In this document: positions 1 to 64,000 of the stretch, piece after piece
How the letters are laid out: the number at the start of each line of letters is the position of its first letter
Position numbering within the stretch: the stretch's first letter is position 1
Assembly (NCBI GenBank): GCA_019261985.1
Contig: JAFAQY010000015.1
Location: 1 to 64,000, forward strand
Direction of reading: 5' to 3'
Source: Bryobacterales bacterium
Lineage (GTDB): Bacteria; Acidobacteriota; Terriglobia; Bryobacterales; Bryobacteraceae
DNA: 64,000 nucleotides
The notes under the pieces: generated by a model
Seen by the model: only the letters and a program-made list of their open reading frames with translations
Told to the model about the DNA's origin: nothing
The model's database searches: none
Translations under genes and position numbers: made by a program

Positions 1-260
1 GGAATTCCACTGGCGGCGCCATGGGTCTCCAGAGCAGCGTATGCGGTGGTGCGGGCTTGCCAGATTCCTTGAAGATCCGGCTTGCCGTCCGGCGTGCGCG
101 GAGCTTTATAAGATTGGGCGTGGATAGCCGGTGCGGTGCACAGAAGAGCGAGCAATGTGGGGCACGCTGCCAGCCTGCGGCGCTCTGCCAACCCGCCCAG
201 CGCGATTGGCAATCGCGCGCAGGATTGCATCCTGCCCCACTGATTCGCAATTGAAAACAT
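1..260 (-). CDS. Exported PDLxGxW-family protein, N-terminal part (runs off the window)
   Basis: The reading frame is open from ATG at 260 to the window edge (86 codons). After an Arg-rich start comes a hydrophobic core and a likely signal cleavage (PTLLALLCTAPAIHA, then QSYKAP). The mature protein begins PRTPDGKPDLQGIWQAR, the hallmark of a secreted family of unknown function also found at 30932-31696 and 45292-46080. The ATG directly follows the TAG stop of the upstream gene (263-261), so the two are translationally coupled. Bases 157-240 of this CDS are a dispersed palindromic repeat, so about residues 8-35 are repeat-encoded and the true start is uncertain. Function unknown. Confidence 0.7.
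   Translation of the reverse strand, partial: MFSIANQWGRMQSCARLPIALGGLAERRRLAACPTLLALLCTAPAIHAQSYKAPRTPDGKPDLQGIWQARTTAYAALETHGAASGI
157..240. repeat. Palindromic repeat, A type, inside a CDS 5' end
   Basis: This 84-bp element is bounded by GTGGGGC (157-163) and GCCCCAC (234-240). It contains CGCGATTGGCAATCGCG (201-217), a perfect odd palindrome, and GCAGGAT-TGC-ATCCTGC near its right end. It lies within the N-terminal codons of the exported protein gene at 1-260. Confidence 0.8.
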
Positions 261-662
261 CTACTGCTTTGCGCCCGGCGCGCCGTCATTGGCCGTGCCG
301 GCGAACATACGGCGGCCTTCGGCGGTTACCACTGACCGCGCGGTCATCGTGTTAGACGCATCCTTGGCGCGGAAACCTTCCACTGTCACTTGCTCGCCTT
401 CCTTCAGGCTGTCCTTCCGCCAGCCCTGGCGATACAGTCCATTCGGCGGCGCAGTCTCGCACAGCCATTCGACCTCTTTCCCGTCCGGATCCGTAACCTT
501 GATATGCAGCCAGGAGTGGGGATTCACCCAGTCCATCTTTACCACCGTGCCCTTCAGGGTGACGGGCTTGTTTCCGTCATATTCGGCGGCGAAGGAATGA
601 TGGCCCCAGGCGGCTATGGAAGCGATGAGCCCCGCGGCAACCAGCGTAAGTGTGACTTTCAT
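261..662 (-). CDS. DUF6152-like exported protein
   Basis: This 133-residue protein has a signal peptide (MKVTLTLVAAGLIASIAAWG). The mature start HHSFAAEYD and the segment VVKMDWVNPHSWLHI are characteristic of the small periplasmic DUF6152 family, which is probably an OB-like beta fold. Families of this kind are often encoded next to PDLxGxW proteins, as here: its stop abuts the ATG at 260. No catalytic residues are recognised and the function is unknown. Start chosen at the ATG that opens the signal peptide. Confidence 0.8.
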   Translation of the reverse strand: MKVTLTLVAAGLIASIAAWGHHSFAAEYDGNKPVTLKGTVVKMDWVNPHSWLHIKVTDPDGKEVEWLCETAPPNGLYRQGWRKDSLKEGEQVTVEGFRAKDASNTMTARSVVTAEGRRMFAGTANDGAPGAKQ

Positions 663-710
663 TTGGCGTGTCCTTTTCTTAGTTTATGTGTTCGGGGTTT
701 TGTGTTGAGG

Positions 711-1679
711 TCATCGCGCGGTGGCCGTTTCCGGAACGCGGATGGGTTCAAGCTGCGCCATAATTTCGTCTTGGCGGTCTTCAAACCAGGGCGGCAAATG
801 TAGCTTGGTGCCGAGCTCGGCCTCGGTTTCATCCTTCAGAAACCCGCCGGGAACATTGCAGCAGCTTTCAACCAGGATCCCGCCGGGGCAACGGCAGTAC
901 ATGGAGTGGAAGTAGAACCGGTCTTTAATTTCCGAAGCGTCGGTATAACCGAGCTCTTCGTAAATCGCCTTCTGCTCGGTCAATGCATTATCATCGGCCC
1001 CCCAAAGCGCGATATGGTGATGCGTGCCGGCCCCGAAAGTCCAGCTTCCGGCCGGCCGGTCCGGCTCGTGTTGCAAAGTAACGGTCTTGTTCGGGCCGCC
1101 CGTACCCGTCTCAAAACGATGATACGGCCCGTCGACGCCGGTCTTGCGGAATCCGAGCGCGTCGACGAAAAAGCGCTCCGTTTCGCCGATCTCGCGGACC
1201 GAAAGCACCGCCCCATGAAATCCGTGCACCGCTTCGTTCTTCGCAATCTGAGGAGTGGTCCAGGGCTCGCGCGCGTCAGCCGAGTCTTCGATAACCTCGG
1301 CCTGCAAACCCGACGGGTGCTTGAAGCGAATAAACGATTGCCCGAATCGCTCCTGCGCGGCCTCCTGCTGGACGCCATGGCGCTTCAGGTGATCTTTCCA
1401 GAAGGGCAGCGATCCCTTGCGTACAGTGAAAGCCGTGGCCTGCACTTGTCCCGAGCCTTGGCGCCCCTGCTTCCGGCTATAAGGAAATGTCGTCATCACG
1501 GAGCCGGGCTCGAGCTTGGCGTTCGAGTAATAAAGGTGGTAGATGGGAATTTTCCCGTCCATTAGAACGGTCTGCTTCGCCATGCGAAGTCCGAGAACGT
1601 TGGTGAAAAAGTTCACGTCTTCCTGGGCTCCGCCGGCGCATGCAGTGATATGGTGATAACCCGTTAACGGGTAATTCAT
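711..1679 (-). CDS. Ring-cleaving dioxygenase, VOC/glyoxalase fold (MhqA/MhqO-PcpA-like)
   Basis: This 322-residue protein has two vicinal-oxygen-chelate modules. The N-terminal motif YHHITACAGG is typical of hydroquinone-type ring-cleaving dioxygenases. Candidate iron ligands are His9/His10, His220-222 in THHHIALWG and Glu271 in GGILVESCC. In characterised relatives (PcpA, LinE, MhqO) the enzyme opens hydroquinones with Fe(II) and O2. The substrate cannot be told here. A LysR regulator lies upstream on the same strand (105 bp gap), which suggests inducible expression by an aromatic compound. Confidence 0.8.
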   Translation of the reverse strand: MNYPLTGYHHITACAGGAQEDVNFFTNVLGLRMAKQTVLMDGKIPIYHLYYSNAKLEPGSVMTTFPYSRKQGRQGSGQVQATAFTVRKGSLPFWKDHLKRHGVQQEAAQERFGQSFIRFKHPSGLQAEVIEDSADAREPWTTPQIAKNEAVHGFHGAVLSVREIGETERFFVDALGFRKTGVDGPYHRFETGTGGPNKTVTLQHEPDRPAGSWTFGAGTHHHIALWGADDNALTEQKAIYEELGYTDASEIKDRFYFHSMYCRCPGGILVESCCNVPGGFLKDETEAELGTKLHLPPWFEDRQDEIMAQLEPIRVPETATAR

Positions 1680-1727
1680 TTGGTTTTGCCTCCAGAGCGG
1701 TGCTGTTATAGCAGAAGCTCTTCAGTT

Positions 1728-1741
1728 AAGCATTTAAGCTT
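1728..1741. promoter_or_regulatory. Imperfect palindrome upstream of the dioxygenase
   Basis: AAGCATTTAAGCTT has AAGC/GCTT outer arms and lies 49 bp upstream of the dioxygenase ATG, in the gap after the LysR gene. It could be a regulator site. This is an inference from position only. Confidence 0.25.
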
Positions 1742-1784
1742 GTCGAAGTAATTCTATTAGATTCTCGCACGGTGATAGCGGCGA

Positions 1785-2699
1785 TCAATGCAGTTGATAT
1801 CCGCGCGGAGCTTTGAACAGATCCGAAATCACCGTCCTCAGCCATTGACTGGCGGGGTCCTGGCTGTAGCGCTCGTGCCAGTGCTGCATGATGTAGTACG
1901 CCGGAATATCGAACGGCAGTGGCAGTACTTTTATATTTCCGGGGCCCGCCAGATGCCGTCCCAATTGCTCGGGCAGGATCACCAAATGATCGCTGCTGCT
2001 GATAATCGTCGCGATCCCGAGGAAGCTCGGGACGGTCAAGGAGACGTTCCGCCGAATTTTCTGAGTCTCCAGGATCTTCTCGACAATGTTGTGCCCCGTT
2101 CCGGAGGTTGCGATGGCAAGGTGACTCTCGTTCTCGAACGCCTTCGCCGTAAGCGTATGCCCGATGCGGGGATGATCGCTGCGCATCGCGCAGACAAAGC
2201 GCTCTTTGAATAATCTCTGTTGACAGAAACCCGCGCCCATCGGATGAATGAAGCCGATGGCCAGATCCAGCTCGCCGGATTCGAGAAGCCTCGGCGTGCT
2301 TGGCCCGATGCGTTGCAGATCGATCCGCAGGTTTGGAGCCGCCTTCCTGAGATGTTGCATCAGCTTGGGGATAAGCGTTACCTGCGCTATATCCGTGGAT
2401 TGAATATGGAACAGGCGGTTGGAGGTGGCGGCGTCGAAAACCACCGAGCGGCCAAACGCCGCTTGCAGAAGATCCTCGGCCTGGCTGAGAATACCGATAA
2501 GCTGGGACGCATGCGGCGTCGGCTCCATTCCGGTGGAGGTTCGAACGAACAACGCGTCGTTGAAATGTTTCCGGAGTTTCGCCAAACTCATGCTGACCGC
2601 GGATTGGCTGAGTCCCAGCCGCTCCGCCGCCTGCGATACGCTGCGGGTCCTGTGCAGCTCGCCGATTACCGCCAGAAGCTTGAGATCGAAATTGGCCAT
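1785..2699 (-). CDS. LysR-family transcriptional regulator
   Basis: This protein has about 304 residues from the start MANFDLKLLAVIGELH. The frame is open upstream to 2774, but the standard LysR start is the ATG at 2699. The winged HTH covers residues 5-65 (RSVSQAAERLGLSQSAVSMSLAKLR), followed by FVRTSTGMEPTPHA and a periplasmic-binding-protein-like effector domain. It probably controls the downstream dioxygenase (same strand) and possibly the divergent GntR gene. Ligand unknown. Confidence 0.85.
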   Translation of the reverse strand: MANFDLKLLAVIGELHRTRSVSQAAERLGLSQSAVSMSLAKLRKHFNDALFVRTSTGMEPTPHASQLIGILSQAEDLLQAAFGRSVVFDAATSNRLFHIQSTDIAQVTLIPKLMQHLRKAAPNLRIDLQRIGPSTPRLLESGELDLAIGFIHPMGAGFCQQRLFKERFVCAMRSDHPRIGHTLTAKAFENESHLAIATSGTGHNIVEKILETQKIRRNVSLTVPSFLGIATIISSSDHLVILPEQLGRHLAGPGNIKVLPLPFDIPAYYIMQHWHERYSQDPASQWLRTVISDLFKAPRGYQLH

Positions 2700-2769
2700 G
2701 GTGGCCCGGCGGTCAATCGGAGATCCGAGGGCTGTCGAGGGCATAGTCGCTAATACGGGCTTCTGCAAA

Positions 2770-2780
2770 TGCATGCAAAA
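2770..2780. promoter_or_regulatory. TGCATGCA operator-like site, copy 1
   Basis: TGCATGCAAAA lies between the LysR and GntR genes and shares its core with the perfect 12-bp palindrome at 2957-2968. Two copies of one palindromic core in a divergent regulator-regulator gap suggest operators. The binding protein is not known. Confidence 0.35.
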
Positions 2781-2956
2781 AAATCAGAACCGTTGGATAG
2801 TATAGTTGCGATGCCGGCCCGTGTCAAACCGCGGGGCGCATTTTTCATGCTGTCGAGGATCGTCAATCGTCCAATAGGCTGTTCGGCATACGCGGCGCGT
2901 GATCATTGCCGGCGCGAACGCGACTCGAGAAATGATATCCTGCTCGACGGAACCGC

Positions 2957-2968
2957 TTTGCATGCAAA
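2957..2968. promoter_or_regulatory. TTTGCATGCAAA perfect palindrome, copy 2
   Basis: This perfect 12-bp palindrome ends 14 bp before the chosen GntR start. A second core copy is at 2770-2780. FCD-type GntR regulators bind short palindromes near their own genes, so autoregulation is plausible but inferred. Confidence 0.4.
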
Positions 2969-2982
2969 ATGAATCCGGACCT

Positions 2983-3723
2983 ATGAAACTCTCCAGCGCC
3001 GAAGCGAAAAGCTCTTCCCAAACCGCGCGCGCCACCCTGGTCCTCCGCGAAATGATTATCGACGGCCACTTCCGTCCCAACGAGCGCATCCGCGAGATCC
3101 CGCTGGCGGCGCAGTTGGATGTTTCGCGCATCCCGCTGCGGCTCGCTCTGGAACGGTTGGCTCACGAAGGGTTATTAGAGATCCGGCCGACCCGGGGTTT
3201 TGTGGTGCAGCAGTTCACCACCGGCGACATCTATGACGCGATTGAGTTGCGTGGCATTTTGGAAGGCGCAGCCGCGCGGCTGGCCTCCGAGAGGTTGCGC
3301 GACTCCAGGGATTTGGCCGCCTTGCGTGAGGCCAGCGCCGAGATGGATGCGTTGCTGCGGAACCGCAAACTCGCGCTTGAGGCATTCACAAAATACATCG
3401 AGCTAAATGCGAAATTCCATTCGGCACTTATCGACTTATGCCGAAGCAGGATTCTGAAGCGCGCCATCAAACAAGCCTGCGCCCTCCCGTTCGCCTCGCC
3501 CAGCGCGTTCTTGTTGAAGCAGTCGGAAGGATCTCCCGATCTCTTCTTTATCGCGTTGGATCAGCATCGCGGAATCATAGAGGCGATTTCCAACCGCGAG
3601 AGCATGCGCGCGGAGTTTCTTGCTCGCGAGCACGCCCGGCTAGCGCGGCGCAACCTGGATGTAGCGCTGGATAACCGCGAACTTCTGAAATCCGTCCGCG
3701 GCGCAAAGCTGATTCAAATTTAA
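2983..3723 (+). CDS. GntR-family regulator, FCD type
   Basis: The chosen start MKLSSAEAKSS gives 246 residues. The frame is also open from 2899 and from an ATG at 2962. The winged HTH (TLVLREMIIDGHFRPNERI to EGLLEIRPTRGFVV) is followed by an all-helical FCD domain with IYDAIELRGILEGAAARLA. FCD regulators sense small organic acids or sugar acids. It is divergent from the LysR gene and shares the palindrome-bearing gap. The target is unknown. Confidence 0.85.
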   Translation: MKLSSAEAKSSSQTARATLVLREMIIDGHFRPNERIREIPLAAQLDVSRIPLRLALERLAHEGLLEIRPTRGFVVQQFTTGDIYDAIELRGILEGAAARLASERLRDSRDLAALREASAEMDALLRNRKLALEAFTKYIELNAKFHSALIDLCRSRILKRAIKQACALPFASPSAFLLKQSEGSPDLFFIALDQHRGIIEAISNRESMRAEFLAREHARLARRNLDVALDNRELLKSVRGAKLIQI

Positions 3724-3820
3724 TTAAAGCTTTACCGCAACCTATAAAGCATTTAAAGAAACCCGGATTCACTTTCCATACTTGCGAGAGTTAAATCAAT
3801 CCGGCTGATTTCATTTATCA

Positions 3821-4762
3821 ATGCGGCTGTATAGACGGCGGCCTCAAGGAAAGTTATTCTGTTGGATTATTGAGGTGCTTGCACCGATGCAGCGGCTTGG
3901 CGAATCCGTCGTGTGGCGGGGAAGCAAGAGCTCCTGGCTTGGCCCGCGCTTGGGACCATGCTGCCTTATCTCCATGGTGGATGAGGCCACCGGCCGGTCC
4001 CTGGCGCGATTTGTGGAAGAAAATTCCACACCCGCAAATCTCCACGTCCTGGGATTATATCTGAATGCCTTTGGGCGGCCGCTGGTTTTTCGTACTCACC
4101 GGTTGAGTTTATTTCGCGGAAACCCTCGTTTCACCAAGGCGGCGGTAAATACAGCCGCGGGGCGAAGCCAGGTCCGCAGGGCGCTCGAGGAACTCGATAT
4201 CGATTGGTTGCCCGAAGACTTGCGGTCGAGAGAGGGCTTCGCGCGAGATTTTTTCAACGCGGCAAAACGGGAGCTTGCGCCGGGGCTGGTTCAATCCGGC
4301 GCACGCACCATAACCGAGGCGAACCGCTACCTCGAACGTGTTTTCTTGCGCGCCTGGCATTCCCGTCCCGAGATTAGATCATCAATTAGATCGTGCCCGA
4401 ATGACGCCCATCGCGCTTTACTGCCGGAGCACGACCTCGAGGCGATCCTGAGCGAGGTCGAAGTCCGCACGGTATGCCCAAACGGCGCCATTCAATTTCA
4501 TGGCGCCGCTTACCGGATTCCGGATTACGGCCCGGCCTCGGTGCAGGTACAGATTGAAAAGCGCGGCAACGGCCAGGTTTATATGCGTGGCGATAACGCA
4601 TGTGTGCGTCTGATGGAATGCGACCCGCCCCAGGGGCGAATGCCCGAAAGAAAACTCAAGCCCGTAGCCTCGAAGGCGCGATCCCAGCGGCCTGTAAATC
4701 CCAACTGGATGCGTAACTTCTTTAACCGGCCTGCGCCTCCGCTGTGGCGCTGTCTCAAATAA
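3821..4762 (+). pseudogene. ISNCY-like transposase relic lacking catalytic aspartates
   Basis: This 313-codon frame resembles the integrase-core half of ISNCY-type transposases: SMVDEATGRSLARFVEE, the linker GLYLNAFGRPLVF, the block EELDIDWLP, ARTITEANRYLERVF, and a C-terminal beta segment with FHGAAYRIPD. The N-terminal HTH is missing. Where relatives have an Asp in 'MDGS', this protein has WRGS (Arg33), and where 'YTD' is expected it has RTH (Thr92). The enzyme should therefore be dead. The frame is nevertheless intact, so either decay is recent or the protein has been kept for another role. No terminal repeats were recognised. Confidence 0.55.
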
Positions 4763-4826
4763 CCCGCCGCCCGGCGGTTGCTTGTACCTTCAAAATCCTA
4801 TTTAATAGAAGTCTGTCTTCAAACGC

Positions 4827-5501
4827 GTGACCACGGCGACTACTGCGGGCACACCCTATTTCCGTGAGAACAGGTTTCTGCACTGGATGTGCGCGGCCGC
4901 AGTCCTTGTGTTGGCCGTTGCAGCCTACCATCCGGATGCGATCTTCGATTTTTTTCTGGAAAACGGGTGCGTGGCGTTCGGCTTGGCATTTCTGGTTGTG
5001 ACGTACCGGAAGCTGCCGTTATCCGATCTGTCTTACCTGCTAATTTTCGTTTACCTCAGCGTGCACGAATGGGGCGCTCACTACAAATACTCGGACGTGC
5101 CGTTGGGCGAGTGGATGAAGCCCTGGCTGCACACGCAGCGCAACATGTACGACCGCGTGGCGCATTTCAGCTTCGGCCTGCTGATCAGTTATCCACTCCA
5201 GGAATTTTTTATGCGCCAAGTCGGCGTAAGGAGCGGCTGGCGATACGTTTTGCCGGTCGAGGCGATCCTGTCGTTCAGCGCGATCTACGAAATTCTGGAA
5301 GCCGGCGCGGCCATGGTGCTTACCCCCGAGCGCGGAGAGGAATTTGTAGGCATGCAGGGCGACATGTGGGATTCGCAGGAGGACATGCTGATGGCGGGCA
5401 TCGGGTCGGTGGCCGTGATGATCATCCTTGCCGTGCTGCGCCGGCGCCGCGCCGCAAAGGCGGTCGCGCGGGAACTGGCCGAGGCGTATTCGTCAAAGTA
5501 G
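4827..5501 (+). CDS. DUF2238 (YjdF-like) integral membrane protein
   Basis: This 224-residue protein starts at GTG (4827). It has about six hydrophobic helices and the conserved core SVHEWGAHYKYSDVPLGEWM, RNMYDRVAHFSFGLL and QGDMWDSQEDMLMA, which match the inner-membrane DUF2238 family. Function unknown. The Arg-rich cytoplasmic tail (RRRRAAKAVARELAEA) follows the last helix. No operon partner: the next gene is convergent. Confidence 0.8.
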   Translation: MTTATTAGTPYFRENRFLHWMCAAAVLVLAVAAYHPDAIFDFFLENGCVAFGLAFLVVTYRKLPLSDLSYLLIFVYLSVHEWGAHYKYSDVPLGEWMKPWLHTQRNMYDRVAHFSFGLLISYPLQEFFMRQVGVRSGWRYVLPVEAILSFSAIYEILEAGAAMVLTPERGEEFVGMQGDMWDSQEDMLMAGIGSVAVMIILAVLRRRRAAKAVARELAEAYSSK

Positions 5502-5542
5502 CGTGATTTCCTGCATGGCTTCCGGAATGACTCGGGGCAGAG

Positions 5543-6367
5543 TTATACCCTCGCCCCGCCGCTGCAGATCAAAACCTCGCCCGTAATATAGTCCGATAGC
5601 GGCGAGCAGAAAAAAAGCACCGGGCCCGCGGCCTCCTCCACCGTGCCGAATCGCCCTAACGGGCAGCGCTGTTTCATCGCCTCAATCGCCGACGGCTGCA
5701 CGCCGACGTTGATTCTGTGTCCCTTAATGTCGATCGCTTCCGCGCCGAGAGGCTGCGTCAGGCGCGTTTCGATGAATCCGAATCCGACCGCATTCACGTT
5801 GACGTTATAGCGGCCCCATTCCTTTGCGAGAACCTTTGTGAGCCCGATTATGCCTGCTTTTCCAGATCCGTATCCCGACTGTCCCGCGATGCCGTCCACG
5901 CCGGAAATAGAGGTGATATTCACCACTTTGCGCGCCACGCGGCGGCCCTCCCCGATTTCACGCTTGGCGGCCTCGCGAATCCATTCCGACGCGGCCCGCA
6001 GCAGCCGGAACGGCGCGCCAATATGAATATCGAGCATCGCCTGAAACTGATCGTCGGTGGTCTTCTGAATGACGGAATCCCACGTGTAGCCGGCATTGTT
6101 GACGATGATGTCGATAGATCGGAAGCTGCCGAGAGCCGCTTCCACCAGACGATCCGGCAGCGCGCGATCGGTGATGTCGCCGGCGACGGGTTCCACTCGG
6201 CCGCCGGCGCTTTCAGCCTGCGCAGCAGTTTCCAAAAGAGGGTCGCGGTCGAGATCGTTGACGACGACGGACGCTCCGTTCGCCGCCAGTTTCAATGCCA
6301 CAGCTCGTCCAATGCCGCGGCCCGCGCCTGTGACGATCGCTGTCCGCCCCGTCAAATCCTGGTTCAA
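5543..6367 (-). CDS. Short-chain dehydrogenase/reductase (FabG-like)
   Basis: This protein has about 274 residues from a TTG start (6367) preceded by GGAGGCGGAG at Shine-Dalgarno distance. The frame stays open to 6424 but the upstream residues are not SDR-like. The Rossmann motif TGAGRGIG is near residue 13, followed by NNAGYTWD, the active-site Ser in NITSISG and the YGSGKAG catalytic Tyr/Lys. The end, DYITGEVLICSGGA, is typical of FabG-like 3-oxoacyl reductases. The substrate cannot be assigned and there are no same-strand neighbours within an operon distance. Confidence 0.85.
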   Translation of the reverse strand: MNQDLTGRTAIVTGAGRGIGRAVALKLAANGASVVVNDLDRDPLLETAAQAESAGGRVEPVAGDITDRALPDRLVEAALGSFRSIDIIVNNAGYTWDSVIQKTTDDQFQAMLDIHIGAPFRLLRAASEWIREAAKREIGEGRRVARKVVNITSISGVDGIAGQSGYGSGKAGIIGLTKVLAKEWGRYNVNVNAVGFGFIETRLTQPLGAEAIDIKGHRINVGVQPSAIEAMKQRCPLGRFGTVEEAAGPVLFFCSPLSDYITGEVLICSGGARV

Positions 6368-6557
6368 TCTCCGCCTCCGAAATGCGGATTTAGAGTAGCA
6401 CAGGGCATTTGGATCCACGGGCAATGGCGGCGGGTTTTGGTTCCAGAGACGAATATGCGAATGGGGTCGCCTCGGTTACACTCCCGTGGACACAGCGCCC
6501 GGCAGGGCCGCTCCGATGAGCCGACCCTGCCGAACTGGGTCCATCGCCTTCACCATT

Positions 6558-8129
6558 TCATGGGTTGGTTATCGTCGCAGTGCTGCCATCCACCTTGGTC
6601 AGCGACACGCTGAATCGTTCATTGTAGGTGCGCGCGGCGTCTCGCAGATAGCTCAAGGCAGTTGCCTCGCCCAACTGGATCGAGGTCTCAGTATCGCTCC
6701 GCCAATGGATTCCCGCATGAATTCCGTGCCCGTAGCTGATGTTATGGGCCAGCTTGTTCAATTCCCCGTTAATGTCCAGGCTGTCCCGGTCGGCCCCTGT
6801 GTAGGTATTGAGAGCGAGGCCGCTGGGGTCGGGTTCCACCACTTCCAGGCCGGCCGCGTTTAGCAACGGCCGTATCGTCTGGGTACCGTCGAAGAAGAAC
6901 TTCAATACGGTGATACAGGCCCCGGCTACCGCGCCGTGTCCGGTAGGATAGGCCGGATGCGTCGGCGATCCCTCCGGAAACGCTTGCGAAAGAAAATAGC
7001 TGTTACCGTTGGCCGTGAAGCTCGTTTTAAGTGCATTTGAGATCAGCACCGTGTTACTCACTTGGCCCTCGATTGTTCCCCCCAGACCTGTTTTGATCAA
7101 ATACACGATAGCGCCACCGGATTCCGGACGATGCCGTAGATGCACCCACCATTTCTGATACCAGACGGCTTTCAGGGCCTCCTTGGCGACGGCAGCCAGC
7201 GTAGCGGCAAAGTCCGGGCCGCCCATCGTGGCGAAGCCATTCTGTGTCTTGGAGTGTTTGTAGGGGTTTCCCGGGTTGAGTTTGTTGAACGCGCTCAGGA
7301 CCAGATAGGCGATGAAATAGGCCTCATACAGCACGTCGTCGTGCGTGTAGGCGGCAAGGCCGCGCCCATCGTGCAGGTACAGCGCCGCGCCCGGTGTCAG
7401 CTTCTTTCCGGTGTCTATACCGTTCTGGACGTTTAGGAACTCAGCTGGATCCAGCATGAAGTCGACGTGCGCTTGGTTTGTAACGTATTGCTGAGTGATC
7501 GGCAGCGATCCAAAAGCCGTTGGCTGCAACAGAAATTGCGATACGTAGGGCCCACTCGTATCGCCGGCGAATCCCCCACGGAAGAGCAGATCTGGCGTGA
7601 CTTGACTGGCGGCATCGCGCGGACCCGCGTAGGCAGGCATCCCCGACAATTCAGTCGCCGCCTGTTGGGCGATGGCGTTTCCGGCATAGTCTGTGAACGC
7701 AACATCCCGCAACAGAGAGGCCCAGTATAGCTCGACGAGTTCCGTTGCGTAGGCCTCGCTCGCTAGGGCGGGCGCGGGTGGCGAGACGAACTGACCGCCG
7801 TCCAGGCAGTCCAGATAAAACGCCAAGCCGCCTTGTGGGCCGTTCAGCGTGCGCGTCCCGCCCACAATGATTTTTTCAAAATCCGCGGGATCGCCGCTTG
7901 CCAGCGCCTTCTTGAAGGACTGGTACGCCGCGGGATCCACGACACCAATACCTGCTTGCAACACGCCTTTCGTGTAGGTTCCCGATTTGTCCGCATAGAG
8001 GGCTTCGTCACCGTTGTCTAGCTGACTCGGCGCAGGGACAAAAGCGTCACTGTCCGTGGTTAACGTTCGCAGCGCCAGCGATCGCAAAACTCGATGGCTA
8101 GTTGCGGGCGTCAGTTCTGTATTAAGCAT
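6558..8129 (-). CDS. Vanadium-dependent haloperoxidase (PAP2 superfamily)
   Basis: This 523-residue protein has vanadate-binding motifs like those of algal bromoperoxidases. Lys326 and Arg334 lie in KWWVHLRHRPE (spacing of 8). SPTHPAYPTGHG holds distal His391, Thr396 in place of Ser, and catalytic His398. The putative axial His475 is in AGIHWRSD. The Arg expected six residues before the axial His is not there (Gly, with His at -7). Known relatives oxidise halides with H2O2; halide preference is not predictable. The start has a strong AGGAGG. No signal peptide is obvious. It appears monocistronic. Confidence 0.85.
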   Translation of the reverse strand: MLNTELTPATSHRVLRSLALRTLTTDSDAFVPAPSQLDNGDEALYADKSGTYTKGVLQAGIGVVDPAAYQSFKKALASGDPADFEKIIVGGTRTLNGPQGGLAFYLDCLDGGQFVSPPAPALASEAYATELVELYWASLLRDVAFTDYAGNAIAQQAATELSGMPAYAGPRDAASQVTPDLLFRGGFAGDTSGPYVSQFLLQPTAFGSLPITQQYVTNQAHVDFMLDPAEFLNVQNGIDTGKKLTPGAALYLHDGRGLAAYTHDDVLYEAYFIAYLVLSAFNKLNPGNPYKHSKTQNGFATMGGPDFAATLAAVAKEALKAVWYQKWWVHLRHRPESGGAIVYLIKTGLGGTIEGQVSNTVLISNALKTSFTANGNSYFLSQAFPEGSPTHPAYPTGHGAVAGACITVLKFFFDGTQTIRPLLNAAGLEVVEPDPSGLALNTYTGADRDSLDINGELNKLAHNISYGHGIHAGIHWRSDTETSIQLGEATALSYLRDAARTYNERFSVSLTKVDGSTATITNP

Positions 8130-8714
8130 ATTTCTCCTCCTGCTGCCCCATCTCTCTCATGCCGAATGGGACGCAAAGTTGCGCCTTGCATCGAGGGGCT
8201 TTCGGCAGAGTGCGAAGCAAGTGAGGTTCCGGGCGTCGACATACCGGCCCCGGTTTTTTGAAACGCGTGTCATCCCACGCACAAGTATTTGGGCCAGCCG
8301 CCCGCGGACGCCGTCAGCGACTTCTCATTGTTGCCTCCGAACCTCTCGGGCAAACGGACCGGCACTCACCAAAAGGCGAGTGTCAATAACGATTCGGAGA
8401 ATCGCCCGGGGGGCCGATTTTCATCGTGCCGAAACATGCCGTACGACCCTTCGCGCCCTGACGTTCGCCGAACGCGGCTTTACTAGGCAAGGTCGCGGAC
8501 GCGCTCTGCGAGCGGCCGCGATTGCTGGTTTGAGATTGCAAGAATCAAGTCCGGAAACACCAAAGCCGATGCAAATTTCCAGGCGGCGCACATTGGTGTT
8601 CCGCTCAAAGAAGCTGCAATTCACATTTCCAGCGGGGCTGTGGGAGAAAGCATCCGTCAGTGTGTTGGCGGGAGTCCCGTTTTTTGCGAAGCCGCAGCGC
8701 TGTTAGCGTCGATC
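8130..8714. other. Intergenic stretch with no gene recognised
   Basis: This ~585-bp stretch separates the haloperoxidase start from the broken PAGEYTV gene. Frames here are short, Arg-rich and unlike known proteins. The stretch has scattered weak hairpins, for example CACTCACC-AAAA-GGCGAGTG near 8365. It must hold the haloperoxidase promoter on the minus strand, but no convincing -35/-10 pair was seen. Confidence 0.5.
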
Positions 8715-9058
8715 AACCGATTGCGCTGAACGCTGCCGCGGCATATGGACAACCCGTTTAATCGCGAATGTCCCGTTCGAGTTCCAACACCGCAGCCGGC
8801 GTGCAGCCCGCGGGCGAATATACGGTTTCGCCCGCAACCTACGACGGATCCGTCGCGCGCTTTCAAAATATGCGCACCGGGCATTTCACGATGACCGGAC
8901 TCGGCGCGCAGAACGGCAATCCCAAGGACACGATGCCGCAACTCGTGTTTCGCTGGGGCGCCGAAAGCGGTTGCGCGCTGGTGGCCATGAAAATGGGCGA
9001 CGGCCGCGGCTGGACATATCCATGGGATCAAAGCAGGCCGAATAACGCAAAAACGTAG
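8715..9058 (+). pseudogene. Frameshifted 'PAGEYTV' exported protein remnant
   Basis: Fragments of one exported protein lie in three frames: ALNAAAAYGQPV (signal end), IANVPFEF, and from about 8777 NTAAGVQPAGEYTVSPATYD through QLVFRWGAESGCALVAMK to the stop at 9058. The pattern ANVPFEF...PAGEYTV is that of a small secreted family with no assigned function that is common in Solibacter-like genomes. At least two indels (near 8755 and 8779) and no start codon suggest a pseudogene. It lies upstream of the sigma factor but is probably unrelated. Confidence 0.55.
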
Positions 9059-9215
9059 ATCCAGGAGGAGAAGCGCGGCGGTCCATGTAGACCGCCGCCC
9101 TTTGTGCATTTTTGGACACTTCAGTTCCGAGCCGAGGCATTTTACAAGTTTTTTACAAGCTTTATACGACCTAACGGCGGATTTCCCTTTAGCATGCCTA
9201 TGAAAGGAGAAAAGC

Positions 9216-9851
9216 ATGACCGCCGCGATGCCTCAACGCTACGACGCCCCTCTGCAACTAGATCTTTCGCAACTGCGGAACTGGACGGATGACGAGCTGA
9301 TTTCCGCGTACCGGGACGGGTGGGGACCGACGCGGGACGACGCCTTCGAGGAATTATTCCGTCGCCATCGTGCTCGAATTGAGCGGTGGTGCCATCGATT
9401 TACGCGCGACCGCGACTCTGCGCTGGACCTGGCGCAAGAGATCTTCCTGCGCGCCTTTCGCAATCTTCACAATTATCGCGGTGAGTGCCGCTTTTCCACG
9501 TGGCTTTATGTAATCGCGCGCAATTACTGCATGACAGCTATGCAAAGGCGCTCTTTGGAGCCGGTTTGGGCGGCGAAAGCAATCACGGCGGATCTTCCGG
9601 ATTCCTTCGCGAGCGACTTCCACAGGCGCATGGAGACGGAGCAGATCCGGCAGCAGAACTGGCGGATAATTCTCGGCACACTGGACAAGACGGAGGCCGA
9701 AGTGATGCTGCTGCATTACGGGCAGGAGCTTTCGCTGGGCGCAGTCAGCCGCAAGCTTGGGCTAACGAATAAGAGCGGTGCGAAGGCTTACATCGTGAGC
9801 GCGAAGAGAAAACTGAATGCAGCGCTGGGGACGGCTCGACGAGCCGAGTAG
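9216..9851 (+). CDS. ECF-type RNA polymerase sigma factor
   Basis: This 211-residue protein starts at ATG after AAAGGAG. Region 2 covers about residues 25-95 (FEELFRRHRARIERWCHRFTRD, DLAQEIFLRAFRNLHNYRGECRFSTWLYVIARNY). Region 4 covers about 140-200 (LDKTEAEVMLLHYGQELSLGAVSRKLGLT). No anti-sigma gene follows: the next gene is convergent thrB. An upstream direct repeat TTTTACAAG (9140-9148, 9151-9159) precedes TTTATACGAC and could be part of its promoter. The stop codon lies in the first bases of the 23-bp inverted repeat at 9848-9900. Confidence 0.85.
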   Translation: MTAAMPQRYDAPLQLDLSQLRNWTDDELISAYRDGWGPTRDDAFEELFRRHRARIERWCHRFTRDRDSALDLAQEIFLRAFRNLHNYRGECRFSTWLYVIARNYCMTAMQRRSLEPVWAAKAITADLPDSFASDFHRRMETEQIRQQNWRIILGTLDKTEAEVMLLHYGQELSLGAVSRKLGLTNKSGAKAYIVSAKRKLNAALGTARRAE

Positions 9852-9900
9852 GACAAGCTTCAGCTTGTCCCGCCGATGGACAAGCTGAAGCTTGTCCTAC
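9848..9900. repeat. Perfect 23-bp inverted repeat between convergent genes (B type)
   Basis: Two 23-bp arms (9848-9870 and 9878-9900) are exact reverse complements around a 7-bp loop. Each arm is itself nearly palindromic (GGACAAGCT-TC-AGCTTGTCC), so the element can fold as one long hairpin or two short ones. It supplies the sigma factor stop and lies 13 bp before the thrB stop. It may act as a two-way terminator, although no T-tract follows. Confidence 0.85.
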
Positions 9901-9912
9901 CGGACGAGAACT

Positions 9913-10827
9913 CTAAGGTTGTCCTGCAAACACTTCGTAACCCTTGGCGGCGACGCGGCAGCAGGCGATCTCGGAGCGCCTTCCGTGCGCGGCGAAGATA
10001 TCGCGCACGGCTTGGCAGCCGTCTTCGGAACCTCGTTCGTGGAATACGATTATCGAGGGCCCGGCTCCGCTTAGAGCACAACCAAGCAGACCCGGAACAC
10101 GCAGTTTAGTGATCTCATCGAGACCTGGAACCAGCGCATAACGGTAGGGCTGATGAAGACGGTCTTCGAGGGCTGCCGGAAAGGCGTCCGTTACGCCCCG
10201 CGTCAAGGCGGCAATCAGCAAAGCGCTCCTCTGGACATTGAAGATCGTGTCATCGCGCGAGTAAGAAACGGGAAGGACACGGCGAGCTTCCGTGGTCGGC
10301 ACGACGAAATCGGGGACCACAACGGCCACGCCGTAATGCGGGTGCAGCTCCATGCGAACAGCCCGGGCGACGCCCTCTGAGTCGATCGCGCTGGCGACGA
10401 TGGAGCCGAGGGCGCAAGCGGCGACATTGTCGGGATGACCCTCGATGAACGCCGCTTCATGCAGCACTCGCTCGGCGTCCCAACCGAGCCCAAGTACGTG
10501 ACTGGCAATTACTACTCCGGCAGTTAAGGCCGCGGCGCTTGACCCCAGTCCTTTGCCGACGGGGATATCGTTGGCAATGTCCAATTCAATCTGCGGCATT
10601 GCGCGGCCGGTATCGGAGGCAACCCGCAGAGCCGTCTGCCAGATCAGGTTATCCTCGCCTCGCGAGATGAGGTCGGAATCTCGCCCACATACCCGAATCC
10701 CAAGGATGGGCGCGCGCCGGAAACGGCAAATCAGGTATAAATCCAGGGCCAAGGCCAATGCATCGAAGCCTGGGCCGAGATTGGCGCTAGATGCGGGCAC
10801 CTGCACCGTATTCCAGGCTTCGCACAT
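9913..10827 (-). CDS. thrB: Homoserine kinase (GHMP family)
   Basis: This protein has about 304 residues from MCEAWNTVQVPASSANLGPGFDALALAL. The frame is open to 11052, but the extra N-terminus is mostly encoded by a palindromic repeat and does not match the family. The GHMP ATP loop is PVGKGLGSSAAALTAG (90-104), and the C-terminal motif is GCALSGAGPSIIVF. It phosphorylates L-homoserine before threonine synthase. No other threonine genes are near, so it stands alone here. Confidence 0.88.
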   Translation of the reverse strand: MCEAWNTVQVPASSANLGPGFDALALALDLYLICRFRRAPILGIRVCGRDSDLISRGEDNLIWQTALRVASDTGRAMPQIELDIANDIPVGKGLGSSAAALTAGVVIASHVLGLGWDAERVLHEAAFIEGHPDNVAACALGSIVASAIDSEGVARAVRMELHPHYGVAVVVPDFVVPTTEARRVLPVSYSRDDTIFNVQRSALLIAALTRGVTDAFPAALEDRLHQPYRYALVPGLDEITKLRVPGLLGCALSGAGPSIIVFHERGSEDGCQAVRDIFAAHGRRSEIACCRVAAKGYEVFAGQP

Positions 10828-10855
10828 GAACACCCATTCTGCCACAGCACTGCAG

Positions 10856-10966
10856 GTGGAGCGGGCTTTAGCCTGCGATGGGTGCTTCACCATCCGCCGG
10901 CGGCCGGGCTGAAGCCCGGCTGAAGCCCGGCTGAAGCCCCGGTTGCACGCTAGAGCGTGCTGCACC
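10856..10966. repeat. Palindromic repeat, B type, upstream of thrB
   Basis: Outer parts GTGGAGC and GCTGCACC bound modules GGCCGGGCTGAAGCCCGGC and two further overlapping GGCTGAAGCC units in tandem. It occupies the gap between divergent thrB and the gene at 11037 and would be in the 5' leader of thrB. Confidence 0.8.
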
Positions 10967-11036
10967 GCACGGAAGGATTCCGCCGCGCCGGCCCTCTGCG
11001 CTGTTGCGCCTTTGTTTCCAGTTAAAATGACGATAT

Positions 11037-11972
11037 ATGGATGCCAGTGCAACGGCGGGCCCCCTTAGTGCACCTTTGGAGGCGCCCCCATGGAAGAACA
11101 TCGTCAGCCACGTAGCCGGTTTTCTTTTAGCTGTGATCTTTATTTCCAGCGGCGTATGGAAGATTTCCGATCCGCTGGTGTGGTCGCGGTTTATGGAGGA
11201 ATTTCTCCTTCCCGCCTGGATCGCCTTTCCTTTCACATTGGCCCTGGCGGTCACCGAGACCTTGGGTGGAGTTTTGATCCTGGTTCCGCGATTCCGCCGC
11301 TGGGGAGCCGCGATCACTTCGGTGCTGCTGATCGGGTTCATGGCCTACATCGGCCTGCACTATCCCCAGTTGGTAGGCAAAGATTGCAGTTGCTTCCCGA
11401 TCGTTAAACGCTCGGTTGGACCGATGCTGTTTGTGGGGGACGGCGCAATGCTGCTCGGGGCAATTCTTGCAGGCTGGTTCGCGAAGCCTCCGAACGGATT
11501 ACGCGTGGCGGCGATGATCCTGGGCGCGGTGGTCGTGTTCGCGGGCGTTAGCGCCGGTTCCGCGCTCGCGCGTCAGAGCGGGGCCAAAGCGCCGGATTCC
11601 ATCCTGGTCGATGGCAAGCCGTTTTCGCTGCAACATGGACGCTTTTTTATTTTCTTCTTCGATCCGGAATGCCCGCATTGCAACGATGCCGCCAGGCACA
11701 TGGGGACGTATCACTGGAAGAGCGGGATCACGATTATCGGCGTCCCCACTCGCGAGCCGCAGTTCGACAAGGTTTTTATGTCGGATAACAAGCTGAACGG
11801 CTTGACCTCGCTCGACTACCAAAAGCTGAAAGCGGCATTCCCATTCGGAGATCCCCCCTATGGCGTTGCCATCGATGATGGCCGGGAAGTCGGCCCGGTG
11901 TCGCACTACGATGATGCGGACGACGGCGCTGAGCCGGCCGCCACGCTGAGGAAGTTAGGGTACATCGAGTAA
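11037..11972 (+). CDS. MauE/DoxX-like membrane protein fused to a thioredoxin-like domain
   Basis: This 311-residue protein has an N-terminal MauE/DoxX four-helix part (about 22-150: HVAGFLLAVIFISSGVWKI, LLIGFMAYIGLHYP) with a Cys pair Cys117/Cys119 in KDCSCFP. A further helix (155-178) is followed by a thioredoxin-like domain with the CPHC motif (Cys212, Cys215) in FFDPECPHCNDAA. Families with MauE pass electrons across the membrane for disulfide formation or maturation. The fusion suggests a one-piece redox relay, which is inferred. It overlaps the convergent Ycf48-like gene by 18 bp. Confidence 0.75.
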   Translation: MDASATAGPLSAPLEAPPWKNIVSHVAGFLLAVIFISSGVWKISDPLVWSRFMEEFLLPAWIAFPFTLALAVTETLGGVLILVPRFRRWGAAITSVLLIGFMAYIGLHYPQLVGKDCSCFPIVKRSVGPMLFVGDGAMLLGAILAGWFAKPPNGLRVAAMILGAVVVFAGVSAGSALARQSGAKAPDSILVDGKPFSLQHGRFFIFFFDPECPHCNDAARHMGTYHWKSGITIIGVPTREPQFDKVFMSDNKLNGLTSLDYQKLKAAFPFGDPPYGVAIDDGREVGPVSHYDDADDGAEPAATLRKLGYIE

Positions 11973-13031
11973 GGCGATCGCGCCCGCGGCGCCAACCGCC
12001 CACGGGAACCCGATCGCGTTATAGGCTCCGGCGAAGGCCGTCCATGTGAGCCGGTCCGCCGACCAGTTCGAACCGCTTGGACCTGTCACGACCCACTTTT
12101 TAACACCCGGAATATACGCGGCTGCGGAGCGGTAGCCGAACGGGGCAGCGACTGGCTTCCAAGTCTTTCCGCCATCGTCCGTGATCGCCAGCGTGTCCGT
12201 GGCGGACTGCGAATCCATATAGTCGCCGCCGGCGGCAATGCCGTGCATGGAATCGGAGAATGCGAGTGAAAAGATCCCCGCGCTCGCCGAGTCGTGGCGT
12301 ACCGGCGCTTTGGCTACCGTCCAGGTCTTTCCCCCATCTTCGCTGTGAAAAACGCGCCCTCCACCGGTTCCGCCCGTGCCAAACCACGCCTCGCGCGAGC
12401 CGCGCACAACCAGGCTCGAATTGCTCGCCGCAAACGCGCCCTCTTGTGCAGTTGCCGCAGGTCCCTTCTGAGCCTGCCAGGTAACTCCATCGGATGTGGT
12501 CATGATGGTGAACCGGCCATTCACCGGATCGCCTAAGACAATACCGTGGTCCGGATCCCACATGGCGATTGCATCCCAAAATCCCTTCGGGTCCGCATTG
12601 ATTTGCAATGGACGCCAGCTTGCGCCCGAATCGGCGGTTTTATAGATGCGCGATTTTTCGCCCGGTCCGCTGCTGAGAAGAAACGCGGTCTTGTCATCCA
12701 CTGCCCAAATGCCGCGGAAATCGAGATCGGCGGCGCCGGGCATGGTCGCGGCTTTCCACGTCGCGCCGCCATCGGCCGAGCGGAGGAAAGTGCCCTTCGT
12801 TCCGCTGGCCCAGACAATTTTGGAATTAACGGCACTGACCCCGCGCAGGTCGGCGTTCGTGCCGCTCTGCTGAGGCATCCAGGTCTGGGCGGAAAGTAAG
12901 CCGGACAATAAGGCGAGAGCAAGTGGGGCAGGATGCAATCCTGCGCGCGATTGCCAATCGCGCTGCTGAAGTTTTGACGACGCCTCGCCAGGCGGGTTCG
13001 CAACCCGCCGCAGATTGGCAATCTGCACCAC
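11955..13031 (-). CDS. Ycf48-like beta-propeller exported protein
   Basis: This propeller protein has repeated BNR/Asp-box units (SADGGATWKA, TADSGASWRP, TTSDGVTWQ, SEDGGKTWTV, TDDGGKTWKP). Such proteins resemble the photosystem assembly factor Ycf48, but in heterotrophs the role is unknown. The frame is open to 13088, overlapping tolC. Two GTG codons at 13031/13028 or a TTG at 12938 could start it, and all candidate starts except the farthest lie inside a palindromic repeat. The signal core LALALLSGLLSAQ follows the repeat. It is probably the last gene of the efflux operon transcript. Confidence 0.75.
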   Translation of the reverse strand: MVQIANLRRVANPPGEASSKLQQRDWQSRAGLHPAPLALALLSGLLSAQTWMPQQSGTNADLRGVSAVNSKIVWASGTKGTFLRSADGGATWKAATMPGAADLDFRGIWAVDDKTAFLLSSGPGEKSRIYKTADSGASWRPLQINADPKGFWDAIAMWDPDHGIVLGDPVNGRFTIMTTSDGVTWQAQKGPAATAQEGAFAASNSSLVVRGSREAWFGTGGTGGGRVFHSEDGGKTWTVAKAPVRHDSASAGIFSLAFSDSMHGIAAGGDYMDSQSATDTLAITDDGGKTWKPVAAPFGYRSAAAYIPGVKKWVVTGPSGSNWSADRLTWTAFAGAYNAIGFPWAVGAAGAIALLDVP

Positions 13032-13032
13032 T
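12922..13032. repeat. Palindromic repeat, A type, forming a CDS 5' end
   Basis: This 111-bp element is bounded by AGTGGGGCAG and CTGCACCACT. Modules are GCAGGATGCAATCCTGC, CGCGATTGCCAATCGCG, CGGGTTCGCAACCCG and GCAGATTGGCAATCTGC. It is read as the N-terminal codons of the Ycf48-like gene and starts 4 bp from the tolC stop. Confidence 0.85.
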
Positions 13033-13035
13033 GTG

Positions 13036-14808
13036 TTACCTGAGCGCCACATCATGCACGCGGAGGATGCTTGCGGTTGCCAATTCATACGACGCGATCG
13101 CCCTTCCGAGATCCGATTCCGCGCGCCGCTCGACGCTGCGGGCGGTAATCATGTCGCTTTGGCGCTGCTGGACCAGAAACAGTGTCGACGTTCCGGCGCG
13201 GAATTGGCGCTGCTCGCTCTCATACTGCTGGTCGGCAGATTCGCGCGCCACGCTCGCCGATTGCAGCCGCAGCTTGGCCGATTGCACCGACTGCATTGCG
13301 TTGCGGACGCCCGCTTCGATCGATAGCTCGGTCTGCTGGCGCTGGTCGGCGATTTTGCGCGCGTCGACGAGCGAGCTCGCCAGATTGGCTTCCGCCGTCC
13401 GATTGCGAATCGGCATGGAGATGCGCAGTTGGATCTCGGTGGTCGGAAAATTGCCGGCGAAGAGCGCGCTCAAGGATTGGCCGTAGCCTCCAATGAAGGC
13501 GGGCGGTAATGCGCCGGATCCGAACGAAGCTAACGGAATCGCCGGCAGCCCCGCCAGCGCGGAGAGTTCGTTCACCTGCTCATAAACAGCCCCGAGGCTG
13601 CTGAAAGGATTCGGCTGGGGCGGAACCACGCTTCCGGCGAGACCCGCGTGTGTGCGCGTGAGCACCAGGTCCACCTGGGGCTTGGTCTGATCGTGATAAA
13701 AACGAGTGTCTACTTTGTTGATGTCGCTCGAAATCCTAACCTGAGCCATTTCCGGACGATCCGCCAGCGCTTGCATCACTGCTTCTTCGAGCGACTCCGT
13801 CGGCGTGGAAGCCTCCACGGGTGTCGAGGGAATCAGCGCCGTCGACCACAGCGGATCGGCGCGGTCCGCAAGAATCAGCAGCTTCAGAGCGTTCTCTGCA
13901 TCCGTAAGCGCCTCATGCGCGCTGTAAGCATTGGTTTCGAAAGTGGACAACTGGCGCTGTGCCGCAACCACGTCAATCGGCGCAAGCAAGCCCTGCTGTT
14001 GCTGGCGGCGGTTGCTTGCATCCTGTTCGATGCCGATTCGCACGGCTTCGAGCTGAACTTCCAGATTGCGATACGCGAACACGAGCTCCCAGTACGCCTG
14101 CTCCGCCTGATTCATCACCTGCATGGCGCGCAGCCTGAATTGTTCGTCTGTGAGCGACTGGTTCTTTTTCGCGACTTCGATTTGATGCCGGTTGCTGTCG
14201 ATTCGCAGATTGCGCCAGAGCGGCTGAGTGTAGATAAGATTGAGCGACGTGGGATACTGCGGCACCAGCGTCGCGAACGTGTTGTTCGTGGTGACGCGCT
14301 GCGAGACAAAATCGACTTCATAAGATCCGCCGAACCATGGCGTATTTCCCAGGAGCTGAGGAGCGCCGTACCACGTCCGGGTAAGCAGGCTTCCCGTGGG
14401 CGATCCGCCGATGGTGGAAGCCACGGGCGTGACGGCTTTCTGCCCGTAAACATTCAGTCCAAAACGCGTATCGTAAACGCCGCGCGCTCCCAGAATCGCA
14501 AGATGAGCCTTTTCCTGGTCGGCGCGCGAGGAATCGATATCGCGGTTGTTCGCCAGCGCCAGCGCGAGCGCTTGCTGCAAACTCAGAGGCGCTTGATTGA
14601 GAATTCCGATGCGCGGCGGCAGCACGAAGGGCCGGACAGGCGGCAGCGCCGTTTGTTCCTGCTGAGAAAATGCGAGCGATGAAAAGGCCAGACAGAGGGC
14701 CAGTGGTTTGGCTTTCAGCGCAAGGCGTCCGCCGTGGCGGACGTGACCGGACTGCGGTAATCCCGATACGGCGGGCGCATTTTGCGCTGGGTTATGAGAA
14801 AGTTGCAT
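13036..14808 (-). CDS. TolC-family outer-membrane efflux channel
   Basis: This 590-residue protein has a signal core (LALCLAFSSLAFSQQ) followed by two TolC/OEP repeats: LSLQQALALALANNRDI and QAEQAYWELVFAYRNLEVQ, then EEAVMQALADRPEM and a helical C-terminal hairpin (RQQTELSIEAGVRNAMQSVQ). It would form the outer-membrane duct for the RND pump encoded just upstream (39-bp gap). At 590 residues it is longer than typical OEPs (about 450), with extra length in beta-barrel loops. The fourth gene of the tetR-MFP-RND-tolC operon. Confidence 0.88.
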   Translation of the reverse strand: MQLSHNPAQNAPAVSGLPQSGHVRHGGRLALKAKPLALCLAFSSLAFSQQEQTALPPVRPFVLPPRIGILNQAPLSLQQALALALANNRDIDSSRADQEKAHLAILGARGVYDTRFGLNVYGQKAVTPVASTIGGSPTGSLLTRTWYGAPQLLGNTPWFGGSYEVDFVSQRVTTNNTFATLVPQYPTSLNLIYTQPLWRNLRIDSNRHQIEVAKKNQSLTDEQFRLRAMQVMNQAEQAYWELVFAYRNLEVQLEAVRIGIEQDASNRRQQQQGLLAPIDVVAAQRQLSTFETNAYSAHEALTDAENALKLLILADRADPLWSTALIPSTPVEASTPTESLEEAVMQALADRPEMAQVRISSDINKVDTRFYHDQTKPQVDLVLTRTHAGLAGSVVPPQPNPFSSLGAVYEQVNELSALAGLPAIPLASFGSGALPPAFIGGYGQSLSALFAGNFPTTEIQLRISMPIRNRTAEANLASSLVDARKIADQRQQTELSIEAGVRNAMQSVQSAKLRLQSASVARESADQQYESEQRQFRAGTSTLFLVQQRQSDMITARSVERRAESDLGRAIASYELATASILRVHDVALR

Positions 14809-14824
14809 GGTGAAGCTCGGATGA

Positions 14825-14842
14825 GGGCGGTTCGAACCGCCC
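14825..14842. repeat. Perfect 18-bp palindrome between RND and tolC genes
   Basis: GGGCGGTTCGAACCGCCC is a perfect palindrome in the 39-bp intercistronic gap. It resembles one module of the dispersed repeats and could act as a stabilising or attenuating hairpin within the mRNA. Confidence 0.6.
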
Positions 14843-14847
14843 GCCTA

Positions 14848-17800
14848 TTATTGATGGATCGTAACAGCTTGTTCGCGAGCGCGCCGCGGATGGAAGAGCT
14901 TTCCAAATTTGCGCATCGGCGCGGATTCCTTCATATCTTCGAAGATGGAGTAAAACACCGGGACGGCCAGCAGCGTCAGCAAAAGGCACAGCGATTGGCC
15001 GCCGACTACCAACACGCCGATAGACCGGTTTGTCGCCGAGCCCGTGCCGCTGGAGATCACGAGCGGCAGCATGCCGGCGACCAGCGCCATGGTGGTCATC
15101 AGAATCGGCCGCAGCCGGTCGCGGTTGGCTTGGACGATCGCGTCGCGGCGATCCATTCCGGTGCGGCGCAAGCCGTTCGTATGGTCGATCTGCAAAATCG
15201 CGTTCTTCTTCACAATTCCGAAAAGCAACAGCAGCCCGAGGCCGGAGAAGACATTAATGGTCTGCCCCGCGATCCACAGCGAAAGGATTCCGAAAGGAAT
15301 GGCCAGGGGAAGCGTCAACAGAATCGTGAACGGATGCATGAACGACTCAAACTGCGCGGCCAGCACCATGTACATGAAGATGAACGTGAGGGCGATCGCC
15401 AGAACGAAGTAATACGCCGTCCGGCCGAGTTCCTTTGACTGGCCGGTGGCCGCCGTGCCATAGCCGGGCTCCATGTGCATTTCATCGGCGAATTGCCGCA
15501 AACTGGAAAGCACGTCCGCTTGCGATCCGCCCGGCAGTATGTTGGCGTTGATGCCCACCTGGCGCTGACGGTTCAACCGGTCGATGTTCGAAGGAGCCGT
15601 ACCGGGGTTGACGCGCACCACTTGATCCAGGGTGACAGACCCGACTTTATTCGAGGCGACCGTTAGCTCCTTCAGCGCTTCGGTACTCGTGCGGAACTCC
15701 TGCGCGGCGCGGAGGCGCACGTCGTAAAGCTCGCCGCCCGACGGGAACGTCGAAACCACTTGACCGGCGATGAGCGTGTTCAGCGCCTGCGCGATATCGG
15801 AAACCCGCACGCCAAGATCGGCCGCGCGCTGGCGATCGATTTCGATTCGCAGCTCGGGCTTGCCGTAAATAAGCGTCGTGTCGGCATCGACGACCTTCGG
15901 AAGCGTCTTCAGCTTTTCGACTAATTGATTGGAGTAATAAGAAAGCTTGTCCAGATCGGGCCCGGTGAGCGCGAACTGGATATCGAAATTACCCCAATCG
16001 TTGCCGCCCGCGCCCGCGTTCGCTTGTCCGATTGAAGAGCGCAGGTCCGAAGGATAGCGCGCAAGTATTTCGCGCGTCTTAAGCGCGATATCTTGCTGCG
16101 AAAGCTTGCGTTCTTCGACAGGCTTGAGTTTTACGTAGATCTGGGCGCGGTTCATGGCCTGATCGGTTGCCGTGCCGACGGATGTTAGTGTATCGGTCAC
16201 GCCCGGCAGGGCGCGGATATCGCGCGCAATTCGCTCTGCAATCGTGGTCGCGGCGGCGAGTGAAGTGCCCTCCGGAGCACGCAGATTCACCTGGAACTCG
16301 GCGCGGTCGTCCGTGGGAGTGAAGCTCTTCCCAACCAGGGCAAACAGCGGCACAATGCTGACAATCACGACGATGCTGACGATCACCATCGTCTTGCGGT
16401 GGTTCAGCGACCATTCGAGCATGCCAGTGTAGTAGCGATCGAGAAATTGGAAAAATCGCGATTCTTTGGAGGTTTTATGCGCCGCCTTGAATTTGATGAA
16501 GCGCGAGCTGAGCATGGGCGTCAGCGTGAACGACACAATCAGCGATACGCCGATCGCGAACGCGCAGGTGAAGCCGAACGATGACATGAACCGGCCGACG
16601 ATCCCGCCCATGAACCCAATCGGCAGAAATACGGCGAACAGAGAAAATGTTGTCGCCATCACCGCCAGGCCGATCTCGCGCGTGCCCTCAATGGCCGCCA
16701 TAAACGGGTTCATGCCCTTTTCTTCAATAAAGCGGTAGATGTTTTCGAGCACGATGATCGCGTCATCGATTACGACTCCCACCATCAGCGTCAGGGCAAG
16801 CATCGTAATCTGATTCAGCGTGAATCCCATGGCGGCCATCAGCGCGAAGGTCGACACGATCGAGGTCGGAATAGCGATAGAGGCGATCAGAGTGGTGCGC
16901 CAATTCGCCAGGAAGATGAAGATGATCACGGCGGCCAGGATGCTGCCTTCGATCAGGTGCTCGCGGATGGCCGCGACGTCCGCTTTGATGAATACCGATT
17001 GATCGTTGACCAATTGCAAGCGGATATCCTTCGGCAGCACCTTCTTCATTTCTTCCAGCCGCTCCTTAACCGCATCGGAGGTGGCGACTGTGTTGGTTCC
17101 GGACTGCTTCAAAACCGTGAGCGTGACCGATGGCTGGCCATTTAACCTGGCCGCGGTCACCGGCTCTTCCGTCGAGTCTTCGGCATGCCCGATATCGCGG
17201 AGCTTTACCACATAGGAGCCGCGCGCGATTACAGCGATGTCATTGAACTGCTCGGCATCGAGCACTCGTCCCAACGTCCGAACCGTCAGTTCGCGCGCGC
17301 CCTGCGTGACGCTGCCGGCCGGCAGCTCTACATCCTGATTGCGTAACGCGTTCGCCACGTCGGCTACGGAAAGGTTGTACGCGCGCATCTTGTCCGGGTC
17401 CACCCAAACCCGGATCTCGCGCTTCAGGCCGCCATCCAGCTGGACCTCGCCGACGCCCTGAATGTTTTCGAGCTTCTGCTTGATTTGCTTATCCGCGATT
17501 TCCGTTACATCGCGCAGCGGCCGCGGCGCGGAAACCGCGATTTGTAAAATCGGCGCGGCATCGAGATCGATCTTTTGAATTACGGGAGCCTTGGCGGTTT
17601 CCGGCAGGTCGGGAATGGTGAGGTTAACCTTGTCGCGAATTTCCTGGGCGGCGACGTCGCCGTTTTTTTCCAGTTCGAACGACACCGTTACGCGCGAGAG
17701 CCCTTCGACAGAAGTCGAACGGAGGTCTTCAATGCCGCTGATCGTATTTACGGCATCTTCGATGCGTTTCGTGATCTCGGTTTCGATATCTTCGGCGGTA

Positions 17801-17964
17801 GCGCCAGGATTCGAAATCGTGATTGATACGGTCGGAAGGTCGACTTTCGGCAGCAAATCGACATTCAGGCCGAAATAGGAGAAGACCCCGACCACCGTGA
17901 GCGCAAGCACGATCATGGTCGCGAAGACCGGACGGCGAACGCAGATTTCGGCTAGCTTATGCAT
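14848..17964 (-). CDS. RND efflux transporter, HAE1/AcrB type
   Basis: This 1038-residue inner-membrane pump starts MHKLAEICVRRPVFATMIV. Hallmarks are the N-terminal helix, GATAEDIETEITKRIEDAV, the TM4 Asp pair in VGVVIDDAIIVLENIYR (proton relay) and the long periplasmic porter/docking domains. Its ATG overlaps the end of the adaptor gene by 8 bp, so expression is coupled. With the MFP and TolC it forms a tripartite proton-driven exporter. Substrates are not predictable from sequence. Confidence 0.92.
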   Translation of the reverse strand: MHKLAEICVRRPVFATMIVLALTVVGVFSYFGLNVDLLPKVDLPTVSITISNPGATAEDIETEITKRIEDAVNTISGIEDLRSTSVEGLSRVTVSFELEKNGDVAAQEIRDKVNLTIPDLPETAKAPVIQKIDLDAAPILQIAVSAPRPLRDVTEIADKQIKQKLENIQGVGEVQLDGGLKREIRVWVDPDKMRAYNLSVADVANALRNQDVELPAGSVTQGARELTVRTLGRVLDAEQFNDIAVIARGSYVVKLRDIGHAEDSTEEPVTAARLNGQPSVTLTVLKQSGTNTVATSDAVKERLEEMKKVLPKDIRLQLVNDQSVFIKADVAAIREHLIEGSILAAVIIFIFLANWRTTLIASIAIPTSIVSTFALMAAMGFTLNQITMLALTLMVGVVIDDAIIVLENIYRFIEEKGMNPFMAAIEGTREIGLAVMATTFSLFAVFLPIGFMGGIVGRFMSSFGFTCAFAIGVSLIVSFTLTPMLSSRFIKFKAAHKTSKESRFFQFLDRYYTGMLEWSLNHRKTMVIVSIVVIVSIVPLFALVGKSFTPTDDRAEFQVNLRAPEGTSLAAATTIAERIARDIRALPGVTDTLTSVGTATDQAMNRAQIYVKLKPVEERKLSQQDIALKTREILARYPSDLRSSIGQANAGAGGNDWGNFDIQFALTGPDLDKLSYYSNQLVEKLKTLPKVVDADTTLIYGKPELRIEIDRQRAADLGVRVSDIAQALNTLIAGQVVSTFPSGGELYDVRLRAAQEFRTSTEALKELTVASNKVGSVTLDQVVRVNPGTAPSNIDRLNRQRQVGINANILPGGSQADVLSSLRQFADEMHMEPGYGTAATGQSKELGRTAYYFVLAIALTFIFMYMVLAAQFESFMHPFTILLTLPLAIPFGILSLWIAGQTINVFSGLGLLLLFGIVKKNAILQIDHTNGLRRTGMDRRDAIVQANRDRLRPILMTTMALVAGMLPLVISSGTGSATNRSIGVLVVGGQSLCLLLTLLAVPVFYSIFEDMKESAPMRKFGKLFHPRRAREQAVTIHQ

Positions 17965-19360
17965 GGAGCGTCCCTCCGGTGGAGCAGGCTTCAGCCTGCA
18001 ACGGAGGCTTCAGCCTCCGCCCGGCGTTCCGTCCAGGGCTGAAGCCCTGGTTGCAGGCTGAAGCCTGCTCCACGTTGACGGTTTCGCCGTCGTATAGATC
18101 CCGGAGATGATTGGTTGCCAGGATTGCATCGCCGGTAACGCCGGAAAGGATGCGGACGAAATCGCCGTCGGCCTCGCCCACCTGCACCACTGCCACGTGT
18201 GCCTTTCCATCGCGTATAACGAACACCTGGGAAGAGTTCGTGCTTGCGTCGGTTAATATTGCGGCCCGCGGCACGAAAATGCCCTGTTGCGTGCCCGGCA
18301 GAGCGATACGTGCCGTAGCGAACATCCCGGGCTTCAGCGCCAGATCCTGGTTTGCGAACGTTGCCTGCACGGCGAAAGTGCGGGAATTGGGATCCACCGC
18401 GGGATTGACCGCGATGATCCGTCCTCGAAAGTCGCGCGACGGGAAGCCTGCGACATTTGCGGTCACTTCCAGGCCGACGCGCAACTGCGGCGAGCTTGCC
18501 TCGGCGACCTGCAACTCCAGTTTGAGCGGCGTCAGCTTGACCACCGTGGCGATCTTGGCCTTGTTGTCCACATACTCACCCGCGGCAACCGGGCGCGCGC
18601 TGACATAGCCTGCGAACGGGGCTCGAATTTCTGTATCCGCGAGCGTCTTTTGCGCCAGAGCTAGCTGCGCGCGGATTCCGTCGAGCGAAGCCTGTTGAGT
18701 GGCCACGCCCTGATAGTTTTGCTTGGCGGCGTTGAGCGTGGCTTCGTAAACCTGGCGCGCCGAGTTCACCTGGGCGTCGGCGGTATCCGCCGCTGTTTTG
18801 GCTTTGTCGTAAGCGCTGCGGGAGACATCGCCGGTATCCACCAGATTCGCGTAGCGCTGCGCGTCCGCCTGCGCCAGTTTTGCCTGCGCCACCGCGGAAT
18901 CATAGGCCGCCTTTGCAGACAACGCTTCGGGAACGTTGTTTACGTCGAAGTTTTGATTCCGCACCAACCCGATCTTGGACTCGGCCTGACGGAGCGAGCC
19001 TTCCGCTTGCTGCAGCCCGGCCTGCGCCTGCTGCAGCCGCAGCTTGGCATCGCGATCGTCCAGCCGCGCAATAACCTCACCCTCGGTGACAAAGCTGCCG
19101 ACGTCGACAGGAGTCGCGACAATTATGCCCGTGGTCTGCGGCGCAACGTCAGAGGAATCCACTGCAATAAAGCTTCCCGTGGCCTGCACAGTTGCGGATA
19201 CTTGCCGGACCACTGCGCGCGCCGTGGTCACGGTGGGCGTGGACGAAAGATTCTCAGGCAGCGGTCCTGATTTTGCCGCAGTAGTCGAGCCCGGCCGGTT
19301 GCATGCGGCCGCGAAGGCGAATACCGCCGCGCATGCGGTGATGTTTCGAAATGCTCTCAT
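17957..19360 (-). CDS. RND efflux periplasmic adaptor (membrane fusion protein)
   Basis: This 467-residue lipoprotein-like adaptor starts at ATG 19360, which overlaps the tetR stop as ATGA. The frame is open to 19729 but only as an antisense-free shadow of tetR. The signal ends in AFAAACNRPG (lipobox Cys). Then come the biotinyl/lipoyl half (VDVGSFVTEGEVIARLDD), the coiled-coil hairpin (QQAQAGLQQAEGSLRQAES to AKQNYQGVATQQA), the second lipoyl half (TEIRAPFAGYVSARPVAAGEYV) and beta-barrel domains. The last 36 residues, beginning QASACNQGFSPGR, are encoded by a palindromic repeat. Confidence 0.9.
   Translation of the reverse strand: MRAFRNITACAAVFAFAAACNRPGSTTAAKSGPLPENLSSTPTVTTARAVVRQVSATVQATGSFIAVDSSDVAPQTTGIIVATPVDVGSFVTEGEVIARLDDRDAKLRLQQAQAGLQQAEGSLRQAESKIGLVRNQNFDVNNVPEALSAKAAYDSAVAQAKLAQADAQRYANLVDTGDVSRSAYDKAKTAADTADAQVNSARQVYEATLNAAKQNYQGVATQQASLDGIRAQLALAQKTLADTEIRAPFAGYVSARPVAAGEYVDNKAKIATVVKLTPLKLELQVAEASSPQLRVGLEVTANVAGFPSRDFRGRIIAVNPAVDPNSRTFAVQATFANQDLALKPGMFATARIALPGTQQGIFVPRAAILTDASTNSSQVFVIRDGKAHVAVVQVGEADGDFVRILSGVTGDAILATNHLRDLYDGETVNVEQASACNQGFSPGRNAGRRLKPPLQAEACSTGGTLHA
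17979..18073. repeat. Palindromic repeat, B type, translated as the MFP C-terminus
   Basis: Bounded by GTGGAGC (17979-17985) and GCTCCAC (18067-18073). Modules are GCAGGCTTCAGCCTGC, GGAGGCTTCAGCCTCC, CCAGGGCTGAAGCCCTGG and GCAGGCTGAAGCCTGC. It lies fully inside the adaptor CDS without breaking the frame. Confidence 0.9.
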
Positions 19361-20040
19361 TTCCGGGCTCCGTGCCCCTTCCGGGCGCCATTTCCGTTTC
19401 CGATTCCGTTGAGGACCATGGTGGTTAGCTGCTCCACGATAGCGTCGTCCGTGAGCGGTAGCATTTTGATGCCGAACAAGTACTTTCCCGATGCATATTG
19501 TTTCGCGGCGGCGATCGCGCACAGAACGGCCGCGCCGGGATCGCCCTTCCGGAACGCGCCCTCCTTCTGCCGCCGTTCGACGTAACCGCGCAGGAATTCG
19601 TAAGTCGAGAGGCCCATCCGTTCGTGGAACAAGTCGGCGAGCGCATGCCCATCGAGCGCGGCGAACATCATCAGCCGGTGGAAGGCCGTATTTTCGCGGA
19701 ACGATTTTACGATCTGCGAGATCAGGCACCGTAGTAATCCGGCATCATCTCGTTTATCCGCGAGCGCTCGCATCTCGACCATCCATTCGTCGGCGCCGCT
19801 CTCCTGCTGTTGATCGTCGAGGATGGCGCGATACAGGTCTTCCTTGGTGGCAAAATGGCGGAACAGGATCGCCTCGCTGACGCCGCAGGCGGCCGCAATG
19901 TCCTTTGTCCGCGTGCCGCTGAAACCGTGCCTGGAGAACAGGTCGACGGCGGTACGGATCAACTGCCGCCGCCGGTCATCGGAAGAAAGCCGCCGAGGGG
20001 ATGGCAAAGGCCCGGAAACGGTGTTCGGTTGCAATTGCAT
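19357..20040 (-). CDS. TetR-family repressor of the efflux operon
   Basis: This 227-residue protein has an N-terminal TetR HTH (RRQLIRTAVDLFSRHGFSGTRTKDIAAACGVSEAILFRHFATKEDLYRAIL, about residues 24-72) and a helical ligand domain. The C-terminal tail NGNGARKGHGARK is low-complexity. It is the first gene of the operon and overlaps the adaptor gene by 4 bp. An operator-like palindrome lies just upstream, so it probably represses itself and the pump until an inducer binds. Confidence 0.9.
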   Translation of the reverse strand: MQLQPNTVSGPLPSPRRLSSDDRRRQLIRTAVDLFSRHGFSGTRTKDIAAACGVSEAILFRHFATKEDLYRAILDDQQQESGADEWMVEMRALADKRDDAGLLRCLISQIVKSFRENTAFHRLMMFAALDGHALADLFHERMGLSTYEFLRGYVERRQKEGAFRKGDPGAAVLCAIAAAKQYASGKYLFGIKMLPLTDDAIVEQLTTMVLNGIGNGNGARKGHGARK

Positions 20041-20041
20041 A

Positions 20042-20063
20042 AGTGAGTACTTACTGGACTATA
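20042..20063 (-). promoter_or_regulatory. TetR operator and -10 element of the efflux operon
   Basis: AGTGAGTACTTACT (20042-20055) is a near-perfect palindrome (two mismatched positions) starting 2 bp upstream of the tetR ATG. A minus-strand -10-like TATAGT (20058-20063) adjoins it. A repressor bound here would block initiation. The -35 is unclear. Confidence 0.5.
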
Positions 20064-20167
20064 GCATGCCGGACACGATTCGTTCGAGTACAGCGCGATC
20101 GGTCTATGCCGCCGCCAACAGTCGCGGGGAGCGAGCTTGATGGCGGCGTGGAGCGGATATGCGGGCG

Positions 20168-21505
20168 CTAAACGCCCGCGATGGTTCCCGTACTATCTCC
20201 GAACTTGTCGCGTTCCAGCCCAGCCTTCTGTAGTAGCGTCAGGTGCAGGTTCGCGATGGGCGTGCGCTCAGGGAGCACGATGTGCTGGCCGCCGAGCTTC
20301 ACCTTGCCGTTGCCGCCGCCGACGATGATGTTCGGCTCGGGATAGTTGTTATGCAGGTCGCTATTGCTCATATTCGATCCGTACATGAAGATCGAATGGT
20401 CCAGTAGCGTGCCTTCGCCGTCCTTTGTTTCCGCCATTTTCTTTACGAACTCGGCGAATTTCTCTACGTGCCACGTCTGAATCTTGGCCAGCTTGTTTAT
20501 GCGCTCAAGATCGTTGGCGTGATGCGATACCGGGTGGAAGGCGTCCGGAACGCCGATATGGTTATAGGTCCGGTTTGTGCCTTCCGCGACCATGATGTAG
20601 GTCGCCACGCGAGTGAGGTCCGCTTGGAAGGCAAGAGCCAGCAGGTCGAACATCAGCTTCACTTGCGCGGCGAAATCTTCCAGTTCCCCTAACGGAGCAT
20701 CCGGAATCTTTAGCCCGGAAAGATTGTGTGCGCCGGCTTTTTGCGTACGCCGCTCGATCTCGCGGACACTTTCAAGATACCCGTCGAGCGCGGCCCGGTC
20801 GCCCGGCCCGAGATCGCCTTGAAGCTTCTTCGTCCTATCGAGCATCAAGTCGAGCATGCTGTTGGTCTGCCGGCCGATCGCCGCCCGCTCCTGCGGCGTG
20901 TCGCCTTCGCCGAAAAGTTGCAGGAAGACCTTGCGCGGGTTGTATTCCATGGGCAGCGGCGACTCGGCGTCGCGGAAAGAAAGAGTGGTGTAGCTGCCGC
21001 CCCCGCCGGCGGCCGTTTGGACGATCGTCTCCGACGCTAATTCGAGCGACGGCAGCGGCGTTTCCTGGCCAATGAACTTCGCGATCACCTGATCCAGCGT
21101 GACGGACATGTGCGCGCGCGGGCCGCCCGTATCCGGGCGCGTGGCGCTGAGCCACGTCGCCGGAGTAAACGTGTGAACGGAGCCGGCGGTCGCGGCATTT
21201 TCCAGGTTCCCGAAAGAATTTACGTACTTCTTATAGGGCTCGAGCGGCGACAGAATCGGGCTGAGCTTAAACTCCGCGCCCGAGCCGCTGGGCGTCCATT
21301 TGTCCATCGCCGGGCCGTGCGAGGTGTTATACATGATGGCGCCGTGAGGAAGGTAAAAGAACGCGGCGCGCATTTTGGGCGCCGCGGCGGTTTGCGCAAG
21401 CGCCGTGGCGGCGGGCACCATGGCTTCTAAAAACGGCAACGCCAATTTCACTCCGGCAGCCTTCAACACCGTTCTGCGGGCGATATGTTTTTTGGTGATG
21501 AACAT
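20168..21505 (-). CDS. DUF1552 domain exported protein
   Basis: This 445-residue protein starts at ATG 21505 (after AGAGGGA) with a Tat-like leader MFITKKHIARRTVLKAAGVKLALP. Family motifs include RAAFFYLPHGAIMYN, SHHANDLERINKLAKIQTWHVEKFAEFV and the C-terminal IANLHLTLLQKAGLERDKFGDSTG. DUF1552 proteins are nearly always encoded with DUF1592 cytochrome-like proteins, as here (16-bp gap). They are found in Planctomycetes and Acidobacteria, probably in polymer degradation. The reaction is not known. Confidence 0.85.
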   Translation of the reverse strand: MFITKKHIARRTVLKAAGVKLALPFLEAMVPAATALAQTAAAPKMRAAFFYLPHGAIMYNTSHGPAMDKWTPSGSGAEFKLSPILSPLEPYKKYVNSFGNLENAATAGSVHTFTPATWLSATRPDTGGPRAHMSVTLDQVIAKFIGQETPLPSLELASETIVQTAAGGGGSYTTLSFRDAESPLPMEYNPRKVFLQLFGEGDTPQERAAIGRQTNSMLDLMLDRTKKLQGDLGPGDRAALDGYLESVREIERRTQKAGAHNLSGLKIPDAPLGELEDFAAQVKLMFDLLALAFQADLTRVATYIMVAEGTNRTYNHIGVPDAFHPVSHHANDLERINKLAKIQTWHVEKFAEFVKKMAETKDGEGTLLDHSIFMYGSNMSNSDLHNNYPEPNIIVGGGNGKVKLGGQHIVLPERTPIANLHLTLLQKAGLERDKFGDSTGTIAGV

Positions 21506-21521
21506 GTGATTCCCTCTTGCC

Positions 21522-23972
21522 CTATTTGCTCTGGGCGACTTCTTTCGAAACAGCTTTAGGAGCCGCCGATGAAACCGCCGCCGGGCCCTGCTTCCGGAAC
21601 GCTTCCGTATTGACGATTCCCAAAACAATCGACGAAAACTTGTAATTGTCTTTCGCCGCCGCGCGCACAACCGCCCGAACCTGCGGCATGTCGAAGTACT
21701 CCAGCTCGCGATTAAGAGCGTACATCATCAGCTTCTCTGTCATCGCCCGCGCGAACATCGCGGGATTTCCGGCAAGCTGGGCCCTCAGTTCCACAACACC
21801 ATTAAGCGGCGTGCCGTTCGGCAGGACCGTGCTGGCGTCGATCTTGGCGTTATTGGCCTGCCGGTCCACCGTGCGCCATTGGCCGATAGCATCGAAGCTC
21901 TCCAGAGGCAAACCCGTGGGATCGATTACGCCATGGCACTGCATGCAGATCGGCTTAGCGCGATGCTGCTCCAGCCGCTCCCGGATGGTTTTCGGTATCT
22001 CGCCCGCGACCTGATCCAGATTGGTCGCGACGTTCGGAGGAGGCGGCGACGGCGGCGTGCCCATCAGCTTATCCAGCACCCACGCGCCGCGCAGCACCGG
22101 AGACGTGCGGTCGCCATACGAGGTGCGCAACAGGACCGCGCCTTTGCCCAAAAGGCCAAAACGCGTATTGTCCGCCAGCGTGACCTGCCGGAATTGATTG
22201 CCCAGGACTCCGGAAACCCCATAGTGGCGAGCCAAACGCTCGTTTAGGAAAGTGTGGTTGGCCGTCAGAAGGTCGAGAACGCTCCGGTCTTCTAAAAGGA
22301 TGCTGCCGATGAAGTCCTCGGCCTCAGTCGAGAAATCGCGCCGTAATTGCTCGTTGAAGGCGGGAAATAACATTGCGTTGGGTTGAACGGCATCGAGATC
22401 GGCGAGGTTCAGCCACTTCATGGCGAAGCCGGTTACCAGGCTGGATGCCTTGGGATCCGCCAGCATCCGCCGCACTTGCTTTTCGAGAGCGCCGGGCTTG
22501 CTTAAACCGCCCGCCGCCGCGACAGTCAGCAGTTCATCGTCCGGGCCTGTATTCCAAAGAAAAAAGGAAAGCCGCGATGCGAGTTCCAGATCCGTAAGAG
22601 CGAACTCGGTATTTGGCCCCGCGCCCTTGGGTCCACGAATGGCGCGGTACAGAAAATCCGGACTTGCGATTACCGCCGCAACCACCTGCTCGATCCCCTG
22701 TTCGAAACTTCCGCCGTTCTCGCGGCCGGCTTCGTAAAAGGGCATGATCCGGTTCACGTCCTCCGCGGTTACGGGGCGGCGGAACGCACGCCGCGCGAGG
22801 GTTTCCGTGATCTGCCTGGCGCACGCTGGTTCGCCGGTAGTGTTGGGATCGCAGACAAAAATCATTGAGCGCCGGGCAGTCTTCGAAACGCCGGTCGGGT
22901 TGTACGGTCCGACGATCTCGATTCCGTCCACAAGGCGCGCCATGCGGCCGTTCCCTCCGCCGAACCCGAGCTGGCCGATACCGCCGAATCCACCCACGAC
23001 ATTTTCGTCCGATTCCACATGCGAACGGTCGATGAACGCCACCACGACATCGCGAACGCCGGCTTGAACCTGCACCGGAATTTTCTGGAAGCGCTCCATG
23101 ATCTGGGCGCGGCCCGGAGCCCCCTTGCGATCGGCCAGGGCTTGATCCGCGGGCCCGCCGATCGATTTGCGGAAGACGGTTTTGCCGTCGATCATAATCA
23201 CCAGCGTGCTGGCATTCTCCATCGTGCTGGTGTAAAGGCCCACGGAAAGATCGAGGACGTTGATGCGGTACTCGCCGTCGGCGGGGAAATTATGCTTGAA
23301 CCTGACGCCGCCTCGCGTGCCGGGGGGCAGCGGATCGGGATTGTTTTGAAGCGCCGTGATCAGGTACTTGATATTCGAAATGCGAGTGCTTACGGCCTGC
23401 TTGGCGACTTGTCGCGCGGCAGTGATGTATTGATCGAGGAACGCGGGCGACACGCTCAGGGCGGCCGCGATGTTGTCGAATCCGCCGACCTGGATATCCT
23501 GCGGCAGGACGTCCTTCGTGTTCACGTCCACTCCAACCAAAGCTTTAATCGAGGCCGCGTATTCAGTGCGGTTCAGGCGCTGAATGGGCACGTAGCCCGC
23601 TTTTTGACCTTTGGCATTCGAGTCGAGATTGTTTTCCATCCAGGCGATGAACGAGTCGATGTCCTTCTGCGGCGGTTGCGCATTGCCGGGCGGTGGCATT
23701 AAACGCCCGCGCAGTTTGCGCAACGCCTTCTCCCACACGTCGGCATTGCTGGAGGCATTTTGAAGGTCGAGGCCTTCGAGCGAGAGGCCGCCGCTTTTTA
23801 CCGTAGGGTTGTGACATTCGACGCAATAGGTGTCGATCATCTCGCGATAGTGATCGACATTTATAGCGGGAGCCGGCGCCGCCTTAGATGGCGCGGGCGT
23901 CTGCGCCTTCGTCGTGAGGAGAGCAGCCGAGGCAATCAGAACGATAACGGCAATAAGATAAAGGCGCTTCAT
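21522..23972 (-). CDS. DUF1592/DUF1587/DUF1588/DUF1585 multidomain cytochrome c-like protein
   Basis: This 816-residue exported protein has a signal peptide (MKRLYLIAVIVLIASAALLTT) and a heme c motif CVECH (Cys50, Cys53, His54). It then has the DUF1587 block (LNRTEYAASIKALVGVDV), a carbohydrate-binding-like insert, and DUF1592/1588/1585 (RRAFRRPVTAEDVNR; ASRLSFFLWNTGPDDELL; LLRTSYGDRTSPVLRG). A second CMQCH motif follows in the DUF1588 region. It is the first gene of a pair with DUF1552. It is probably periplasmic and redox active; substrate unknown. Confidence 0.88.
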   Translation of the reverse strand: MKRLYLIAVIVLIASAALLTTKAQTPAPSKAAPAPAINVDHYREMIDTYCVECHNPTVKSGGLSLEGLDLQNASSNADVWEKALRKLRGRLMPPPGNAQPPQKDIDSFIAWMENNLDSNAKGQKAGYVPIQRLNRTEYAASIKALVGVDVNTKDVLPQDIQVGGFDNIAAALSVSPAFLDQYITAARQVAKQAVSTRISNIKYLITALQNNPDPLPPGTRGGVRFKHNFPADGEYRINVLDLSVGLYTSTMENASTLVIMIDGKTVFRKSIGGPADQALADRKGAPGRAQIMERFQKIPVQVQAGVRDVVVAFIDRSHVESDENVVGGFGGIGQLGFGGGNGRMARLVDGIEIVGPYNPTGVSKTARRSMIFVCDPNTTGEPACARQITETLARRAFRRPVTAEDVNRIMPFYEAGRENGGSFEQGIEQVVAAVIASPDFLYRAIRGPKGAGPNTEFALTDLELASRLSFFLWNTGPDDELLTVAAAGGLSKPGALEKQVRRMLADPKASSLVTGFAMKWLNLADLDAVQPNAMLFPAFNEQLRRDFSTEAEDFIGSILLEDRSVLDLLTANHTFLNERLARHYGVSGVLGNQFRQVTLADNTRFGLLGKGAVLLRTSYGDRTSPVLRGAWVLDKLMGTPPSPPPPNVATNLDQVAGEIPKTIRERLEQHRAKPICMQCHGVIDPTGLPLESFDAIGQWRTVDRQANNAKIDASTVLPNGTPLNGVVELRAQLAGNPAMFARAMTEKLMMYALNRELEYFDMPQVRAVVRAAAKDNYKFSSIVLGIVNTEAFRKQGPAAVSSAAPKAVSKEVAQSK

Positions 23973-24125
23973 AGGTTGTAACGCGTCGCGGTGTCAACAA
24001 CTTGCGATTGGGAGTTCATCGAGCGAACCTTCTTATGTTTATCACAAACGCGGGCGATTTTGGCAACGCCGTTATGCGGAAGCGAGCCGATGCCGGGCGC
24101 CCGCGCCATGCGCGAGCACCGCCGG

Positions 24126-25790
24126 TCAGGCGTCCTTTCCACGCGCGTAAGAGATCAGCACGCCAACAACGATCACCACCACGCAGCCGATCACGTTGAA
24201 CCAAAGGTAGGAGATGGTGGTGAACAGGTATGCGGCGAAAATAGCCGCCTCGCCGGCGAGCACTCCCCAAAACGCTCCCGCGGCGCCTACGCGTCTAAAG
24301 AAAAACGCCAGAACGAAAACGCCGAGCAGCCCGCCATAGAAAAGCGAGCCGACAATGTTCACGGCTTCGATCAGCGCGCCGAAACTCTTCCCATACTGCG
24401 CGAAGATCACCGCATAAATACCCCAAAACACCGTAGCCAGGCGCGACGCATTCAAGTAATGATGATCGGACGCGCCTTTGCGGACGTGCCGCTCGTAGAG
24501 ATCGATTACCGAAACGGCAGCCAGGGAATTAATTTCGCCTGAAGTGGACGACATGGCGGCGCTAAAGATCACGGCGATAATCAAGCCGACTAATCCCACG
24601 GGTAGAAAGTTCGTGACGAAGGACAAGAAGATGTAATTGGTATCGTGGAAATCCGGACCGGCTAGTTTCTCACCTTCCGCGTGCGCTGCGTTTAGATCGT
24701 TCTGCGCGGCCTCATATCGCAAGCGGCTCGCCTCCCTCAATTCATGGTCGCCAGAGGCCTGCTTTTGAAGGTACTCCTCCGCCGCGCGCTGCCGTGCCGC
24801 GAATGCCTGGTCGTAGCGGCGCTGCACTTCGGGGAACCTTGGATCGCTCTGTATGCGATTCATCTCCACCGGTTGAAACAGCAGCGGCGGTTTCTCGAAT
24901 GTGAAGAAGACGAACACCATGGCGCCGATGAACAGAATGAAAAACTGCATGGGGATCTTGGCCATCGCGTTGAACAGCAGGCTCAGCCGGCTCTGTTCGA
25001 TCGACTTGCCGCTCAAGTACCGCTGGACTTGCGATTGGTCGCAGCCGAAATAAGCCAGCGCTAGAAACATTCCGCCGATCAGCCCGCTCCAGAGGTTGTA
25101 ACGGTCGCCCCAATCCCGATTGGTAGTCACCGCGTTCAGCCTGCCGGCCGCGCCGGCCAGCGACAAAGCATTTCCGAAAGTTATATGCGCGGGCAGCAGA
25201 TGGATCGCCATCGTTAGCGCCACCACCAGCGCGGAAGTGATCAACATCATCTGAACGACGTCGGAATGGATGACGGCTTTGTTGCCTCCCAGCGATGTGT
25301 ACACGACGATCAGCACGCCCATCATAATCGTCGTTACCCTATCGGGCCATCCGAGAATCACCGATAGCACTGCCGAGGGCGCGTACAACGACAACCCCGC
25401 CGCAAGCCCGCGCTGGATGAGAAAAATCGCGCTTACTAGCGAGCGGGTTTTCACATCGAAGCGCTGCTCCAGGTATTCGTACGCCGTTAAGACGTTCGCT
25501 TTGTGGAATATCGGCACGGCAGTGGCGCAGAGAATCACCATCGCGAGCGGAAGGCCGAAATAGAACTGCACGAACCGCATTCCATCGGTATAGCTTTGCC
25601 CCGTAGTGGAAATGAAGGTGACGGCGCTGGCCTGGGTCGCCATGATGGAAAGCCCCATCGCATACCAGGGCATGGTTTTGCCCGCCAGCACAAAATTCCG
25701 GACCGTATCGCTGCCCCGGCCGCGCCAGATCCCGTAGGCGACGATGAACGCCAGCCACGAGAACATTACCAGCCAGTCGACAGGTCTCAT
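24126..25790 (-). CDS. Sodium:solute symporter (SSS/SLC5 family)
   Basis: This 554-residue transporter has about 13 helices and the SSS motifs GLSIMATQASAVTFIS (Na+ site region), VYTSLGGNKAVIHSDVVQ and FSAAMSSTSGEINSLAAVSVIDLY. Between helices near residue 300 and 385 there is an unusual charged, coiled-coil-like stretch (QRRYDQAFAARQRAAEEYLQ and following). It imports an unknown solute with sodium. The gene stands alone: the next downstream gene is 150 bp away, and a palindromic repeat lies just upstream. Confidence 0.85.
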   Translation of the reverse strand: MRPVDWLVMFSWLAFIVAYGIWRGRGSDTVRNFVLAGKTMPWYAMGLSIMATQASAVTFISTTGQSYTDGMRFVQFYFGLPLAMVILCATAVPIFHKANVLTAYEYLEQRFDVKTRSLVSAIFLIQRGLAAGLSLYAPSAVLSVILGWPDRVTTIMMGVLIVVYTSLGGNKAVIHSDVVQMMLITSALVVALTMAIHLLPAHITFGNALSLAGAAGRLNAVTTNRDWGDRYNLWSGLIGGMFLALAYFGCDQSQVQRYLSGKSIEQSRLSLLFNAMAKIPMQFFILFIGAMVFVFFTFEKPPLLFQPVEMNRIQSDPRFPEVQRRYDQAFAARQRAAEEYLQKQASGDHELREASRLRYEAAQNDLNAAHAEGEKLAGPDFHDTNYIFLSFVTNFLPVGLVGLIIAVIFSAAMSSTSGEINSLAAVSVIDLYERHVRKGASDHHYLNASRLATVFWGIYAVIFAQYGKSFGALIEAVNIVGSLFYGGLLGVFVLAFFFRRVGAAGAFWGVLAGEAAIFAAYLFTTISYLWFNVIGCVVVIVVGVLISYARGKDA

Positions 25791-25804
25791 TATTTAAAGC
25801 TCAT

Positions 25805-25890
25805 GTGGGCCAGGCTTCAGCCTGCGGCCGGCTTCAGCCCGCCATACCTGAATGGCGGATTCAAGTCGCCGCAGGCTGAAGCCGCCCCAC
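25805..25890. repeat. Palindromic repeat, B type
   Basis: Bounded by GTGGGC and GCCCCAC, with modules CAGGCTTCAGCCTG, GCCGCAGGCTGAAGCCGCC and others. It lies in the gap between the divergent symporter and sulfite oxidase-like genes. Confidence 0.8.
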
Positions 25891-25960
25891 TTGCGTAGGC
25901 AGCACACCATTGTGGCATGCTCACCGGACGAACTCGAAAACAAGGTACAATACCTCCGTT

Positions 25961-27139
25961 ATGCCGCTTCAAATCACGCGTAGGGAGACGTTCAAGAGAA
26001 GCTTCGCCGCGGTGGGCCTCGCCGCGCTGGCTAAGGAATGGTCCATGCCCGCGTTCGCTCAAGACGCGAGCGACGTCCCATTCACCGATATTCCCGCAAA
26101 TTTCAATCCCGCCAATCCGCAAGCGGCGGTGCGCATGCTCGATATCCGCAAAATCGACGGGCTGATCACGCCGAAGGATTCGTTCTTCGCCATGCAGCAC
26201 AACAACAAGCCCGAGATCGATGCCGCGGCCTACCGCCTGAAGCTCACAGGCATGGTGAATAAGGAGACCGAACTCTCGCTCGCCGATCTGAAGAAGATGG
26301 GCGCCAGCGATGTTGTGGCGGGGTACGAGTGTTCGGGCAACAGCCCGCGCGCCGTTGAGGGAATGTCTTCGAACGGCCGCTGGACGGGAGTCCCGCTGAA
26401 TACGGTCCTAAAGCAGATCGGTGTTCATCCCGACGCGCGCGAGGTAGTCTTTTTCGCAACCGATCGCGGCATGACGGACGTAGTGTTCCGCCAGCAGACT
26501 TTCAAGCTCGAACAGCAATTCGGACGCAGCATTACGCTCGAAAATGCCATGAAGCCGGATCCTCTGCTCGCGTATGCGCTGAATGGCGATCCGTTGAATC
26601 GCGAACAGGGCTTCCCCGTGCGGCTCCTGATGCCGGGCTGGTACGGAGTCTGCAATGTGAAGTGGCTGTCCGAGATTCATCTCCAAGAGGACCGCTATCT
26701 CGGCAATTATCAGGCGAGGTGGTACCGCTCCGTCGTGGGCGTAGGCGGCACGGGCGAAGACGCCGATCCGCAGACACAGTGGGTGGAGACGGAAATCACC
26801 AGGATGCACCTGAAGTCGGTCATCGCGCGGGTGCGCAAAAACGCGGGAGCGTTGCAGGTGCTGGGTTTCGTGCTGAACGATGGTACTCCGCTGAAGTCTG
26901 TCGAAGTGCAGATCGATAACGGCCCGTGGCAGCCGGCGACACTCGATCCTTCAAACACGAAGTACTCATGGAAGCTATTTACGTACCAGTGGCAGGGCGC
27001 GAGTCCCGGCGAGCATACGCTTGTCTCCCGCGCCACCGACGCCAACGGCAACATCCAGCCTACGGCGGCCGAACTGAAGCGCAAAAAGACCTTTTTGCAG
27101 GATAATTCGCAGTTCCCCCGCAAGGTGATGGTCGCCTAA
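25961..27139 (+). CDS. Sulfite oxidase-like molybdopterin enzyme
   Basis: This 392-residue protein starts at ATG 25961 with a Tat-type leader (RRETFKRSFAAVGLAAL, cleavage after AFA). The molybdopterin domain has the metal-binding Cys124 in GYECSGNSPRAVEG and the motif PVRLLMPGWYGVCNVKWL. It is followed by the C-terminal dimerisation domain (VLGFVLNDGTPLKSVEVQIDNGPW). No heme domain. It would oxidise sulfite or a related S/N-oxide in the periplasm. The electron acceptor is unknown. The WbuC gene follows at 4 bp. Confidence 0.85.
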   Translation: MPLQITRRETFKRSFAAVGLAALAKEWSMPAFAQDASDVPFTDIPANFNPANPQAAVRMLDIRKIDGLITPKDSFFAMQHNNKPEIDAAAYRLKLTGMVNKETELSLADLKKMGASDVVAGYECSGNSPRAVEGMSSNGRWTGVPLNTVLKQIGVHPDAREVVFFATDRGMTDVVFRQQTFKLEQQFGRSITLENAMKPDPLLAYALNGDPLNREQGFPVRLLMPGWYGVCNVKWLSEIHLQEDRYLGNYQARWYRSVVGVGGTGEDADPQTQWVETEITRMHLKSVIARVRKNAGALQVLGFVLNDGTPLKSVEVQIDNGPWQPATLDPSNTKYSWKLFTYQWQGASPGEHTLVSRATDANGNIQPTAAELKRKKTFLQDNSQFPRKVMVA

Positions 27140-27143
27140 CGCC

Positions 27144-27623
27144 TTGAGCGCCGTACGCCTCATTTCCGGCGCATTGTTCGACTCGGTTGAAGCGCAAGCC
27201 GCGCAGTCGCCGCGGCGGCGCATGAACCACAACTTTCATTCCGGGCCGGACGATAATCCGCATCGATTTCTGAATGTTCTGCTGTACGGCACGTATATTC
27301 GGCCGCATCGGCACCTGGATCCGCCCAAGGCGGAATCGTTCGTGGTTTTGGAAGGCGCCGCCGATGTGATCGTGTTCGACGATCACGGCAACATAACGGC
27401 TCGATATAGGCTCGGCGCGGCGTCCGGATCGGGACGGGTATGGGGTGTCGATTTGCCGCCCGGCATATGGCATACGATTCTGCCGCGAACGCCGCGAGCG
27501 GTCTGCTTCGAGGTGAAACCGGGACCTTGGCAGCCTGCAACCGACAAGGAATTCGCCCCTTGGGCGCCGGCGGAAGATGACCCGGCCGCGGCGGAGTACG
27601 CGAAGGCTTTGCTGGAGCGTTAA
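27144..27623 (+). CDS. WbuC-family cupin metalloprotein
   Basis: This 159-residue cupin uses TTG at 27144, 4 bp after the upstream stop. The cupin motif is YIRPHRHLDPPKAESFVVLEG, with second-box His in LPPGIWHTILP. WbuC proteins occur in O-antigen loci but also as solitary cupins of unknown activity. Here the partner is a sulfite oxidase-like gene, so the assignment is by fold only. Confidence 0.75.
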   Translation: MSAVRLISGALFDSVEAQAAQSPRRRMNHNFHSGPDDNPHRFLNVLLYGTYIRPHRHLDPPKAESFVVLEGAADVIVFDDHGNITARYRLGAASGSGRVWGVDLPPGIWHTILPRTPRAVCFEVKPGPWQPATDKEFAPWAPAEDDPAAAEYAKALLER

Positions 27624-27720
27624 TTTCCGGGTCGTCGCCGCGCTCTATTCCCCTCAGGTTTCGCCGCGTGCCGGAACAGGCGCATGCGCGTGGGCTTCAC
27701 CACAGTCCTTTTCTGCGCCT

Positions 27721-28854
27721 CTATTGCCGCTTCGCTCCGGAGGGTTGTTCTTCGCCAACGCGAACAGTTGCGGCGCAATCGAAGAGCGGAATACGAGACT
27801 TCAGTGAGTATCTCTGCCTGACACGTTGTTCCAGCTTTTTCCTGATCGCCAGCGCGGGCCTCTCTATGAAGGCATACGATGCGGCAGCAGCAACCCCCGC
27901 GATCATTAGGTTCCACGGAAAAGCACAAACGACCGCCTGGGACGAGCGGTTCAGAAAAGGCTGCTGCCAAAGGTACAGGGAATAACTTAGGACGCCCACA
28001 AATGCAAGCGGCCGCAGGTTCAAGAACCGCCCGAGCATTGTCTTATCGAAAAGCACCACGCGATGAATCGTAACCGCAATGGCCACATTGATGAAAGGCT
28101 GTAGCAAAAGCATGCTGAGGCGCCGCCCATCCGGTCTCATATTTGCCAGAAACGCGCAACATGGAATCAGCACAAACCACCTTGACCGTAAAACGGCCAT
28201 GTAAACCCCGTTAGCTTCCAGACGCTTTCGGAAGATCGCGAGCAGGCAACCCGTTGCAATGGGATCCATGATCGTAGGGAACCACCATGCGACGCCCCAG
28301 CGGTAAGCAGGCAGAAATGTCGCTATCACGAATCTGGAGATCGGTGCAATCCACAAAGCATTGACCGCGAACAGAGTTGCATAGCGCAGACTGAAAAATG
28401 CAATCAGCGCCGGCCAAAGCAGGTAAAACTGCTCCTCGACGGATAGGGACCACAGATGCCCAACGACCCACGATGCGTGTAAGTGGTAATTTACGGTATA
28501 CGTGATGGCGTGGAACAAATCTCCCCGCGCCAGCGTCGGCCCACCAAGTCTGGAAGCGAGAAAGATAAACAGAATAAATCCATAGGAGGCGGGGAATATT
28601 CGCAGGGTTCGGCGCAGATAGAACAGCTTCAAGGACACTGTCCCAGTCGCCTCAATTTCATCCAGCATCAGATATGTAATCAAAAAACCGGAAATCACAA
28701 AGAAGACGCGCACCCCAAGGTTGGCAAAATCGCCAAGCGGAGCAAATGCAGAGCGCGGAAAAAAATTTGCAGTACCGCAAAGATGCCCAAACAATACAAG
28801 GCCGATCGAGATGGCTCGCAGTCCGTCGAGGGATGGGATCCGTCTCGAATCCAT
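27721..28854 (-). CDS. Acyltransferase 3 (OafA/YrhL-like) membrane protein
   Basis: This 377-residue polytopic protein starts MDSRRIPSLDGLRAISIGLVLFGHL, with the family's catalytic His in the first helix and a later RRTLRIFPASYGFILF block. Members transfer O-acetyl or other acyl groups to sugars of cell-surface or secreted glycans. No glycosyltransferases are nearby. It converges on the WbuC gene. Confidence 0.85.
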   Translation of the reverse strand: MDSRRIPSLDGLRAISIGLVLFGHLCGTANFFPRSAFAPLGDFANLGVRVFFVISGFLITYLMLDEIEATGTVSLKLFYLRRTLRIFPASYGFILFIFLASRLGGPTLARGDLFHAITYTVNYHLHASWVVGHLWSLSVEEQFYLLWPALIAFFSLRYATLFAVNALWIAPISRFVIATFLPAYRWGVAWWFPTIMDPIATGCLLAIFRKRLEANGVYMAVLRSRWFVLIPCCAFLANMRPDGRRLSMLLLQPFINVAIAVTIHRVVLFDKTMLGRFLNLRPLAFVGVLSYSLYLWQQPFLNRSSQAVVCAFPWNLMIAGVAAAASYAFIERPALAIRKKLEQRVRQRYSLKSRIPLFDCAATVRVGEEQPSGAKRQ

Positions 28855-29054
28855 TTGCAGGCGTTCTATTCTATCAGACCAATATAGGAGTCAAACTGCT
28901 CGAGCGCGTTCAGCCCTCCTCCAATGCAGCAGAATCACCCGCACGATATAGGTGTAAAATACACAAAATGCGGCTGCGGCCTCTGCACGCAGCAGCCACC
29001 GCATCCCTACTGATTTTGGACTGAACGGCTGGAACCGTTTCGAGAGGTAGCGCC

Positions 29055-30836
29055 ATGCAGGCTTTGGCACACGGTCGAGTCCGAGCAGAGGTGGAAGTTG
29101 TAAAAATCAGTCGCGGAAATAGCTTCCTACACTTTTGCTTTTTAGGGTTATGGCTGGTATTTCTCGCTCTACCCGTACGAGCGGACACGTGCGACTTCAT
29201 GACGCGCGCTGTTAGATCCAACTGCACACTTACCTGGAACGGATTAACGCGACAGTATCAGCTCTATATTCCGGCCGCCTACGTGGCCACTACAAGCGGG
29301 GTCGTCTTCGGTTTACATGGATCCCAAGGATCAGGTCCAACCTACGAGGGGTCTTCGATTATCGATAAAGCGGACGCAGCGGGTTTTGCCGTCGTTCTAC
29401 CCAGTGCTTCAGATCCGCCCGGCAATTACGGAATATGGCAGTTTGATGGCGGCGCCGACGGCGGATCAAGTTGGTTATGGACGAGTCAAGGTGCATCAGT
29501 GCCGGATGACATGGGGTTCCTCAGGAAACTGATCGCGGTGATAAAGGCTGGTATAAACCCCGACCCTAACAGAATATACGTGACCGGCTTTTCCGTCGGT
29601 GCTGAAATGACGCATGCTGTAGGGATTCACCTATCCGATGTAGTGGCTGCAATCGGCGTAGATGAGGGAATATTCCCGTTCGTCGATCCCACCACAGCGC
29701 CTAGTCCTTCAGCCCCTATCTCAGTACTCATGTTTCACGGCACCCAGTCCCCTTTAAATATCTGCGGGGGTTCCTCGTCCTCTCCACATTCGAGCTTTGC
29801 GTCGCAGGATCAGACCTTTAGTTACTGGGTAGGGCCGCAGGCGAATCAGTGTTCGACCACCACTACGAGCCGGTTCTGTACCGGGCTTGCGGGGTCTTTG
29901 AACAGTTCTCCAACCAGTAGATACGGAGCGTCCTGCCGCAATGGGACGGAAGTGACCCACTATGAATTGCTGGGAGGAGATCATCAGTGGTATACGACGC
30001 CGATGAATAATCCGGCAGCTTTTCCCTACAATTCGAGTTTCGAGACTCCCCAGCCCGGAATCACCCTGAACGACATCCTCTGGAACTTTTTCGCCTCCCA
30101 CCCGAAAGCGTCAGGACCCCTTTCTGTTACCTTGACAGCTATCGCCAACGCAGCGAATTATAAGCAAGCAATGGTTTCGCCTGGTGAAATCGTGACCCTC
30201 GCGGGATTCAACATTGGGCCTTTTCCTCTCACGCTCGCCGGGATCGACCCAACAACCGGGCGCATTGCCACCATCCTGTCTGGCGCGCGCGTGTTGTTCG
30301 ATGGAGTGCCCGCGCCACTGGTCAATGTGTCTTCCACTCAGCTCAGCGCCATTGTGCCGTACGAAGTGGCTGGAAAGACCTCGACATCGGCGCAACTGGA
30401 ATTCAACGGGCAAACCTCGGCTCCGTTGTCAATTCCGGTAGTTGCCGCGGTTCCAGGCATTTTCTCGGCGGATGAGTCGGGGCAAGGTCAGGGCGCGATT
30501 CTGAATCACGATGGCAGTTATAATTCCGATTCCAATCCAGCGCGCCGCGGCGATACGATCGTGCTGTTCGGCACCGGCGAGGGGCAAACGATTCCTGCTG
30601 GAGTCACTGGCCAGATCGCAGCCACAAGCCTTCCAAAACCCGTGTTGGCCGTATCGGTAACGATCGGAGGCGTGCCTGCGGAGTTAGCCTATTACGGTGC
30701 GGCGCCCAGCCTGGTAGCCGGTTTATTTCAGATAAACACGCGAGTGCCAGCCGCAATCTCGCCGGGTGACCAGCCCGTTATCGTAACCATAGGTTCGGCT
30801 CAAAGTCAGCAGAACCTGACCGTATCGGTCCAGTGA
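29055..30836 (+). CDS. Secreted PHB-depolymerase-like esterase with a TIGR03437 C-terminus
   Basis: This 593-residue protein has a signal anchor (about 22-43), then an alpha/beta-hydrolase of the LpqC/PHB-depolymerase type with nucleophile Ser180 in VTGFSVGAEM and a candidate His in GGDHQWY. From about residue 360 the sequence is the Solibacter-type C-terminal unit: ANYKQAMVSPGEIVTLAGFNIGP, VLFDGVPAPLVNVSSTQLSAIVPY, DTIVLFGTGEGQT, GLFQINTRVP. That unit is beta-rich and probably attaches or presents the enzyme outside the cell. Substrate likely an ester polymer, inferred. Confidence 0.8.
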   Translation: MQALAHGRVRAEVEVVKISRGNSFLHFCFLGLWLVFLALPVRADTCDFMTRAVRSNCTLTWNGLTRQYQLYIPAAYVATTSGVVFGLHGSQGSGPTYEGSSIIDKADAAGFAVVLPSASDPPGNYGIWQFDGGADGGSSWLWTSQGASVPDDMGFLRKLIAVIKAGINPDPNRIYVTGFSVGAEMTHAVGIHLSDVVAAIGVDEGIFPFVDPTTAPSPSAPISVLMFHGTQSPLNICGGSSSSPHSSFASQDQTFSYWVGPQANQCSTTTTSRFCTGLAGSLNSSPTSRYGASCRNGTEVTHYELLGGDHQWYTTPMNNPAAFPYNSSFETPQPGITLNDILWNFFASHPKASGPLSVTLTAIANAANYKQAMVSPGEIVTLAGFNIGPFPLTLAGIDPTTGRIATILSGARVLFDGVPAPLVNVSSTQLSAIVPYEVAGKTSTSAQLEFNGQTSAPLSIPVVAAVPGIFSADESGQGQGAILNHDGSYNSDSNPARRGDTIVLFGTGEGQTIPAGVTGQIAATSLPKPVLAVSVTIGGVPAELAYYGAAPSLVAGLFQINTRVPAAISPGDQPVIVTIGSAQSQQNLTVSVQ

Positions 30837-30931
30837 TTTCGGACCGGCGACCGATCTGGGGGGGCGTCATAAGTCGAGATCGTGGGTTTGCCGCGTAAGC
30901 GCGCCTGAAAATCTCAACGTCGCTGCGGCGT

Positions 30932-31696
30932 TTACTTGCCCACCATGTGCTCCATGCCCCTGTTATTCTCGATACAAACAAATTCGATGATCTCCGTGTC
31001 CGGTATCAGGGAGGCGTGCAGCTTAATTGGCCAGGGTTTCGTGTAGGCCTTGATATCCGTCATCGTGATGTCGATGTTCAGGTGGCCGAAGTCCGGACGT
31101 TCAAAACGTTCCGTGACCCGTAGCGCGTCCGTGGCCGGATGTCCGAACAGATCCAGCCAGGTGTTGTCTTTCAGGCCGCTTGTCTCAACCACTAGAGTAT
31201 CCCCGTCCCACCTGCCGGTCGAATAACCCATCCAGTTCGGGTTTGGATCTTTCGGAACAGCGCGGCCATCCACAAAAATTTGCCGGTACTCCATGTTGTA
31301 TTCATACAGCGCGGCAAGCATGGTGGAAGTTTGAATGATCTTGAACGGAAGAGGAATCGTGTCGATCGTCGGAACCCCAGCCGGCATACAACGGGAGATA
31401 GGGTTGTCTTTTCCGAAGTTCTCTTTGCGATTCTTATACACGGCAGCCGCCGCGGACTGCATGGGCACACCGTCCGGCTTGGCATCTATACCGATGTCGT
31501 ACCAGTAGTCCTGCGTTTTGATTTCCCATAGCCCTGAAAGGTCGGGTTTCCCTTCGGCGGTTCGGGGCGCCTTGGCGGATAAATCAGCGTGGCCGTCAGT
31601 AGCGCGCGGGATTCCTGGAGTTCGAGAGGAGGGCCATTGCCCGAATGCTGCCGCTGAAGCAGCAAACACAATCAGCGTACTCTGGAGGGAGTTCAT
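30932..31696 (-). CDS. Exported PDLxGxW-family protein
   Basis: This 254-residue protein has a signal peptide (LIVFAASAAAFG) and mature start TAEGKPDLSGLWEI. Later conserved features are SRCMPAGVP, GYSTGRWDGDTLVVETSGLKD, THPATDALRVTERF (here GHPATDALRVTERFERPD) and a C-terminal NNRGMEHMVGK. The same blocks occur in the gene at 45292-46080, so they are paralogues. No enzymatic motif is recognised. Confidence 0.75.
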   Translation of the reverse strand: MNSLQSTLIVFAASAAAFGQWPSSRTPGIPRATDGHADLSAKAPRTAEGKPDLSGLWEIKTQDYWYDIGIDAKPDGVPMQSAAAAVYKNRKENFGKDNPISRCMPAGVPTIDTIPLPFKIIQTSTMLAALYEYNMEYRQIFVDGRAVPKDPNPNWMGYSTGRWDGDTLVVETSGLKDNTWLDLFGHPATDALRVTERFERPDFGHLNIDITMTDIKAYTKPWPIKLHASLIPDTEIIEFVCIENNRGMEHMVGK

Positions 31697-31768
31697 TCAC
31701 GCCTATGACGCGTGATTTCTCAGCGCAGTTTCAGGGCGCGGCTTCCGGCGGTGCGGCTTGAGCGCCGC

Positions 31769-32278
31769 CTACATCGGCTCGGGCAGCCTCAGCCCGGCCT
31801 TCTGCAGCGACTGATCCAGCATCGCCGCCGCATCGGCCTCGGTCAGGCCGCGCGAGGTCGATAGCTCCGTGATCAGCATGTGCCGCGCCCGGTCCAGCAT
31901 CTTCTTCTCGCGGAACGAGAGCGGCTTTTGCGATTGCAAAATGAGCAGGCTTTTAAGCACCTCGGCTACCGCCAGCCCGCTGCCTTCGCGCATTCGCTCG
32001 CTATTTTCCTTGAAGCGATCCTTCCAGTCCTGGTAGCGCTGGCAGCGTCCCTCGGAGAGAAAGCTGAGCACCCGGGCCAGCTCGCCGTTGCGCGTCAGTT
32101 TTCGAAGCCGCAATTCTTCGGCGTGCGAAAACGGCACCATCACGGTCAGGCTGTTATAAGTAAGGCGCAGGAGGTAATAGCGCTCGAACTGGCCGGCAAA
32201 AGCGCGGCTACTGATGTTTTCAACGGTTGCTACCCCATGATTGGGATAAACCAGCTTCTCACCAACTTGAAACGTCAT
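31769..32278 (-). CDS. carD: CarD-family transcription regulator
   Basis: This 169-residue protein has an N-terminal Tudor-like RNA-polymerase interaction domain (MTFQVGEKLVYPNHGVATVENI) and a helical DNA-contact domain (WKDRFKENSERMREGSGLAVAEVLKSLL; LSFREKKMLDRARHMLITEL). CarD binds the RNAP beta subunit and stabilises open complexes, for example at rRNA promoters. A consensus sigma-70 promoter lies upstream at 32377-32405. It is divergent from ileS. Confidence 0.9.
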   Translation of the reverse strand: MTFQVGEKLVYPNHGVATVENISSRAFAGQFERYYLLRLTYNSLTVMVPFSHAEELRLRKLTRNGELARVLSFLSEGRCQRYQDWKDRFKENSERMREGSGLAVAEVLKSLLILQSQKPLSFREKKMLDRARHMLITELSTSRGLTEADAAAMLDQSLQKAGLRLPEPM

Positions 32279-32376
32279 TGGGGACTGCGTTCCTCACCGT
32301 GGAGTTCTTCTCAACTCGCGTCCATGCACGCAACCGCGCGGCGGACCCTTAAACGCCGTCGCGAACGTGCTAAAGC

Positions 32377-32405
32377 ATATTAAATCGAAGTTACTCCGCT
32401 GTCAA
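32377..32405 (-). promoter_or_regulatory. Strong sigma-70 promoter for carD
   Basis: On the minus strand a consensus -35 TTGACA (32400-32405) and -10 TAATAT (32377-32382, one change from TATAAT-like consensus) are 17 bp apart, about 99 bp upstream of the carD ATG. It is the best promoter match seen in the window. Confidence 0.75.
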
Positions 32406-32501
32406 TAGAAAAGTGTGGCAGTTAGGTTGCTTCGCAGGCGATTGAATTACAAGCCTTTTCGATTCGCCGCGATGCAAATGTAATACCATGAAGAAAACCT
32501 G

Positions 32502-35285
32502 ATGGAAACCGCAAAAATCGAGCTTAAAAACACCATCCACCTTCCTAAAACCGGTTTCTCCATGAAGGCCAATCTGGCGCAGCTCGAGCCAAAGCTCCTC
32601 AAACACTGGGATGAAACCGGGTTGTACGAGCGCATTCGCGAAACCCGCAAGGGCGCGCGGTCCTATATTCTTCACGACGGTCCGCCTTACGCCAACGGAA
32701 ACATTCACCTGGGGCACGCATTCAATAAGCTGCTGAAAGATTTCATTGTCAAAGTGAAAACGATGGAGGGGCTCGACTCCGTCTACATTCCGGGTTGGGA
32801 TTGTCATGGACTGCCGATCGAAATCAAAGTCGACGCCCAGCTTGGCGCGAAAAAGGCTAACATGTCCGCGGCGCAGATTCGATCCGCTTGCCGCAAATAC
32901 GCCGAAAAATATGTCGATCTCCAGCGCAAAGATTTCATCCGGCTGGGCATCCTAGGCCGCTGGCAAGATCCATACCTGACCATGAGCGCTCAATATGAAG
33001 CGGTTATCGCCGAAGCGTTCGTCGATTTCCTGGACCGGGGTTACGTCTATAAAGGCCTGAAACCGGTCAACTGGTGCATTCACGACCGCACGGCTTTAGC
33101 GGAAGCCGAAGTCGAATACGAAAACCACACCAGCCCCTCCATTTGGGTTCGGTTCGCGCTTACATCGCCGCCCGAAAAGATCGATCCGGCTTTAGCTGGC
33201 CGCCGCGTGTACGGGCTGATCTGGACGACCACTCCGTGGACCATTCCAGCGAACCTTGCCATAGCCTTCAACCCGCGGTTTACATACGTGGCTGTCGATG
33301 TCGAGGGTGAAGTTTACATCTTAGCGAAGGACTTGCTTAACACCACCGCGGAAGCTGCCGGCTGGAATTCGACTCCGGTTATCGCGGAATTCACTGGAGA
33401 GCGGCTTCAAGGAACCGTGTTCCGCCATCCTTTTCTGGATCGCGATTCAGTCGGCATCCTTGGAGATCACGTCACGCTCGAACAAGGTACCGGCGCGGTT
33501 CATACCGCTCCGGGCCACGGCCAGGAGGATTACGTCATCGGCCAGGCGAACGGGCTTCCGACATATTGTCCCGTAGACGCGGCCGGACGCTTTTATCAGG
33601 CCGAGGGAGCGCATGGCAAGCTTCCGGATGTACTGCTCGGAAAATCCGTTTGGGATGGCAACCCGGTCGTGATCGGCCTCCTGAAAGACGCGGACGCCTT
33701 ACTCGCTTCGCAAAAGATCGACCATAGCTATCCGCACTGCTGGCGATGTCACAACGCCACCATCTTTCGCGCCACCGAACAGTGGTTCATCGGCATGGAG
33801 CACCAGGACCTGCGTGCTCGCGCGCTCGACGCCGTCAAGGGCGTGAAGTGGAAACCCGAATGGGGCGAGGAGCGGATTTCGAACATGATCGCCACGCGCC
33901 CGGATTGGTGCATTTCGCGGCAGCGCGCCTGGGGCGTTCCGATCCTGGCGTTCTACTGCGACCGGTGCAACCAGCCGCTGACCGATCGGAAGTTCCTGGA
34001 TCCGATTGTGGCGCTGATCCGGCGGCACAACGCGGATGTTTGGTACGAGCAAACCGCGGAACAGTTGCTGGGCCCTGGAGTGAAGTGCCCGAAGTGCGGC
34101 GGCAGCGGATTCCGCAAGGAGAATGACATCCTGGATGTGTGGTTCGACTCCGGCGCTAGTCATCTCGCCGTGCTGACGCCCGAAAACAACCTGACGTGGC
34201 CCGCCGATATGTATCTGGAAGGCGGAGATCAGTATCGCGGTTGGTTCCACTCTTCTTTGCTGATCGGCGTCGCGTTGAAAGGCGGCGCGCCCTACCGCGC
34301 TTCGGCCACCAACGGCTGGACCCTCGACGGCGAAGGCCACGCGCTTTCGAAATCGAAGGGAGCCGAAGAGGTCGAGACCATCATCAAGAAATATGGCGCG
34401 GAGCTTCTGCGCCTATGGACGGCGTCCGTCGATTTCACGGAAGATGTCCGCTTCTCGGATACAATCGTCGATCGCCTGGTGGAAGCCTACCGCAAGCTGC
34501 GCAACACCTTACGATACGCGCTCGGCAATCTGCACGATTTCGATCCGGCCCGCGATTCGGTTCCACTCGAACAGATGCTGGATATCGACCGCTGGATCCT
34601 GGCGCGCGGTGAAGATCTGGTGCGGCGGTGCCGCGCCTGGTATGACGCGCTCGAATTCCACAAGGTCTATCGCGCGATATACGATTTCGCGACCACCGAT
34701 CTCAGCGCGGTGTATTTCGACGTGCTCAAGGACCGTTTGTACACCGGCGCGACTCGCAGCCGCTCGCGGCGCAGCGGCCAGACCGCGCTGTATCGTATCC
34801 ATTACGCGCTCGTGCGGCTGGTTGCGCCGCTATTGGCGTTCACCGCCGAGGAAGCATGGGGCTTTACCCCCAAACCCAGCGGCGCGCCCGAAAGCGTGCA
34901 TCTAACACTGCTGCCCGAGCCGGAAGAACTTGCTTCGGGTCTGGATGCGGCGACATTGGGCGATTGGAATGCGTTGATGGAGGTTCGCGGCGAGGTGTTG
35001 AAGGCCCTGGAAGAGGCGCGGCAGGCAAAATTAATCGGCACTTCGCTCGAAGCGCGAGTCGCGCTAAAAACGTCCAACTTGCTGGAGCGCTACGCGCAGG
35101 AACTTCCGGCGCTGTTTATCGTCTCCCAAGTAATGCTGCGAGATAAAGAAGCCATCGTTGTCGAACGCGCGGATGGGTCAAAATGCGAGCGCTGCTGGAA
35201 ATACTCGACGGCGGTCGGCGACGATCCGGAATTTCCCACCGTGTGCGAATACTGCTCGGCGGCGTTGAAGGAAATGCTCGGATGA
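32502..35285 (+). CDS. ileS: Isoleucyl-tRNA synthetase
   Basis: This 927-residue class Ia synthetase has HLGH at 69-72 and a KMSKS-loop equivalent ALSKS at 614-618, in which the usual first Lys and Met are Ala and Leu. It includes the editing insert (GLIWTTTPWTIPANLAIAF), the anticodon-binding domain and the C-terminal zinc motif CERCWKYS...CEYC. It charges tRNA-Ile. The stop overlaps the lspA start by 4 bp (ATGA), the common ileS-lspA arrangement. The start at 32502 is the first ATG, and Met21 is an alternative. Confidence 0.95.
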   Translation: METAKIELKNTIHLPKTGFSMKANLAQLEPKLLKHWDETGLYERIRETRKGARSYILHDGPPYANGNIHLGHAFNKLLKDFIVKVKTMEGLDSVYIPGWDCHGLPIEIKVDAQLGAKKANMSAAQIRSACRKYAEKYVDLQRKDFIRLGILGRWQDPYLTMSAQYEAVIAEAFVDFLDRGYVYKGLKPVNWCIHDRTALAEAEVEYENHTSPSIWVRFALTSPPEKIDPALAGRRVYGLIWTTTPWTIPANLAIAFNPRFTYVAVDVEGEVYILAKDLLNTTAEAAGWNSTPVIAEFTGERLQGTVFRHPFLDRDSVGILGDHVTLEQGTGAVHTAPGHGQEDYVIGQANGLPTYCPVDAAGRFYQAEGAHGKLPDVLLGKSVWDGNPVVIGLLKDADALLASQKIDHSYPHCWRCHNATIFRATEQWFIGMEHQDLRARALDAVKGVKWKPEWGEERISNMIATRPDWCISRQRAWGVPILAFYCDRCNQPLTDRKFLDPIVALIRRHNADVWYEQTAEQLLGPGVKCPKCGGSGFRKENDILDVWFDSGASHLAVLTPENNLTWPADMYLEGGDQYRGWFHSSLLIGVALKGGAPYRASATNGWTLDGEGHALSKSKGAEEVETIIKKYGAELLRLWTASVDFTEDVRFSDTIVDRLVEAYRKLRNTLRYALGNLHDFDPARDSVPLEQMLDIDRWILARGEDLVRRCRAWYDALEFHKVYRAIYDFATTDLSAVYFDVLKDRLYTGATRSRSRRSGQTALYRIHYALVRLVAPLLAFTAEEAWGFTPKPSGAPESVHLTLLPEPEELASGLDAATLGDWNALMEVRGEVLKALEEARQAKLIGTSLEARVALKTSNLLERYAQELPALFIVSQVMLRDKEAIVVERADGSKCERCWKYSTAVGDDPEFPTVCEYCSAALKEMLG

Positions 35286-35791
35286 CGGAACGCGGGCGAG
35301 CCGCCGCGATTGTTGCAGCGGTCTTCGTGGTGGATCGGATCACGAAGGCGTATATTCGCTCCTCCTTCTCGGCCTGGGATATTACGCCCGTGATCCCGCG
35401 TTTTTTTAATATCGTCCATACCGAAAATCCCGGCGCGGCTTTCGGAATGCTTTCCGATTCCGCGGGCTTGTGGCGGCAATTGTTCCTAATTGCAATTTCG
35501 CTGGTGGTAATGGTTGTGATCGGCGTCATGCTATGGGCGCCGCACCGTAGCGGCCTGCATGAAAGCACTCTGCTGCGGGTCGGACTGGCGCTGGTGTTCG
35601 GTGGTGCGCTCGGTAATGTTTGGGATCGCCTGTTCGGCGGTACCGTAACGGACTTTCTGCAATTCCTGTTCGGCTCCTACGAATTCCCCGCCTTCAACGC
35701 CGCCGACTCCGCGATTACGGTCGGCGCCGCGCTGCTGGTAATCGATCTCTGGCGCACGCGCCATCACGAATCCCCCCAGCCGCAGACCTAG
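35282..35791 (+). CDS. lspA: Lipoprotein signal peptidase (signal peptidase II)
   Basis: This 169-residue protein starts at the ATG overlapping the ileS stop. It has four helices and the catalytic Asp motifs GNVWDRLFGGTVTDFLQF and FPAFNAADSAITVG, plus the conserved ENPGAAFGML. It cleaves signal peptides of diacylated prolipoproteins in the inner membrane. The frame is open further upstream inside ileS but only the ATG at 35282 fits the family. Confidence 0.93.
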   Translation: MTERGRAAAIVAAVFVVDRITKAYIRSSFSAWDITPVIPRFFNIVHTENPGAAFGMLSDSAGLWRQLFLIAISLVVMVVIGVMLWAPHRSGLHESTLLRVGLALVFGGALGNVWDRLFGGTVTDFLQFLFGSYEFPAFNAADSAITVGAALLVIDLWRTRHHESPQPQT

Positions 35792-35805
35792 TGTACAGCC
35801 CGCCT

Positions 35806-35846
35806 GTGGGGCAGATCGCCAATCTGCGGCCGGTTGACAACCGGCC
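35806..35846. repeat. Short palindromic repeat, A type (half element)
   Basis: GTGGGGC is followed by GCAGATCGCCAATCTGC and GGCCGGTTGACAACCGGCC. It lies 29 bp upstream of the ATG at 35875 and lacks a right boundary, so it looks like a truncated copy. Confidence 0.7.
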
Positions 35847-35874
35847 TTCCAGCGGCGCGGGCTACGATAGAATC

Positions 35875-36819
35875 ATGCGCCGCTTAATCCTATTCGCGCT
35901 ACTTGCCCTAGCAACCCCGCTGTTCGCGGACGTTACGCTGCGGTATACCGCCGATTACAAGCTCGGGTTTTCACTTCCGCAGGGCGCCGCGGGCCAGATT
36001 CCCGCCGCCAGCCTGGCTGCGTTGAACCGCCCGACTGAGATCCGTATCAAAGGCAACAAGGCTTATCAAACCCTGGGAGATTTTGTCGCGATCACAAACC
36101 TGGACACGAATGAAGTGACCTACCTCGACCCCGCCGGCAAGCGGTTCGGGACGGCTCAAGCGGATCAGGTCGCGTCGATTGTTGCCCAGGCGATGCCTCC
36201 CGTTCCGGCGCAGGCGCAGAGCTTCGCTGATTTGCTGAAGGCAGATGTGCAGTCCCGGAAAACCGGCCGGACGGAAACCATACACGGCATCGCGGCCGAG
36301 GAACACGAAATCGTCGTGAGCCTGAGCATCGATATCCCGAACCTTCCTCCGGGAAATCCGGCAATGAAGCTGGTAATGCAGATGTGGCGGGCAGCCCCCG
36401 CGGAAGCCGATGGCAACCCTGCGTTGAAGGAGCTGGCCCGGTATTCGAATCTTACGGCTTCTTCCCTCAGTCCGGCGGAATTTCTTCGCAATCTGACGGG
36501 GCCGATGCAGGCATTCAGCAAAAGCATGGGTCCGCTGGTGGAGGAAATGACGAAGGACAAAACGCTGGTGGTTCGTACGCAATTGGAAGCGACCTCTCCC
36601 ATGATGGCGATGCTCGCGCCGCAGCTTCAGCAGCAGGGCCAGGCGTTACCCGCGGGAATCGACCCCACTGCTCCGCTGCTTTCGGCTAATCAGGAGATCG
36701 CGGAATTGTCCACAGATCCAGTAGACGAAGCCGTTTTCAAAATTCCCGAAGGCTATCGCAAGGTGGATATCCAGGAGATCCTCAAAGACCAGATCGCCGC
36801 GATGGCCGGCAAGAAATAA
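35875..36819 (+). CDS. Exported protein of unknown function
   Basis: This 314-residue protein starts MRRLILFALLALATPLFADVTLRY, with a clear signal peptide at ATG 35875. The mature part contains DVTLRYTADYKLGF, LDTNEVTYLDPAGKRF, VSLSIDIPNLPPGNP and a C-terminal YRKVDIQEILKDQIAAMAGKK. The pattern resembles DUF4412-type periplasmic proteins, but no family is certain. The frame is open upstream through lspA. Located directly after ileS-lspA and a short palindromic repeat. Confidence 0.7.
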   Translation: MRRLILFALLALATPLFADVTLRYTADYKLGFSLPQGAAGQIPAASLAALNRPTEIRIKGNKAYQTLGDFVAITNLDTNEVTYLDPAGKRFGTAQADQVASIVAQAMPPVPAQAQSFADLLKADVQSRKTGRTETIHGIAAEEHEIVVSLSIDIPNLPPGNPAMKLVMQMWRAAPAEADGNPALKELARYSNLTASSLSPAEFLRNLTGPMQAFSKSMGPLVEEMTKDKTLVVRTQLEATSPMMAMLAPQLQQQGQALPAGIDPTAPLLSANQEIAELSTDPVDEAVFKIPEGYRKVDIQEILKDQIAAMAGKK

Positions 36820-36848
36820 AGGTGCAGTAGGGCCGGATGCCATCCGAT

Positions 36849-36955
36849 GTGGGGCAGCCTTTAGGCTGCGGCGGACTTTAGTCCGCCAAGCGCCGGGCGA
36901 GCTGAAGGCCGCCGTGGGCGAACTGAAGCCCGCCGCACCCTAAAAGCCGCCCCAC
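36849..36955. repeat. Palindromic repeat, mixed A/B type
   Basis: Bounded by GTGGGGC and GCCCCAC. Modules include GCAGCCTTTAGGCTGC and GGCGGACTTTAGTCCGCC. It begins 30 bp after the stop at 36819 in a gene-free stretch (36820-37169). Confidence 0.8.
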
Positions 36956-36989
36956 TTGGGTTTTATGATCTGGGTGAGCCGCAGGCATA

Positions 36990-37060
36990 CTCACCAATAG
37001 ATCGGATTCCGACAATCAACAATCGGCCCTCGCGCCCCGGATGCCAACGCGCGCTCAGTG
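36990..37060. repeat. Copy 1 of a ~70-bp direct duplication
   Basis: Copy 1 matches 37169-37240, which is the 3' end of the PHP-metallohydrolase gene, at roughly 80 percent (shared blocks include CTCACCAATAGATCGGATTC, ACAATCAACA and CGGCCCTCGCG). It contains the fossil codons for the gene end NPIYW. A palindromic repeat (37058-37168) lies between the two copies. Confidence 0.8.
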
Positions 37061-37168
37061 GGGCCGGATGCCATCCGGCGCGCGGTTGCCAACCGCGCTG
37101 TTTCGGGGTTTATTGAAGCCTCGGCAGGCGGGTTAGCAACCCGCCGCAGGTTTGGCAACCTGCCCCAC
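37058..37168. repeat. Palindromic repeat, A type, between the two duplicate copies
   Basis: Bounded by GTGGGGC (37058-37064) and GCCCCAC (37162-37168). Modules are CCGGATGCCATCCGG (37064-37078), GCGCGGTTGCCAACCGCGC (37080-37098), GGCGGGTTAGCAACCCGCC and GCAGGTTTGGCAACCTGC. One of the most complete copies. Confidence 0.9.
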
Positions 37169-37169
37169 C

Positions 37170-38669
37170 TCACCAATAGATCGGATTCCCTACAATCAAC
37201 AGCCGGCCCTCGCGGTTCCGAATGTTAACGCGAATCCAGTGACGCCCGCCATCGGCAGCCATGTCAAAGCTCTGCCGGAAATCGGCCGCCTTTATCGCCG
37301 GCTCGCTTAGAGGCGAAACGGTGCGGCCATCCTGAATCACCTCTGTTATCGCCCCGTTTAACTGCGTCGCGTGCACGGAGACGTGGATCGTTGCTCCCAT
37401 CGGAGCTTTCAGTGTCCCGCCCATTTCGACCGTCGCACCGACGGAAGCCGCCGTCATCTCCAGCAGACGGTCGGGTCTGCCTTCAACATCTATGAAAACA
37501 TTGCCGGCGCGGATTCCTTCCAGAATTCTGCGTTCGGAGAGTTCGGCGGCTTGGACCACGGTCGTTGGGTAGCCCACGCCGGCACGGGATTTGTCGTCGG
37601 GATTATGGGTATCGCTTCCGCCGATTCCCGTCAGATGAATCCCGCGATTTAGCTGTGCCTCCCAAAACGGAATCCCCGCGAGCGGCCCTTCGGCATTGCC
37701 GCCGTTCACCGCTTCGACGGCTTGAACTCGACTCAGATCTGCATTCGCCGCCAGCCAGCGGCAGCCCATGCACTCCTCGCCAGTAGGATCGTTCGGATGA
37801 TTGACGGAAATCAACGCATGCAGCTTCTCCACTTGCCTGAACACATCGTTCATGGTGGGAACCGAAGCGCTGCCGGCGCGAAAATCTATGAACTCGGTCG
37901 TGCCGAATACATTTGCGTGACCTTCAAACGTTGTTATTTCGCGTCCGGGGATGATCAGGAGCCGGTCGAAATAGGGCTGCAGTTCCCTGAGAGCCCCGTA
38001 GTGCGATGTTGAATTGTGATCCGTGACCGCGATGAAGTCGAGATGGCGATCCGCCGCAGCCGAAACGATTTTGAACGCCGGACACGGAACAGTTTGGCCG
38101 CTTTGGCTGATGCAGGAACCATCACTATGCCCCGTATGCAAGTGCAAATCGCCGCGATACCACGCTGGGCCGGCGCGTAGAGGCGCGCTCGAAAAAGTGG
38201 ACACTGCGGGCGCGGCGCCGCTGCGTTCAAAGTAAATCTTGGCCGTGAAATCGGAACGAACTCCCGGACGGATATTCGGCACGCCCAGCAACAGCTTCCA
38301 TCTTCCGGCGCGAATCGGTCCCGGCAGGTACGACGGTGTAGCATCGGTTTCCGACAAGCTGACCGCGCCTTGTTTACCTCCACCCCACCCGCGAAAGCGC
38401 TCAGGATCGAACAGCCCGAGGTCAATGACAGTGCGCTGGTCGCGCCCGCTGTAGGAAAGCTCGATCGTGATTCGCCCAGTCCCCGCGGGCACTTTGAAAG
38501 GCACTTCGCGATAAGTGTGATTGTCCGAGCCCGAGAACGTGCCGGTAAGCACAATGTCAGGCGGTTGCGCATGGCAGAGCAGTATAGCCGCGAGCAAAAG
38601 TAGGAACCGCGTTAGGTGGGGCGGGCGCCCCCGCCCGCGCCGGACCCCCAGGTCCGGCATTCCGGTCAT
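37170..38669 (-). CDS. CehA/McbA-type PHP-domain metallohydrolase
   Basis: This 499-residue exported protein has an N-terminal beta domain (about 37-165), then a PHP-type domain: WYRGDLHLHTGHSDGSC, FIAVTDHNS, IPGREITTFEGHANV, SVNHPND and GIGGSDTHN. These His/Asp clusters bind metal. Relatives hydrolyse carbaryl or have unknown phosphoesterase-like roles. The ATG overlaps the TonB-receptor stop (TGATG), so the pair is coupled. Residues 2-19 (near TGMPDLGVRRGRGRPPHL) are encoded by a palindromic repeat preceding the hydrophobic signal core. Confidence 0.8.
   Translation of the reverse strand: MTGMPDLGVRRGRGRPPHLTRFLLLLAAILLCHAQPPDIVLTGTFSGSDNHTYREVPFKVPAGTGRITIELSYSGRDQRTVIDLGLFDPERFRGWGGGKQGAVSLSETDATPSYLPGPIRAGRWKLLLGVPNIRPGVRSDFTAKIYFERSGAAPAVSTFSSAPLRAGPAWYRGDLHLHTGHSDGSCISQSGQTVPCPAFKIVSAAADRHLDFIAVTDHNSTSHYGALRELQPYFDRLLIIPGREITTFEGHANVFGTTEFIDFRAGSASVPTMNDVFRQVEKLHALISVNHPNDPTGEECMGCRWLAANADLSRVQAVEAVNGGNAEGPLAGIPFWEAQLNRGIHLTGIGGSDTHNPDDKSRAGVGYPTTVVQAAELSERRILEGIRAGNVFIDVEGRPDRLLEMTAASVGATVEMGGTLKAPMGATIHVSVHATQLNGAITEVIQDGRTVSPLSEPAIKAADFRQSFDMAADGGRHWIRVNIRNREGRLLIVGNPIYW
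38616..38664. repeat. Palindromic repeat forming the PHP gene 5' end
   Basis: It begins GTGGGGC and contains GCGGGCGCCCCCGCCCGC and the palindromic CCGGACCTGGGGGTCCGG (minus strand). Translated as the first codons of the metallohydrolase. Confidence 0.65.
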
Positions 38670-41600
38670 CAGAATCCCAGCCGAAGCGCGAACTGCATCG
38701 CGCGCGAATCACTCGCGAGCGACGTGATGCTTCCCACCGCGCCGGAGCTCAGATTATTGTTCGGCTGGCCGAAAATCGGCGTGTTCGCCAAATTAAATAC
38801 CTCCCAGCGGCCTTGCAGACCCACTCGCTCCGTAATGCGGAAATCGCGCATCACCGAAAAATCGAATACCGTCGTGCTCGGGCCGCGAAGAGTGTTCCTG
38901 CCGGAGTTTCCAAATTGTCCGAGCGCTTGTTCGGCGAAGGCATTCGTCCCGCTCGGATCCAGAAGCGTGCATGCTTTGTTGTTCGACGCGTAAAACCAGC
39001 AGTTGACGTTGTTCAGGTAGGTCGGCGATCCAATCACGTTGGGGACCGCGGTCGCCAGGCCATAAGGGTCGATCGCGGTGCTGTAGTTGCTGCCGGAAGT
39101 AATGTTAACAGGCCGGCCGCTGTAGTAGGTGAATATTCCCGATGTTCGCCAGCCGCCCAAGACCGCCGCGGCAACGCCGCTTTGAACCCAGGGCTTACCC
39201 TTGCCGAACGGTAGTTCGTAAACGTAGCTTGCCACTACACGGTTCGGAAAATTGAAGTCGCTGACCCCTCGCCAGGCGTTCTGGTTGCGGCCGTTTTGAG
39301 ATCCGCCGGAATTGGACTCCAACTCCTCCGGCGTGTCGTCGATGCTTTTCGAGAAGGTGTAGGAAAAATTCAGCGAAAGGCCATGCGCGAAGCGCCGGAT
39401 CAGCGAAAGCTGCAGCGCGTTGTAGCTTCCATTGCCGATGGATTGCTGATATTCCAGCTCACCAAAATTTGGATACGGCGCCAATCCGTTTATCGGTTGA
39501 TTCAGATCTGAAAGCACATCCAGATGAGTGGATTTCGTTCCGACGTAATTCACTTCAAGCACAAGCGCCGAGGGGAGCATGCGTTGAATCCCGAAGCTCC
39601 ATTCCTGGGTGTACGGGGAAGGGGCATACGGATTCACCGTTCGGATGTGCGTCAGTTTTAGATTGATCTGGTTCGGGTCCAGCCAACTTGCCGGGTACCC
39701 GGTACGCAAATCGATGATCGGCGAGGTGGAGGTGGACGGAGCGGCCCCGGTGGTTTGGACCAGAAATGGGGGATTCAAGGCCAGTTCGTCCTCGCTTCCG
39801 AAGCGCTCAAACAGCAGATAGAAGATTCCGTAGCCTCCGCGCAGCACCGTATTTTGATCGATCGAGTAAGCCAAGCCCACGCGCGGCGCAAAATTATGGT
39901 TATTGACTTGAACCAGAGTCCGATTCCCCAATGAATTTCCATTGGCGAAGATCAGCGAGCCGCTTCCCGCCGGGTTAAAGTTGGCGAGCTTGTTCCCGCC
40001 CTCATAAGGCGGGGTGGCGAAATCGTAGCGCAAGCCCAGATTGAGGCTGAGGCGGGGACTCACCTTCCAGTTGTCCTGCGCGAATGTGGAAACCATCCAG
40101 AGGCGCTGATCTACAAAGTAAACATTCGTGAGCACTCCGCCCTGCGCGAACCCGAGGAGTCCATCGGCGTACGAGCTTCCTGTGCCGCTGACGCACTGGG
40201 AGTTCGACCCGCGCTGGCAAGAGTAAACGCCGGTGAACTGGAGATTGCCATGCACGTCCGCCTCATCCTGGAAGATGTTACGCATCGGAGCGTGCGCGTC
40301 GATACCAAACTTGAACGAATGCTTACCACGGACCAGGGAGACGGTATCGACATATTGGTACTGCTGCGGATTCTGCTGCTTGGGAAGAAAATCCGGCGAT
40401 CCAAGGAATGTATAGTTCGCGTACGTAATCGCCGGCAGGCCGCCGCCCGTGGCTGGATTAAACGGAACGCCGGGAACATAATTGCCCGCCGGCGCAAGGT
40501 TGAACGAAAGCTGAGTAGTCAGGGCTGTGTTGCGCACGAACCCTATGCGCAGGTCGTTCAGTAGGGACGCGCTGAACACATGCGTCCAACCGACAGCGGA
40601 CGCATAGGAATTGAGCGTCGATTGGCCCCAAGCCGATGTGCTCGAACCGTCGGCGAGTCCGCCAAAAGTTCCCGGCACAATCCGCGTGCGGTAGGAGCCG
40701 GCGTAGCGGAAGAAGACATTGTCTTTATCGCTTGCGTTCCAATCTATTCGTCCGTTGTATGAATCGGCGTCGTCACTGAACGCTCCAGTGCGGGCGAAAT
40801 TGTTGAGTTCGCCCGGCAGGTTCGGCAATGGAAACAGACTCATCAGGTTCACACCGTTCTGACTTAGCCGGTCGGTTGGGATCGTATTGTTCGGGAACGG
40901 TTGATTGGTTGTGCTGTCGTAAATAGTCGGATACGTGACCCCGTTCGCCGCGGCAGCGGCTGGGCTGAAATTCCCGACGCGCTCATTGGGAAGCGGCGCC
41001 GTGGACGTACGCGTGATGCCGCGCGCGATGCGAGTGCCTTCGTAATTCAGAAAAAAGAACAATTTGTTCTTTAGAATTGGGCCGCCGAGATTGGCGCCAA
41101 ACTGATTCTGGATATCTTTCGGCTTCGGCAATCCGGAACGGTTCGAAAAGAAGTCATTTGCGTCGAAGACTCGGTTGCGCAAATATTCAAACAGCAAACC
41201 ATGAATTTGGTTGCTGCCGCCTCGTGTGGATACATCTACGGCGGCGCCTGGGCTACGGCCGTATTCGGCGGAGTAGGGATTCGTGATCACCTGGAATGCC
41301 TGAATAGCGTCTATGGAGGGCCGCGCTCCCTGCGTGCTCAACTCCTGCACGTTCTCTGAAAACGTGTTGTTGTCTACCCCATCCAAAATGAAATTGTTCT
41401 GCAGCGAGTGGACCCCATTCACCTGAAAGTCGCCGGTTCGGCCCGACGCGGTTGCCCCGCCCTGTTCCGTGTAGCGATTCTGCTGCACGCCGGGAATCAA
41501 GCGGATCAGATCGTCCCAATTCCTCATGAACAGGGGTGTGGAAACGATGACTTGATTTTCGACCACCGTGCCGATGTTGGCGTTTTCCTGATTCAGAACC

Positions 41601-41971
41601 ACCGCCGCGGCATTAACTTCCACCGATGTGCTGGTGGTTCCGACGGTCAGCTGAACATCGACCCGCGAGTTCTTACCCGGATCGACGATCACGCTCGCGG
41701 TGCCGTGATCGAACCCACTTTGATCGAATTCGATGTCGTAGCTTCCGATCGGAAGACTCGAGAAGGAGTAATATCCGGCGCTGTCGGTAGTTGTTACACG
41801 CTGCGCGCCGGTGCCCTTGCTCGTGAGATTTACTTTCGCGCCCGCGACAACCGCGCCGCTCGCATCGTTCACAGTTCCACTAAGGCTGCCCAGGTCGGCT
41901 TGCCCGGAGAGAACAAAAGCGCCCACAAGCAGTTGCGCGACAAGATACAAGAATCGTGTTGAATAGTTCAT
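38669..41971 (-). CDS. TonB-dependent receptor with carboxypeptidase-regulatory domain (OAR-like)
   Basis: This 1100-residue outer-membrane protein has a signal peptide followed by a CarboxypepD_reg domain (GSLSGTVNDASGAVVAGAKVNL, about 27-110). It then has a plug (VEVNAAAVVLNQENANIGTVV; ERLDAIQAFQVITN-like region) and a long beta-barrel ending in Phe (ALRLGF). This OAR-type architecture is highly expanded in Acidobacteria. It probably imports an oligosaccharide or peptide-like ligand. The following PHP metallohydrolase is translationally coupled, which suggests joint substrate use. Confidence 0.9.
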   Translation of the reverse strand: MNYSTRFLYLVAQLLVGAFVLSGQADLGSLSGTVNDASGAVVAGAKVNLTSKGTGAQRVTTTDSAGYYSFSSLPIGSYDIEFDQSGFDHGTASVIVDPGKNSRVDVQLTVGTTSTSVEVNAAAVVLNQENANIGTVVENQVIVSTPLFMRNWDDLIRLIPGVQQNRYTEQGGATASGRTGDFQVNGVHSLQNNFILDGVDNNTFSENVQELSTQGARPSIDAIQAFQVITNPYSAEYGRSPGAAVDVSTRGGSNQIHGLLFEYLRNRVFDANDFFSNRSGLPKPKDIQNQFGANLGGPILKNKLFFFLNYEGTRIARGITRTSTAPLPNERVGNFSPAAAAANGVTYPTIYDSTTNQPFPNNTIPTDRLSQNGVNLMSLFPLPNLPGELNNFARTGAFSDDADSYNGRIDWNASDKDNVFFRYAGSYRTRIVPGTFGGLADGSSTSAWGQSTLNSYASAVGWTHVFSASLLNDLRIGFVRNTALTTQLSFNLAPAGNYVPGVPFNPATGGGLPAITYANYTFLGSPDFLPKQQNPQQYQYVDTVSLVRGKHSFKFGIDAHAPMRNIFQDEADVHGNLQFTGVYSCQRGSNSQCVSGTGSSYADGLLGFAQGGVLTNVYFVDQRLWMVSTFAQDNWKVSPRLSLNLGLRYDFATPPYEGGNKLANFNPAGSGSLIFANGNSLGNRTLVQVNNHNFAPRVGLAYSIDQNTVLRGGYGIFYLLFERFGSEDELALNPPFLVQTTGAAPSTSTSPIIDLRTGYPASWLDPNQINLKLTHIRTVNPYAPSPYTQEWSFGIQRMLPSALVLEVNYVGTKSTHLDVLSDLNQPINGLAPYPNFGELEYQQSIGNGSYNALQLSLIRRFAHGLSLNFSYTFSKSIDDTPEELESNSGGSQNGRNQNAWRGVSDFNFPNRVVASYVYELPFGKGKPWVQSGVAAAVLGGWRTSGIFTYYSGRPVNITSGSNYSTAIDPYGLATAVPNVIGSPTYLNNVNCWFYASNNKACTLLDPSGTNAFAEQALGQFGNSGRNTLRGPSTTVFDFSVMRDFRITERVGLQGRWEVFNLANTPIFGQPNNNLSSGAVGSITSLASDSRAMQFALRLGF

Positions 41972-42099
41972 TGTTTATGCACCCCGGTGTTACCCAATGC
42001 TACCGGCCCCGCTTTTCGATTTCGTGACGCGCCAGTAAAGATTCGAAAACGGGGCAAGTTTGCAACGATCCCGAAACAAACGCCTGGTTAACTATTCGT

Positions 42100-43140
42100 A
42101 TGCTCAAGTCGCATCGATTCCTCGCCCCAGTTTGCGCAGTAGGAATAATGGCGCAGGCTCAGATTACGTCAAGCAACGCAGCGTCGAGGAACATCGCGTC
42201 AAAAGATTTTCCCAACAGCGGCCGCCCGACTCTCGATGCACACAACTGCTATCCGTATGACGGCCAGTGGGCGAATCGCATCGACCGGGCGTTGGCGCTC
42301 GGCTTTCCAGTGAGCATAGAGCAGGATCTGGCGTGGTATCGCGATCCATCCACGCAGGAGGGCCGTGTGGTCGTCACTCATTCAGCTACCACCAACGGAA
42401 CCGAGCCCACCCTGAAGAATTATTTCTTCGAGCGCGTCCGGCCGATCGTGGAAAAAGCTTTAAAGGACAACAACAGGGCAAATTGGCCGCTAATTATTCT
42501 GCACTTCGATTTCAAAGATAATCAGCCGGCGCTTCTTCGCGCGGTTTGGAAGTTATTGGGCGAATATGAGCCCTGGCTGACCACTGCGGTAAAAACGGAC
42601 GATCCGCGGAGGATTGAGCCATTTCAACCCGGGCCGATTTTGGCCGTTACGGAAGACTCAGATGCGCAGCAGCAAGTATTCTTCGACGAGCTCCCGGTGG
42701 GAAGCAAGTTGCGCGTGTTCGGCTCCGCCCACACGAACCTTCCTCGCAAGGGTTCGCAAGCAGAAGTCGAACATCTCGCGGCCACGCTGCCGGCAAACCG
42801 CTTGTTAACCGAGCCCGCCTCCAATTACCGCCGGTGGTGGAACAACTCCTGGCACCAGGTGGAGGAGGGCGGGCAAACCAAAGCGGGAGAATGGAACCCG
42901 CAAAAAATGGAGCGTCTGCGCGCGCTGGTGAATCGCGCGCACGAATTGGGTTATTGGATCAGGTTCTATACGTTGGATGGATTCAGCGCGGATGCGAACA
43001 GAGGCTGGAGCGAGGGATACAACTTCGGTTCTATGGAAGCTGTTCGCGTCCGGTGGGAGGCGGCGATAGAGGCGGGCGTCGACATGATCGCCACCGATCA
43101 GTACGAGGATTTAGCCGCGCTGGTGCCGCTGAAAAAGTAG
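42100..43140 (+). CDS. PLC-like phosphodiesterase (GDPD-like TIM barrel), exported
   Basis: This 346-residue protein has a signal peptide (LAPVCAVGIMAQA) and a barrel start LDAHNCYPYDGQWANRIDRALALGFPVSIEQDLAW, reminiscent of the GDPD/PI-PLC His-Glu start. Other parts are VVVTHSATTNG and the C-terminal GVDMIATDQYEDLAALV. It probably hydrolyses a phosphodiester such as a glycerophosphodiester in the periplasm, but catalytic residues are not fully assigned. Divergent from the TonB receptor. Confidence 0.65.
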   Translation: MLKSHRFLAPVCAVGIMAQAQITSSNAASRNIASKDFPNSGRPTLDAHNCYPYDGQWANRIDRALALGFPVSIEQDLAWYRDPSTQEGRVVVTHSATTNGTEPTLKNYFFERVRPIVEKALKDNNRANWPLIILHFDFKDNQPALLRAVWKLLGEYEPWLTTAVKTDDPRRIEPFQPGPILAVTEDSDAQQQVFFDELPVGSKLRVFGSAHTNLPRKGSQAEVEHLAATLPANRLLTEPASNYRRWWNNSWHQVEEGGQTKAGEWNPQKMERLRALVNRAHELGYWIRFYTLDGFSADANRGWSEGYNFGSMEAVRVRWEAAIEAGVDMIATDQYEDLAALVPLKK

Positions 43141-43153
43141 AACGTTAGAAAAA

Positions 43154-43205
43154 CCGCATCGGAACCAGTGCAGGAGGCTACAGATGATTACCGATTCCGA
43201 TGCGG
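43154..43205. repeat. 11-bp inverted repeat with an RBS-bearing loop
   Basis: CCGCATCGGAA (43154-43164) and TTCCGATGCGG (43195-43205) are exact reverse complements separated by 30 bp. The loop carries AGGAGG and an ATG. No T-tract follows, so a simple terminator is unlikely. Confidence 0.6.
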
Positions 43206-43234
43206 CTCCGCCCAAGGCGGGCGAGGATCCTTAA
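43184..43234 (+). CDS. Candidate 16-residue small ORF
   Basis: ATG at 43184 is 6 bp after AGGAGG (43172-43177) and is followed by 15 sense codons (MITDSDAAPPKAGEDP) and TAA. The second hairpin arm lies within its coding region. It could be a leader peptide or a chance ORF: there is no conservation evidence available here. Confidence 0.3.
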   Translation: MITDSDAAPPKAGEDP

Positions 43235-43642
43235 CTTCCGCCCCAACCAAACATTCCACTGAGGCCCGCGTCCTATTGTTCCCCAGCGGACTGGTCCGGA
43301 CCGAGGCCCTGGATCCAGGCAAGATCGACTGAAAAAAGCCCTTACAAAAAAACCCCTCTGCTGCAACGCGCCCAAACGAAACGAAGGAGCAACGCGAACC
43401 TAATAATACCGGCTCCCGCAAGCACGCTAGAAGTTAGCCACTCGCTTCTCCCGCTCACGCACATTGCAAACAGAGGGCAGGTTTCAAAGAGTTACTTCAT
43501 CAATTCGGGTTTTAGTATGGCAAGGGGAGTGCCAGTGCCTTTCTATTGTCTTTCAATGGCTTACCATTGGATACTGCGGGCGGTGATGCGGGACGCTGAC
43601 CCGCCCCTGTGTCGCTGTGACACAATGGCTGACGTGGCTTAT

Positions 43643-43751
43643 GTGGGGCAGGTTGCTAACCTGCGGCGGGCTGCCAGCCCGTCTGCCGCCGTTTCTACCA
43701 GCCCCGGACAGCGCGGTTGGCAACCGCGCGCCGGATGGCATCCGGCCCCAC
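43643..43751. repeat. Palindromic repeat, A type, just before a start codon
   Basis: Bounded by GTGGGGC and GCCCCAC. Modules are GCAGGTTGCTAACCTGC, GGCGGGCTGCCAGCCCG, GCGCGGTTGGCAACCGCGC and CCGGATGGCATCCGG. It ends 5 bp before the ATG at 43757, so it occupies the position of the ribosome-binding site. Confidence 0.9.
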
Positions 43752-43756
43752 AACGC

Positions 43757-45121
43757 ATGGTGATCTTCGCGGCGCTCGTTTTGACGCTCTCCGTCAGCGC
43801 GCAGACCGCCAAGTCCGACGAAAATTTTCGGGTTTACACCGACTCTCCGCGCCTGCTGCTGACCAAGCAGCGGCTCCGGCTCCTCCAGCGCGAACGGGAG
43901 CGCGCTTCGATGCGCTGGGAGCTGTTCGACTCCTATGTCGCCAATGGCGCGAGAATGCCGGAGCCTGGATTCGCCTGGGCGCTCTATTACCAAGTCGCCC
44001 GAAATACAGCCGCCGGTAAGAACGCGGTCGAATGGGCACTCGGCCAAGAAGCCGACGCCGTCGCCGATTTGCGCCAACTGGCCCTGGTTTTCGACTGGTG
44101 CGGCCCTGTAATGACGCCCGAACAAACGGATCTGCTGGGCGCGAAAATCGAGCGCGGCATCGGGGGCGCGTCGCAAGGCTTGACGCGCGCGAACGAGGTC
44201 CCGAGGCAGAGCGCGCGAATTCTCGCGGCAATCGCCATCGCCGACCGCCTGAAGGACCACGGAGAATCGATTCTGCGGCCGGTTGTCGAAAACTGGTGGC
44301 GAGGAACGCTGGTGCGGCAAATCGAGGCGGGCAAGCCGGGGGTGCCGCGCGAGCACATCTATGCTTTCCTCGAGATGCTGCACGCTCTGCGCGACAACAT
44401 TACCATCGACCTGCGCGAATCCGTGCCGGCATATTTCCAACAGTTGCCGCTGGATCACTTAACCGGCCACTACCCCGCCCCGTACCCTGGTCCCGATAAC
44501 GATTTCATGGTGCCGGTGTACGTCCGGGACGGCAATCCGGACCTGAGCGAGGCGGCGCTTTCGCGCGCCGCCGGCTTGGCAATGGTTGCCTACGACAACA
44601 ACGCCGTCGAGACGCAATACCTGCAAGGCTGGCTGCTGCAAGACCACTTCCTGATGCGCGGCCCATTCGGAATCCCGTATGAGTTCCTGTGGGCCAATCC
44701 GTACCAGCCTGGACTCAGCTATTCGCTTCTCCCGTTGGTTTATCACAACCCCGCCAATGGCGACGTATTCGCGCGCACGAGTTGGGAAGAGGACGCGACC
44801 TGGATCGGCTATTTGGAAGGCCAGATGCAGGTGTTTCGGGATGGAAAACTGCAGGCCGCGCGCGCGGGGACAGGCACGAAGCCCGTCCAGATCGGAGATG
44901 CGCTGCTGATGAATGCCCCGGCGGCCGATTCAAAAGATGGGATGTTGCATTTTGAGGCGATGACGGAGGCTACTTTCGTCCTCGGTCTGGCGCCTCGCGC
45001 GGCTTATGATGTCGAGATCGACGATGAAGAACTGGCCGAGCAGGAGACCGATGCCGGCGGGACGCTGGTGATCGCGTTACCCGCGGAGATGCAGGCGGGC
45101 GTCCGGATCAAGAAGCGGTAA
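43757..45121 (+). CDS. Exported protein, possibly heparinase II/III-like
   Basis: This 454-residue protein starts MVIFAALVLTLSVSAQ (signal peptide) directly after a palindromic repeat. The frame is open to 43517 only through the repeat. The mature N-terminus SPRLLLTKQRLRLLQRERER and the helical body (TGHYPAPYPGPDNDFMVPVY) resemble the alpha-toroid of heparinase II/III-like exported proteins. The C-terminus is beta-rich (EIDDEELAEQETDAGGTLVIAL). Function unassigned and no catalytic residues are claimed. Confidence 0.55.
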   Translation: MVIFAALVLTLSVSAQTAKSDENFRVYTDSPRLLLTKQRLRLLQRERERASMRWELFDSYVANGARMPEPGFAWALYYQVARNTAAGKNAVEWALGQEADAVADLRQLALVFDWCGPVMTPEQTDLLGAKIERGIGGASQGLTRANEVPRQSARILAAIAIADRLKDHGESILRPVVENWWRGTLVRQIEAGKPGVPREHIYAFLEMLHALRDNITIDLRESVPAYFQQLPLDHLTGHYPAPYPGPDNDFMVPVYVRDGNPDLSEAALSRAAGLAMVAYDNNAVETQYLQGWLLQDHFLMRGPFGIPYEFLWANPYQPGLSYSLLPLVYHNPANGDVFARTSWEEDATWIGYLEGQMQVFRDGKLQAARAGTGTKPVQIGDALLMNAPAADSKDGMLHFEAMTEATFVLGLAPRAAYDVEIDDEELAEQETDAGGTLVIALPAEMQAGVRIKKR

Positions 45122-45178
45122 CGTGGCTTAGACGATCGGTTTTTGTCGTCTGCGAAAGTAGGCAGCGTAGAAAACCGT

Positions 45179-45287
45179 GTGGGCAGGTTGCCAACCTGCG
45201 CGCGATTGCCAATCTCTCGCTTGTGCGTACTGTGAAAAGCCGACCAGGCGGCTTGGCAAGCCGCCGCATGATCGCATCCTCCCCCAC
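45179..45287. repeat. Palindromic repeat, A type, degenerate
   Basis: Starts GTGGGCAGGTTGCCAACCTG and ends CCCCCAC. It contains GCGGCTTGGCAAGCCGC; the other modules are eroded. It lies between the convergent genes at 45121 and 45292. Confidence 0.8.
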
Positions 45288-45291
45288 ATCC

Positions 45292-46080
45292 TCACTTGCC
45301 CACCAGGTGATGGGCGTCTTTATTGTTTTCCTGGCAGATGTATTCCATCAGCTCCGTTCCCGGAACAAAGGGAATCAGATAGCTTGTCGTCCACGCTCTG
45401 GTGTACGCTTTCGCATCGTCGATCGTGACCTCGTAGCGTAGAGTGTACTCGTTGGTTCGCGTGAATCGCTCGGTCGTATGCAGCGCATCCGTGTGAGGAT
45501 GGCCATCCTGGTCGAGCCAGGATTCTTCGTTGAATCCCACTGTATCCACCACCAGCGTGTCGCCATCCCAATGCCCCATCGCTTCACCGAGAAAGCTCGG
45601 GTTGGGGTCGGGCGAGTGCGGGCGACCATCGGTGAAGACTTCACGCCAGATATGGGTCGCGCCTTCGAAAATAAACAGCACCCGGTCGGGCAGTTGAAAA
45701 ACCTGGAACGGAAACGGGGTCGCATACATGCGCGGGATACCGGGCGGCAGGCAGCGCCCTTCCGGGTCTTCTTTGTACGCTGTCGCGATGCGCGCATCGT
45801 AGAGCGCCTTCGCCCACGGCTGCATCGGGATCTCGATCACCTTCTCCGTCGGCGAGCGCCCCGGCCCTTGCGGCCCGTTACCGGAAAGATTCGTAATCGT
45901 TCGCGGATTCCATACGCCCTTGCCGTTGCCGAGGTCGGGATGGCCATCGGGCAGGCGTGGAGCCGGCCCGGCTTTCGCCGCCGCCGACGGCGGGAGGTCG
46001 CGGGCGCGCCCTCCGATGCCTTGCGCATTCAGAGCAAGCGAACACACCGCGAGACCGGCCAGAACCGTATTCAGAGACAT
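45292..46080 (-). CDS. Exported PDLxGxW-family protein (paralogue)
   Basis: This 262-residue protein starts at MSLNTVLAGLAVCSLALNAQ (ATG 46080). A GTG at 46098 is an alternative. Conserved blocks include LPDGHPDLGNGKGVW, GRCLPPGIPRMYATPFPFQVF, GHWDGDTLVVDTVGFNE, DGHPHTDALHTTERFTR and the end NNKDAHHLVGK. These correspond to blocks of 30932-31696. It follows mnmE at 25 bp and may share its transcript. Function unknown. Confidence 0.75.
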   Translation of the reverse strand: MSLNTVLAGLAVCSLALNAQGIGGRARDLPPSAAAKAGPAPRLPDGHPDLGNGKGVWNPRTITNLSGNGPQGPGRSPTEKVIEIPMQPWAKALYDARIATAYKEDPEGRCLPPGIPRMYATPFPFQVFQLPDRVLFIFEGATHIWREVFTDGRPHSPDPNPSFLGEAMGHWDGDTLVVDTVGFNEESWLDQDGHPHTDALHTTERFTRTNEYTLRYEVTIDDAKAYTRAWTTSYLIPFVPGTELMEYICQENNKDAHHLVGK

Positions 46081-46105
46081 TCGGAGGTATCGTAACACGT
46101 GCTGC

Positions 46106-47455
46106 TTATTTACCGATGCAGAATGTCGAGAAGATCCGGTTCAGGATGTCGTCGGCCGTCGTCGCTCCGGTGATTGCGTCGATGGGGCGCAAGGCAGCGT
46201 AGAGGTCCAGCAGCAGCATTTCATGCGGAATGCCGAGGGTCGCCGCCTGCCGCGCGTGCGCGAGAGCTTCGCCGGATTCTTTCAAGAGTTGTTCGTGGCG
46301 GAGGCTGGTGATGAAGCCGCCTTCCTGTTCCAGGCGGCCTCGCGGCGCGAGAGCATCTAGAATCGCGGAGCGAAGTTCCGGAATTCCCGCGCCCGTGAGG
46401 GCTGATACATGTAGCGCTCCGTCCAACTCGGCGCCAAGCGGCAGGTCGGTCTTGTTCGCCGCTACTAAGTGTTTGCCCTGTTCACCTGCCCGGTGAATCA
46501 ACTCCCGGTCTTCGTCCTCCAGCGGCGCGGATGCATCGAGGACCACGACGGTCAAATCCGCATCCGCCATCGCCCGGTAGCTACGCTCGATACCGAGCTT
46601 TTCGACGACATCCTGACCTGGCCGGATTCCGGCCGTGTCGATAAACTTCACCGGAATTCCGCCGACCGATGCCGTCTCGGAAACCAGATCGCGCGTGGTT
46701 CCCGGGATGTCGGTCACGATGGCTCGATCCTGCTCGAGCAGCCGGTTGAACAGACTGCTCTTACCGACATTGGGCCGGCCGACGATTGCGAGCGTGAAGC
46801 CTTCATGGACGAGCTTGCCGTAGGCGAAGCTCGCGATCAATACATCGACGGAGTTTTGGATCGGGTCTATTCGCTTTAAGATCTCTTCCGCGGGCGCGAC
46901 ATCGATGTCGTCCTCGGCAAAATCGATACCGGCTTCGAGCAGCGCGATCAGTTCAAGTAATTGCTCCTTCACCGGCTTCAACCGGCGCGATACGGATCCT
47001 TCGGCCTGCTGCGCCGCGATCCGCGCTTGATAGAGCGTGGTGGCTTCGATCAGGTCGCGGACCGCTTCCGCCTGTAGTAAATCGATGCGGCCGTTCAGAT
47101 AAGCGCGGAGAGTGAATTCTCCCGGCTCGGCCAAGCGGGCGCCCGATCGACAGGCGCGCTCCAGCGCATATCGCAGCACGGCGGGCGAGCCGTGGCAGGA
47201 GATTTCGACGACGTCTTCAGCGGTATAGGAACGCGGCGCGGCGAAAAATGTTACGACGACCCGGTCGACAAGGCGGCCTTCGGAATCGGGCAGCGAAGCG
47301 ATGGCGGACGTCCACGGCTTCCACTCGTGGTTTTCTGGAAATTTCAGAACGCGACCGGCAATGCCTCGTGCTTCAGGTCCGGATAATCGAATGATGCCGA
47401 GCCCGCCGCGCCCGGGTGGTGTCGAAATAGCGGCGATGGTGTCGCGGAGCCGCAT
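46106..47455 (-). CDS. mnmE: tRNA modification GTPase MnmE
   Basis: This 449-residue protein starts [26 protein letters not shown], the MnmE N-terminal tetrahydrofolate-binding domain. A G domain with [15 protein letters not shown] (P-loop), [12 protein letters not shown] and NKTD follows, and the C-terminus ends in CIGK, the conserved Cys motif. With MnmG it installs cmnm5U34 on tRNAs. It closes the rpmH-rnpA-yidD-yidC-jag-mnmE block. Confidence 0.95.
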
Positions 47456-47532
47456 CTAAAACTTATCTCTCGCAAAGACCCAACGATCGCAAGGAAAACA
47501 ATATGCTGTTGGCGGTCCCTTTGGGAGATTTC

Positions 47533-48177
47533 TTACCGCCGGCCGCGATCGCGATCCCGCCCGCGCCCGCCGAATCCTCCCCGGCGGCCATCGCGTCCAC
47601 GGCCCCGTCCACGGTCTTCGGGACGGCCGGGCTCCTCGGGTCTTGGCCGCGGCGGACGAATCGGCTCGGGCAGGGTCTTCATGTCTTTGGGCACGATGAC
47701 CACCTGCCGGATCGGGCCTTCGCCGACGCTCTCGCTCCGCACGCCGGCTTCGTCGCGCATAGCCAGATGCAGGATGCGGCGCTCGCGGCTATTCATGGGG
47801 CTGAAGTGGAACGGCACGCCCGTCTTCCGGACGCGCTCGGCCGCGGTTTGGGCGGTCATGCGCAATTCCTGAATGCGGAGCATGCGATGATCGTTCGCAT
47901 CGAAGCATATGCGCGAGTGCTCCTCCGGCGGCAGGCGCAGCGCTTCCATAGTCAATTGCTCCAGCGCGAGCAGCACCTCGGCTTTATTCGACAGGAGCAA
48001 CTCGACATCCGGACCCGTGAAGCGCACCAGCACATCCGGGTTCTCGAAATCCGGGTGCAACGTTTCGCCCTCGGTGACTTCGAAATCGACATCGAAGTCG
48101 GCGACATCCAGTACTATGTCGAGGAAGTCTTCTATCCGCGGGCCGTCCTCGGCGAGCGTAAGTTTTCTAGCGGTCAA
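47533..48177 (-). CDS. jag: Jag/KhpB-like KH-R3H RNA-binding protein
   Basis: This 214-residue protein overlaps yidC by 4 bp (ATGA). It lacks the N-terminal Jag_N part. A KH-like region spans about 40-95 and an R3H domain about 95-162 (FSPMNSRERRILHLAMRDEAGV). The last ~45 residues are an Arg/Gly/Pro-rich disordered tail (RGRGRGRDGRRGGFGGRGRD). Homologues bind RNA and affect cell division or elongation. The unusual tail resembles RGG regions, which is an observation and not a proven function. Confidence 0.88.
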   Translation of the reverse strand: MTARKLTLAEDGPRIEDFLDIVLDVADFDVDFEVTEGETLHPDFENPDVLVRFTGPDVELLLSNKAEVLLALEQLTMEALRLPPEEHSRICFDANDHRMLRIQELRMTAQTAAERVRKTGVPFHFSPMNSRERRILHLAMRDEAGVRSESVGEGPIRQVVIVPKDMKTLPEPIRPPRPRPEEPGRPEDRGRGRGRDGRRGGFGGRGRDRDRGRR

Positions 48178-49880
48178 CGTTTCGATCCGACCTTTTTCTT
48201 AGGAGCGGGCTTTGGAATTTCCACCACCGGCGCCGGAGAATTGCGGTTCAGCAGCCATTGCTGAACGATGCCAACCAAATTGCCAGTCAACCAGTATAAT
48301 ACGAGACCCGCCGAGGCGAAGTAGAACATGTAGCCCATCACCAGCGGCATGAACATCATCATCTTCTGTTGGGCTGGATCGGCTCCCGGGCTTGGCGGAG
48401 TCATTTTCTGCGAAATGAATTGTGTCAGCACCAGGACAACCGGAAGCAGGCGGATAGGCAAAGTCTCCGGCTGGGAAAGGTCGTGCACCCACAGGAAATT
48501 GGCGCCGCGAAGCTCAATACTTACCGAGAGCACCTTGTAGTACGCGATAAAGAACGGGATCTGAAGCAGCATCGGCAGGCAGCCGCCGAGCGGATTGATC
48601 CCATACTTCTTGTACAGGTCCATGACCTCGGCCTGCTTTTCCTGCTGCCGCGGATCGCGTACGGGGAGACCTTTATATTTTTCGTTGATCTGGTTCACCA
48701 GCGGCTGAATCGCTTGCATCTTCTTCGCGGATTTCATGCTGGTGATTTTGAGCGGGAAGAGCACCATGTTGATCGCGATCGTGACCAGAATGATGGCCCA
48801 GCCATAGTTGCGGGTAATCCGGTCGGCGGTCCAGTTCAAGATCAGGAACAGCGGTTTCGCCAGGAACTCAAACCAGCCCCAATCGATTAACGTGTCGAGC
48901 TTGGGATTTATCTTGTGCAGCAGATCGTAATCTTTAGGTCCGGCAAAGAAGGTGAACTGATTCGACCCCTCGCCGCCGACGCTCACGCCCACGCGCAGTT
49001 CATCGGAGTTCGCGGCATTTGCGACGGTGTCGGCGTACTGTGTCATTACGACTGGCGCGTGCCCTTCCGGAAGAAACAGGCCGGCGAAGTAGCTGTCTTG
49101 CAGTCCCGCAAATGAAAACTGGCCGGTGGAAGACACGGGTCCGTCTTTTGCATCCTTGACCGGTTTGGTATTCAGTTTGGAATTGGCGACATCGTAGAAG
49201 ACTGCGTTCTGGGATGCCGCGGGATTGGGGACCGTAGAATCTCCGAATCCGCCGCGCCATGCCAGACCGTGCGGCACCGGAGCGCCGTTTTGAGTGACTT
49301 CCGAGCTGATCGCAACCAGGTAACTGTTTTGGGAGAATTTGAACGATTTCGTTGCGTGGGTGCGGCCGTCGGAGTACTCGAAGTTAACCGTCAGCGGATC
49401 GGGTCTCTCCACTCTAAACAGCGCCTGATCCAGATTTGCCGGCGGCGTGTCGCCCTTAAACGAGATCGAGAAGGGAGCTGGAACTTTCGCTAGCGCGCGC
49501 TGATTCGCCAGATCGACCGGCTTGCGCTGGCTGTCTTTGTAATTTTTCAGAATCCACCTGCGAACCACGCCTCCGCGATTCGAGAATGTGACTTGGAATA
49601 CGTCGGTTTCGATCGTGAATTCCTGCTGCTCGGATGCCTGGATTTGCCCGGGAATTTCCGCGGCTGCGGCGGCCGTTGGCGGGTTATTTGGCGGCTGCGG
49701 CGGTGTCGTTTCGGTTTTCGCCGGATTGGCGGTTTGCGTTTGCACGGGGCCCGGTTTCGCGGCGGGCGGCGGCGGAGTCTGTTTGAAAATGTAGGGGGTG
49801 ACGAAGAGCACCAGTCCCATCAGCACAAAGGCCAACAGGAGCCGCATCTCCATCGTTAATTCTTTCTTCTCTTCGGCCAT
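48174..49880 (-). CDS. yidC: Membrane protein insertase YidC
   Basis: This 568-residue protein has an N-terminal helix, a Pro/Ala-rich linker, a large periplasmic domain (about 90-360) and a conserved five-helix core (NYGWAIILVTIAINMVLFPLKITSMKSAKKMQ; PLGGCLPMLLQIPFFIAYYKVL) with the positively charged C-terminus. It inserts membrane proteins alone or with SecYEG. It lies downstream of yidD (12-bp gap) and overlaps jag. Confidence 0.95.
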   Translation of the reverse strand: MAEEKKELTMEMRLLLAFVLMGLVLFVTPYIFKQTPPPPAAKPGPVQTQTANPAKTETTPPQPPNNPPTAAAAAEIPGQIQASEQQEFTIETDVFQVTFSNRGGVVRRWILKNYKDSQRKPVDLANQRALAKVPAPFSISFKGDTPPANLDQALFRVERPDPLTVNFEYSDGRTHATKSFKFSQNSYLVAISSEVTQNGAPVPHGLAWRGGFGDSTVPNPAASQNAVFYDVANSKLNTKPVKDAKDGPVSSTGQFSFAGLQDSYFAGLFLPEGHAPVVMTQYADTVANAANSDELRVGVSVGGEGSNQFTFFAGPKDYDLLHKINPKLDTLIDWGWFEFLAKPLFLILNWTADRITRNYGWAIILVTIAINMVLFPLKITSMKSAKKMQAIQPLVNQINEKYKGLPVRDPRQQEKQAEVMDLYKKYGINPLGGCLPMLLQIPFFIAYYKVLSVSIELRGANFLWVHDLSQPETLPIRLLPVVLVLTQFISQKMTPPSPGADPAQQKMMMFMPLVMGYMFYFASAGLVLYWLTGNLVGIVQQWLLNRNSPAPVVEIPKPAPKKKVGSKR

Positions 49881-49892
49881 GGTTTGCTCCGG

Positions 49893-50099
49893 CTAATGAA
49901 CCGGGTCAAAGCCTCCTTCATGAAACGGGTGGCAGCGCAGCAGACGGCGCGCGCCCATGCCCACGCCGCGCATTAACCCGTGCTTTTCGATTGCTTCCAA
50001 CATGTATTCCGAACAGGTGGGATAGAAGCGGCAGGCCGACGGCAGCATGGGAGAGATCCAGCGCTTGTACATACGGAGGATCGTTAGCGCGAAGCGCAT
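49893..50099 (-). CDS. yidD: Membrane protein insertion efficiency factor YidD
   Basis: This 68-residue protein has the family's motifs [32 protein letters not shown] and [18 protein letters not shown], with conserved Cys and His. It overlaps the rnpA 3' end by 16 bp and precedes yidC. Confidence 0.93.
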
Positions 50100-50461
50100 G
50101 TTTCCACCACCTTACGGACCGCCTTCTCGATCTCGGCGAACGTCGTTTTCAGCACTGGACGCCTTGGGTTGAGCACGATATCCCACTTCGCATCGATCTC
50201 AGCGCGTTGCATACGGAAAGCCTCGCGCAGCCGCCGTTTGATCCGGTTGCGCTCCACTGCCTTCCCGACCGCCTTCGGCACGGTGAGCCCCAAGCGGGCT
50301 GATGTCCGCCCTTCCGGCTCGTTCCGCGCCAAACAGAACGCTGCAAATAGCGGGCCGGAGACGCGGAAACCTTTGTCATACACCAACCGGAAGTCGGCGG
50401 AGCGTAGTATCCGGGCGCAACTCGGGAATCCGCGCCTCGGGACACGCTTGTCCTCTTTCAG
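50084..50461 (-). CDS. rnpA: Ribonuclease P protein component, probable CTG start
   Basis: The family core is [26 protein letters not shown] (the RNR motif). The conserved first helix [17 protein letters not shown] is in frame upstream of the nearest TTG (50386), so that start would cut it off. Upstream, the frame has no ATG/GTG/TTG. CTG at 50461 ([12 protein letters not shown]), 1 bp after the rpmH stop, gives a 125-residue protein of normal RnpA length. It processes tRNA precursors with the RNase P RNA. Confidence 0.85.
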
Positions 50462-50462
50462 G

Positions 50463-50636
50463 CTAGCTAGCTTTGGCGTAACGGACAGCTCTTTCGTCGC
50501 TGACCGTCAGTTTGTGACGGCCCTTGGCCCGTCGCCGGGATAAGACAGCACGGCCGTCCTGACTCTTCATCCGCGCGCGGAATCCATGCGTTTTGGCGCG
50601 CTTGCGATTATTCGGTTGAAATGTGCGTTTGGGCAT
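50463..50636 (-). CDS. rpmH: 50S ribosomal protein L34
   Basis: This 57-residue protein is [20 protein letters not shown] followed by [20 protein letters not shown], matching bL34 throughout, with a slightly extended C-terminus ([17 protein letters not shown]). It is the first gene of the block. A minus-strand TATACT (50723-50728) 87 bp upstream may be its -10 element. Confidence 0.95.
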
Positions 50637-50722
50637 GTTCGTGTTGGCATTAGCGCGCGACCCAAAGCGCGAAAACCGTCGCGCACAGGCGCACCACTAC
50701 AGATCGATGTTCAGACGCTTTT

Positions 50723-50728
50723 AGTATA
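50723..50728 (-). promoter_or_regulatory. Possible -10 element for rpmH
   Basis: TATACT on the minus strand precedes the rpmH-to-mnmE block. No clear -35 is seen 17 bp upstream, so the call is weak. Confidence 0.3.
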
Positions 50729-50774
50729 GCAGGGGGCCAGGGCCAGAGCGGCCAGCGGGCCAGGGTCAGCGGGT

Positions 50775-50828
50775 AGACGCCAGACGGCAGACGCCAGACG
50801 GCAGACGCCGGACGGCAGACGCCGGACG
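50775..50828. repeat. 14-bp tandem repeat (about 3.9 units)
   Basis: The unit AGACGCCAGACGGC repeats at 50775, 50789 and 50803 (one change to CCGG), with a partial fourth. No gene is recognised around it. Confidence 0.85.
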
Positions 50829-50867
50829 CTAGGCGCATTTATCGAGGGGTTCGGGACAGTCCATTCT

Positions 50868-50903
50868 TGGGTTCGCTTTCGGGTTCGCTTTTGGGTTCGC
50901 TTT
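50868..50903. repeat. 12-bp tandem repeat (3 units)
   Basis: TGGGTTCGCTTT, CGGGTTCGCTTT and TGGGTTCGCTTT are in direct tandem. On the minus strand they read as a KRTQ/KRTR repeat within a frame (50711-51043) that is not convincing as a gene. Confidence 0.85.
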
Positions 50904-51114
50904 TTGGTCCAGTTGTTTGTTTTCAATAGCTTGGTGGCTTCGTTTCGCATTTTTTGTTTGCCGTGCCGAGTTGCCGCGCTCAATGGCGGAATGGCGCTGA
51001 CCTCATTCCAAGATACTTTTTTAGAAATCGATTCAAAGGTCATCGGGAATGTAACCGAATGATATTGATCGCGGAAATAAATTCACGCCGCACGAACAAC
51101 ACGCTACAGCGCCC

Positions 51115-51402
51115 TTATCGCCGGTGGATCGCCTGTACGGCCAACTGAGGTTCGCGCGCAATGATCTTTGACAAAGCGGCGGCCGGTCCGGTCGGACGAC
51201 GCCGGTCATGTTGCCAGTATTGGAGCGTTTTTATGCTGACGCCGATCAAGTGTGCAAACTCGGATTGTGAAAGCTTTGTCCGAATCGCGCGCATGCCGGG
51301 AGCGCCGATCACGACGCGGCGCGAAGGTCTTTTCTCGCCCCTTAATATCGATCCAGCCTCGCGGACGCTGTTTACCAGCTGCTCATACATTGCTGGTTTC
51401 AT
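51115..51402 (-). CDS. Antitoxin, XRE/NadS-HigA-like
   Basis: This protein of about 95 residues starts at ATG 51402, preceded by GAGGAG at 7 bp. The frame is open to 51423. An N-terminal segment (MYEQLVNSVREAGSILRGEKRPSRR) precedes an HTH (TKLSQSEFAHLIGVSIKTLQYWQHDRRRPTGPA). The pattern is that of NadS-like antitoxins that repress their own operon. It overlaps the toxin 3' end by 20 bp. Confidence 0.8.
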   Translation of the reverse strand: MKPAMYEQLVNSVREAGSILRGEKRPSRRVVIGAPGMRAIRTKLSQSEFAHLIGVSIKTLQYWQHDRRRPTGPAAALSKIIAREPQLAVQAIHRR

Positions 51403-51717
51403 CGCCCAACTCCTCTTTGACAAGTTTGCTGAGTTGTAAAATTCGCTTTGGCGTCAAGTCCGCGGCCACGCTTTTCGCGTAAGCGTAAAGCAGCAAAATC
51501 ACATTCCTTTGCGCAGCCGAGTAATAGATCAAGCGCGCGCCGCCGCTCTTGCCTCTTGAGCCAACGGCCCCCCGGAGCTTTCGAATCCCGCCACTCCCTT
51601 GATTACGGCGCCAAGTTGGGGATTGGCGGCCAGCCGCGATTGAAATTCGATGTACTCGTCCTCCGTGAGCAGAGCCGAATTTGGCCTGGTGAATATGGAA
51701 GTCTCGATCACCTCCAC
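51383..51717 (-). pseudogene. RelE/HigB-like toxin with a 1-nt frameshift
   Basis: The N-terminal half (MEVIETSIFTRPNSALLTED, EYIEFQSRLAANPQLGAVIKG) and the C-terminal half (SGGIRKLRGAVGSRGKSGGA, RLIYYSAAQRNVILLLYAYA) lie in different frames. One extra A after AAGGG near 51594 would restore the family sequence IKGSGGIRKLR. The 335-bp length is one short of a multiple of three. The toxin is probably inactive, while the antitoxin is intact. A sequencing error is possible. Confidence 0.75.
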
Positions 51718-51838
51718 TCATGGCCCATTTATCCGCCATTTGGCGGATACTCTCGATCGTCTACCAATTCATTATCCCGATCCCGGATTGAGGACCGCCG
51801 ATTTGCTTCATGTTCAAACTTCGGCGTAATCTATCGTC

Positions 51839-52561
51839 ATGCGGGCCGTTGTACTTTCCGGCGGAGGGTTGTTCGGCGCCTGGCAGGCAGGCGCTTGGGC
51901 GGCTCTGGCGGACAATTGGCAGCCGGATTTGATCGTAGGAGCTTCCGTCGGCTCGCTGAACGGGTATTTGATCGCCTGTGGCGCTACTCCGGAAGTCCTG
52001 AACGACCTGTGGCGGCGCGAGCACCTGGCACGGCTCGCGAACCTCTCCAACAATCTTCAGGATCTTTGTTCCAGGAGCCTACGGCTCGATTTTGCCGTGG
52101 TCCTCACGGAGGTCACACGCCTGAAACCGCGGATTTATCGTGGCCCCGAAGTGACCTGGCGACACTTGGCCGCTTCCTGCGCCCTTCCGTTGGTCTTTTC
52201 CCCAATTAGGATCGATGGCCGCCTCTACACGGATGGGGGGCTATTAAATCCGCTGCCTGTGTGGGCGGCAGTGGAGCTCGGCGCGACGGAAATTATCGCG
52301 CTCCACGCTTTACCCGAGATCCCTTCGCGCTGGCTTCAGCCATTTACGCACGCGTTTCGGACTGCTTTCGGCGTGCATCCTCCGTTGCCGCCACACGTCA
52401 GCTGTAGGACGATTCTGCCTAGCCGCAAACTCGGGACTTTGCGCGACGCGCTCCAGTGGAAACGAACCAACATCGAGCGCTGGTTGCAGCAGGGCTACGA
52501 AGACGCGATCTGTACCGGCGGCGCGCCCGAAAATTCGACGAGCACGCCGAGCTCGCGCTGA
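51839..52561 (+). CDS. Patatin-like phospholipase
   Basis: This 240-residue protein has the oxyanion loop SGGGLFG, nucleophile Ser36 in GASVGS and Asp132 in TDGGLLNPLP, the patatin Ser-Asp dyad. It would hydrolyse acyl lipids. No signal peptide, so it is probably cytoplasmic. Its 3' end overlaps the convergent methyltransferase by 67 bp. Confidence 0.85.
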   Translation: MRAVVLSGGGLFGAWQAGAWAALADNWQPDLIVGASVGSLNGYLIACGATPEVLNDLWRREHLARLANLSNNLQDLCSRSLRLDFAVVLTEVTRLKPRIYRGPEVTWRHLAASCALPLVFSPIRIDGRLYTDGGLLNPLPVWAAVELGATEIIALHALPEIPSRWLQPFTHAFRTAFGVHPPLPPHVSCRTILPSRKLGTLRDALQWKRTNIERWLQQGYEDAICTGGAPENSTSTPSSR

Positions 52562-53637
52562 TCGCCGTCTCCGGGGCGAATGGTTCCATCCAGTTCAAAC
52601 TCCACCTTGACTTCGCCTGCGGGAAGCGCCGGGATGGCAGCGACGTATTCGTGCTCGCCCGGCGTTGAAAACGTGCTCTGTTGAAGTCTGACGCCATTGA
52701 CGGCGGCCCACAGAGTCAGCGCGGGGCGCTGCTCCAATACCTGCTTGGGGACATTAAACCGGAAATGCAAGGTTGCCGGCGCGAGCGGAGATGAAAGATC
52801 CAGCACAGCGGAGAAGCGCCGGTCGGTCCAGCGCCAGGAATCGTATTCCAGCTCGTGCCAGCCTCGTTCGATATGGAAGGAGGTTGGAGGCGGGGCCAAG
52901 CGGCTCTCCGCGAAAATGTAGGCGCGAACATCGCCCTTTGTGCTGACTGGGTCCGACTGAGAAGCCGGAGCGCCGAGCGTCGTGTAATGCCGGATATGCC
53001 AGCCGGAACGCCGCACCAGCCGTTTCAGCGCGGCTTCGGAGAAGATCCAGAAATTCGTCGCGTCGTGATTCAGCTCGTCTTCATCCACGAGATACGCGAG
53101 CGGAAGCGAGCCGAAGCTCACTTTTCGATCCGGAGTGAGGGAGGCGATGCGAGTGCTAAGGAAAATATGGCGGCTGCTGCGGGCGAGCGTTTCGAGCACC
53201 AGAAAGGGGTTTTTGAGGTGATACAAAACTCCGAGCATGATAGCCAACCCGTAATTCGCGGCGGGTAGATTGGGGCGCTGGTCCAGATCGACCGGGTGTA
53301 TGCCGATCTTCGAGTCAAGAATACGTTTAAGCGCGCGGACCCCGACCAGAGCGTTATAGTTCGTTGGCGCGTGGTCGATGGCATCCACGCGCGCTCCCAA
53401 CGACTCGAGGAAGAACCCCACATCGCCATCGCCGCAGCCAACGTCAAGCACTGGCGCGCTGGCGATCAGGGCACGCAGATTTTCTACATCGCCATTCAGG
53501 AAACCATCGAGCGTTTCCATCGCGGCCATCGACGCCCACGGGTACCAATCGACGCCATCCAGCCGGTTTTTCGCTTTAATCGCCTGCAGCCGTTCGTGGT
53601 ACTGGCGAGCAACCGCGCGCAGAGTGGGCGATTTCAT
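52495..53637 (-). CDS. SAM-dependent methyltransferase, CmoB-like core with a beta C-terminus
   Basis: This 380-residue protein has the SAM motif VLDVGCGDGDVGFFLESLGARVDAIDHAPTN near residues 63-95 and GVLYHLKNPFLVLETLAR, as in DUF1698/CmoB-like methyltransferases. Residues about 245-380 form an extra beta-rich region (YDSWRWTDRRFSAVLDLSSP) that suggests a galactose-binding or CBM-like fold. The acceptor is unknown. Overlaps the patatin gene tail. Confidence 0.7.
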   Translation of the reverse strand: MKSPTLRAVARQYHERLQAIKAKNRLDGVDWYPWASMAAMETLDGFLNGDVENLRALIASAPVLDVGCGDGDVGFFLESLGARVDAIDHAPTNYNALVGVRALKRILDSKIGIHPVDLDQRPNLPAANYGLAIMLGVLYHLKNPFLVLETLARSSRHIFLSTRIASLTPDRKVSFGSLPLAYLVDEDELNHDATNFWIFSEAALKRLVRRSGWHIRHYTTLGAPASQSDPVSTKGDVRAYIFAESRLAPPPTSFHIERGWHELEYDSWRWTDRRFSAVLDLSSPLAPATLHFRFNVPKQVLEQRPALTLWAAVNGVRLQQSTFSTPGEHEYVAAIPALPAGEVKVEFELDGTIRPGDGDQRELGVLVEFSGAPPVQIASS

Positions 53638-53694
53638 CGGGGTCCTTCATGATAGCTGAAGGCTGCGAGCCTTCGTTGCATGTTTTTGGAGCTA

Positions 53695-54162
53695 TCAGAT
53701 TGCCGGACTGTTCACGTTCGCGGGTTCCTGGCTCCAGTTGTTGCGGATCACCAGGGTCTGGTCGGAATAGAAGGTGCGGCGGCCGGAGCTATTGAACGTT
53801 TCCGGGACAGCGGTAACTGCGTAGCCTGTGGGGGTTCCGGTAACGGTAAAGATATAGCCGCTGTTTTTGCCGTCGGCCAAATTCTTTGGAATGATTTCGG
53901 CCGCGTTCGGGCCGGGCGTGCCGCTTGCGGGAGGGCCCAATTCCGTGAGGCTTACGGCGTATCGGCCGAACTGCGAATAGTATTGCGTTTCGGCCTGATG
54001 AATCGTCGTGACCTGGCGGATCGCAGCCATCTCATGAGCCGACATGAGCTGCTTGTTCATTTGGGGGACCGCGATCGCCGCGATGACGAGGATGATCGCG
54101 ATGACGATCAACAATTCCATTAATGTAAAGCCGCGGCGGGAACGTTGACGCTGCATACCCAA
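53695..54162 (-). CDS. Type IV pilin-like protein (prepilin)
   Basis: This 155-residue protein has a prepilin leader with cleavage at RRG|FTLMELLIVIAIILVIAAIA and Glu5 (FTLME), the type III/IV signal processed by PilD-like peptidases. A globular part follows with TTIHQAETQYYSQFGRYAVSL and no obvious Cys pair. No pilus assembly genes are in the window. Confidence 0.85.
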   Translation of the reverse strand: MGMQRQRSRRGFTLMELLIVIAIILVIAAIAVPQMNKQLMSAHEMAAIRQVTTIHQAETQYYSQFGRYAVSLTELGPPASGTPGPNAAEIIPKNLADGKNSGYIFTVTGTPTGYAVTAVPETFNSSGRRTFYSDQTLVIRNNWSQEPANVNSPAI

Positions 54163-54209
54163 TATTGTAGACGCACGAGGGCGCCGAAACGTGGGAATTA
54201 AACCGTTCG

Positions 54210-55025
54210 TTAGATGACGTAGAACTCCGTCGCAGCGCGGAGCGCGGTCTCGACGGAAGACGAATTGGTTCCGCCGGCCTGGGCGCGCATCTCGATGGAG
54301 ACCCAGCCGGTGTAGTTGAAATTATTGAGGGCTCGGCCGATGCGGCGGTGATCCACTGCGCCCGAGCCGACCGTGGCGAGCCGCGGCTCACTTAAATGCA
54401 CGTGGCCGATCCACGGGAAGGCCGCCTCTATCGTGGGTTCCACCGGCTCGCGGTTCATGGTCATGATCCCGGTATCCAGGTTCAACCGCAGGCCGGGGTG
54501 ATCAATGTCCCGAATGACCGATAATGCTTCGTTCACGTTGGTGACGTAATCGCAGCCGTACTCGGGGGGATTAGGCTCCAGGCAAAAGCACGTGTTTGAG
54601 GCCACCGCGGCGTCGGCCATGCGCTGGAAAAACCCTCGCGCGATCTGTTCGATTTCCGCCCGCGGTTTGGTCCCGGCAAGGCGGTTTTTGGGGGAACCAA
54701 ATACCAGAGCTCCCGCGCCGAGCCGGCCCGCAAGCTGGATGATTTTTTCGAGATATTGTTCGGTCGCGGCGCGCGCGGCATCGCCATCGAAAATGGTCAG
54801 CTCCGGATGTGCAAAAAGCAAGCTCTGGAGAGCGGCGACTTTAAAACCGTCCTTAGCCCAACTCCGCCGCACAGCGGTAACTTCGTCTGGTTCAGTGTCC
54901 GCTGGAGACCCCCAAACCTTGGTTGGCGCGATTTCGACGCCCGCGGCTCCGTATCGCCGCATAATCTCCCGGACTGCCGGTTCCTCCAGCGGCTCCCATG
55001 CGATGTTGGACACGGCTAGCTTCAC
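54210..55025 (-). CDS. Sugar phosphate isomerase/epimerase (xylose isomerase-like TIM barrel)
   Basis: This 271-residue protein has the AP-endonuclease-2-like barrel: SNIAWEPLEEPAVREIMRRYGAAGVEIAPTK, CFCLEPNPPEYGCDYV, GLRLNLDTGIMTMN and WIGHVHLSEP, which contain the usual metal-binding Glu/Asp/His. The substrate is a sugar or inositol derivative, not predictable. Its ATG overlaps the upstream epimerase stop by 4 bp, so they form an operon. Confidence 0.85.
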   Translation of the reverse strand: MKLAVSNIAWEPLEEPAVREIMRRYGAAGVEIAPTKVWGSPADTEPDEVTAVRRSWAKDGFKVAALQSLLFAHPELTIFDGDAARAATEQYLEKIIQLAGRLGAGALVFGSPKNRLAGTKPRAEIEQIARGFFQRMADAAVASNTCFCLEPNPPEYGCDYVTNVNEALSVIRDIDHPGLRLNLDTGIMTMNREPVEPTIEAAFPWIGHVHLSEPRLATVGSGAVDHRRIGRALNNFNYTGWVSIEMRAQAGGTNSSSVETALRAATEFYVI

Positions 55026-55795
55026 GCGGTCGCCTTCGACTTGGTTCGTGCGGCGAAAAGGCGTATCTCATCGAAGGTCTGTTTGGCTGTGTAAAGGTAC
55101 GGCCCCTCTGCGCCGAATCGCTCCGCGAATTTCGTTCGCATGTCGTATCGCGCCGGCGGGGTATTGGTGACGTTGTCAAAATCCTCGCCGAAGCACTCTC
55201 TCGCCATCTGCCGCACTTGGACCGGCTCAGTCGCGAAATTCACCAATGGCATTCGGGCGCGGAGCGGTATCGCCAGGTCCCGCCACAGATGATCGAGGCA
55301 ATAGAACTGAAAATAACTGTCCGCATGACTAAGGTGCAGCGCATTGCGATGAATCAAATCGAAGATGATGTTTTTCTTCAGCCCTCGCCCGAAGAGTCCG
55401 GGCAGCCGCACGATGCTGCTGTGGGGAAATTTGTCGCGCACGAACGTCTCCAGGAAATAGCGGTGCTTTCCGTAGGGCTGGGTCTTCGCGGGTTCAATCG
55501 GCGTATCTTCATCCACGGCTACCGGCGTGTGGTAGACATCCACGGTTGAAATGAGCAGAAACTGCTTTGTGTTTACTTCAGCAAGGCAAGCCGTCAGGCG
55601 CTGCAGATTGGCCAGGTCGCCTTCCGGATCCTGGTTGGCTTTCCACTTGGCCGCCGGCGCGCCCGCACAGACAACCAAATCGTAGGTTTTGCCCTTTATA
55701 TCTTCGATATTGGTGGAACGGAACAGGTCTTTAAAAAGATCATGCGGCAGATTACCGCCGACAAATCCGCTCGCGCCGATGAGTGCTGCTTGCAT
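55022..55795 (-). CDS. NAD-dependent epimerase/dehydratase-like protein
   Basis: This 257-residue extended-SDR protein starts MQAALIGASGFVGGNLPHDL (GxxGxxG). It has a TVDVYH segment and a YGKHRYFLE motif in place of the usual YxxxK. It is translationally coupled to the isomerase downstream. Probably acts on nucleotide sugars or cell-surface sugar intermediates, inferred. Confidence 0.8.
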   Translation of the reverse strand: MQAALIGASGFVGGNLPHDLFKDLFRSTNIEDIKGKTYDLVVCAGAPAAKWKANQDPEGDLANLQRLTACLAEVNTKQFLLISTVDVYHTPVAVDEDTPIEPAKTQPYGKHRYFLETFVRDKFPHSSIVRLPGLFGRGLKKNIIFDLIHRNALHLSHADSYFQFYCLDHLWRDLAIPLRARMPLVNFATEPVQVRQMARECFGEDFDNVTNTPPARYDMRTKFAERFGAEGPYLYTAKQTFDEIRLFAARTKSKATA

Positions 55796-56152
55796 GTTGG
55801 ATTTTACGGCTTTTGGGCCGCAGAAGACAAATTGAATTCAGATGTTAGCACGCGACGGCAGTGAGCGGTCAACGGCGAAGGTCCTACGAGGTCGGATGAC
55901 GCTTCACGCACCGCGGTACCGAGGCTGAAGCCTCGGTTGCAGGCTGAAGCCCGGCTGAAGCCTGCTCCACCTATCGACTTCAGTAAAAGGGCACTACTAA
56001 GCAAGAGCAAAAGCGAATCCACGAGGGTCATAATCAGCCCCAAGCGCACGGAAATAGCCGAAGCTGTAGCCGATCACGAGCACGCCGGACTGATAAATGA
56101 AAATCTTGCCTCCGCTCGCGCTCAGCGTGATGGTGCATCGCGCCGGCGCACG
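55796..56152. other. Gene-free stretch with a repeat and a post-stop open frame
   Basis: It holds the B-type repeat at 55919-55970 and a 51-codon frame (56152-56000, minus) that follows directly in frame after the ADOP stop and ends in two TAG codons (GKIFIYQSGVLVIGYSFGYF). No other gene was recognised. Confidence 0.5.
55919..55970. repeat. Palindromic repeat, B type
   Basis: CCGAGGCTGAAGCCTCGG, then GCAGGCTGAAGCC and GGCTGAAGCCTGC, ending in GCTCCAC. The left boundary is eroded. Confidence 0.75.
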
Positions 56153-58651
56153 CTATTCGGCTTTCAATGCGTCAACGGGATTCACGCGCGCGGCTCGAGT
56201 AGCCGGGATGTAGCTTGCGACGACCGCCGCCAATAGAAGGACGGTAGGAACGGCCGCGTAGGTCGCCGGATCGATGGGGCTGATGCCGAAGAGAACTGCT
56301 TTCATCAATCGTGTCAGGGCAGCAGATGAAAGGAGTCCGATGGCAATGCCGATGATCGTGAGCACGACTCCATCGCGTACGAACATCGCCGTCAGCTCGC
56401 GTTGCCGCGCGCCTAATGCGACGCGGATACCGATCTCGCGCCGGCGCTGCGAGACCGCATACGCGATCACGCCGTAAATTCCGACGACCCCGAGGAGGAG
56501 CGCCATGGCTCCTGCCAGCGCCAGCATGACCAGTGTGAAAGAAGTTCGCGCGAGGGATTGATCATAGATCTCCTGCATGCTGCGCATGGCGCTGACCGGC
56601 AGATTGGAATTGATCGACCATATGGATTGGCGGATTTCGCTCGTAAAGGGGGCCGTTCCGGTTCGATTGCTGCGCAGCACCAGAGTCAGGCTGCGCAGAG
56701 CCGTGGACCCGCTGGACGGGTAAAGCTTATCAATTCGAGGAGGCCAGTAAACGATTGCCGGCGGGTTCTCCTGAAGGCCGTTATTACGGACGTCCTCGAC
56801 GACGCCGATGATTTCGCGCCACGGTGTTCCCTCCCCGGTGCGGATTCTTCTCCCAATGGCGGCCGCGGCCGAGCCCCACACTTCGCGCGCATAGTTATCG
56901 GAGATGATCACCACAGGCCTGACTTCCTGGACGTCGGTCCAGTTGTAGTCGCGGCCGGCGATGAGCTTCGTGCCCATCGTCCCAAAGAAACCGGGTGAGA
57001 CGAATTTGAACAGGCGCACCGGGTTCTGACCGGAGCTGTAGGTTTTCCCTTCCGCAAACATTTCATCCCAATCTTCGTCGCGACCCTCCATCGGAAGGTT
57101 TCCCGAGAAGGCAACCGATGAGGCTCCGGGGATTCCGGAAAGCTTGTCCAGGATCTGGCGGTGTACCTGCGCCGTGGCATCCGGGTTCGCAGCGAGCGCG
57201 GCCGGAAGCGCGATTCGCGCGGACTGAATCTGTTCGGCTTGCGTGAAGCCGGGCGCGACGGTTTTGAGGCTCGCGAAGGTTCGAAGCATCAGGCCGGCAC
57301 AGATCAGAAGAACGAGCGCAAGGGCGACCTGGGCGACCACTAACGCGTCCTGCGCGCGACGGCGGGTGCGGCTCGGTCCGCCTGTGCGGCTGCTGCCCAG
57401 AACCATTGAGATCCGCGGGCCCGCGTATTTGAACGCAGGGATCAGACCGAAGAACAATCCAGACGCGGCGGATATCGCGAAGCTGAACACAAGAGCGGTG
57501 GAATCGAGCGAGACTTCATTCAAACGCGGCAGGTTTGCGGGACCATACGCAACGAGCAGGATTAATGCTCCATATGCGAGAACAAGCCCGATGGCTCCGC
57601 CGATCAAACCTAAGATGAGGCTTTCGAAGAGCAGCTCGCGCACGACGCGGCGCCAGCCGGCTCCAAGCGCGACGCGAATCGCTAGTTCGTGCCGGCGAGC
57701 CTCGCCCCGGACCAGCAGCAAGTTAGCGACGTTGGCGCAGGCAATCAGCAGAACCAATCCAATCGTGCCCATCACGACCCATAACACGTCGCCGATATTG
57801 CCGATCACGTCACGCTTCAAGGGTCGAACAGCCGGAGCGATCCGCCAGTTCTCAACGTAATAACGCGACAGCGCAGTGGATGGCCAGGAGTGTTCCCAAA
57901 CCGGCAGGAGGCGCGCGATGTCGGCGTTCGCCTCTGCGACGGTCATGCCGGGCTTGAGGCGCGCCATTCCTTGGTAGCTGAAGTTGGCGAGGCTAAGCGT
58001 GGAACGGTCGAATTTCACAGGCAGAATCAAATCCGGCGTGAAGTCGAGAATTTTGAAGCCGGGAGGCATGACGCCGGCGATTTCCATGGAGCGGGAATTG
58101 ACATTGAGGATGCGGCCGGCGATCGACCGGTCTGCGCCGAAATGCCGCTGCCAGAAGCCGTAGCCAAGCATCGCGCGATCCGGCGCCTTCGGCGCTTGAT
58201 CCTCTGCTGTGAGCCATCGGCCCAAGAACGGTGGGGTTTCGAGTGTTTGGAGCAAGCCGTCTGAGACATAGGCCGCGGTGGACCGCTCCGGCTCGGCGAG
58301 TCCGGTGACGGTCGCCGTGCCGGGAGTCCAGACACCGAGCGACTGAAATACCTGAGTCTGTTCCGCGAATGTGAAGTACATCGAGGGTGACAGACGAAGA
58401 TCGCCGGAGACGCTGGCAAGGCCCGGAGCCCCCGGTGCGATATTCCACACGCCGGCCAGACGATCCGCGCCGGGATAAGGCAGCGGCTTGATCAAAATAC
58501 TATGGACGACACTGAACACGGCGGTGTTCGCGCCGATACCGATGGCGAGCGTCAGTAGAGCGGTTGCCGTGAAAACGGAATTGCGGCGAAGCCCGCGTGC
58601 GGCGTGGCGAATGTCACGCGCGACAGTGTCTAACAAGGATGTAAGGCGCAC
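56153..58651 (-). CDS. ADOP-type ABC transporter permease (MacB-like, no ATPase domain)
   Basis: This 832-residue protein has an N-terminal stalk/leader (DIRHAARGLRRNSVFTATALLTLAIGIGANTAVFSVV), a MacB_PCD periplasmic domain (about 50-260), and two FtsX blocks (about 290-410 and 705-825: ELAIRVALGAGWRRVVRELLFE; REIGIRVALGARQRELTAMFVRDG), separated by a second PCD. ADOP permeases are greatly expanded in Acidobacteria and lack their own ATPase. The exported substrate is unknown. Confidence 0.88.
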   Translation of the reverse strand: MRLTSLLDTVARDIRHAARGLRRNSVFTATALLTLAIGIGANTAVFSVVHSILIKPLPYPGADRLAGVWNIAPGAPGLASVSGDLRLSPSMYFTFAEQTQVFQSLGVWTPGTATVTGLAEPERSTAAYVSDGLLQTLETPPFLGRWLTAEDQAPKAPDRAMLGYGFWQRHFGADRSIAGRILNVNSRSMEIAGVMPPGFKILDFTPDLILPVKFDRSTLSLANFSYQGMARLKPGMTVAEANADIARLLPVWEHSWPSTALSRYYVENWRIAPAVRPLKRDVIGNIGDVLWVVMGTIGLVLLIACANVANLLLVRGEARRHELAIRVALGAGWRRVVRELLFESLILGLIGGAIGLVLAYGALILLVAYGPANLPRLNEVSLDSTALVFSFAISAASGLFFGLIPAFKYAGPRISMVLGSSRTGGPSRTRRRAQDALVVAQVALALVLLICAGLMLRTFASLKTVAPGFTQAEQIQSARIALPAALAANPDATAQVHRQILDKLSGIPGASSVAFSGNLPMEGRDEDWDEMFAEGKTYSSGQNPVRLFKFVSPGFFGTMGTKLIAGRDYNWTDVQEVRPVVIISDNYAREVWGSAAAAIGRRIRTGEGTPWREIIGVVEDVRNNGLQENPPAIVYWPPRIDKLYPSSGSTALRSLTLVLRSNRTGTAPFTSEIRQSIWSINSNLPVSAMRSMQEIYDQSLARTSFTLVMLALAGAMALLLGVVGIYGVIAYAVSQRRREIGIRVALGARQRELTAMFVRDGVVLTIIGIAIGLLSSAALTRLMKAVLFGISPIDPATYAAVPTVLLLAAVVASYIPATRAARVNPVDALKAE

Positions 58652-58861
58652 TCTTCGTATCGTATGACGGCGAGCGGATTAACGTGAGTGGCGTTTGTAT
58701 CCGGGTTCCGAGTGTGTGGCCGGGAAAGTGGGAGTTAAAATGATCTGACGTTCTCATCCCCCATGTTGCGCGGCGGTTTTTAATTTCTCGACGGTTATCG
58801 CAGCCAGGACCCTGTTCCACAGCCACATAGTACGCGAGAATAGAGCAGAGGTAGTAAACAA

Positions 58862-59143
58862 ATGGACGCGAAGCAAAAGATGGCGTTGACTGGGACGGGT
58901 TTGGTTGCCGCCGGCATTGGACTGAGCGTCGTCGGCGCAATGATGATTTTTCCCGCGGTTTTCGAATGGGTTGGCGACGTGGTCGAGAAAGGCTCCGAGC
59001 GCTTCGGCGCGCGGCTGGAAGGTGTCACGAAACGGGCGGGCACGGTCGCCGGTAGTCTTCAGCGGTCGTTCAGGGAAGCGGCGAAAGCCGGCGTCGCGGA
59101 GTTCAAGAGGGACTCGGGGCAAACGCGGATGGCAGGCTCTTAA
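58862..59143 (+). CDS. Small membrane protein of unknown function
   Basis: This 93-residue protein has two hydrophobic segments near the N-terminus (LTGTGLVAAGIGLSVVGAMMIFPAVFEWV) and a charged, amphipathic C-terminal half (VEKGSERFGARLEGVTKRAG). No family is recognised. It is divergent from the ADOP gene. A GAGG lies upstream of the ATG. Confidence 0.6.
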   Translation: MDAKQKMALTGTGLVAAGIGLSVVGAMMIFPAVFEWVGDVVEKGSERFGARLEGVTKRAGTVAGSLQRSFREAAKAGVAEFKRDSGQTRMAGS

Positions 59144-59184
59144 CCGGCCCGGTTGTTAACGCGCCCGGTGTCGGACCAGGCCGG

Positions 59185-59227
59185 CCAGCGCGGTTGGCAA
59201 CCGCGCGCAGGCTGGCAGCCTGCCCTA
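59185..59227. repeat. Palindromic repeat, A type, partial
   Basis: GCGCGGTTGGCAACCGCGC and GCAGGCTGGCAGCCTGC, with CCTAC at the end in place of CCCAC. It lies 37 bp upstream of the ATG at 59265. Confidence 0.8.
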
Positions 59228-59264
59228 CGCGTAGAAGGCAACACTCGTTTAAGGAGGACGCGCG

Positions 59265-60680
59265 ATGATACGCCCGATACTTGCCGGACTGACGATGGCG
59301 GTCGCCGCCATCGCAGATCAGCCCACGTCCGTGACATTTACCAAGGACGTCCTTCCCATCCTCCAAAAGCACTGCCAAAGCTGCCATCGGCCGGGCCAAG
59401 TTGCGCCCATGCCGCTGATCAGTTATCAGGATACGCGTCCATGGGCCAAAGCCATGAAGGCCGCGGTAACAAGCAGGAAGATGCCGCCCTGGTTCGCGAA
59501 CACTAAATACGGGCATTTTGCTAACGATCGATCGCTACGGCAGAGCGAAATCGACATGATTGCAGCGTGGGCGGACACAGGCGCGGCGGAGGGCAGCCCA
59601 AAAGACGGTCCGGCCCCGATTCGATGGCCGTCGGGACGCTGGGCAGTACAGCCGGATGTTGTTATGGATCTGCCCGCGCACGATGTTCCGGCAAAGGGTG
59701 TTCTTGAATGGGAGCTGATCGCATTTCCGGCCCCCTTCAAAACCGACACGTGGGTGACTTCCATGGAGATCCTGCCTGGCGATCCATCGGTGGTGCATCA
59801 TATTTGCTTCAGCTTCGAAAAACACAAACCCACGACCGTCTACAACCGCTATGAGTGGGTGCAGGTGCCGCGGGATTCATCTGGAAATCCTACGCCCGGC
59901 AATTCCGGATTCGGGGAGCTGCCGGGAATGATCATCGCAACCCGCGATGTAGGCAGCACCCAAGTCAACTTGAGGCAGGGCCACGCAACACTTCACCAGA
60001 ATCTGGATTTTTGTTACTTGCCCGGCAATACTTATGAAGACTATCGCGCCTGGAATGCGGGAAAGCTGGTGCCCGCCGGATCGGACATTATCGTCAGCCT
60101 GCATTACACGACGAACGGTAAGGCGCTGGTCGACCGAACCAAGATCGGGTTCACGGTGGCGAAGACTGCGCCTGCGAAGAAGTTTGTCGTGCAAGGCGCG
60201 GGCGAAGATACTCCGGTTATCGCTCCGACAGCCGCGAGCAGCCGCGCGCTGTTCGCTTCTACATATAATCCGGAATTTGCGATTCCGCCGAATAAGAGCG
60301 ATTATCGGGCGCCGCCAATGGATATTACATTCCTTAAAGATGTGGAGATCGTGACGCTGCGGCCGCATGCGCACGTCCGCGGAAAGAGCGCTCAATATAA
60401 ACTCGTTTATCCGGATGGACGCGAAGAAGTCGTTCTGGACGTCCCTCGTTACGACTTTAACTGGCAGCTTTCTTATCAGACTTCTCTCACAATCCCGAAA
60501 GGGACGCATATGCGGTTTGAATTCACGTACGATAATTCGGCGAACAACCCAAGTAATCCCGATCCGAACCGCTGGGTTTATCAAGGATTTCAAAGCTGGG
60601 AAGAGATGATGGCCCCGAATCTCGGATTCCTGTTGGACCGCGACGCCGATGTCGGCGGGCTGATGTCGATCACGAATTAA
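59265..60680 (+). CDS. Exported cytochrome c with copper monooxygenase-like domain
   Basis: This 471-residue protein has a start with AAGGAGG upstream. A short signal peptide precedes a heme motif CQSCH (Cys37, Cys40, His41). The rest has His-rich motifs like the copper type II ascorbate-dependent monooxygenases (VHHICFSFEKHK, SLHYTTNG, RPHAHVRGKS). Domain naming is by similarity only. It is probably periplasmic redox. A palindromic repeat lies just upstream. Confidence 0.75.
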   Translation: MIRPILAGLTMAVAAIADQPTSVTFTKDVLPILQKHCQSCHRPGQVAPMPLISYQDTRPWAKAMKAAVTSRKMPPWFANTKYGHFANDRSLRQSEIDMIAAWADTGAAEGSPKDGPAPIRWPSGRWAVQPDVVMDLPAHDVPAKGVLEWELIAFPAPFKTDTWVTSMEILPGDPSVVHHICFSFEKHKPTTVYNRYEWVQVPRDSSGNPTPGNSGFGELPGMIIATRDVGSTQVNLRQGHATLHQNLDFCYLPGNTYEDYRAWNAGKLVPAGSDIIVSLHYTTNGKALVDRTKIGFTVAKTAPAKKFVVQGAGEDTPVIAPTAASSRALFASTYNPEFAIPPNKSDYRAPPMDITFLKDVEIVTLRPHAHVRGKSAQYKLVYPDGREEVVLDVPRYDFNWQLSYQTSLTIPKGTHMRFEFTYDNSANNPSNPDPNRWVYQGFQSWEEMMAPNLGFLLDRDADVGGLMSITN

Positions 60681-60757
60681 GAGGCTGCCTCAGGCCGGAT
60701 CGGCCGACGCGCTCGCTGGGAAGGCAGTCCGCGCCCCAATCCGGTAGCGTGAGACTT

Positions 60758-60797
60758 CCTATCAACCATACTGATAGGCGCCGCAGGGCTCCCGCGG
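60758..60797 (+). promoter_or_regulatory. Two adjacent hairpins in the leader of the methyltransferase operon
   Basis: CCTATCA/TGATAGG (60758-60764 and 60772-60778) is a perfect 7-bp stem. CCGC-A-GGG/CCC-GCGG (60781-60797) follows directly. They lie about 75-110 bp upstream of the gene at 60870 in a 189-bp gap. A structured leader is possible but does not match a riboswitch consensus that I can recall. Confidence 0.35.
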
Positions 60798-60869
60798 AAA
60801 CCGCGCTATGCTAGAAAATCCGCCCGGCTCGATGTTCCACCCGGTGCATCCACTGCCCGCGCTCGAACC

Positions 60870-62318
60870 ATGATCCTCAAATTAAATCACCTTCAAGGAA
60901 AGGCCGCCGCGACTACCGCTCCGGACGTCATCGAGACCATCTACTCGCTGATGGAGGAAGGCCACATTGAGAAGGATCAGTTCGCGCGTCTGCAAATCGA
61001 GCTGGATTGGATTCAATACAAGCAGAACTTCCGCGAGGTTGTGATCGCCACGCAGGGTTATAACTCGCAAGGGCATCGCGCTCCGATGATGGACATGCAC
61101 GTGGATACGCGGCAGGTGTCCCCCGACTGCCTGCGCGCCGATCTTCTTCGCGCGCTGGCGCACGCCAAGCCCGGCCCGCAGCCGCAAGACCGGCTGCCGC
61201 TAGAGGATTTCCAATCGATGCGCTCCAGCATTGTATGGGAATTCAATAAGCTCTACTGGAACCGCCTGAAAGATTGGGAAACGATGAGCGGCAGAGGGTA
61301 TGAGCAGGCGCTTCCGGGAGGCCAGTCCGACGGTCATCAACCGCAAGCCATTGCCGACAGCGTTGGCGATTTCTGGACGCTGCTGCGCGACATGGAATCC
61401 AAGAACCAGCTCCCGCAGGAGGTCTTTCTGGTTGAGATCGGCGTCGGAACGGGTACCCGCATGGGGCTGTGGCTGGATAAGTTCCGCCAGCTTGACCAGC
61501 AGCGCGATACCAAATACTATCCGAAGCTAAAAGTTCTTCTTGGTGATTACTCGCTCGCGACGCTGGACATGTCGCGGCCGGCGGTCCGCGACCACGCCGA
61601 TCTGTGCAGTTTCCTGGTGCTGGACGCGATTAACCCGCTTAAATCGCTCTCATTCCTGCGTTATAAGGTAATGCTGGTCCACTCCACGAATGTTTACGAC
61701 AATTTGCCCGACGAAGAGGTGGTCCGGCGCGACGGACGCCTGTACTTCGTACAAGTGCGCGCGTATCTTCCCGTAGCGGAGGTGGCGCGAATTGCCTCGG
61801 CATTCGAAATTCCGGGAGACCGGATGCGGTCTCAAATAGACCGTCTATTGGAAGGCCATTTTGAAGACTTCGGCTCGCGAGAGCGCGGCGTTAATTTTTG
61901 GCAGGAAATCTGGAAGGCGGTTCGCCTGGAAGAGCGTCTGGTTCAGCTGGAGGATTTGCCCGAGTTCCCGTTTCCGGAAGGGTTGGACGCGGGCAAGCTG
62001 GAGGACATGCTGCAACAGGCTCCCGCCGATTTCCGATTCCATCTGAGCTCAGGCGCGCTGGAGAGCCTAGTTCGCACGCTGCCTCTGCTGCATCCGCGCG
62101 GCTACCTGCAGGTGCAGGACATTTTCGTAACCGATATCAACCAGTACCGCCTGGGTTTCTTTGGCCCCGGCAAGCTAGAGGGCTCGCTGTTGAACTGGGT
62201 CAATGGCGCTTTACTTAAGGAGGTGGCGGAGCGCGCCGGCTATGACGTGCACTTCGCTCCCTTCCACTACCGCAAAGGATCCCGCACGTCTATTCTCTAT
62301 ACGACGCGCCGCGAATAA
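60870..62318 (+). CDS. MidA-like SAM-dependent methyltransferase
   Basis: This 482-residue protein has a SAM-binding motif VEIGVGTGTRMGLWLDKF and an adjoining LKVLLGDYS. Later segments are SFLRYKVMLVHSTNVYDNLPDEEV and LLHPRGYLQVQDIFV. The order resembles MidA/DUF185 (PF02636) methyltransferases, but the assignment is tentative. It is followed at 6 bp by a methionine synthase-like gene and then metF, so a role with methionine/C1 metabolism is inferred. Confidence 0.65.
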   Translation: MILKLNHLQGKAAATTAPDVIETIYSLMEEGHIEKDQFARLQIELDWIQYKQNFREVVIATQGYNSQGHRAPMMDMHVDTRQVSPDCLRADLLRALAHAKPGPQPQDRLPLEDFQSMRSSIVWEFNKLYWNRLKDWETMSGRGYEQALPGGQSDGHQPQAIADSVGDFWTLLRDMESKNQLPQEVFLVEIGVGTGTRMGLWLDKFRQLDQQRDTKYYPKLKVLLGDYSLATLDMSRPAVRDHADLCSFLVLDAINPLKSLSFLRYKVMLVHSTNVYDNLPDEEVVRRDGRLYFVQVRAYLPVAEVARIASAFEIPGDRMRSQIDRLLEGHFEDFGSRERGVNFWQEIWKAVRLEERLVQLEDLPEFPFPEGLDAGKLEDMLQQAPADFRFHLSSGALESLVRTLPLLHPRGYLQVQDIFVTDINQYRLGFFGPGKLEGSLLNWVNGALLKEVAERAGYDVHFAPFHYRKGSRTSILYTTRRE

Positions 62319-62324
62319 TTACTA

Positions 62325-63326
62325 ATGAGTCTCCCTATTCTTCCCACAGGAATCGTCGGCAGCTATGCCATGCCGGGCTGGCTGGAGCGCCTGAAGACCG
62401 ATTACTTCGCCCGGCGCATCAGCCGCCACGATCTGGATGAGATCTACGATACGTCGGTCAAAGCCGCAATTAAGGACCAGGAAATCGCGGGTATCGACAT
62501 CGTTACGGATGGAGAGTCGCGGCGCGATAACAATGTCGATTATTTTTTGGAGCGATTTCCCGGCGTGCAACTCGACCGTTCGTCCAAGAAGTTCTATTAC
62601 GATTTCTACGACAGCGTGGTGCAAGGCAAGCTGCCGATGGCGTCGCTCGGCCTGGTTTCGGATTTCAGCTTCTTGCGAACCTTCACCGAACGCGCGACCA
62701 AATTCTGCATCACGGGTCCGCACTGCCTGGCGAAGCGAATTCGCAACAAGTTCTACACGAGCGAAGAAGCGCTGGCAATGGATCTGGCGCGGGTGATGAA
62801 TCTGGAGCTGAAAGCGCTTGCAAAGGCAGGCGCGAAATTCCTTCAGATCGATGAGCCGTATTATTCCGGCTTTCCAGAGGACGTTAATTGGGCGGTAAAG
62901 TCGCTGAATACGTTGGTGGATGGAGTCGATTCGAAGATTGCCGTTCACATCTGCTATGGGAACCGCTACGGCAAGCCTTCGTGGGAAGGCAGCTACCGTT
63001 ATCTTTTCCCGGCGATCCTGGATGCCAAGGTGCAGCAACTGACGCTCGAATTCGCCCGCCGCGGCGGCGAGGACCTGGATCTTTTCAAGGAATTCAACCC
63101 GCCATTCGAGCTGGGAGTGGGAGTGATCGATGTGAAGACTCACGAGCTCGAAACCGCGGATATGGTGGCGGAGCACATCCGCCGGGCGCTGGAAGTAATG
63201 CCCGCCGAGCGGCTGTATATACTTACGGATTGCGGCTGTGTCCACCTGCCGCGCGACGTGGCGTTCGCGAAAATGAAAGCAATGGTGGATGGGACCAAGA
63301 TCGTCCGCAAGGAGCTTGGCAAGTAG
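62325..63326 (+). CDS. Core-MetE-like methionine synthase (C-terminal domain only)
   Basis: This 333-residue TIM barrel matches the C-terminal half of MetE: LPTGIVGSYAMPGWLERL, DIVTDGESRRDN, ITGPHCLAKR, FLQIDEPYYSG, HICYGN, LTLEFARRG and LTDCGCVHLPRDVAFAK. Zinc ligands of MetE (His/Cys in HICYGN, Glu in LEFA, Cys in DCGC) are present. It lacks the MetE N-terminal domain that binds folate. Such short forms accept methyl groups from cobalamin proteins or other donors. The methyl donor is unknown here. Confidence 0.75.
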   Translation: MSLPILPTGIVGSYAMPGWLERLKTDYFARRISRHDLDEIYDTSVKAAIKDQEIAGIDIVTDGESRRDNNVDYFLERFPGVQLDRSSKKFYYDFYDSVVQGKLPMASLGLVSDFSFLRTFTERATKFCITGPHCLAKRIRNKFYTSEEALAMDLARVMNLELKALAKAGAKFLQIDEPYYSGFPEDVNWAVKSLNTLVDGVDSKIAVHICYGNRYGKPSWEGSYRYLFPAILDAKVQQLTLEFARRGGEDLDLFKEFNPPFELGVGVIDVKTHELETADMVAEHIRRALEVMPAERLYILTDCGCVHLPRDVAFAKMKAMVDGTKIVRKELGK

Positions 63327-63335
63327 GTTTATTCG

Positions 63336-64000
63336 ATGCCCGGGACCAACTCAATTCGCGAAGCGCTAGCGGGCAAGAAGTTCGCCTACATGGTGGAGCT
63401 GGTAGCCAGCCGGCTGACTCGGGAAGCGAAGGTATTCGAGACCGCTTCTCGCCTGGCGCAGGTGCCGGAAGTAGTGGCGGCGAGCATCACCAGTTATGCG
63501 GGCGGCTCGTTGGGCCACGACCCCATCCGCATCGGCACCGCCGTTCGCGCCCGCGGCCTTACGCCCAATATTCACCTGACTTGCGTGGGCCGTGATCGCC
63601 TGGACTTGCGACGCGCGCTTGAAGACCTGAATGCGCTGGGCATTGAGAACGTCTTCGCCATTAGCGGCGATTACCCGCTGCAGAAGCGCGAAAGCAATCC
63701 CGGGCCGCACCAATATTACGATTTCGATTCCGTACAACTGGTGGAGGCGATAAACGAACTTCGCCAGCAGGGTCTGCCGTTTCATATTTCCGTGGCGGTG
63801 TCGCCTTTTAAGTACACCGAAGCGGATTGCGTGTACCAATACCTGAAGCTTGAGAAGAAGATCGCCGCGGGAGCGGACTTCGCCATCACGCAACTCGGCT
63901 ACGACTCGCGGAAATTCCGGGAACTGAAGCGGTATCTCGACGAGCGTGGCCTGAAAACCCCGGTGTTCGGCAGCGTCTACATTCTGCCTGCCAAGGCCGC
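63336..64000 (+). CDS. Methylenetetrahydrofolate reductase-like protein, N-terminal part
   Basis: Starts at ATG 63336, 9 bp after the previous stop, and runs off the window (221 codons). Signature segments are YMVELVASRLTREAKV, IHLTCVGRDRLDLRRAL, IENVFAISGDYP and FAITQLGYDSRKFRELKRYL, as in the MetF/MTHFR barrel. It reduces methylene- to methyl-tetrahydrofolate. Its place next to core-MetE supports a methionine operon. Confidence 0.8.
   Translation, partial: MPGTNSIREALAGKKFAYMVELVASRLTREAKVFETASRLAQVPEVVAASITSYAGGSLGHDPIRIGTAVRARGLTPNIHLTCVGRDRLDLRRALEDLNALGIENVFAISGDYPLQKRESNPGPHQYYDFDSVQLVEAINELRQQGLPFHISVAVSPFKYTEADCVYQYLKLEKKIAAGADFAITQLGYDSRKFRELKRYLDERGLKTPVFGSVYILPAKA

Follow-up and report, generated by a model that had tools for sequence, protein, structure and literature searches.

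Three adjacent genes at the end of the analyzed stretch of DNA (64,000 nucleotides, hereafter the window) form a conserved operon through which soil Acidobacteria probably make methionine without vitamin B12, using a pared-down methionine synthase and a methyltransferase-like partner. The reading that we favor, with moderate confidence, is that the three products act as a B12-independent methionine synthase fed by 5-methyl-tetrahydrofolate (5-methyl-THF), in which the MidA-like protein encoded by the first gene (g1) would replace the folate domain that the synthase lacks.

Operon layout and gene products

The three open reading frames lie on the same strand at 60870-62318, 62325-63326, and from 63336 onward, with spacers of 6 and 9 bases; these coordinates, together with the conserved gene order described below, bear out the single operon proposed in an earlier note on this DNA. 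The features are:

60870..62318, + strand: g1, 482 aa, predicted MidA/COG1565-like SAM-methyltransferase fold; presumed partner of core-MetE, its constant neighbor
61434..61454, + strand: SAM motif I of g1 (E189-x-G-x-G-x-G), residues invariant in homologs
62325..63326, + strand: core-MetE, 333 aa, catalytic domain of the cobalamin-independent methionine synthase type, lacking the folate-binding N-terminal part (PF01717, 136.6 bits)
62361..62852, + strand: stretch of core-MetE with the homocysteine-binding residues S13, E64, and D176 (E. coli S433, E484, D599; roles according to PMC7857596), invariant in 39/39
62946..63233, + strand: stretch of core-MetE with the zinc ligands H208, C210, E242, and C303 (E. 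coli H641, C643, E665, C726; roles according to PMC7857596), invariant in 39/39
63336..64000, + strand: 5′ part of an MTHFR-DUF5981 fusion gene (MetF-MetV type; PF02219 98.1 bits, PF12225 91.8 bits)

The Meth_synt_2 domain (136.6 bits) covers the whole of core-MetE, which confirms the earlier observation that the folate-binding N-terminal domain is missing; Meth_synt_1 (PF08267; 29.4 bits, cut-off 27) cross-matches only part of this same catalytic domain. All seven zinc and homocysteine residues (S, E, D, H, C, E, C) are kept in every one of the 39 core-MetE sequences. The third gene runs beyond the window to contig base 64847 and encodes 503 aa. Because it carries both MTHFR and DUF5981 (PF12225) domains, its product is a fused MTHFR with a MetV-like C-terminal domain; the adjoining MetF described earlier thus stands as an MTHFR, but not as a plain MetF. 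We take the fusion to be akin to MetF-MetV, which combines PF02219 with the cysteine-rich C-terminal domain PF12225, although here both parts are fused and share an operon with core-MetE.

The presumed MidA-like partner protein

When 297 genomes from the phylum were searched for g1 homologs with the single sequence, only its own genome and one other of its genus matched, a scan of genome contigs with two patterns, which reach close relatives only, returned six relatives, and a class-wide profile recovered more genomes than the single-sequence search; weak profile matches (20-31 bits; G592, G393, G689, and G589) were excluded from counts, and no homolog was found on plasmids at E 0.01. In total, 40 g1 loci were collected, with doubly fetched loci counted once (L018/L062, L046/L060, L047/L059, L048/L061, L050/L058, and L053/L063), and 39 were testable for a downstream core-MetE. 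In all 39, core-MetE lies directly 3′ of g1 on the same strand, with 6-23 bases between the two matches in 38 loci and 90 in one; conversely, g1 is upstream of core-MetE in 15 of 15 close core-MetE loci among 101 relatives, and the two genes were never seen apart in the loci examined. The pairing is thus not due to chance, and this constant adjacency upholds the suggestion that the first gene encodes a likely partner of core-MetE.

The MidA-like label itself starts from a weak lead in Pfam, with which the fold comparison of a low-confidence model agrees. Methyltransf_28 (PF02636) scores 12.7 bits (E 0.087) on the g1 of the window, below the Pfam cut-off of 23.3 bits, and was matched at E ≤ 1 by six of 15 homologs (best E 3.2e-4); a g1 profile gave no sequence match in the PDB. 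An AF2 model reached a pLDDT of 53, and a second run with a different first sequence 54.7, so the fold assignment stands on a weak model. With the former model (pLDDT 53), the top Foldseek rows were COG1565/MidA structures, and VIA gave Z scores of 15.3-13.2 to five entries, four of them titled MidA or COG1565 and the fifth, 1zkd, untitled as to family and presumably also COG1565; the next row scored 11.5. The match to MidA 5zu0 (Z 15.3, same model) spans residues 108-481 and superposes 282 residues at 4.1 Å with 12% identity. The low-confidence model of g1 resembles MidA/NDUFAF7 (COG1565, Methyltransf_28; protein arginine methyltransferase) in the fold of this region, but g1 differs in its low identity, a ∼105-residue N-terminal extension, its sub-threshold Pfam score, and its linkage to methionine genes. 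No description of a MidA-like partner of core-MetE was found in the open-licence PMC literature, and g1 seems to be a methyltransferase-like partner protein undescribed so far.

Residues E189, G191, G193, G195, D226, D252, and N274 of g1, which we presume to be SAM-site positions of the methyltransferase fold, are invariant in 15/15 homologs, as is the E-x-G-x-G-x-G motif. This complete SAM motif set would be superfluous in the scheme that we favor and counts against it, and we know of no SAM-methyltransferase fold that uses folate. Together with the MidA/COG1565 fold matches, it suits a g1 that is an ordinary SAM-dependent methyltransferase, whose substrate would be a small molecule or, as for MidA, a protein arginine, with core-MetE and MTHFR recycling its product to SAM and g1 itself outside methionine chemistry, or else one that activates core-MetE or MTHFR by methylation. 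We consider this rather unlikely, as it leaves unexplained both the methyl source of a MetE without a folate domain and the restriction of g1 to one MetE type at all 39 testable loci, even where MetH is present. No cysteine is invariant in g1, so a methyl-cysteine relay is unlikely, which also counts against the favored scheme. In addition, g1 was rejected as a corrinoid carrier, with no DxHxxG motif in 15/15 g1 and no B12-binding_2 domain (PF02607) in four MetH-less carrier genomes.

Known methionine synthases and carrier genomes

Phylogenetic analysis placed core-MetE in a clade of its own (39 rows, support 100/98), separate from MesD (three rows, 100/100) and from full-length and split MetE proteins of this class. 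A spurious 222-aa frame of L064, two N-terminal rows of split MetE, and L152 were removed from the tree, and the contig of L146 contains no MetE; L156, a paralog from G384, falls next to the c3 proteins on a very long branch, and its position is unsure. The best NCBIfam model for core-MetE, PRK04326, scores 296 bits, below its cut-off of 406, and canonical MetE (TIGR01371) matches the C-terminal half only, at 111.3 bits against 929.95. Core-MetE fell outside every family tested here as a non-methionine-synthase.

The operon resembles MesD/MesX (DUF1852), which likewise combines a MetE catalytic domain without a folate domain, the same seven active-site residues, and a constant adjoining partner gene, often in genomes that also encode MetH. 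The closest solved structure to core-MetE is 3rpd (165 bits), named as MesD (PMC7857596). However, core-MetE is only 33-34% identical to three plasmid MesD and scores 201.6 bits with PRK09121 (cut-off 392), as against 688.2 and 690.7 for Acinetobacter and Pantoea plasmid MesD beside MesX/DUF1852; this score and the separate clade rule out MesD. The partner here is MidA-like and not MesX, of which the operon holds none, and MTHFR is conserved alongside, whereas MesD does not need MetF (PMC7857596); MesD is also marked by an oxygen requirement. In MesA, MesB, and MesC, which also lack the folate domain, methyl groups are thought to come from corrinoid proteins of anaerobes (PMC7857596); the missing DxHxxG motif and B12-binding_2 domain reported above argue against such a corrinoid donor here. 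MesA, found in methanogens only, has Gln at the E. coli E484 position, MesC shares this Gln and usually carries His in place of C643, and MesB mostly does not conserve E484 (PMC7857596), whereas core-MetE has Glu (residue 64) and Cys at these positions in 39/39, its host is an Acidobacteriota genome of the Bryobacterales type, and the core-MetE of the window conserves E484. The suspected distinctness from the Mes families thus holds as far as tested, for MesD by tree and PRK09121, and for MesA and MesC by residues. Split MetE also has its catalytic half on its own gene, and PRK04326 is the best model despite its sub-cut-off score, but the operon encodes no Meth_synt_1 protein, g1 has a different predicted fold, and the tree position is separate; PF08267 was matched elsewhere in the genome by nothing and in the core-MetE frame only as a cross-match of 22-30 bits, excluding split MetE. 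Canonical MetE differs in having PF08267 fused to the catalytic domain, whereas core-MetE has 333 aa only.

The genome of the window also encodes a full MetH (TIGR02082, 1127.7 bits; cut-off 1010.85). The earlier note had counted a full-length MetE or MetH, combined with grouping in a non-methionine-synthase subfamily, against its proposal; MetH is present here, such a grouping was not found, and MetH (PF02965) is absent from eight of 15 carriers of the operon as compared with nine of 86 non-carriers (Fisher p 4e-4, ignoring relatedness). The fragmentary MetH of G301 and G333 was tallied both ways; counted as present, it gives 8/15 versus 7/86 (Fisher p 1.2e-4, ignoring relatedness). Within the same genus, MetH is absent from 7/11 carriers and from 2/12 (p 0.036) or 1/12 (p 0.009) non-carriers (Fisher, ignoring relatedness). 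The eight MetH-less carriers contain no full-length MetE and no match to MesX, in a search without a positive control genome. MetH in the remaining seven carriers, including the genome of the window, counts against our favored reading; G313 additionally carries another core-MetE paralog, and four of the MetH-less carriers still encode a homocysteine S-methyltransferase domain, which could yield methionine from other donors.

Methyl supply and proposed route

An MTHFR-DUF5981 homolog lies directly 3′ of MetE in 25 of the 39 testable loci, and 11 more have a different MTHFR-type gene and/or LigM (766.8 bits; cut-off 580) within the fetched stretch, giving 36/39 and making 5-methyl-THF the common theme. 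The MTHFR-like substitutes (c16 and c19) are only just above the Pfam cut-off (24.5-28.9 bits against 24) and lie on the opposite strand, which weakens the favored reading; in G297, such a weak MTHFR-like gene adjoining the operon is the sole PF02219 match. Formate-THF ligase is near the operon in 9/40 loci, and at L058, genes for a homocysteine methyltransferase-MTHFR fusion, MetH, and formate-THF ligase come after the MTHFR fusion. A search for upstream B12 or SAM riboswitches as a sign of regulation, with Rfam at the gathering threshold on 27/40 operon loci, gave three matches, none of them a riboswitch. The unusual methyl donor suggested earlier was not borne out. MTHFR is a conserved neighbor of the pair, or its place is taken by a different MTHFR-type gene or by LigM, which yields 5-methyl-THF, so the usual donor is probably at work and it is the route to it that is unusual.

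A different donor, with a MesD/MesX-like pair in which g1 makes or carries a methyl derived from some other metabolite, and MTHFR and LigM serving separate C1 metabolism (e.g., oxidizing 5-methyl-THF derived from O-demethylation), would suit the structural closeness to the MetF-independent MesD and the three loci (L127, L129, and L143) whose fetched stretch contains neither MTHFR nor LigM, even with >5 kb on each side in one case; these loci also weigh against the favored reading. This appears improbable given the 36 loci above and the operon MTHFR being the only PF02219 match in the G187, G378, and G383 genomes; MesX (PF08908, a model scoring 531.5 bits on plasmid MesX) had no match in 101 relatives including the genome of the window, in a search in which no control genome matched and which leaves genome-wide absence unproven. 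The pair could instead serve chiefly as a methyl sink for lignin-type O-demethylation, regenerating THF from LigM-made 5-methyl-THF with methionine as a by-product. This accords with LigM upstream on the same strand in seven loci and PcaH-type dioxygenase genes in four, but is very improbable, since the stretches fetched for the f1 and f84 family loci, including 20 kb around the operon of the window, contain no LigM, and the association with MetH absence suits biosynthesis.

In the B12-independent synthase that we favor, MTHFR-DUF5981 would convert 5,10-methylene-THF to 5-methyl-THF, which in relatives may come from a different MTHFR-type gene or from the O-demethylase LigM, and core-MetE would convert homocysteine held on zinc to methionine. 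As core-MetE lacks a folate domain, g1 would act as its obligate partner and open 5-methyl-THF to it, whether g1 binds and presents this donor or passes the methyl group on. More tentatively, the operon may encode a core methionine synthase of a fifth kind, a two-protein enzyme whose zinc-homocysteine core receives 5-methyl-THF from a MidA-fold protein that has no relation to the MetE folate domain. Such an enzyme would produce methionine without cobalamin or MesX and would allow MetH to be lost repeatedly.

Annotation infers methionine synthesis mainly from MetH, MetE, or the four Mes families, and eight Acidobacteriota-type genomes with no match to MetH, full MetE, or MesX nevertheless contain this operon; without counting it, they could be labeled methionine auxotrophs or B12-dependent. 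If true, the proposed route would offer a possible folate path for a MetE without a folate domain, supply a function for a MidA-like family of which no description was found, and tie methionine synthesis to the O-demethylation of lignin aromatics in soil bacteria.

Organization and conservation of the operon

Same-strand frames at the expected spacing bear out the three-gene operon proposed in the earlier note, and the two gaps are as stated there (6 and 9 bases):

60870-62318, + strand: g1, open reading frame for a 482-aa MidA/COG1565-like protein; 6 bases to core-MetE
62325-63326, + strand: core-MetE, a 333-aa catalytic MetE domain without the folate domain; 9 bases to the MTHFR gene
63336-64847 (end position on contig C87), + strand: MTHFR gene, 503 aa; the window, bases 1-64000 of that contig, stops inside it

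The MTHFR product carries PF02219 and the cysteine-rich PF12225 (DUF5981) and is therefore a MetF-MetV type fusion. PF01717 covers core-MetE end to end, and PF08267 (29.4 bits, cut-off 27) is a partial cross-match inside that domain; no Pfam family exceeded its cut-off in g1. Just 5′ of the operon, positions 59265-60680 of the window encode a protein of 471 aa that contains a haem-type CxxCH motif; among the compared loci, a similar gene was present only in L058, much farther from its operon.

The operon is real and conserved. A core-MetE search of 101 relatives (E ≤ 1e-60) matched 16, comprising 15 close sequences (65-82% identity; window, 100%) and one genome with only a distant paralogue; g1 lay directly 5′ of all 15 close genes and the MTHFR fusion 3′ of 13. 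A g1 profile matched 40 of 399 genomes of the class, 36 strongly (at least 272 bits) and four weakly (20-31 bits, left out of the counts). With 25 further loci fetched, 40 g1 loci were obtained, of which 39 were testable (in L146 a contig end truncates g1). In all 39, core-MetE was the next gene after g1 on the same strand, with 6-23 bases between the g1 and MetE matches, stop codon included, in 38 loci and 90 in one. Five of six named g1 relatives were from Bryobacterales, Bryobacteraceae or Terriglobia MAGs, and the title of the sixth is probably wrong. L062 (CALQCC020000049.1), titled as a Bordetella parapertussis MAG, holds a Bryobacterales-type operon, and the record is probably mislabelled.

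Relationships of core-MetE and g1

The homocysteine (S, E, D) and zinc (H, C, E, C) residues, whose roles are described in the accessible text of Price et al. (2021, PMC7857596), were kept in 39/39 core-MetE sequences. Because the rows for MesD, the paralogues, catalytic MetE and the c3 proteins share all seven, these residues mark a methionine-synthase-type site rather than the g1-linked family. According to the same paper (PMC7857596), Gln replaces the Glu in MesA and MesC, and in the majority of MesC the first Cys is replaced by His. In the MetE tree (56 rows; the program warned of long branches), g1-linked core-MetE formed one clade (support 100/98), apart from MesD (100/100) and from full plus split MetE (100/100); four paralogues, two alphaproteobacterial proteins and one actinobacterial protein formed a separate clade (100/99). 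MesD identity was ruled out by NCBIfam score, the missing partner MesX and the tree, and MesA and MesC identity on residues; the comparison suggested in the earlier note was thus made by tree for MesD and by residues for MesA and MesC. A second core-MetE paralogue in the window's genome (L013:5602-6669), with all seven active-site residues, clustered in this tree with proteins of Pseudoroseomonas, Nonomuraea and Aminobacter, the last encoded beside an extradiol ring-cleavage dioxygenase gene.

The AF2 model of g1 was weak (pLDDT 53.1, pTM 0.41; second run, pLDDT 54.7). Its six best Foldseek rows were 4f3n, 1zkd (two chains), 5ztz, 4g67 and 5zu0, four of them titled COG1565 or MidA; 1zkd is presumably COG1565. 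VIA-align of residues 108-482 of this weak model gave Z 15.3-13.2 to these five entries and 11.5 to the next row. The earlier label of MidA is therefore reasonable on fold, although the window g1 falls below the Pfam cut-off. E189, G191, G193, G195, D226, D252 and N274 were invariant in 15/15 homologues, among which neither an invariant cysteine nor a DxHxxG motif (0/15) was found. MidA/NDUFAF7 methylates a complex I arginine (accessible text of PMC3829151).

One-carbon genes around the pair

An MTHFR-fusion homologue lay directly 3′ in 25/39 testable loci, counting two-piece fusions (L125, L139, L141) and fusions cut by contig ends (L049, L132). The others had a convergent MTHFR-like c19 (two loci), LigM (five), LigM plus c16 (one), c16 alone (two) or, in L142, a full MetF directly 5′ of the pair (TIGR00676, 329.8 bits; cut-off 293.7); the c16 and c19 genes match PF02219 weakly, at 24.5-28.9 bits against its cut-off of 24. 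Neither MTHFR nor LigM was found in the fetched stretches of L127, L129 and L143, the first two with little 5′ sequence. L126 has both LigM and the MTHFR fusion, giving seven LigM loci in total; the assignment is firm (766.8 bits, cut-off 580, for the one of seven scanned against the family model), and the match to 5tl4, a vanillate/3-O-methylgallate demethylase of known structure, reaches 663 bits. LigM moves the vanillate methyl onto THF, so that 5-methyl-THF is the common theme of the neighbours. Formate-THF ligase occurred in 9/40 loci, and L058 encodes in a row the MTHFR fusion, homocysteine methyltransferase-MTHFR, MetH and formate-THF ligase.

The LigM-type vanillate/3-O-methylgallate O-demethylase genes occur near the operon in family f86 (L134:7176-8573, − strand; also L126, L133, L135, L137, L138, L140), and PcaH-type protocatechuate 3,4-dioxygenase genes lay near the operon in four loci (L052, L125, L128, L136). 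Family f86 also has a third type of MetE-domain protein 5′ of g1 (L130:5543-6685; similar in L126, L131, L133, L138, L140), the only one scanned, from L130, being nearest PRK06520 (276.6 bits, cut-off 313). Two RraA-like aldolase genes and ABC transporter genes lie 5′ of g1 in L044-L047 and L051 (family search for L047 only), with an amidohydrolase gene in L051. UbiA-like prenyltransferase and MqnE-like (futalosine menaquinone) genes, named by eye, lie near the operon at L018:4099-6166 and L053:4905-6934, and at L054:10089-10270 the MTHFR gene has two Acido-Lenti-1 RNAs (RF01687) at its 3′ end, one on each strand.

MetH distribution and putative function

The check for MetH elsewhere in the window's genome (6.49 Mb, 98.8% complete), proposed in the earlier note, yielded a full-length, 1163-aa MetH (TIGR02082, 1127.7 bits; cut-off 1010.85). 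The same genome further encodes a homocysteine S-methyltransferase fused to MTHFR (PRK08645, 744.9 bits against a cut-off of 453) and, on contig C21, a second, distant core-MetE (38-39% identity), so that the operon is not the sole methionine route in the strain.

The MetH activation domain, PF02965, was present in 84/101 relatives and absent from 8/15 operon carriers versus 9/86 non-carriers (p 4e-4), in a test that, like those below, ignores kinship and uses draft genomes. In two of these non-carriers, G301 and G333, PF02607 falls in frames 935 and 974 aa long, probably from a fragmentary MetH; counting the two genomes as MetH-holding gave 7/86 (p 1.2e-4). Within the genus, MetH was absent from 7/11 carriers versus 2/12 non-carriers (p 0.036), or 1/12 without G301 (p 0.009), the one remaining non-carrier being 65% complete. 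Completeness was at least 95% in 6/8 MetH-less carriers (82% and 89% in the others). Four of the eight had no PF02607 match; in three the match was weak and its frame, at 302-386 aa, too small to be MetH; G313 had a match at E 3.6e-4. Full MetE, by PF08267, was found in three non-carriers and no carrier. MetH-less carriers were scattered on the MetE tree (G302+G304; G316; G313; G303+G297+G187; G383), which suggests repeated loss of MetH.

As the best-supported reading, the operon would encode a methionine synthase that needs no B12 and takes its methyl group from 5-methyl-THF, g1 replacing the absent folate domain. Residues, gene context and MetH absence point to core-MetE as the synthase, neighbouring genes suggest 5-methyl-THF as methyl donor, and the role of g1 as stand-in partner is the least certain step: given its intact SAM motifs, g1 may instead methylate core-MetE or another target, or act as a SAM sensor. 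Other partners are known for core methionine synthases, and a Phaeobacter Mes-like enzyme is a further undefined one (accessible text of PMC12366255); the open-licence PMC literature searched described no partner of the MidA-like kind.

The operon MTHFR was the only PF02219 match in G187, G378 and G383, as was the weak c19 gene next to the operon in G297. Six MetH-holding carriers (G000, the window's genome, and G308, G312, G314, G349, G389) had a second match in a 625-661 aa frame (99.7-120.2 bits), fused to homocysteine methyltransferase in both scanned (G000, G349). In MetH-less G302, G303, G304 and G313, a like fusion kept an intact methyltransferase part, with an MTHFR part of 48-80 bits versus 114-118 bits by the same tool in G349 and G000. 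From this pattern we infer that MTHFR-MetH and MTHFR-core-MetE may run in parallel, with decay of the former route in genomes that have lost MetH.
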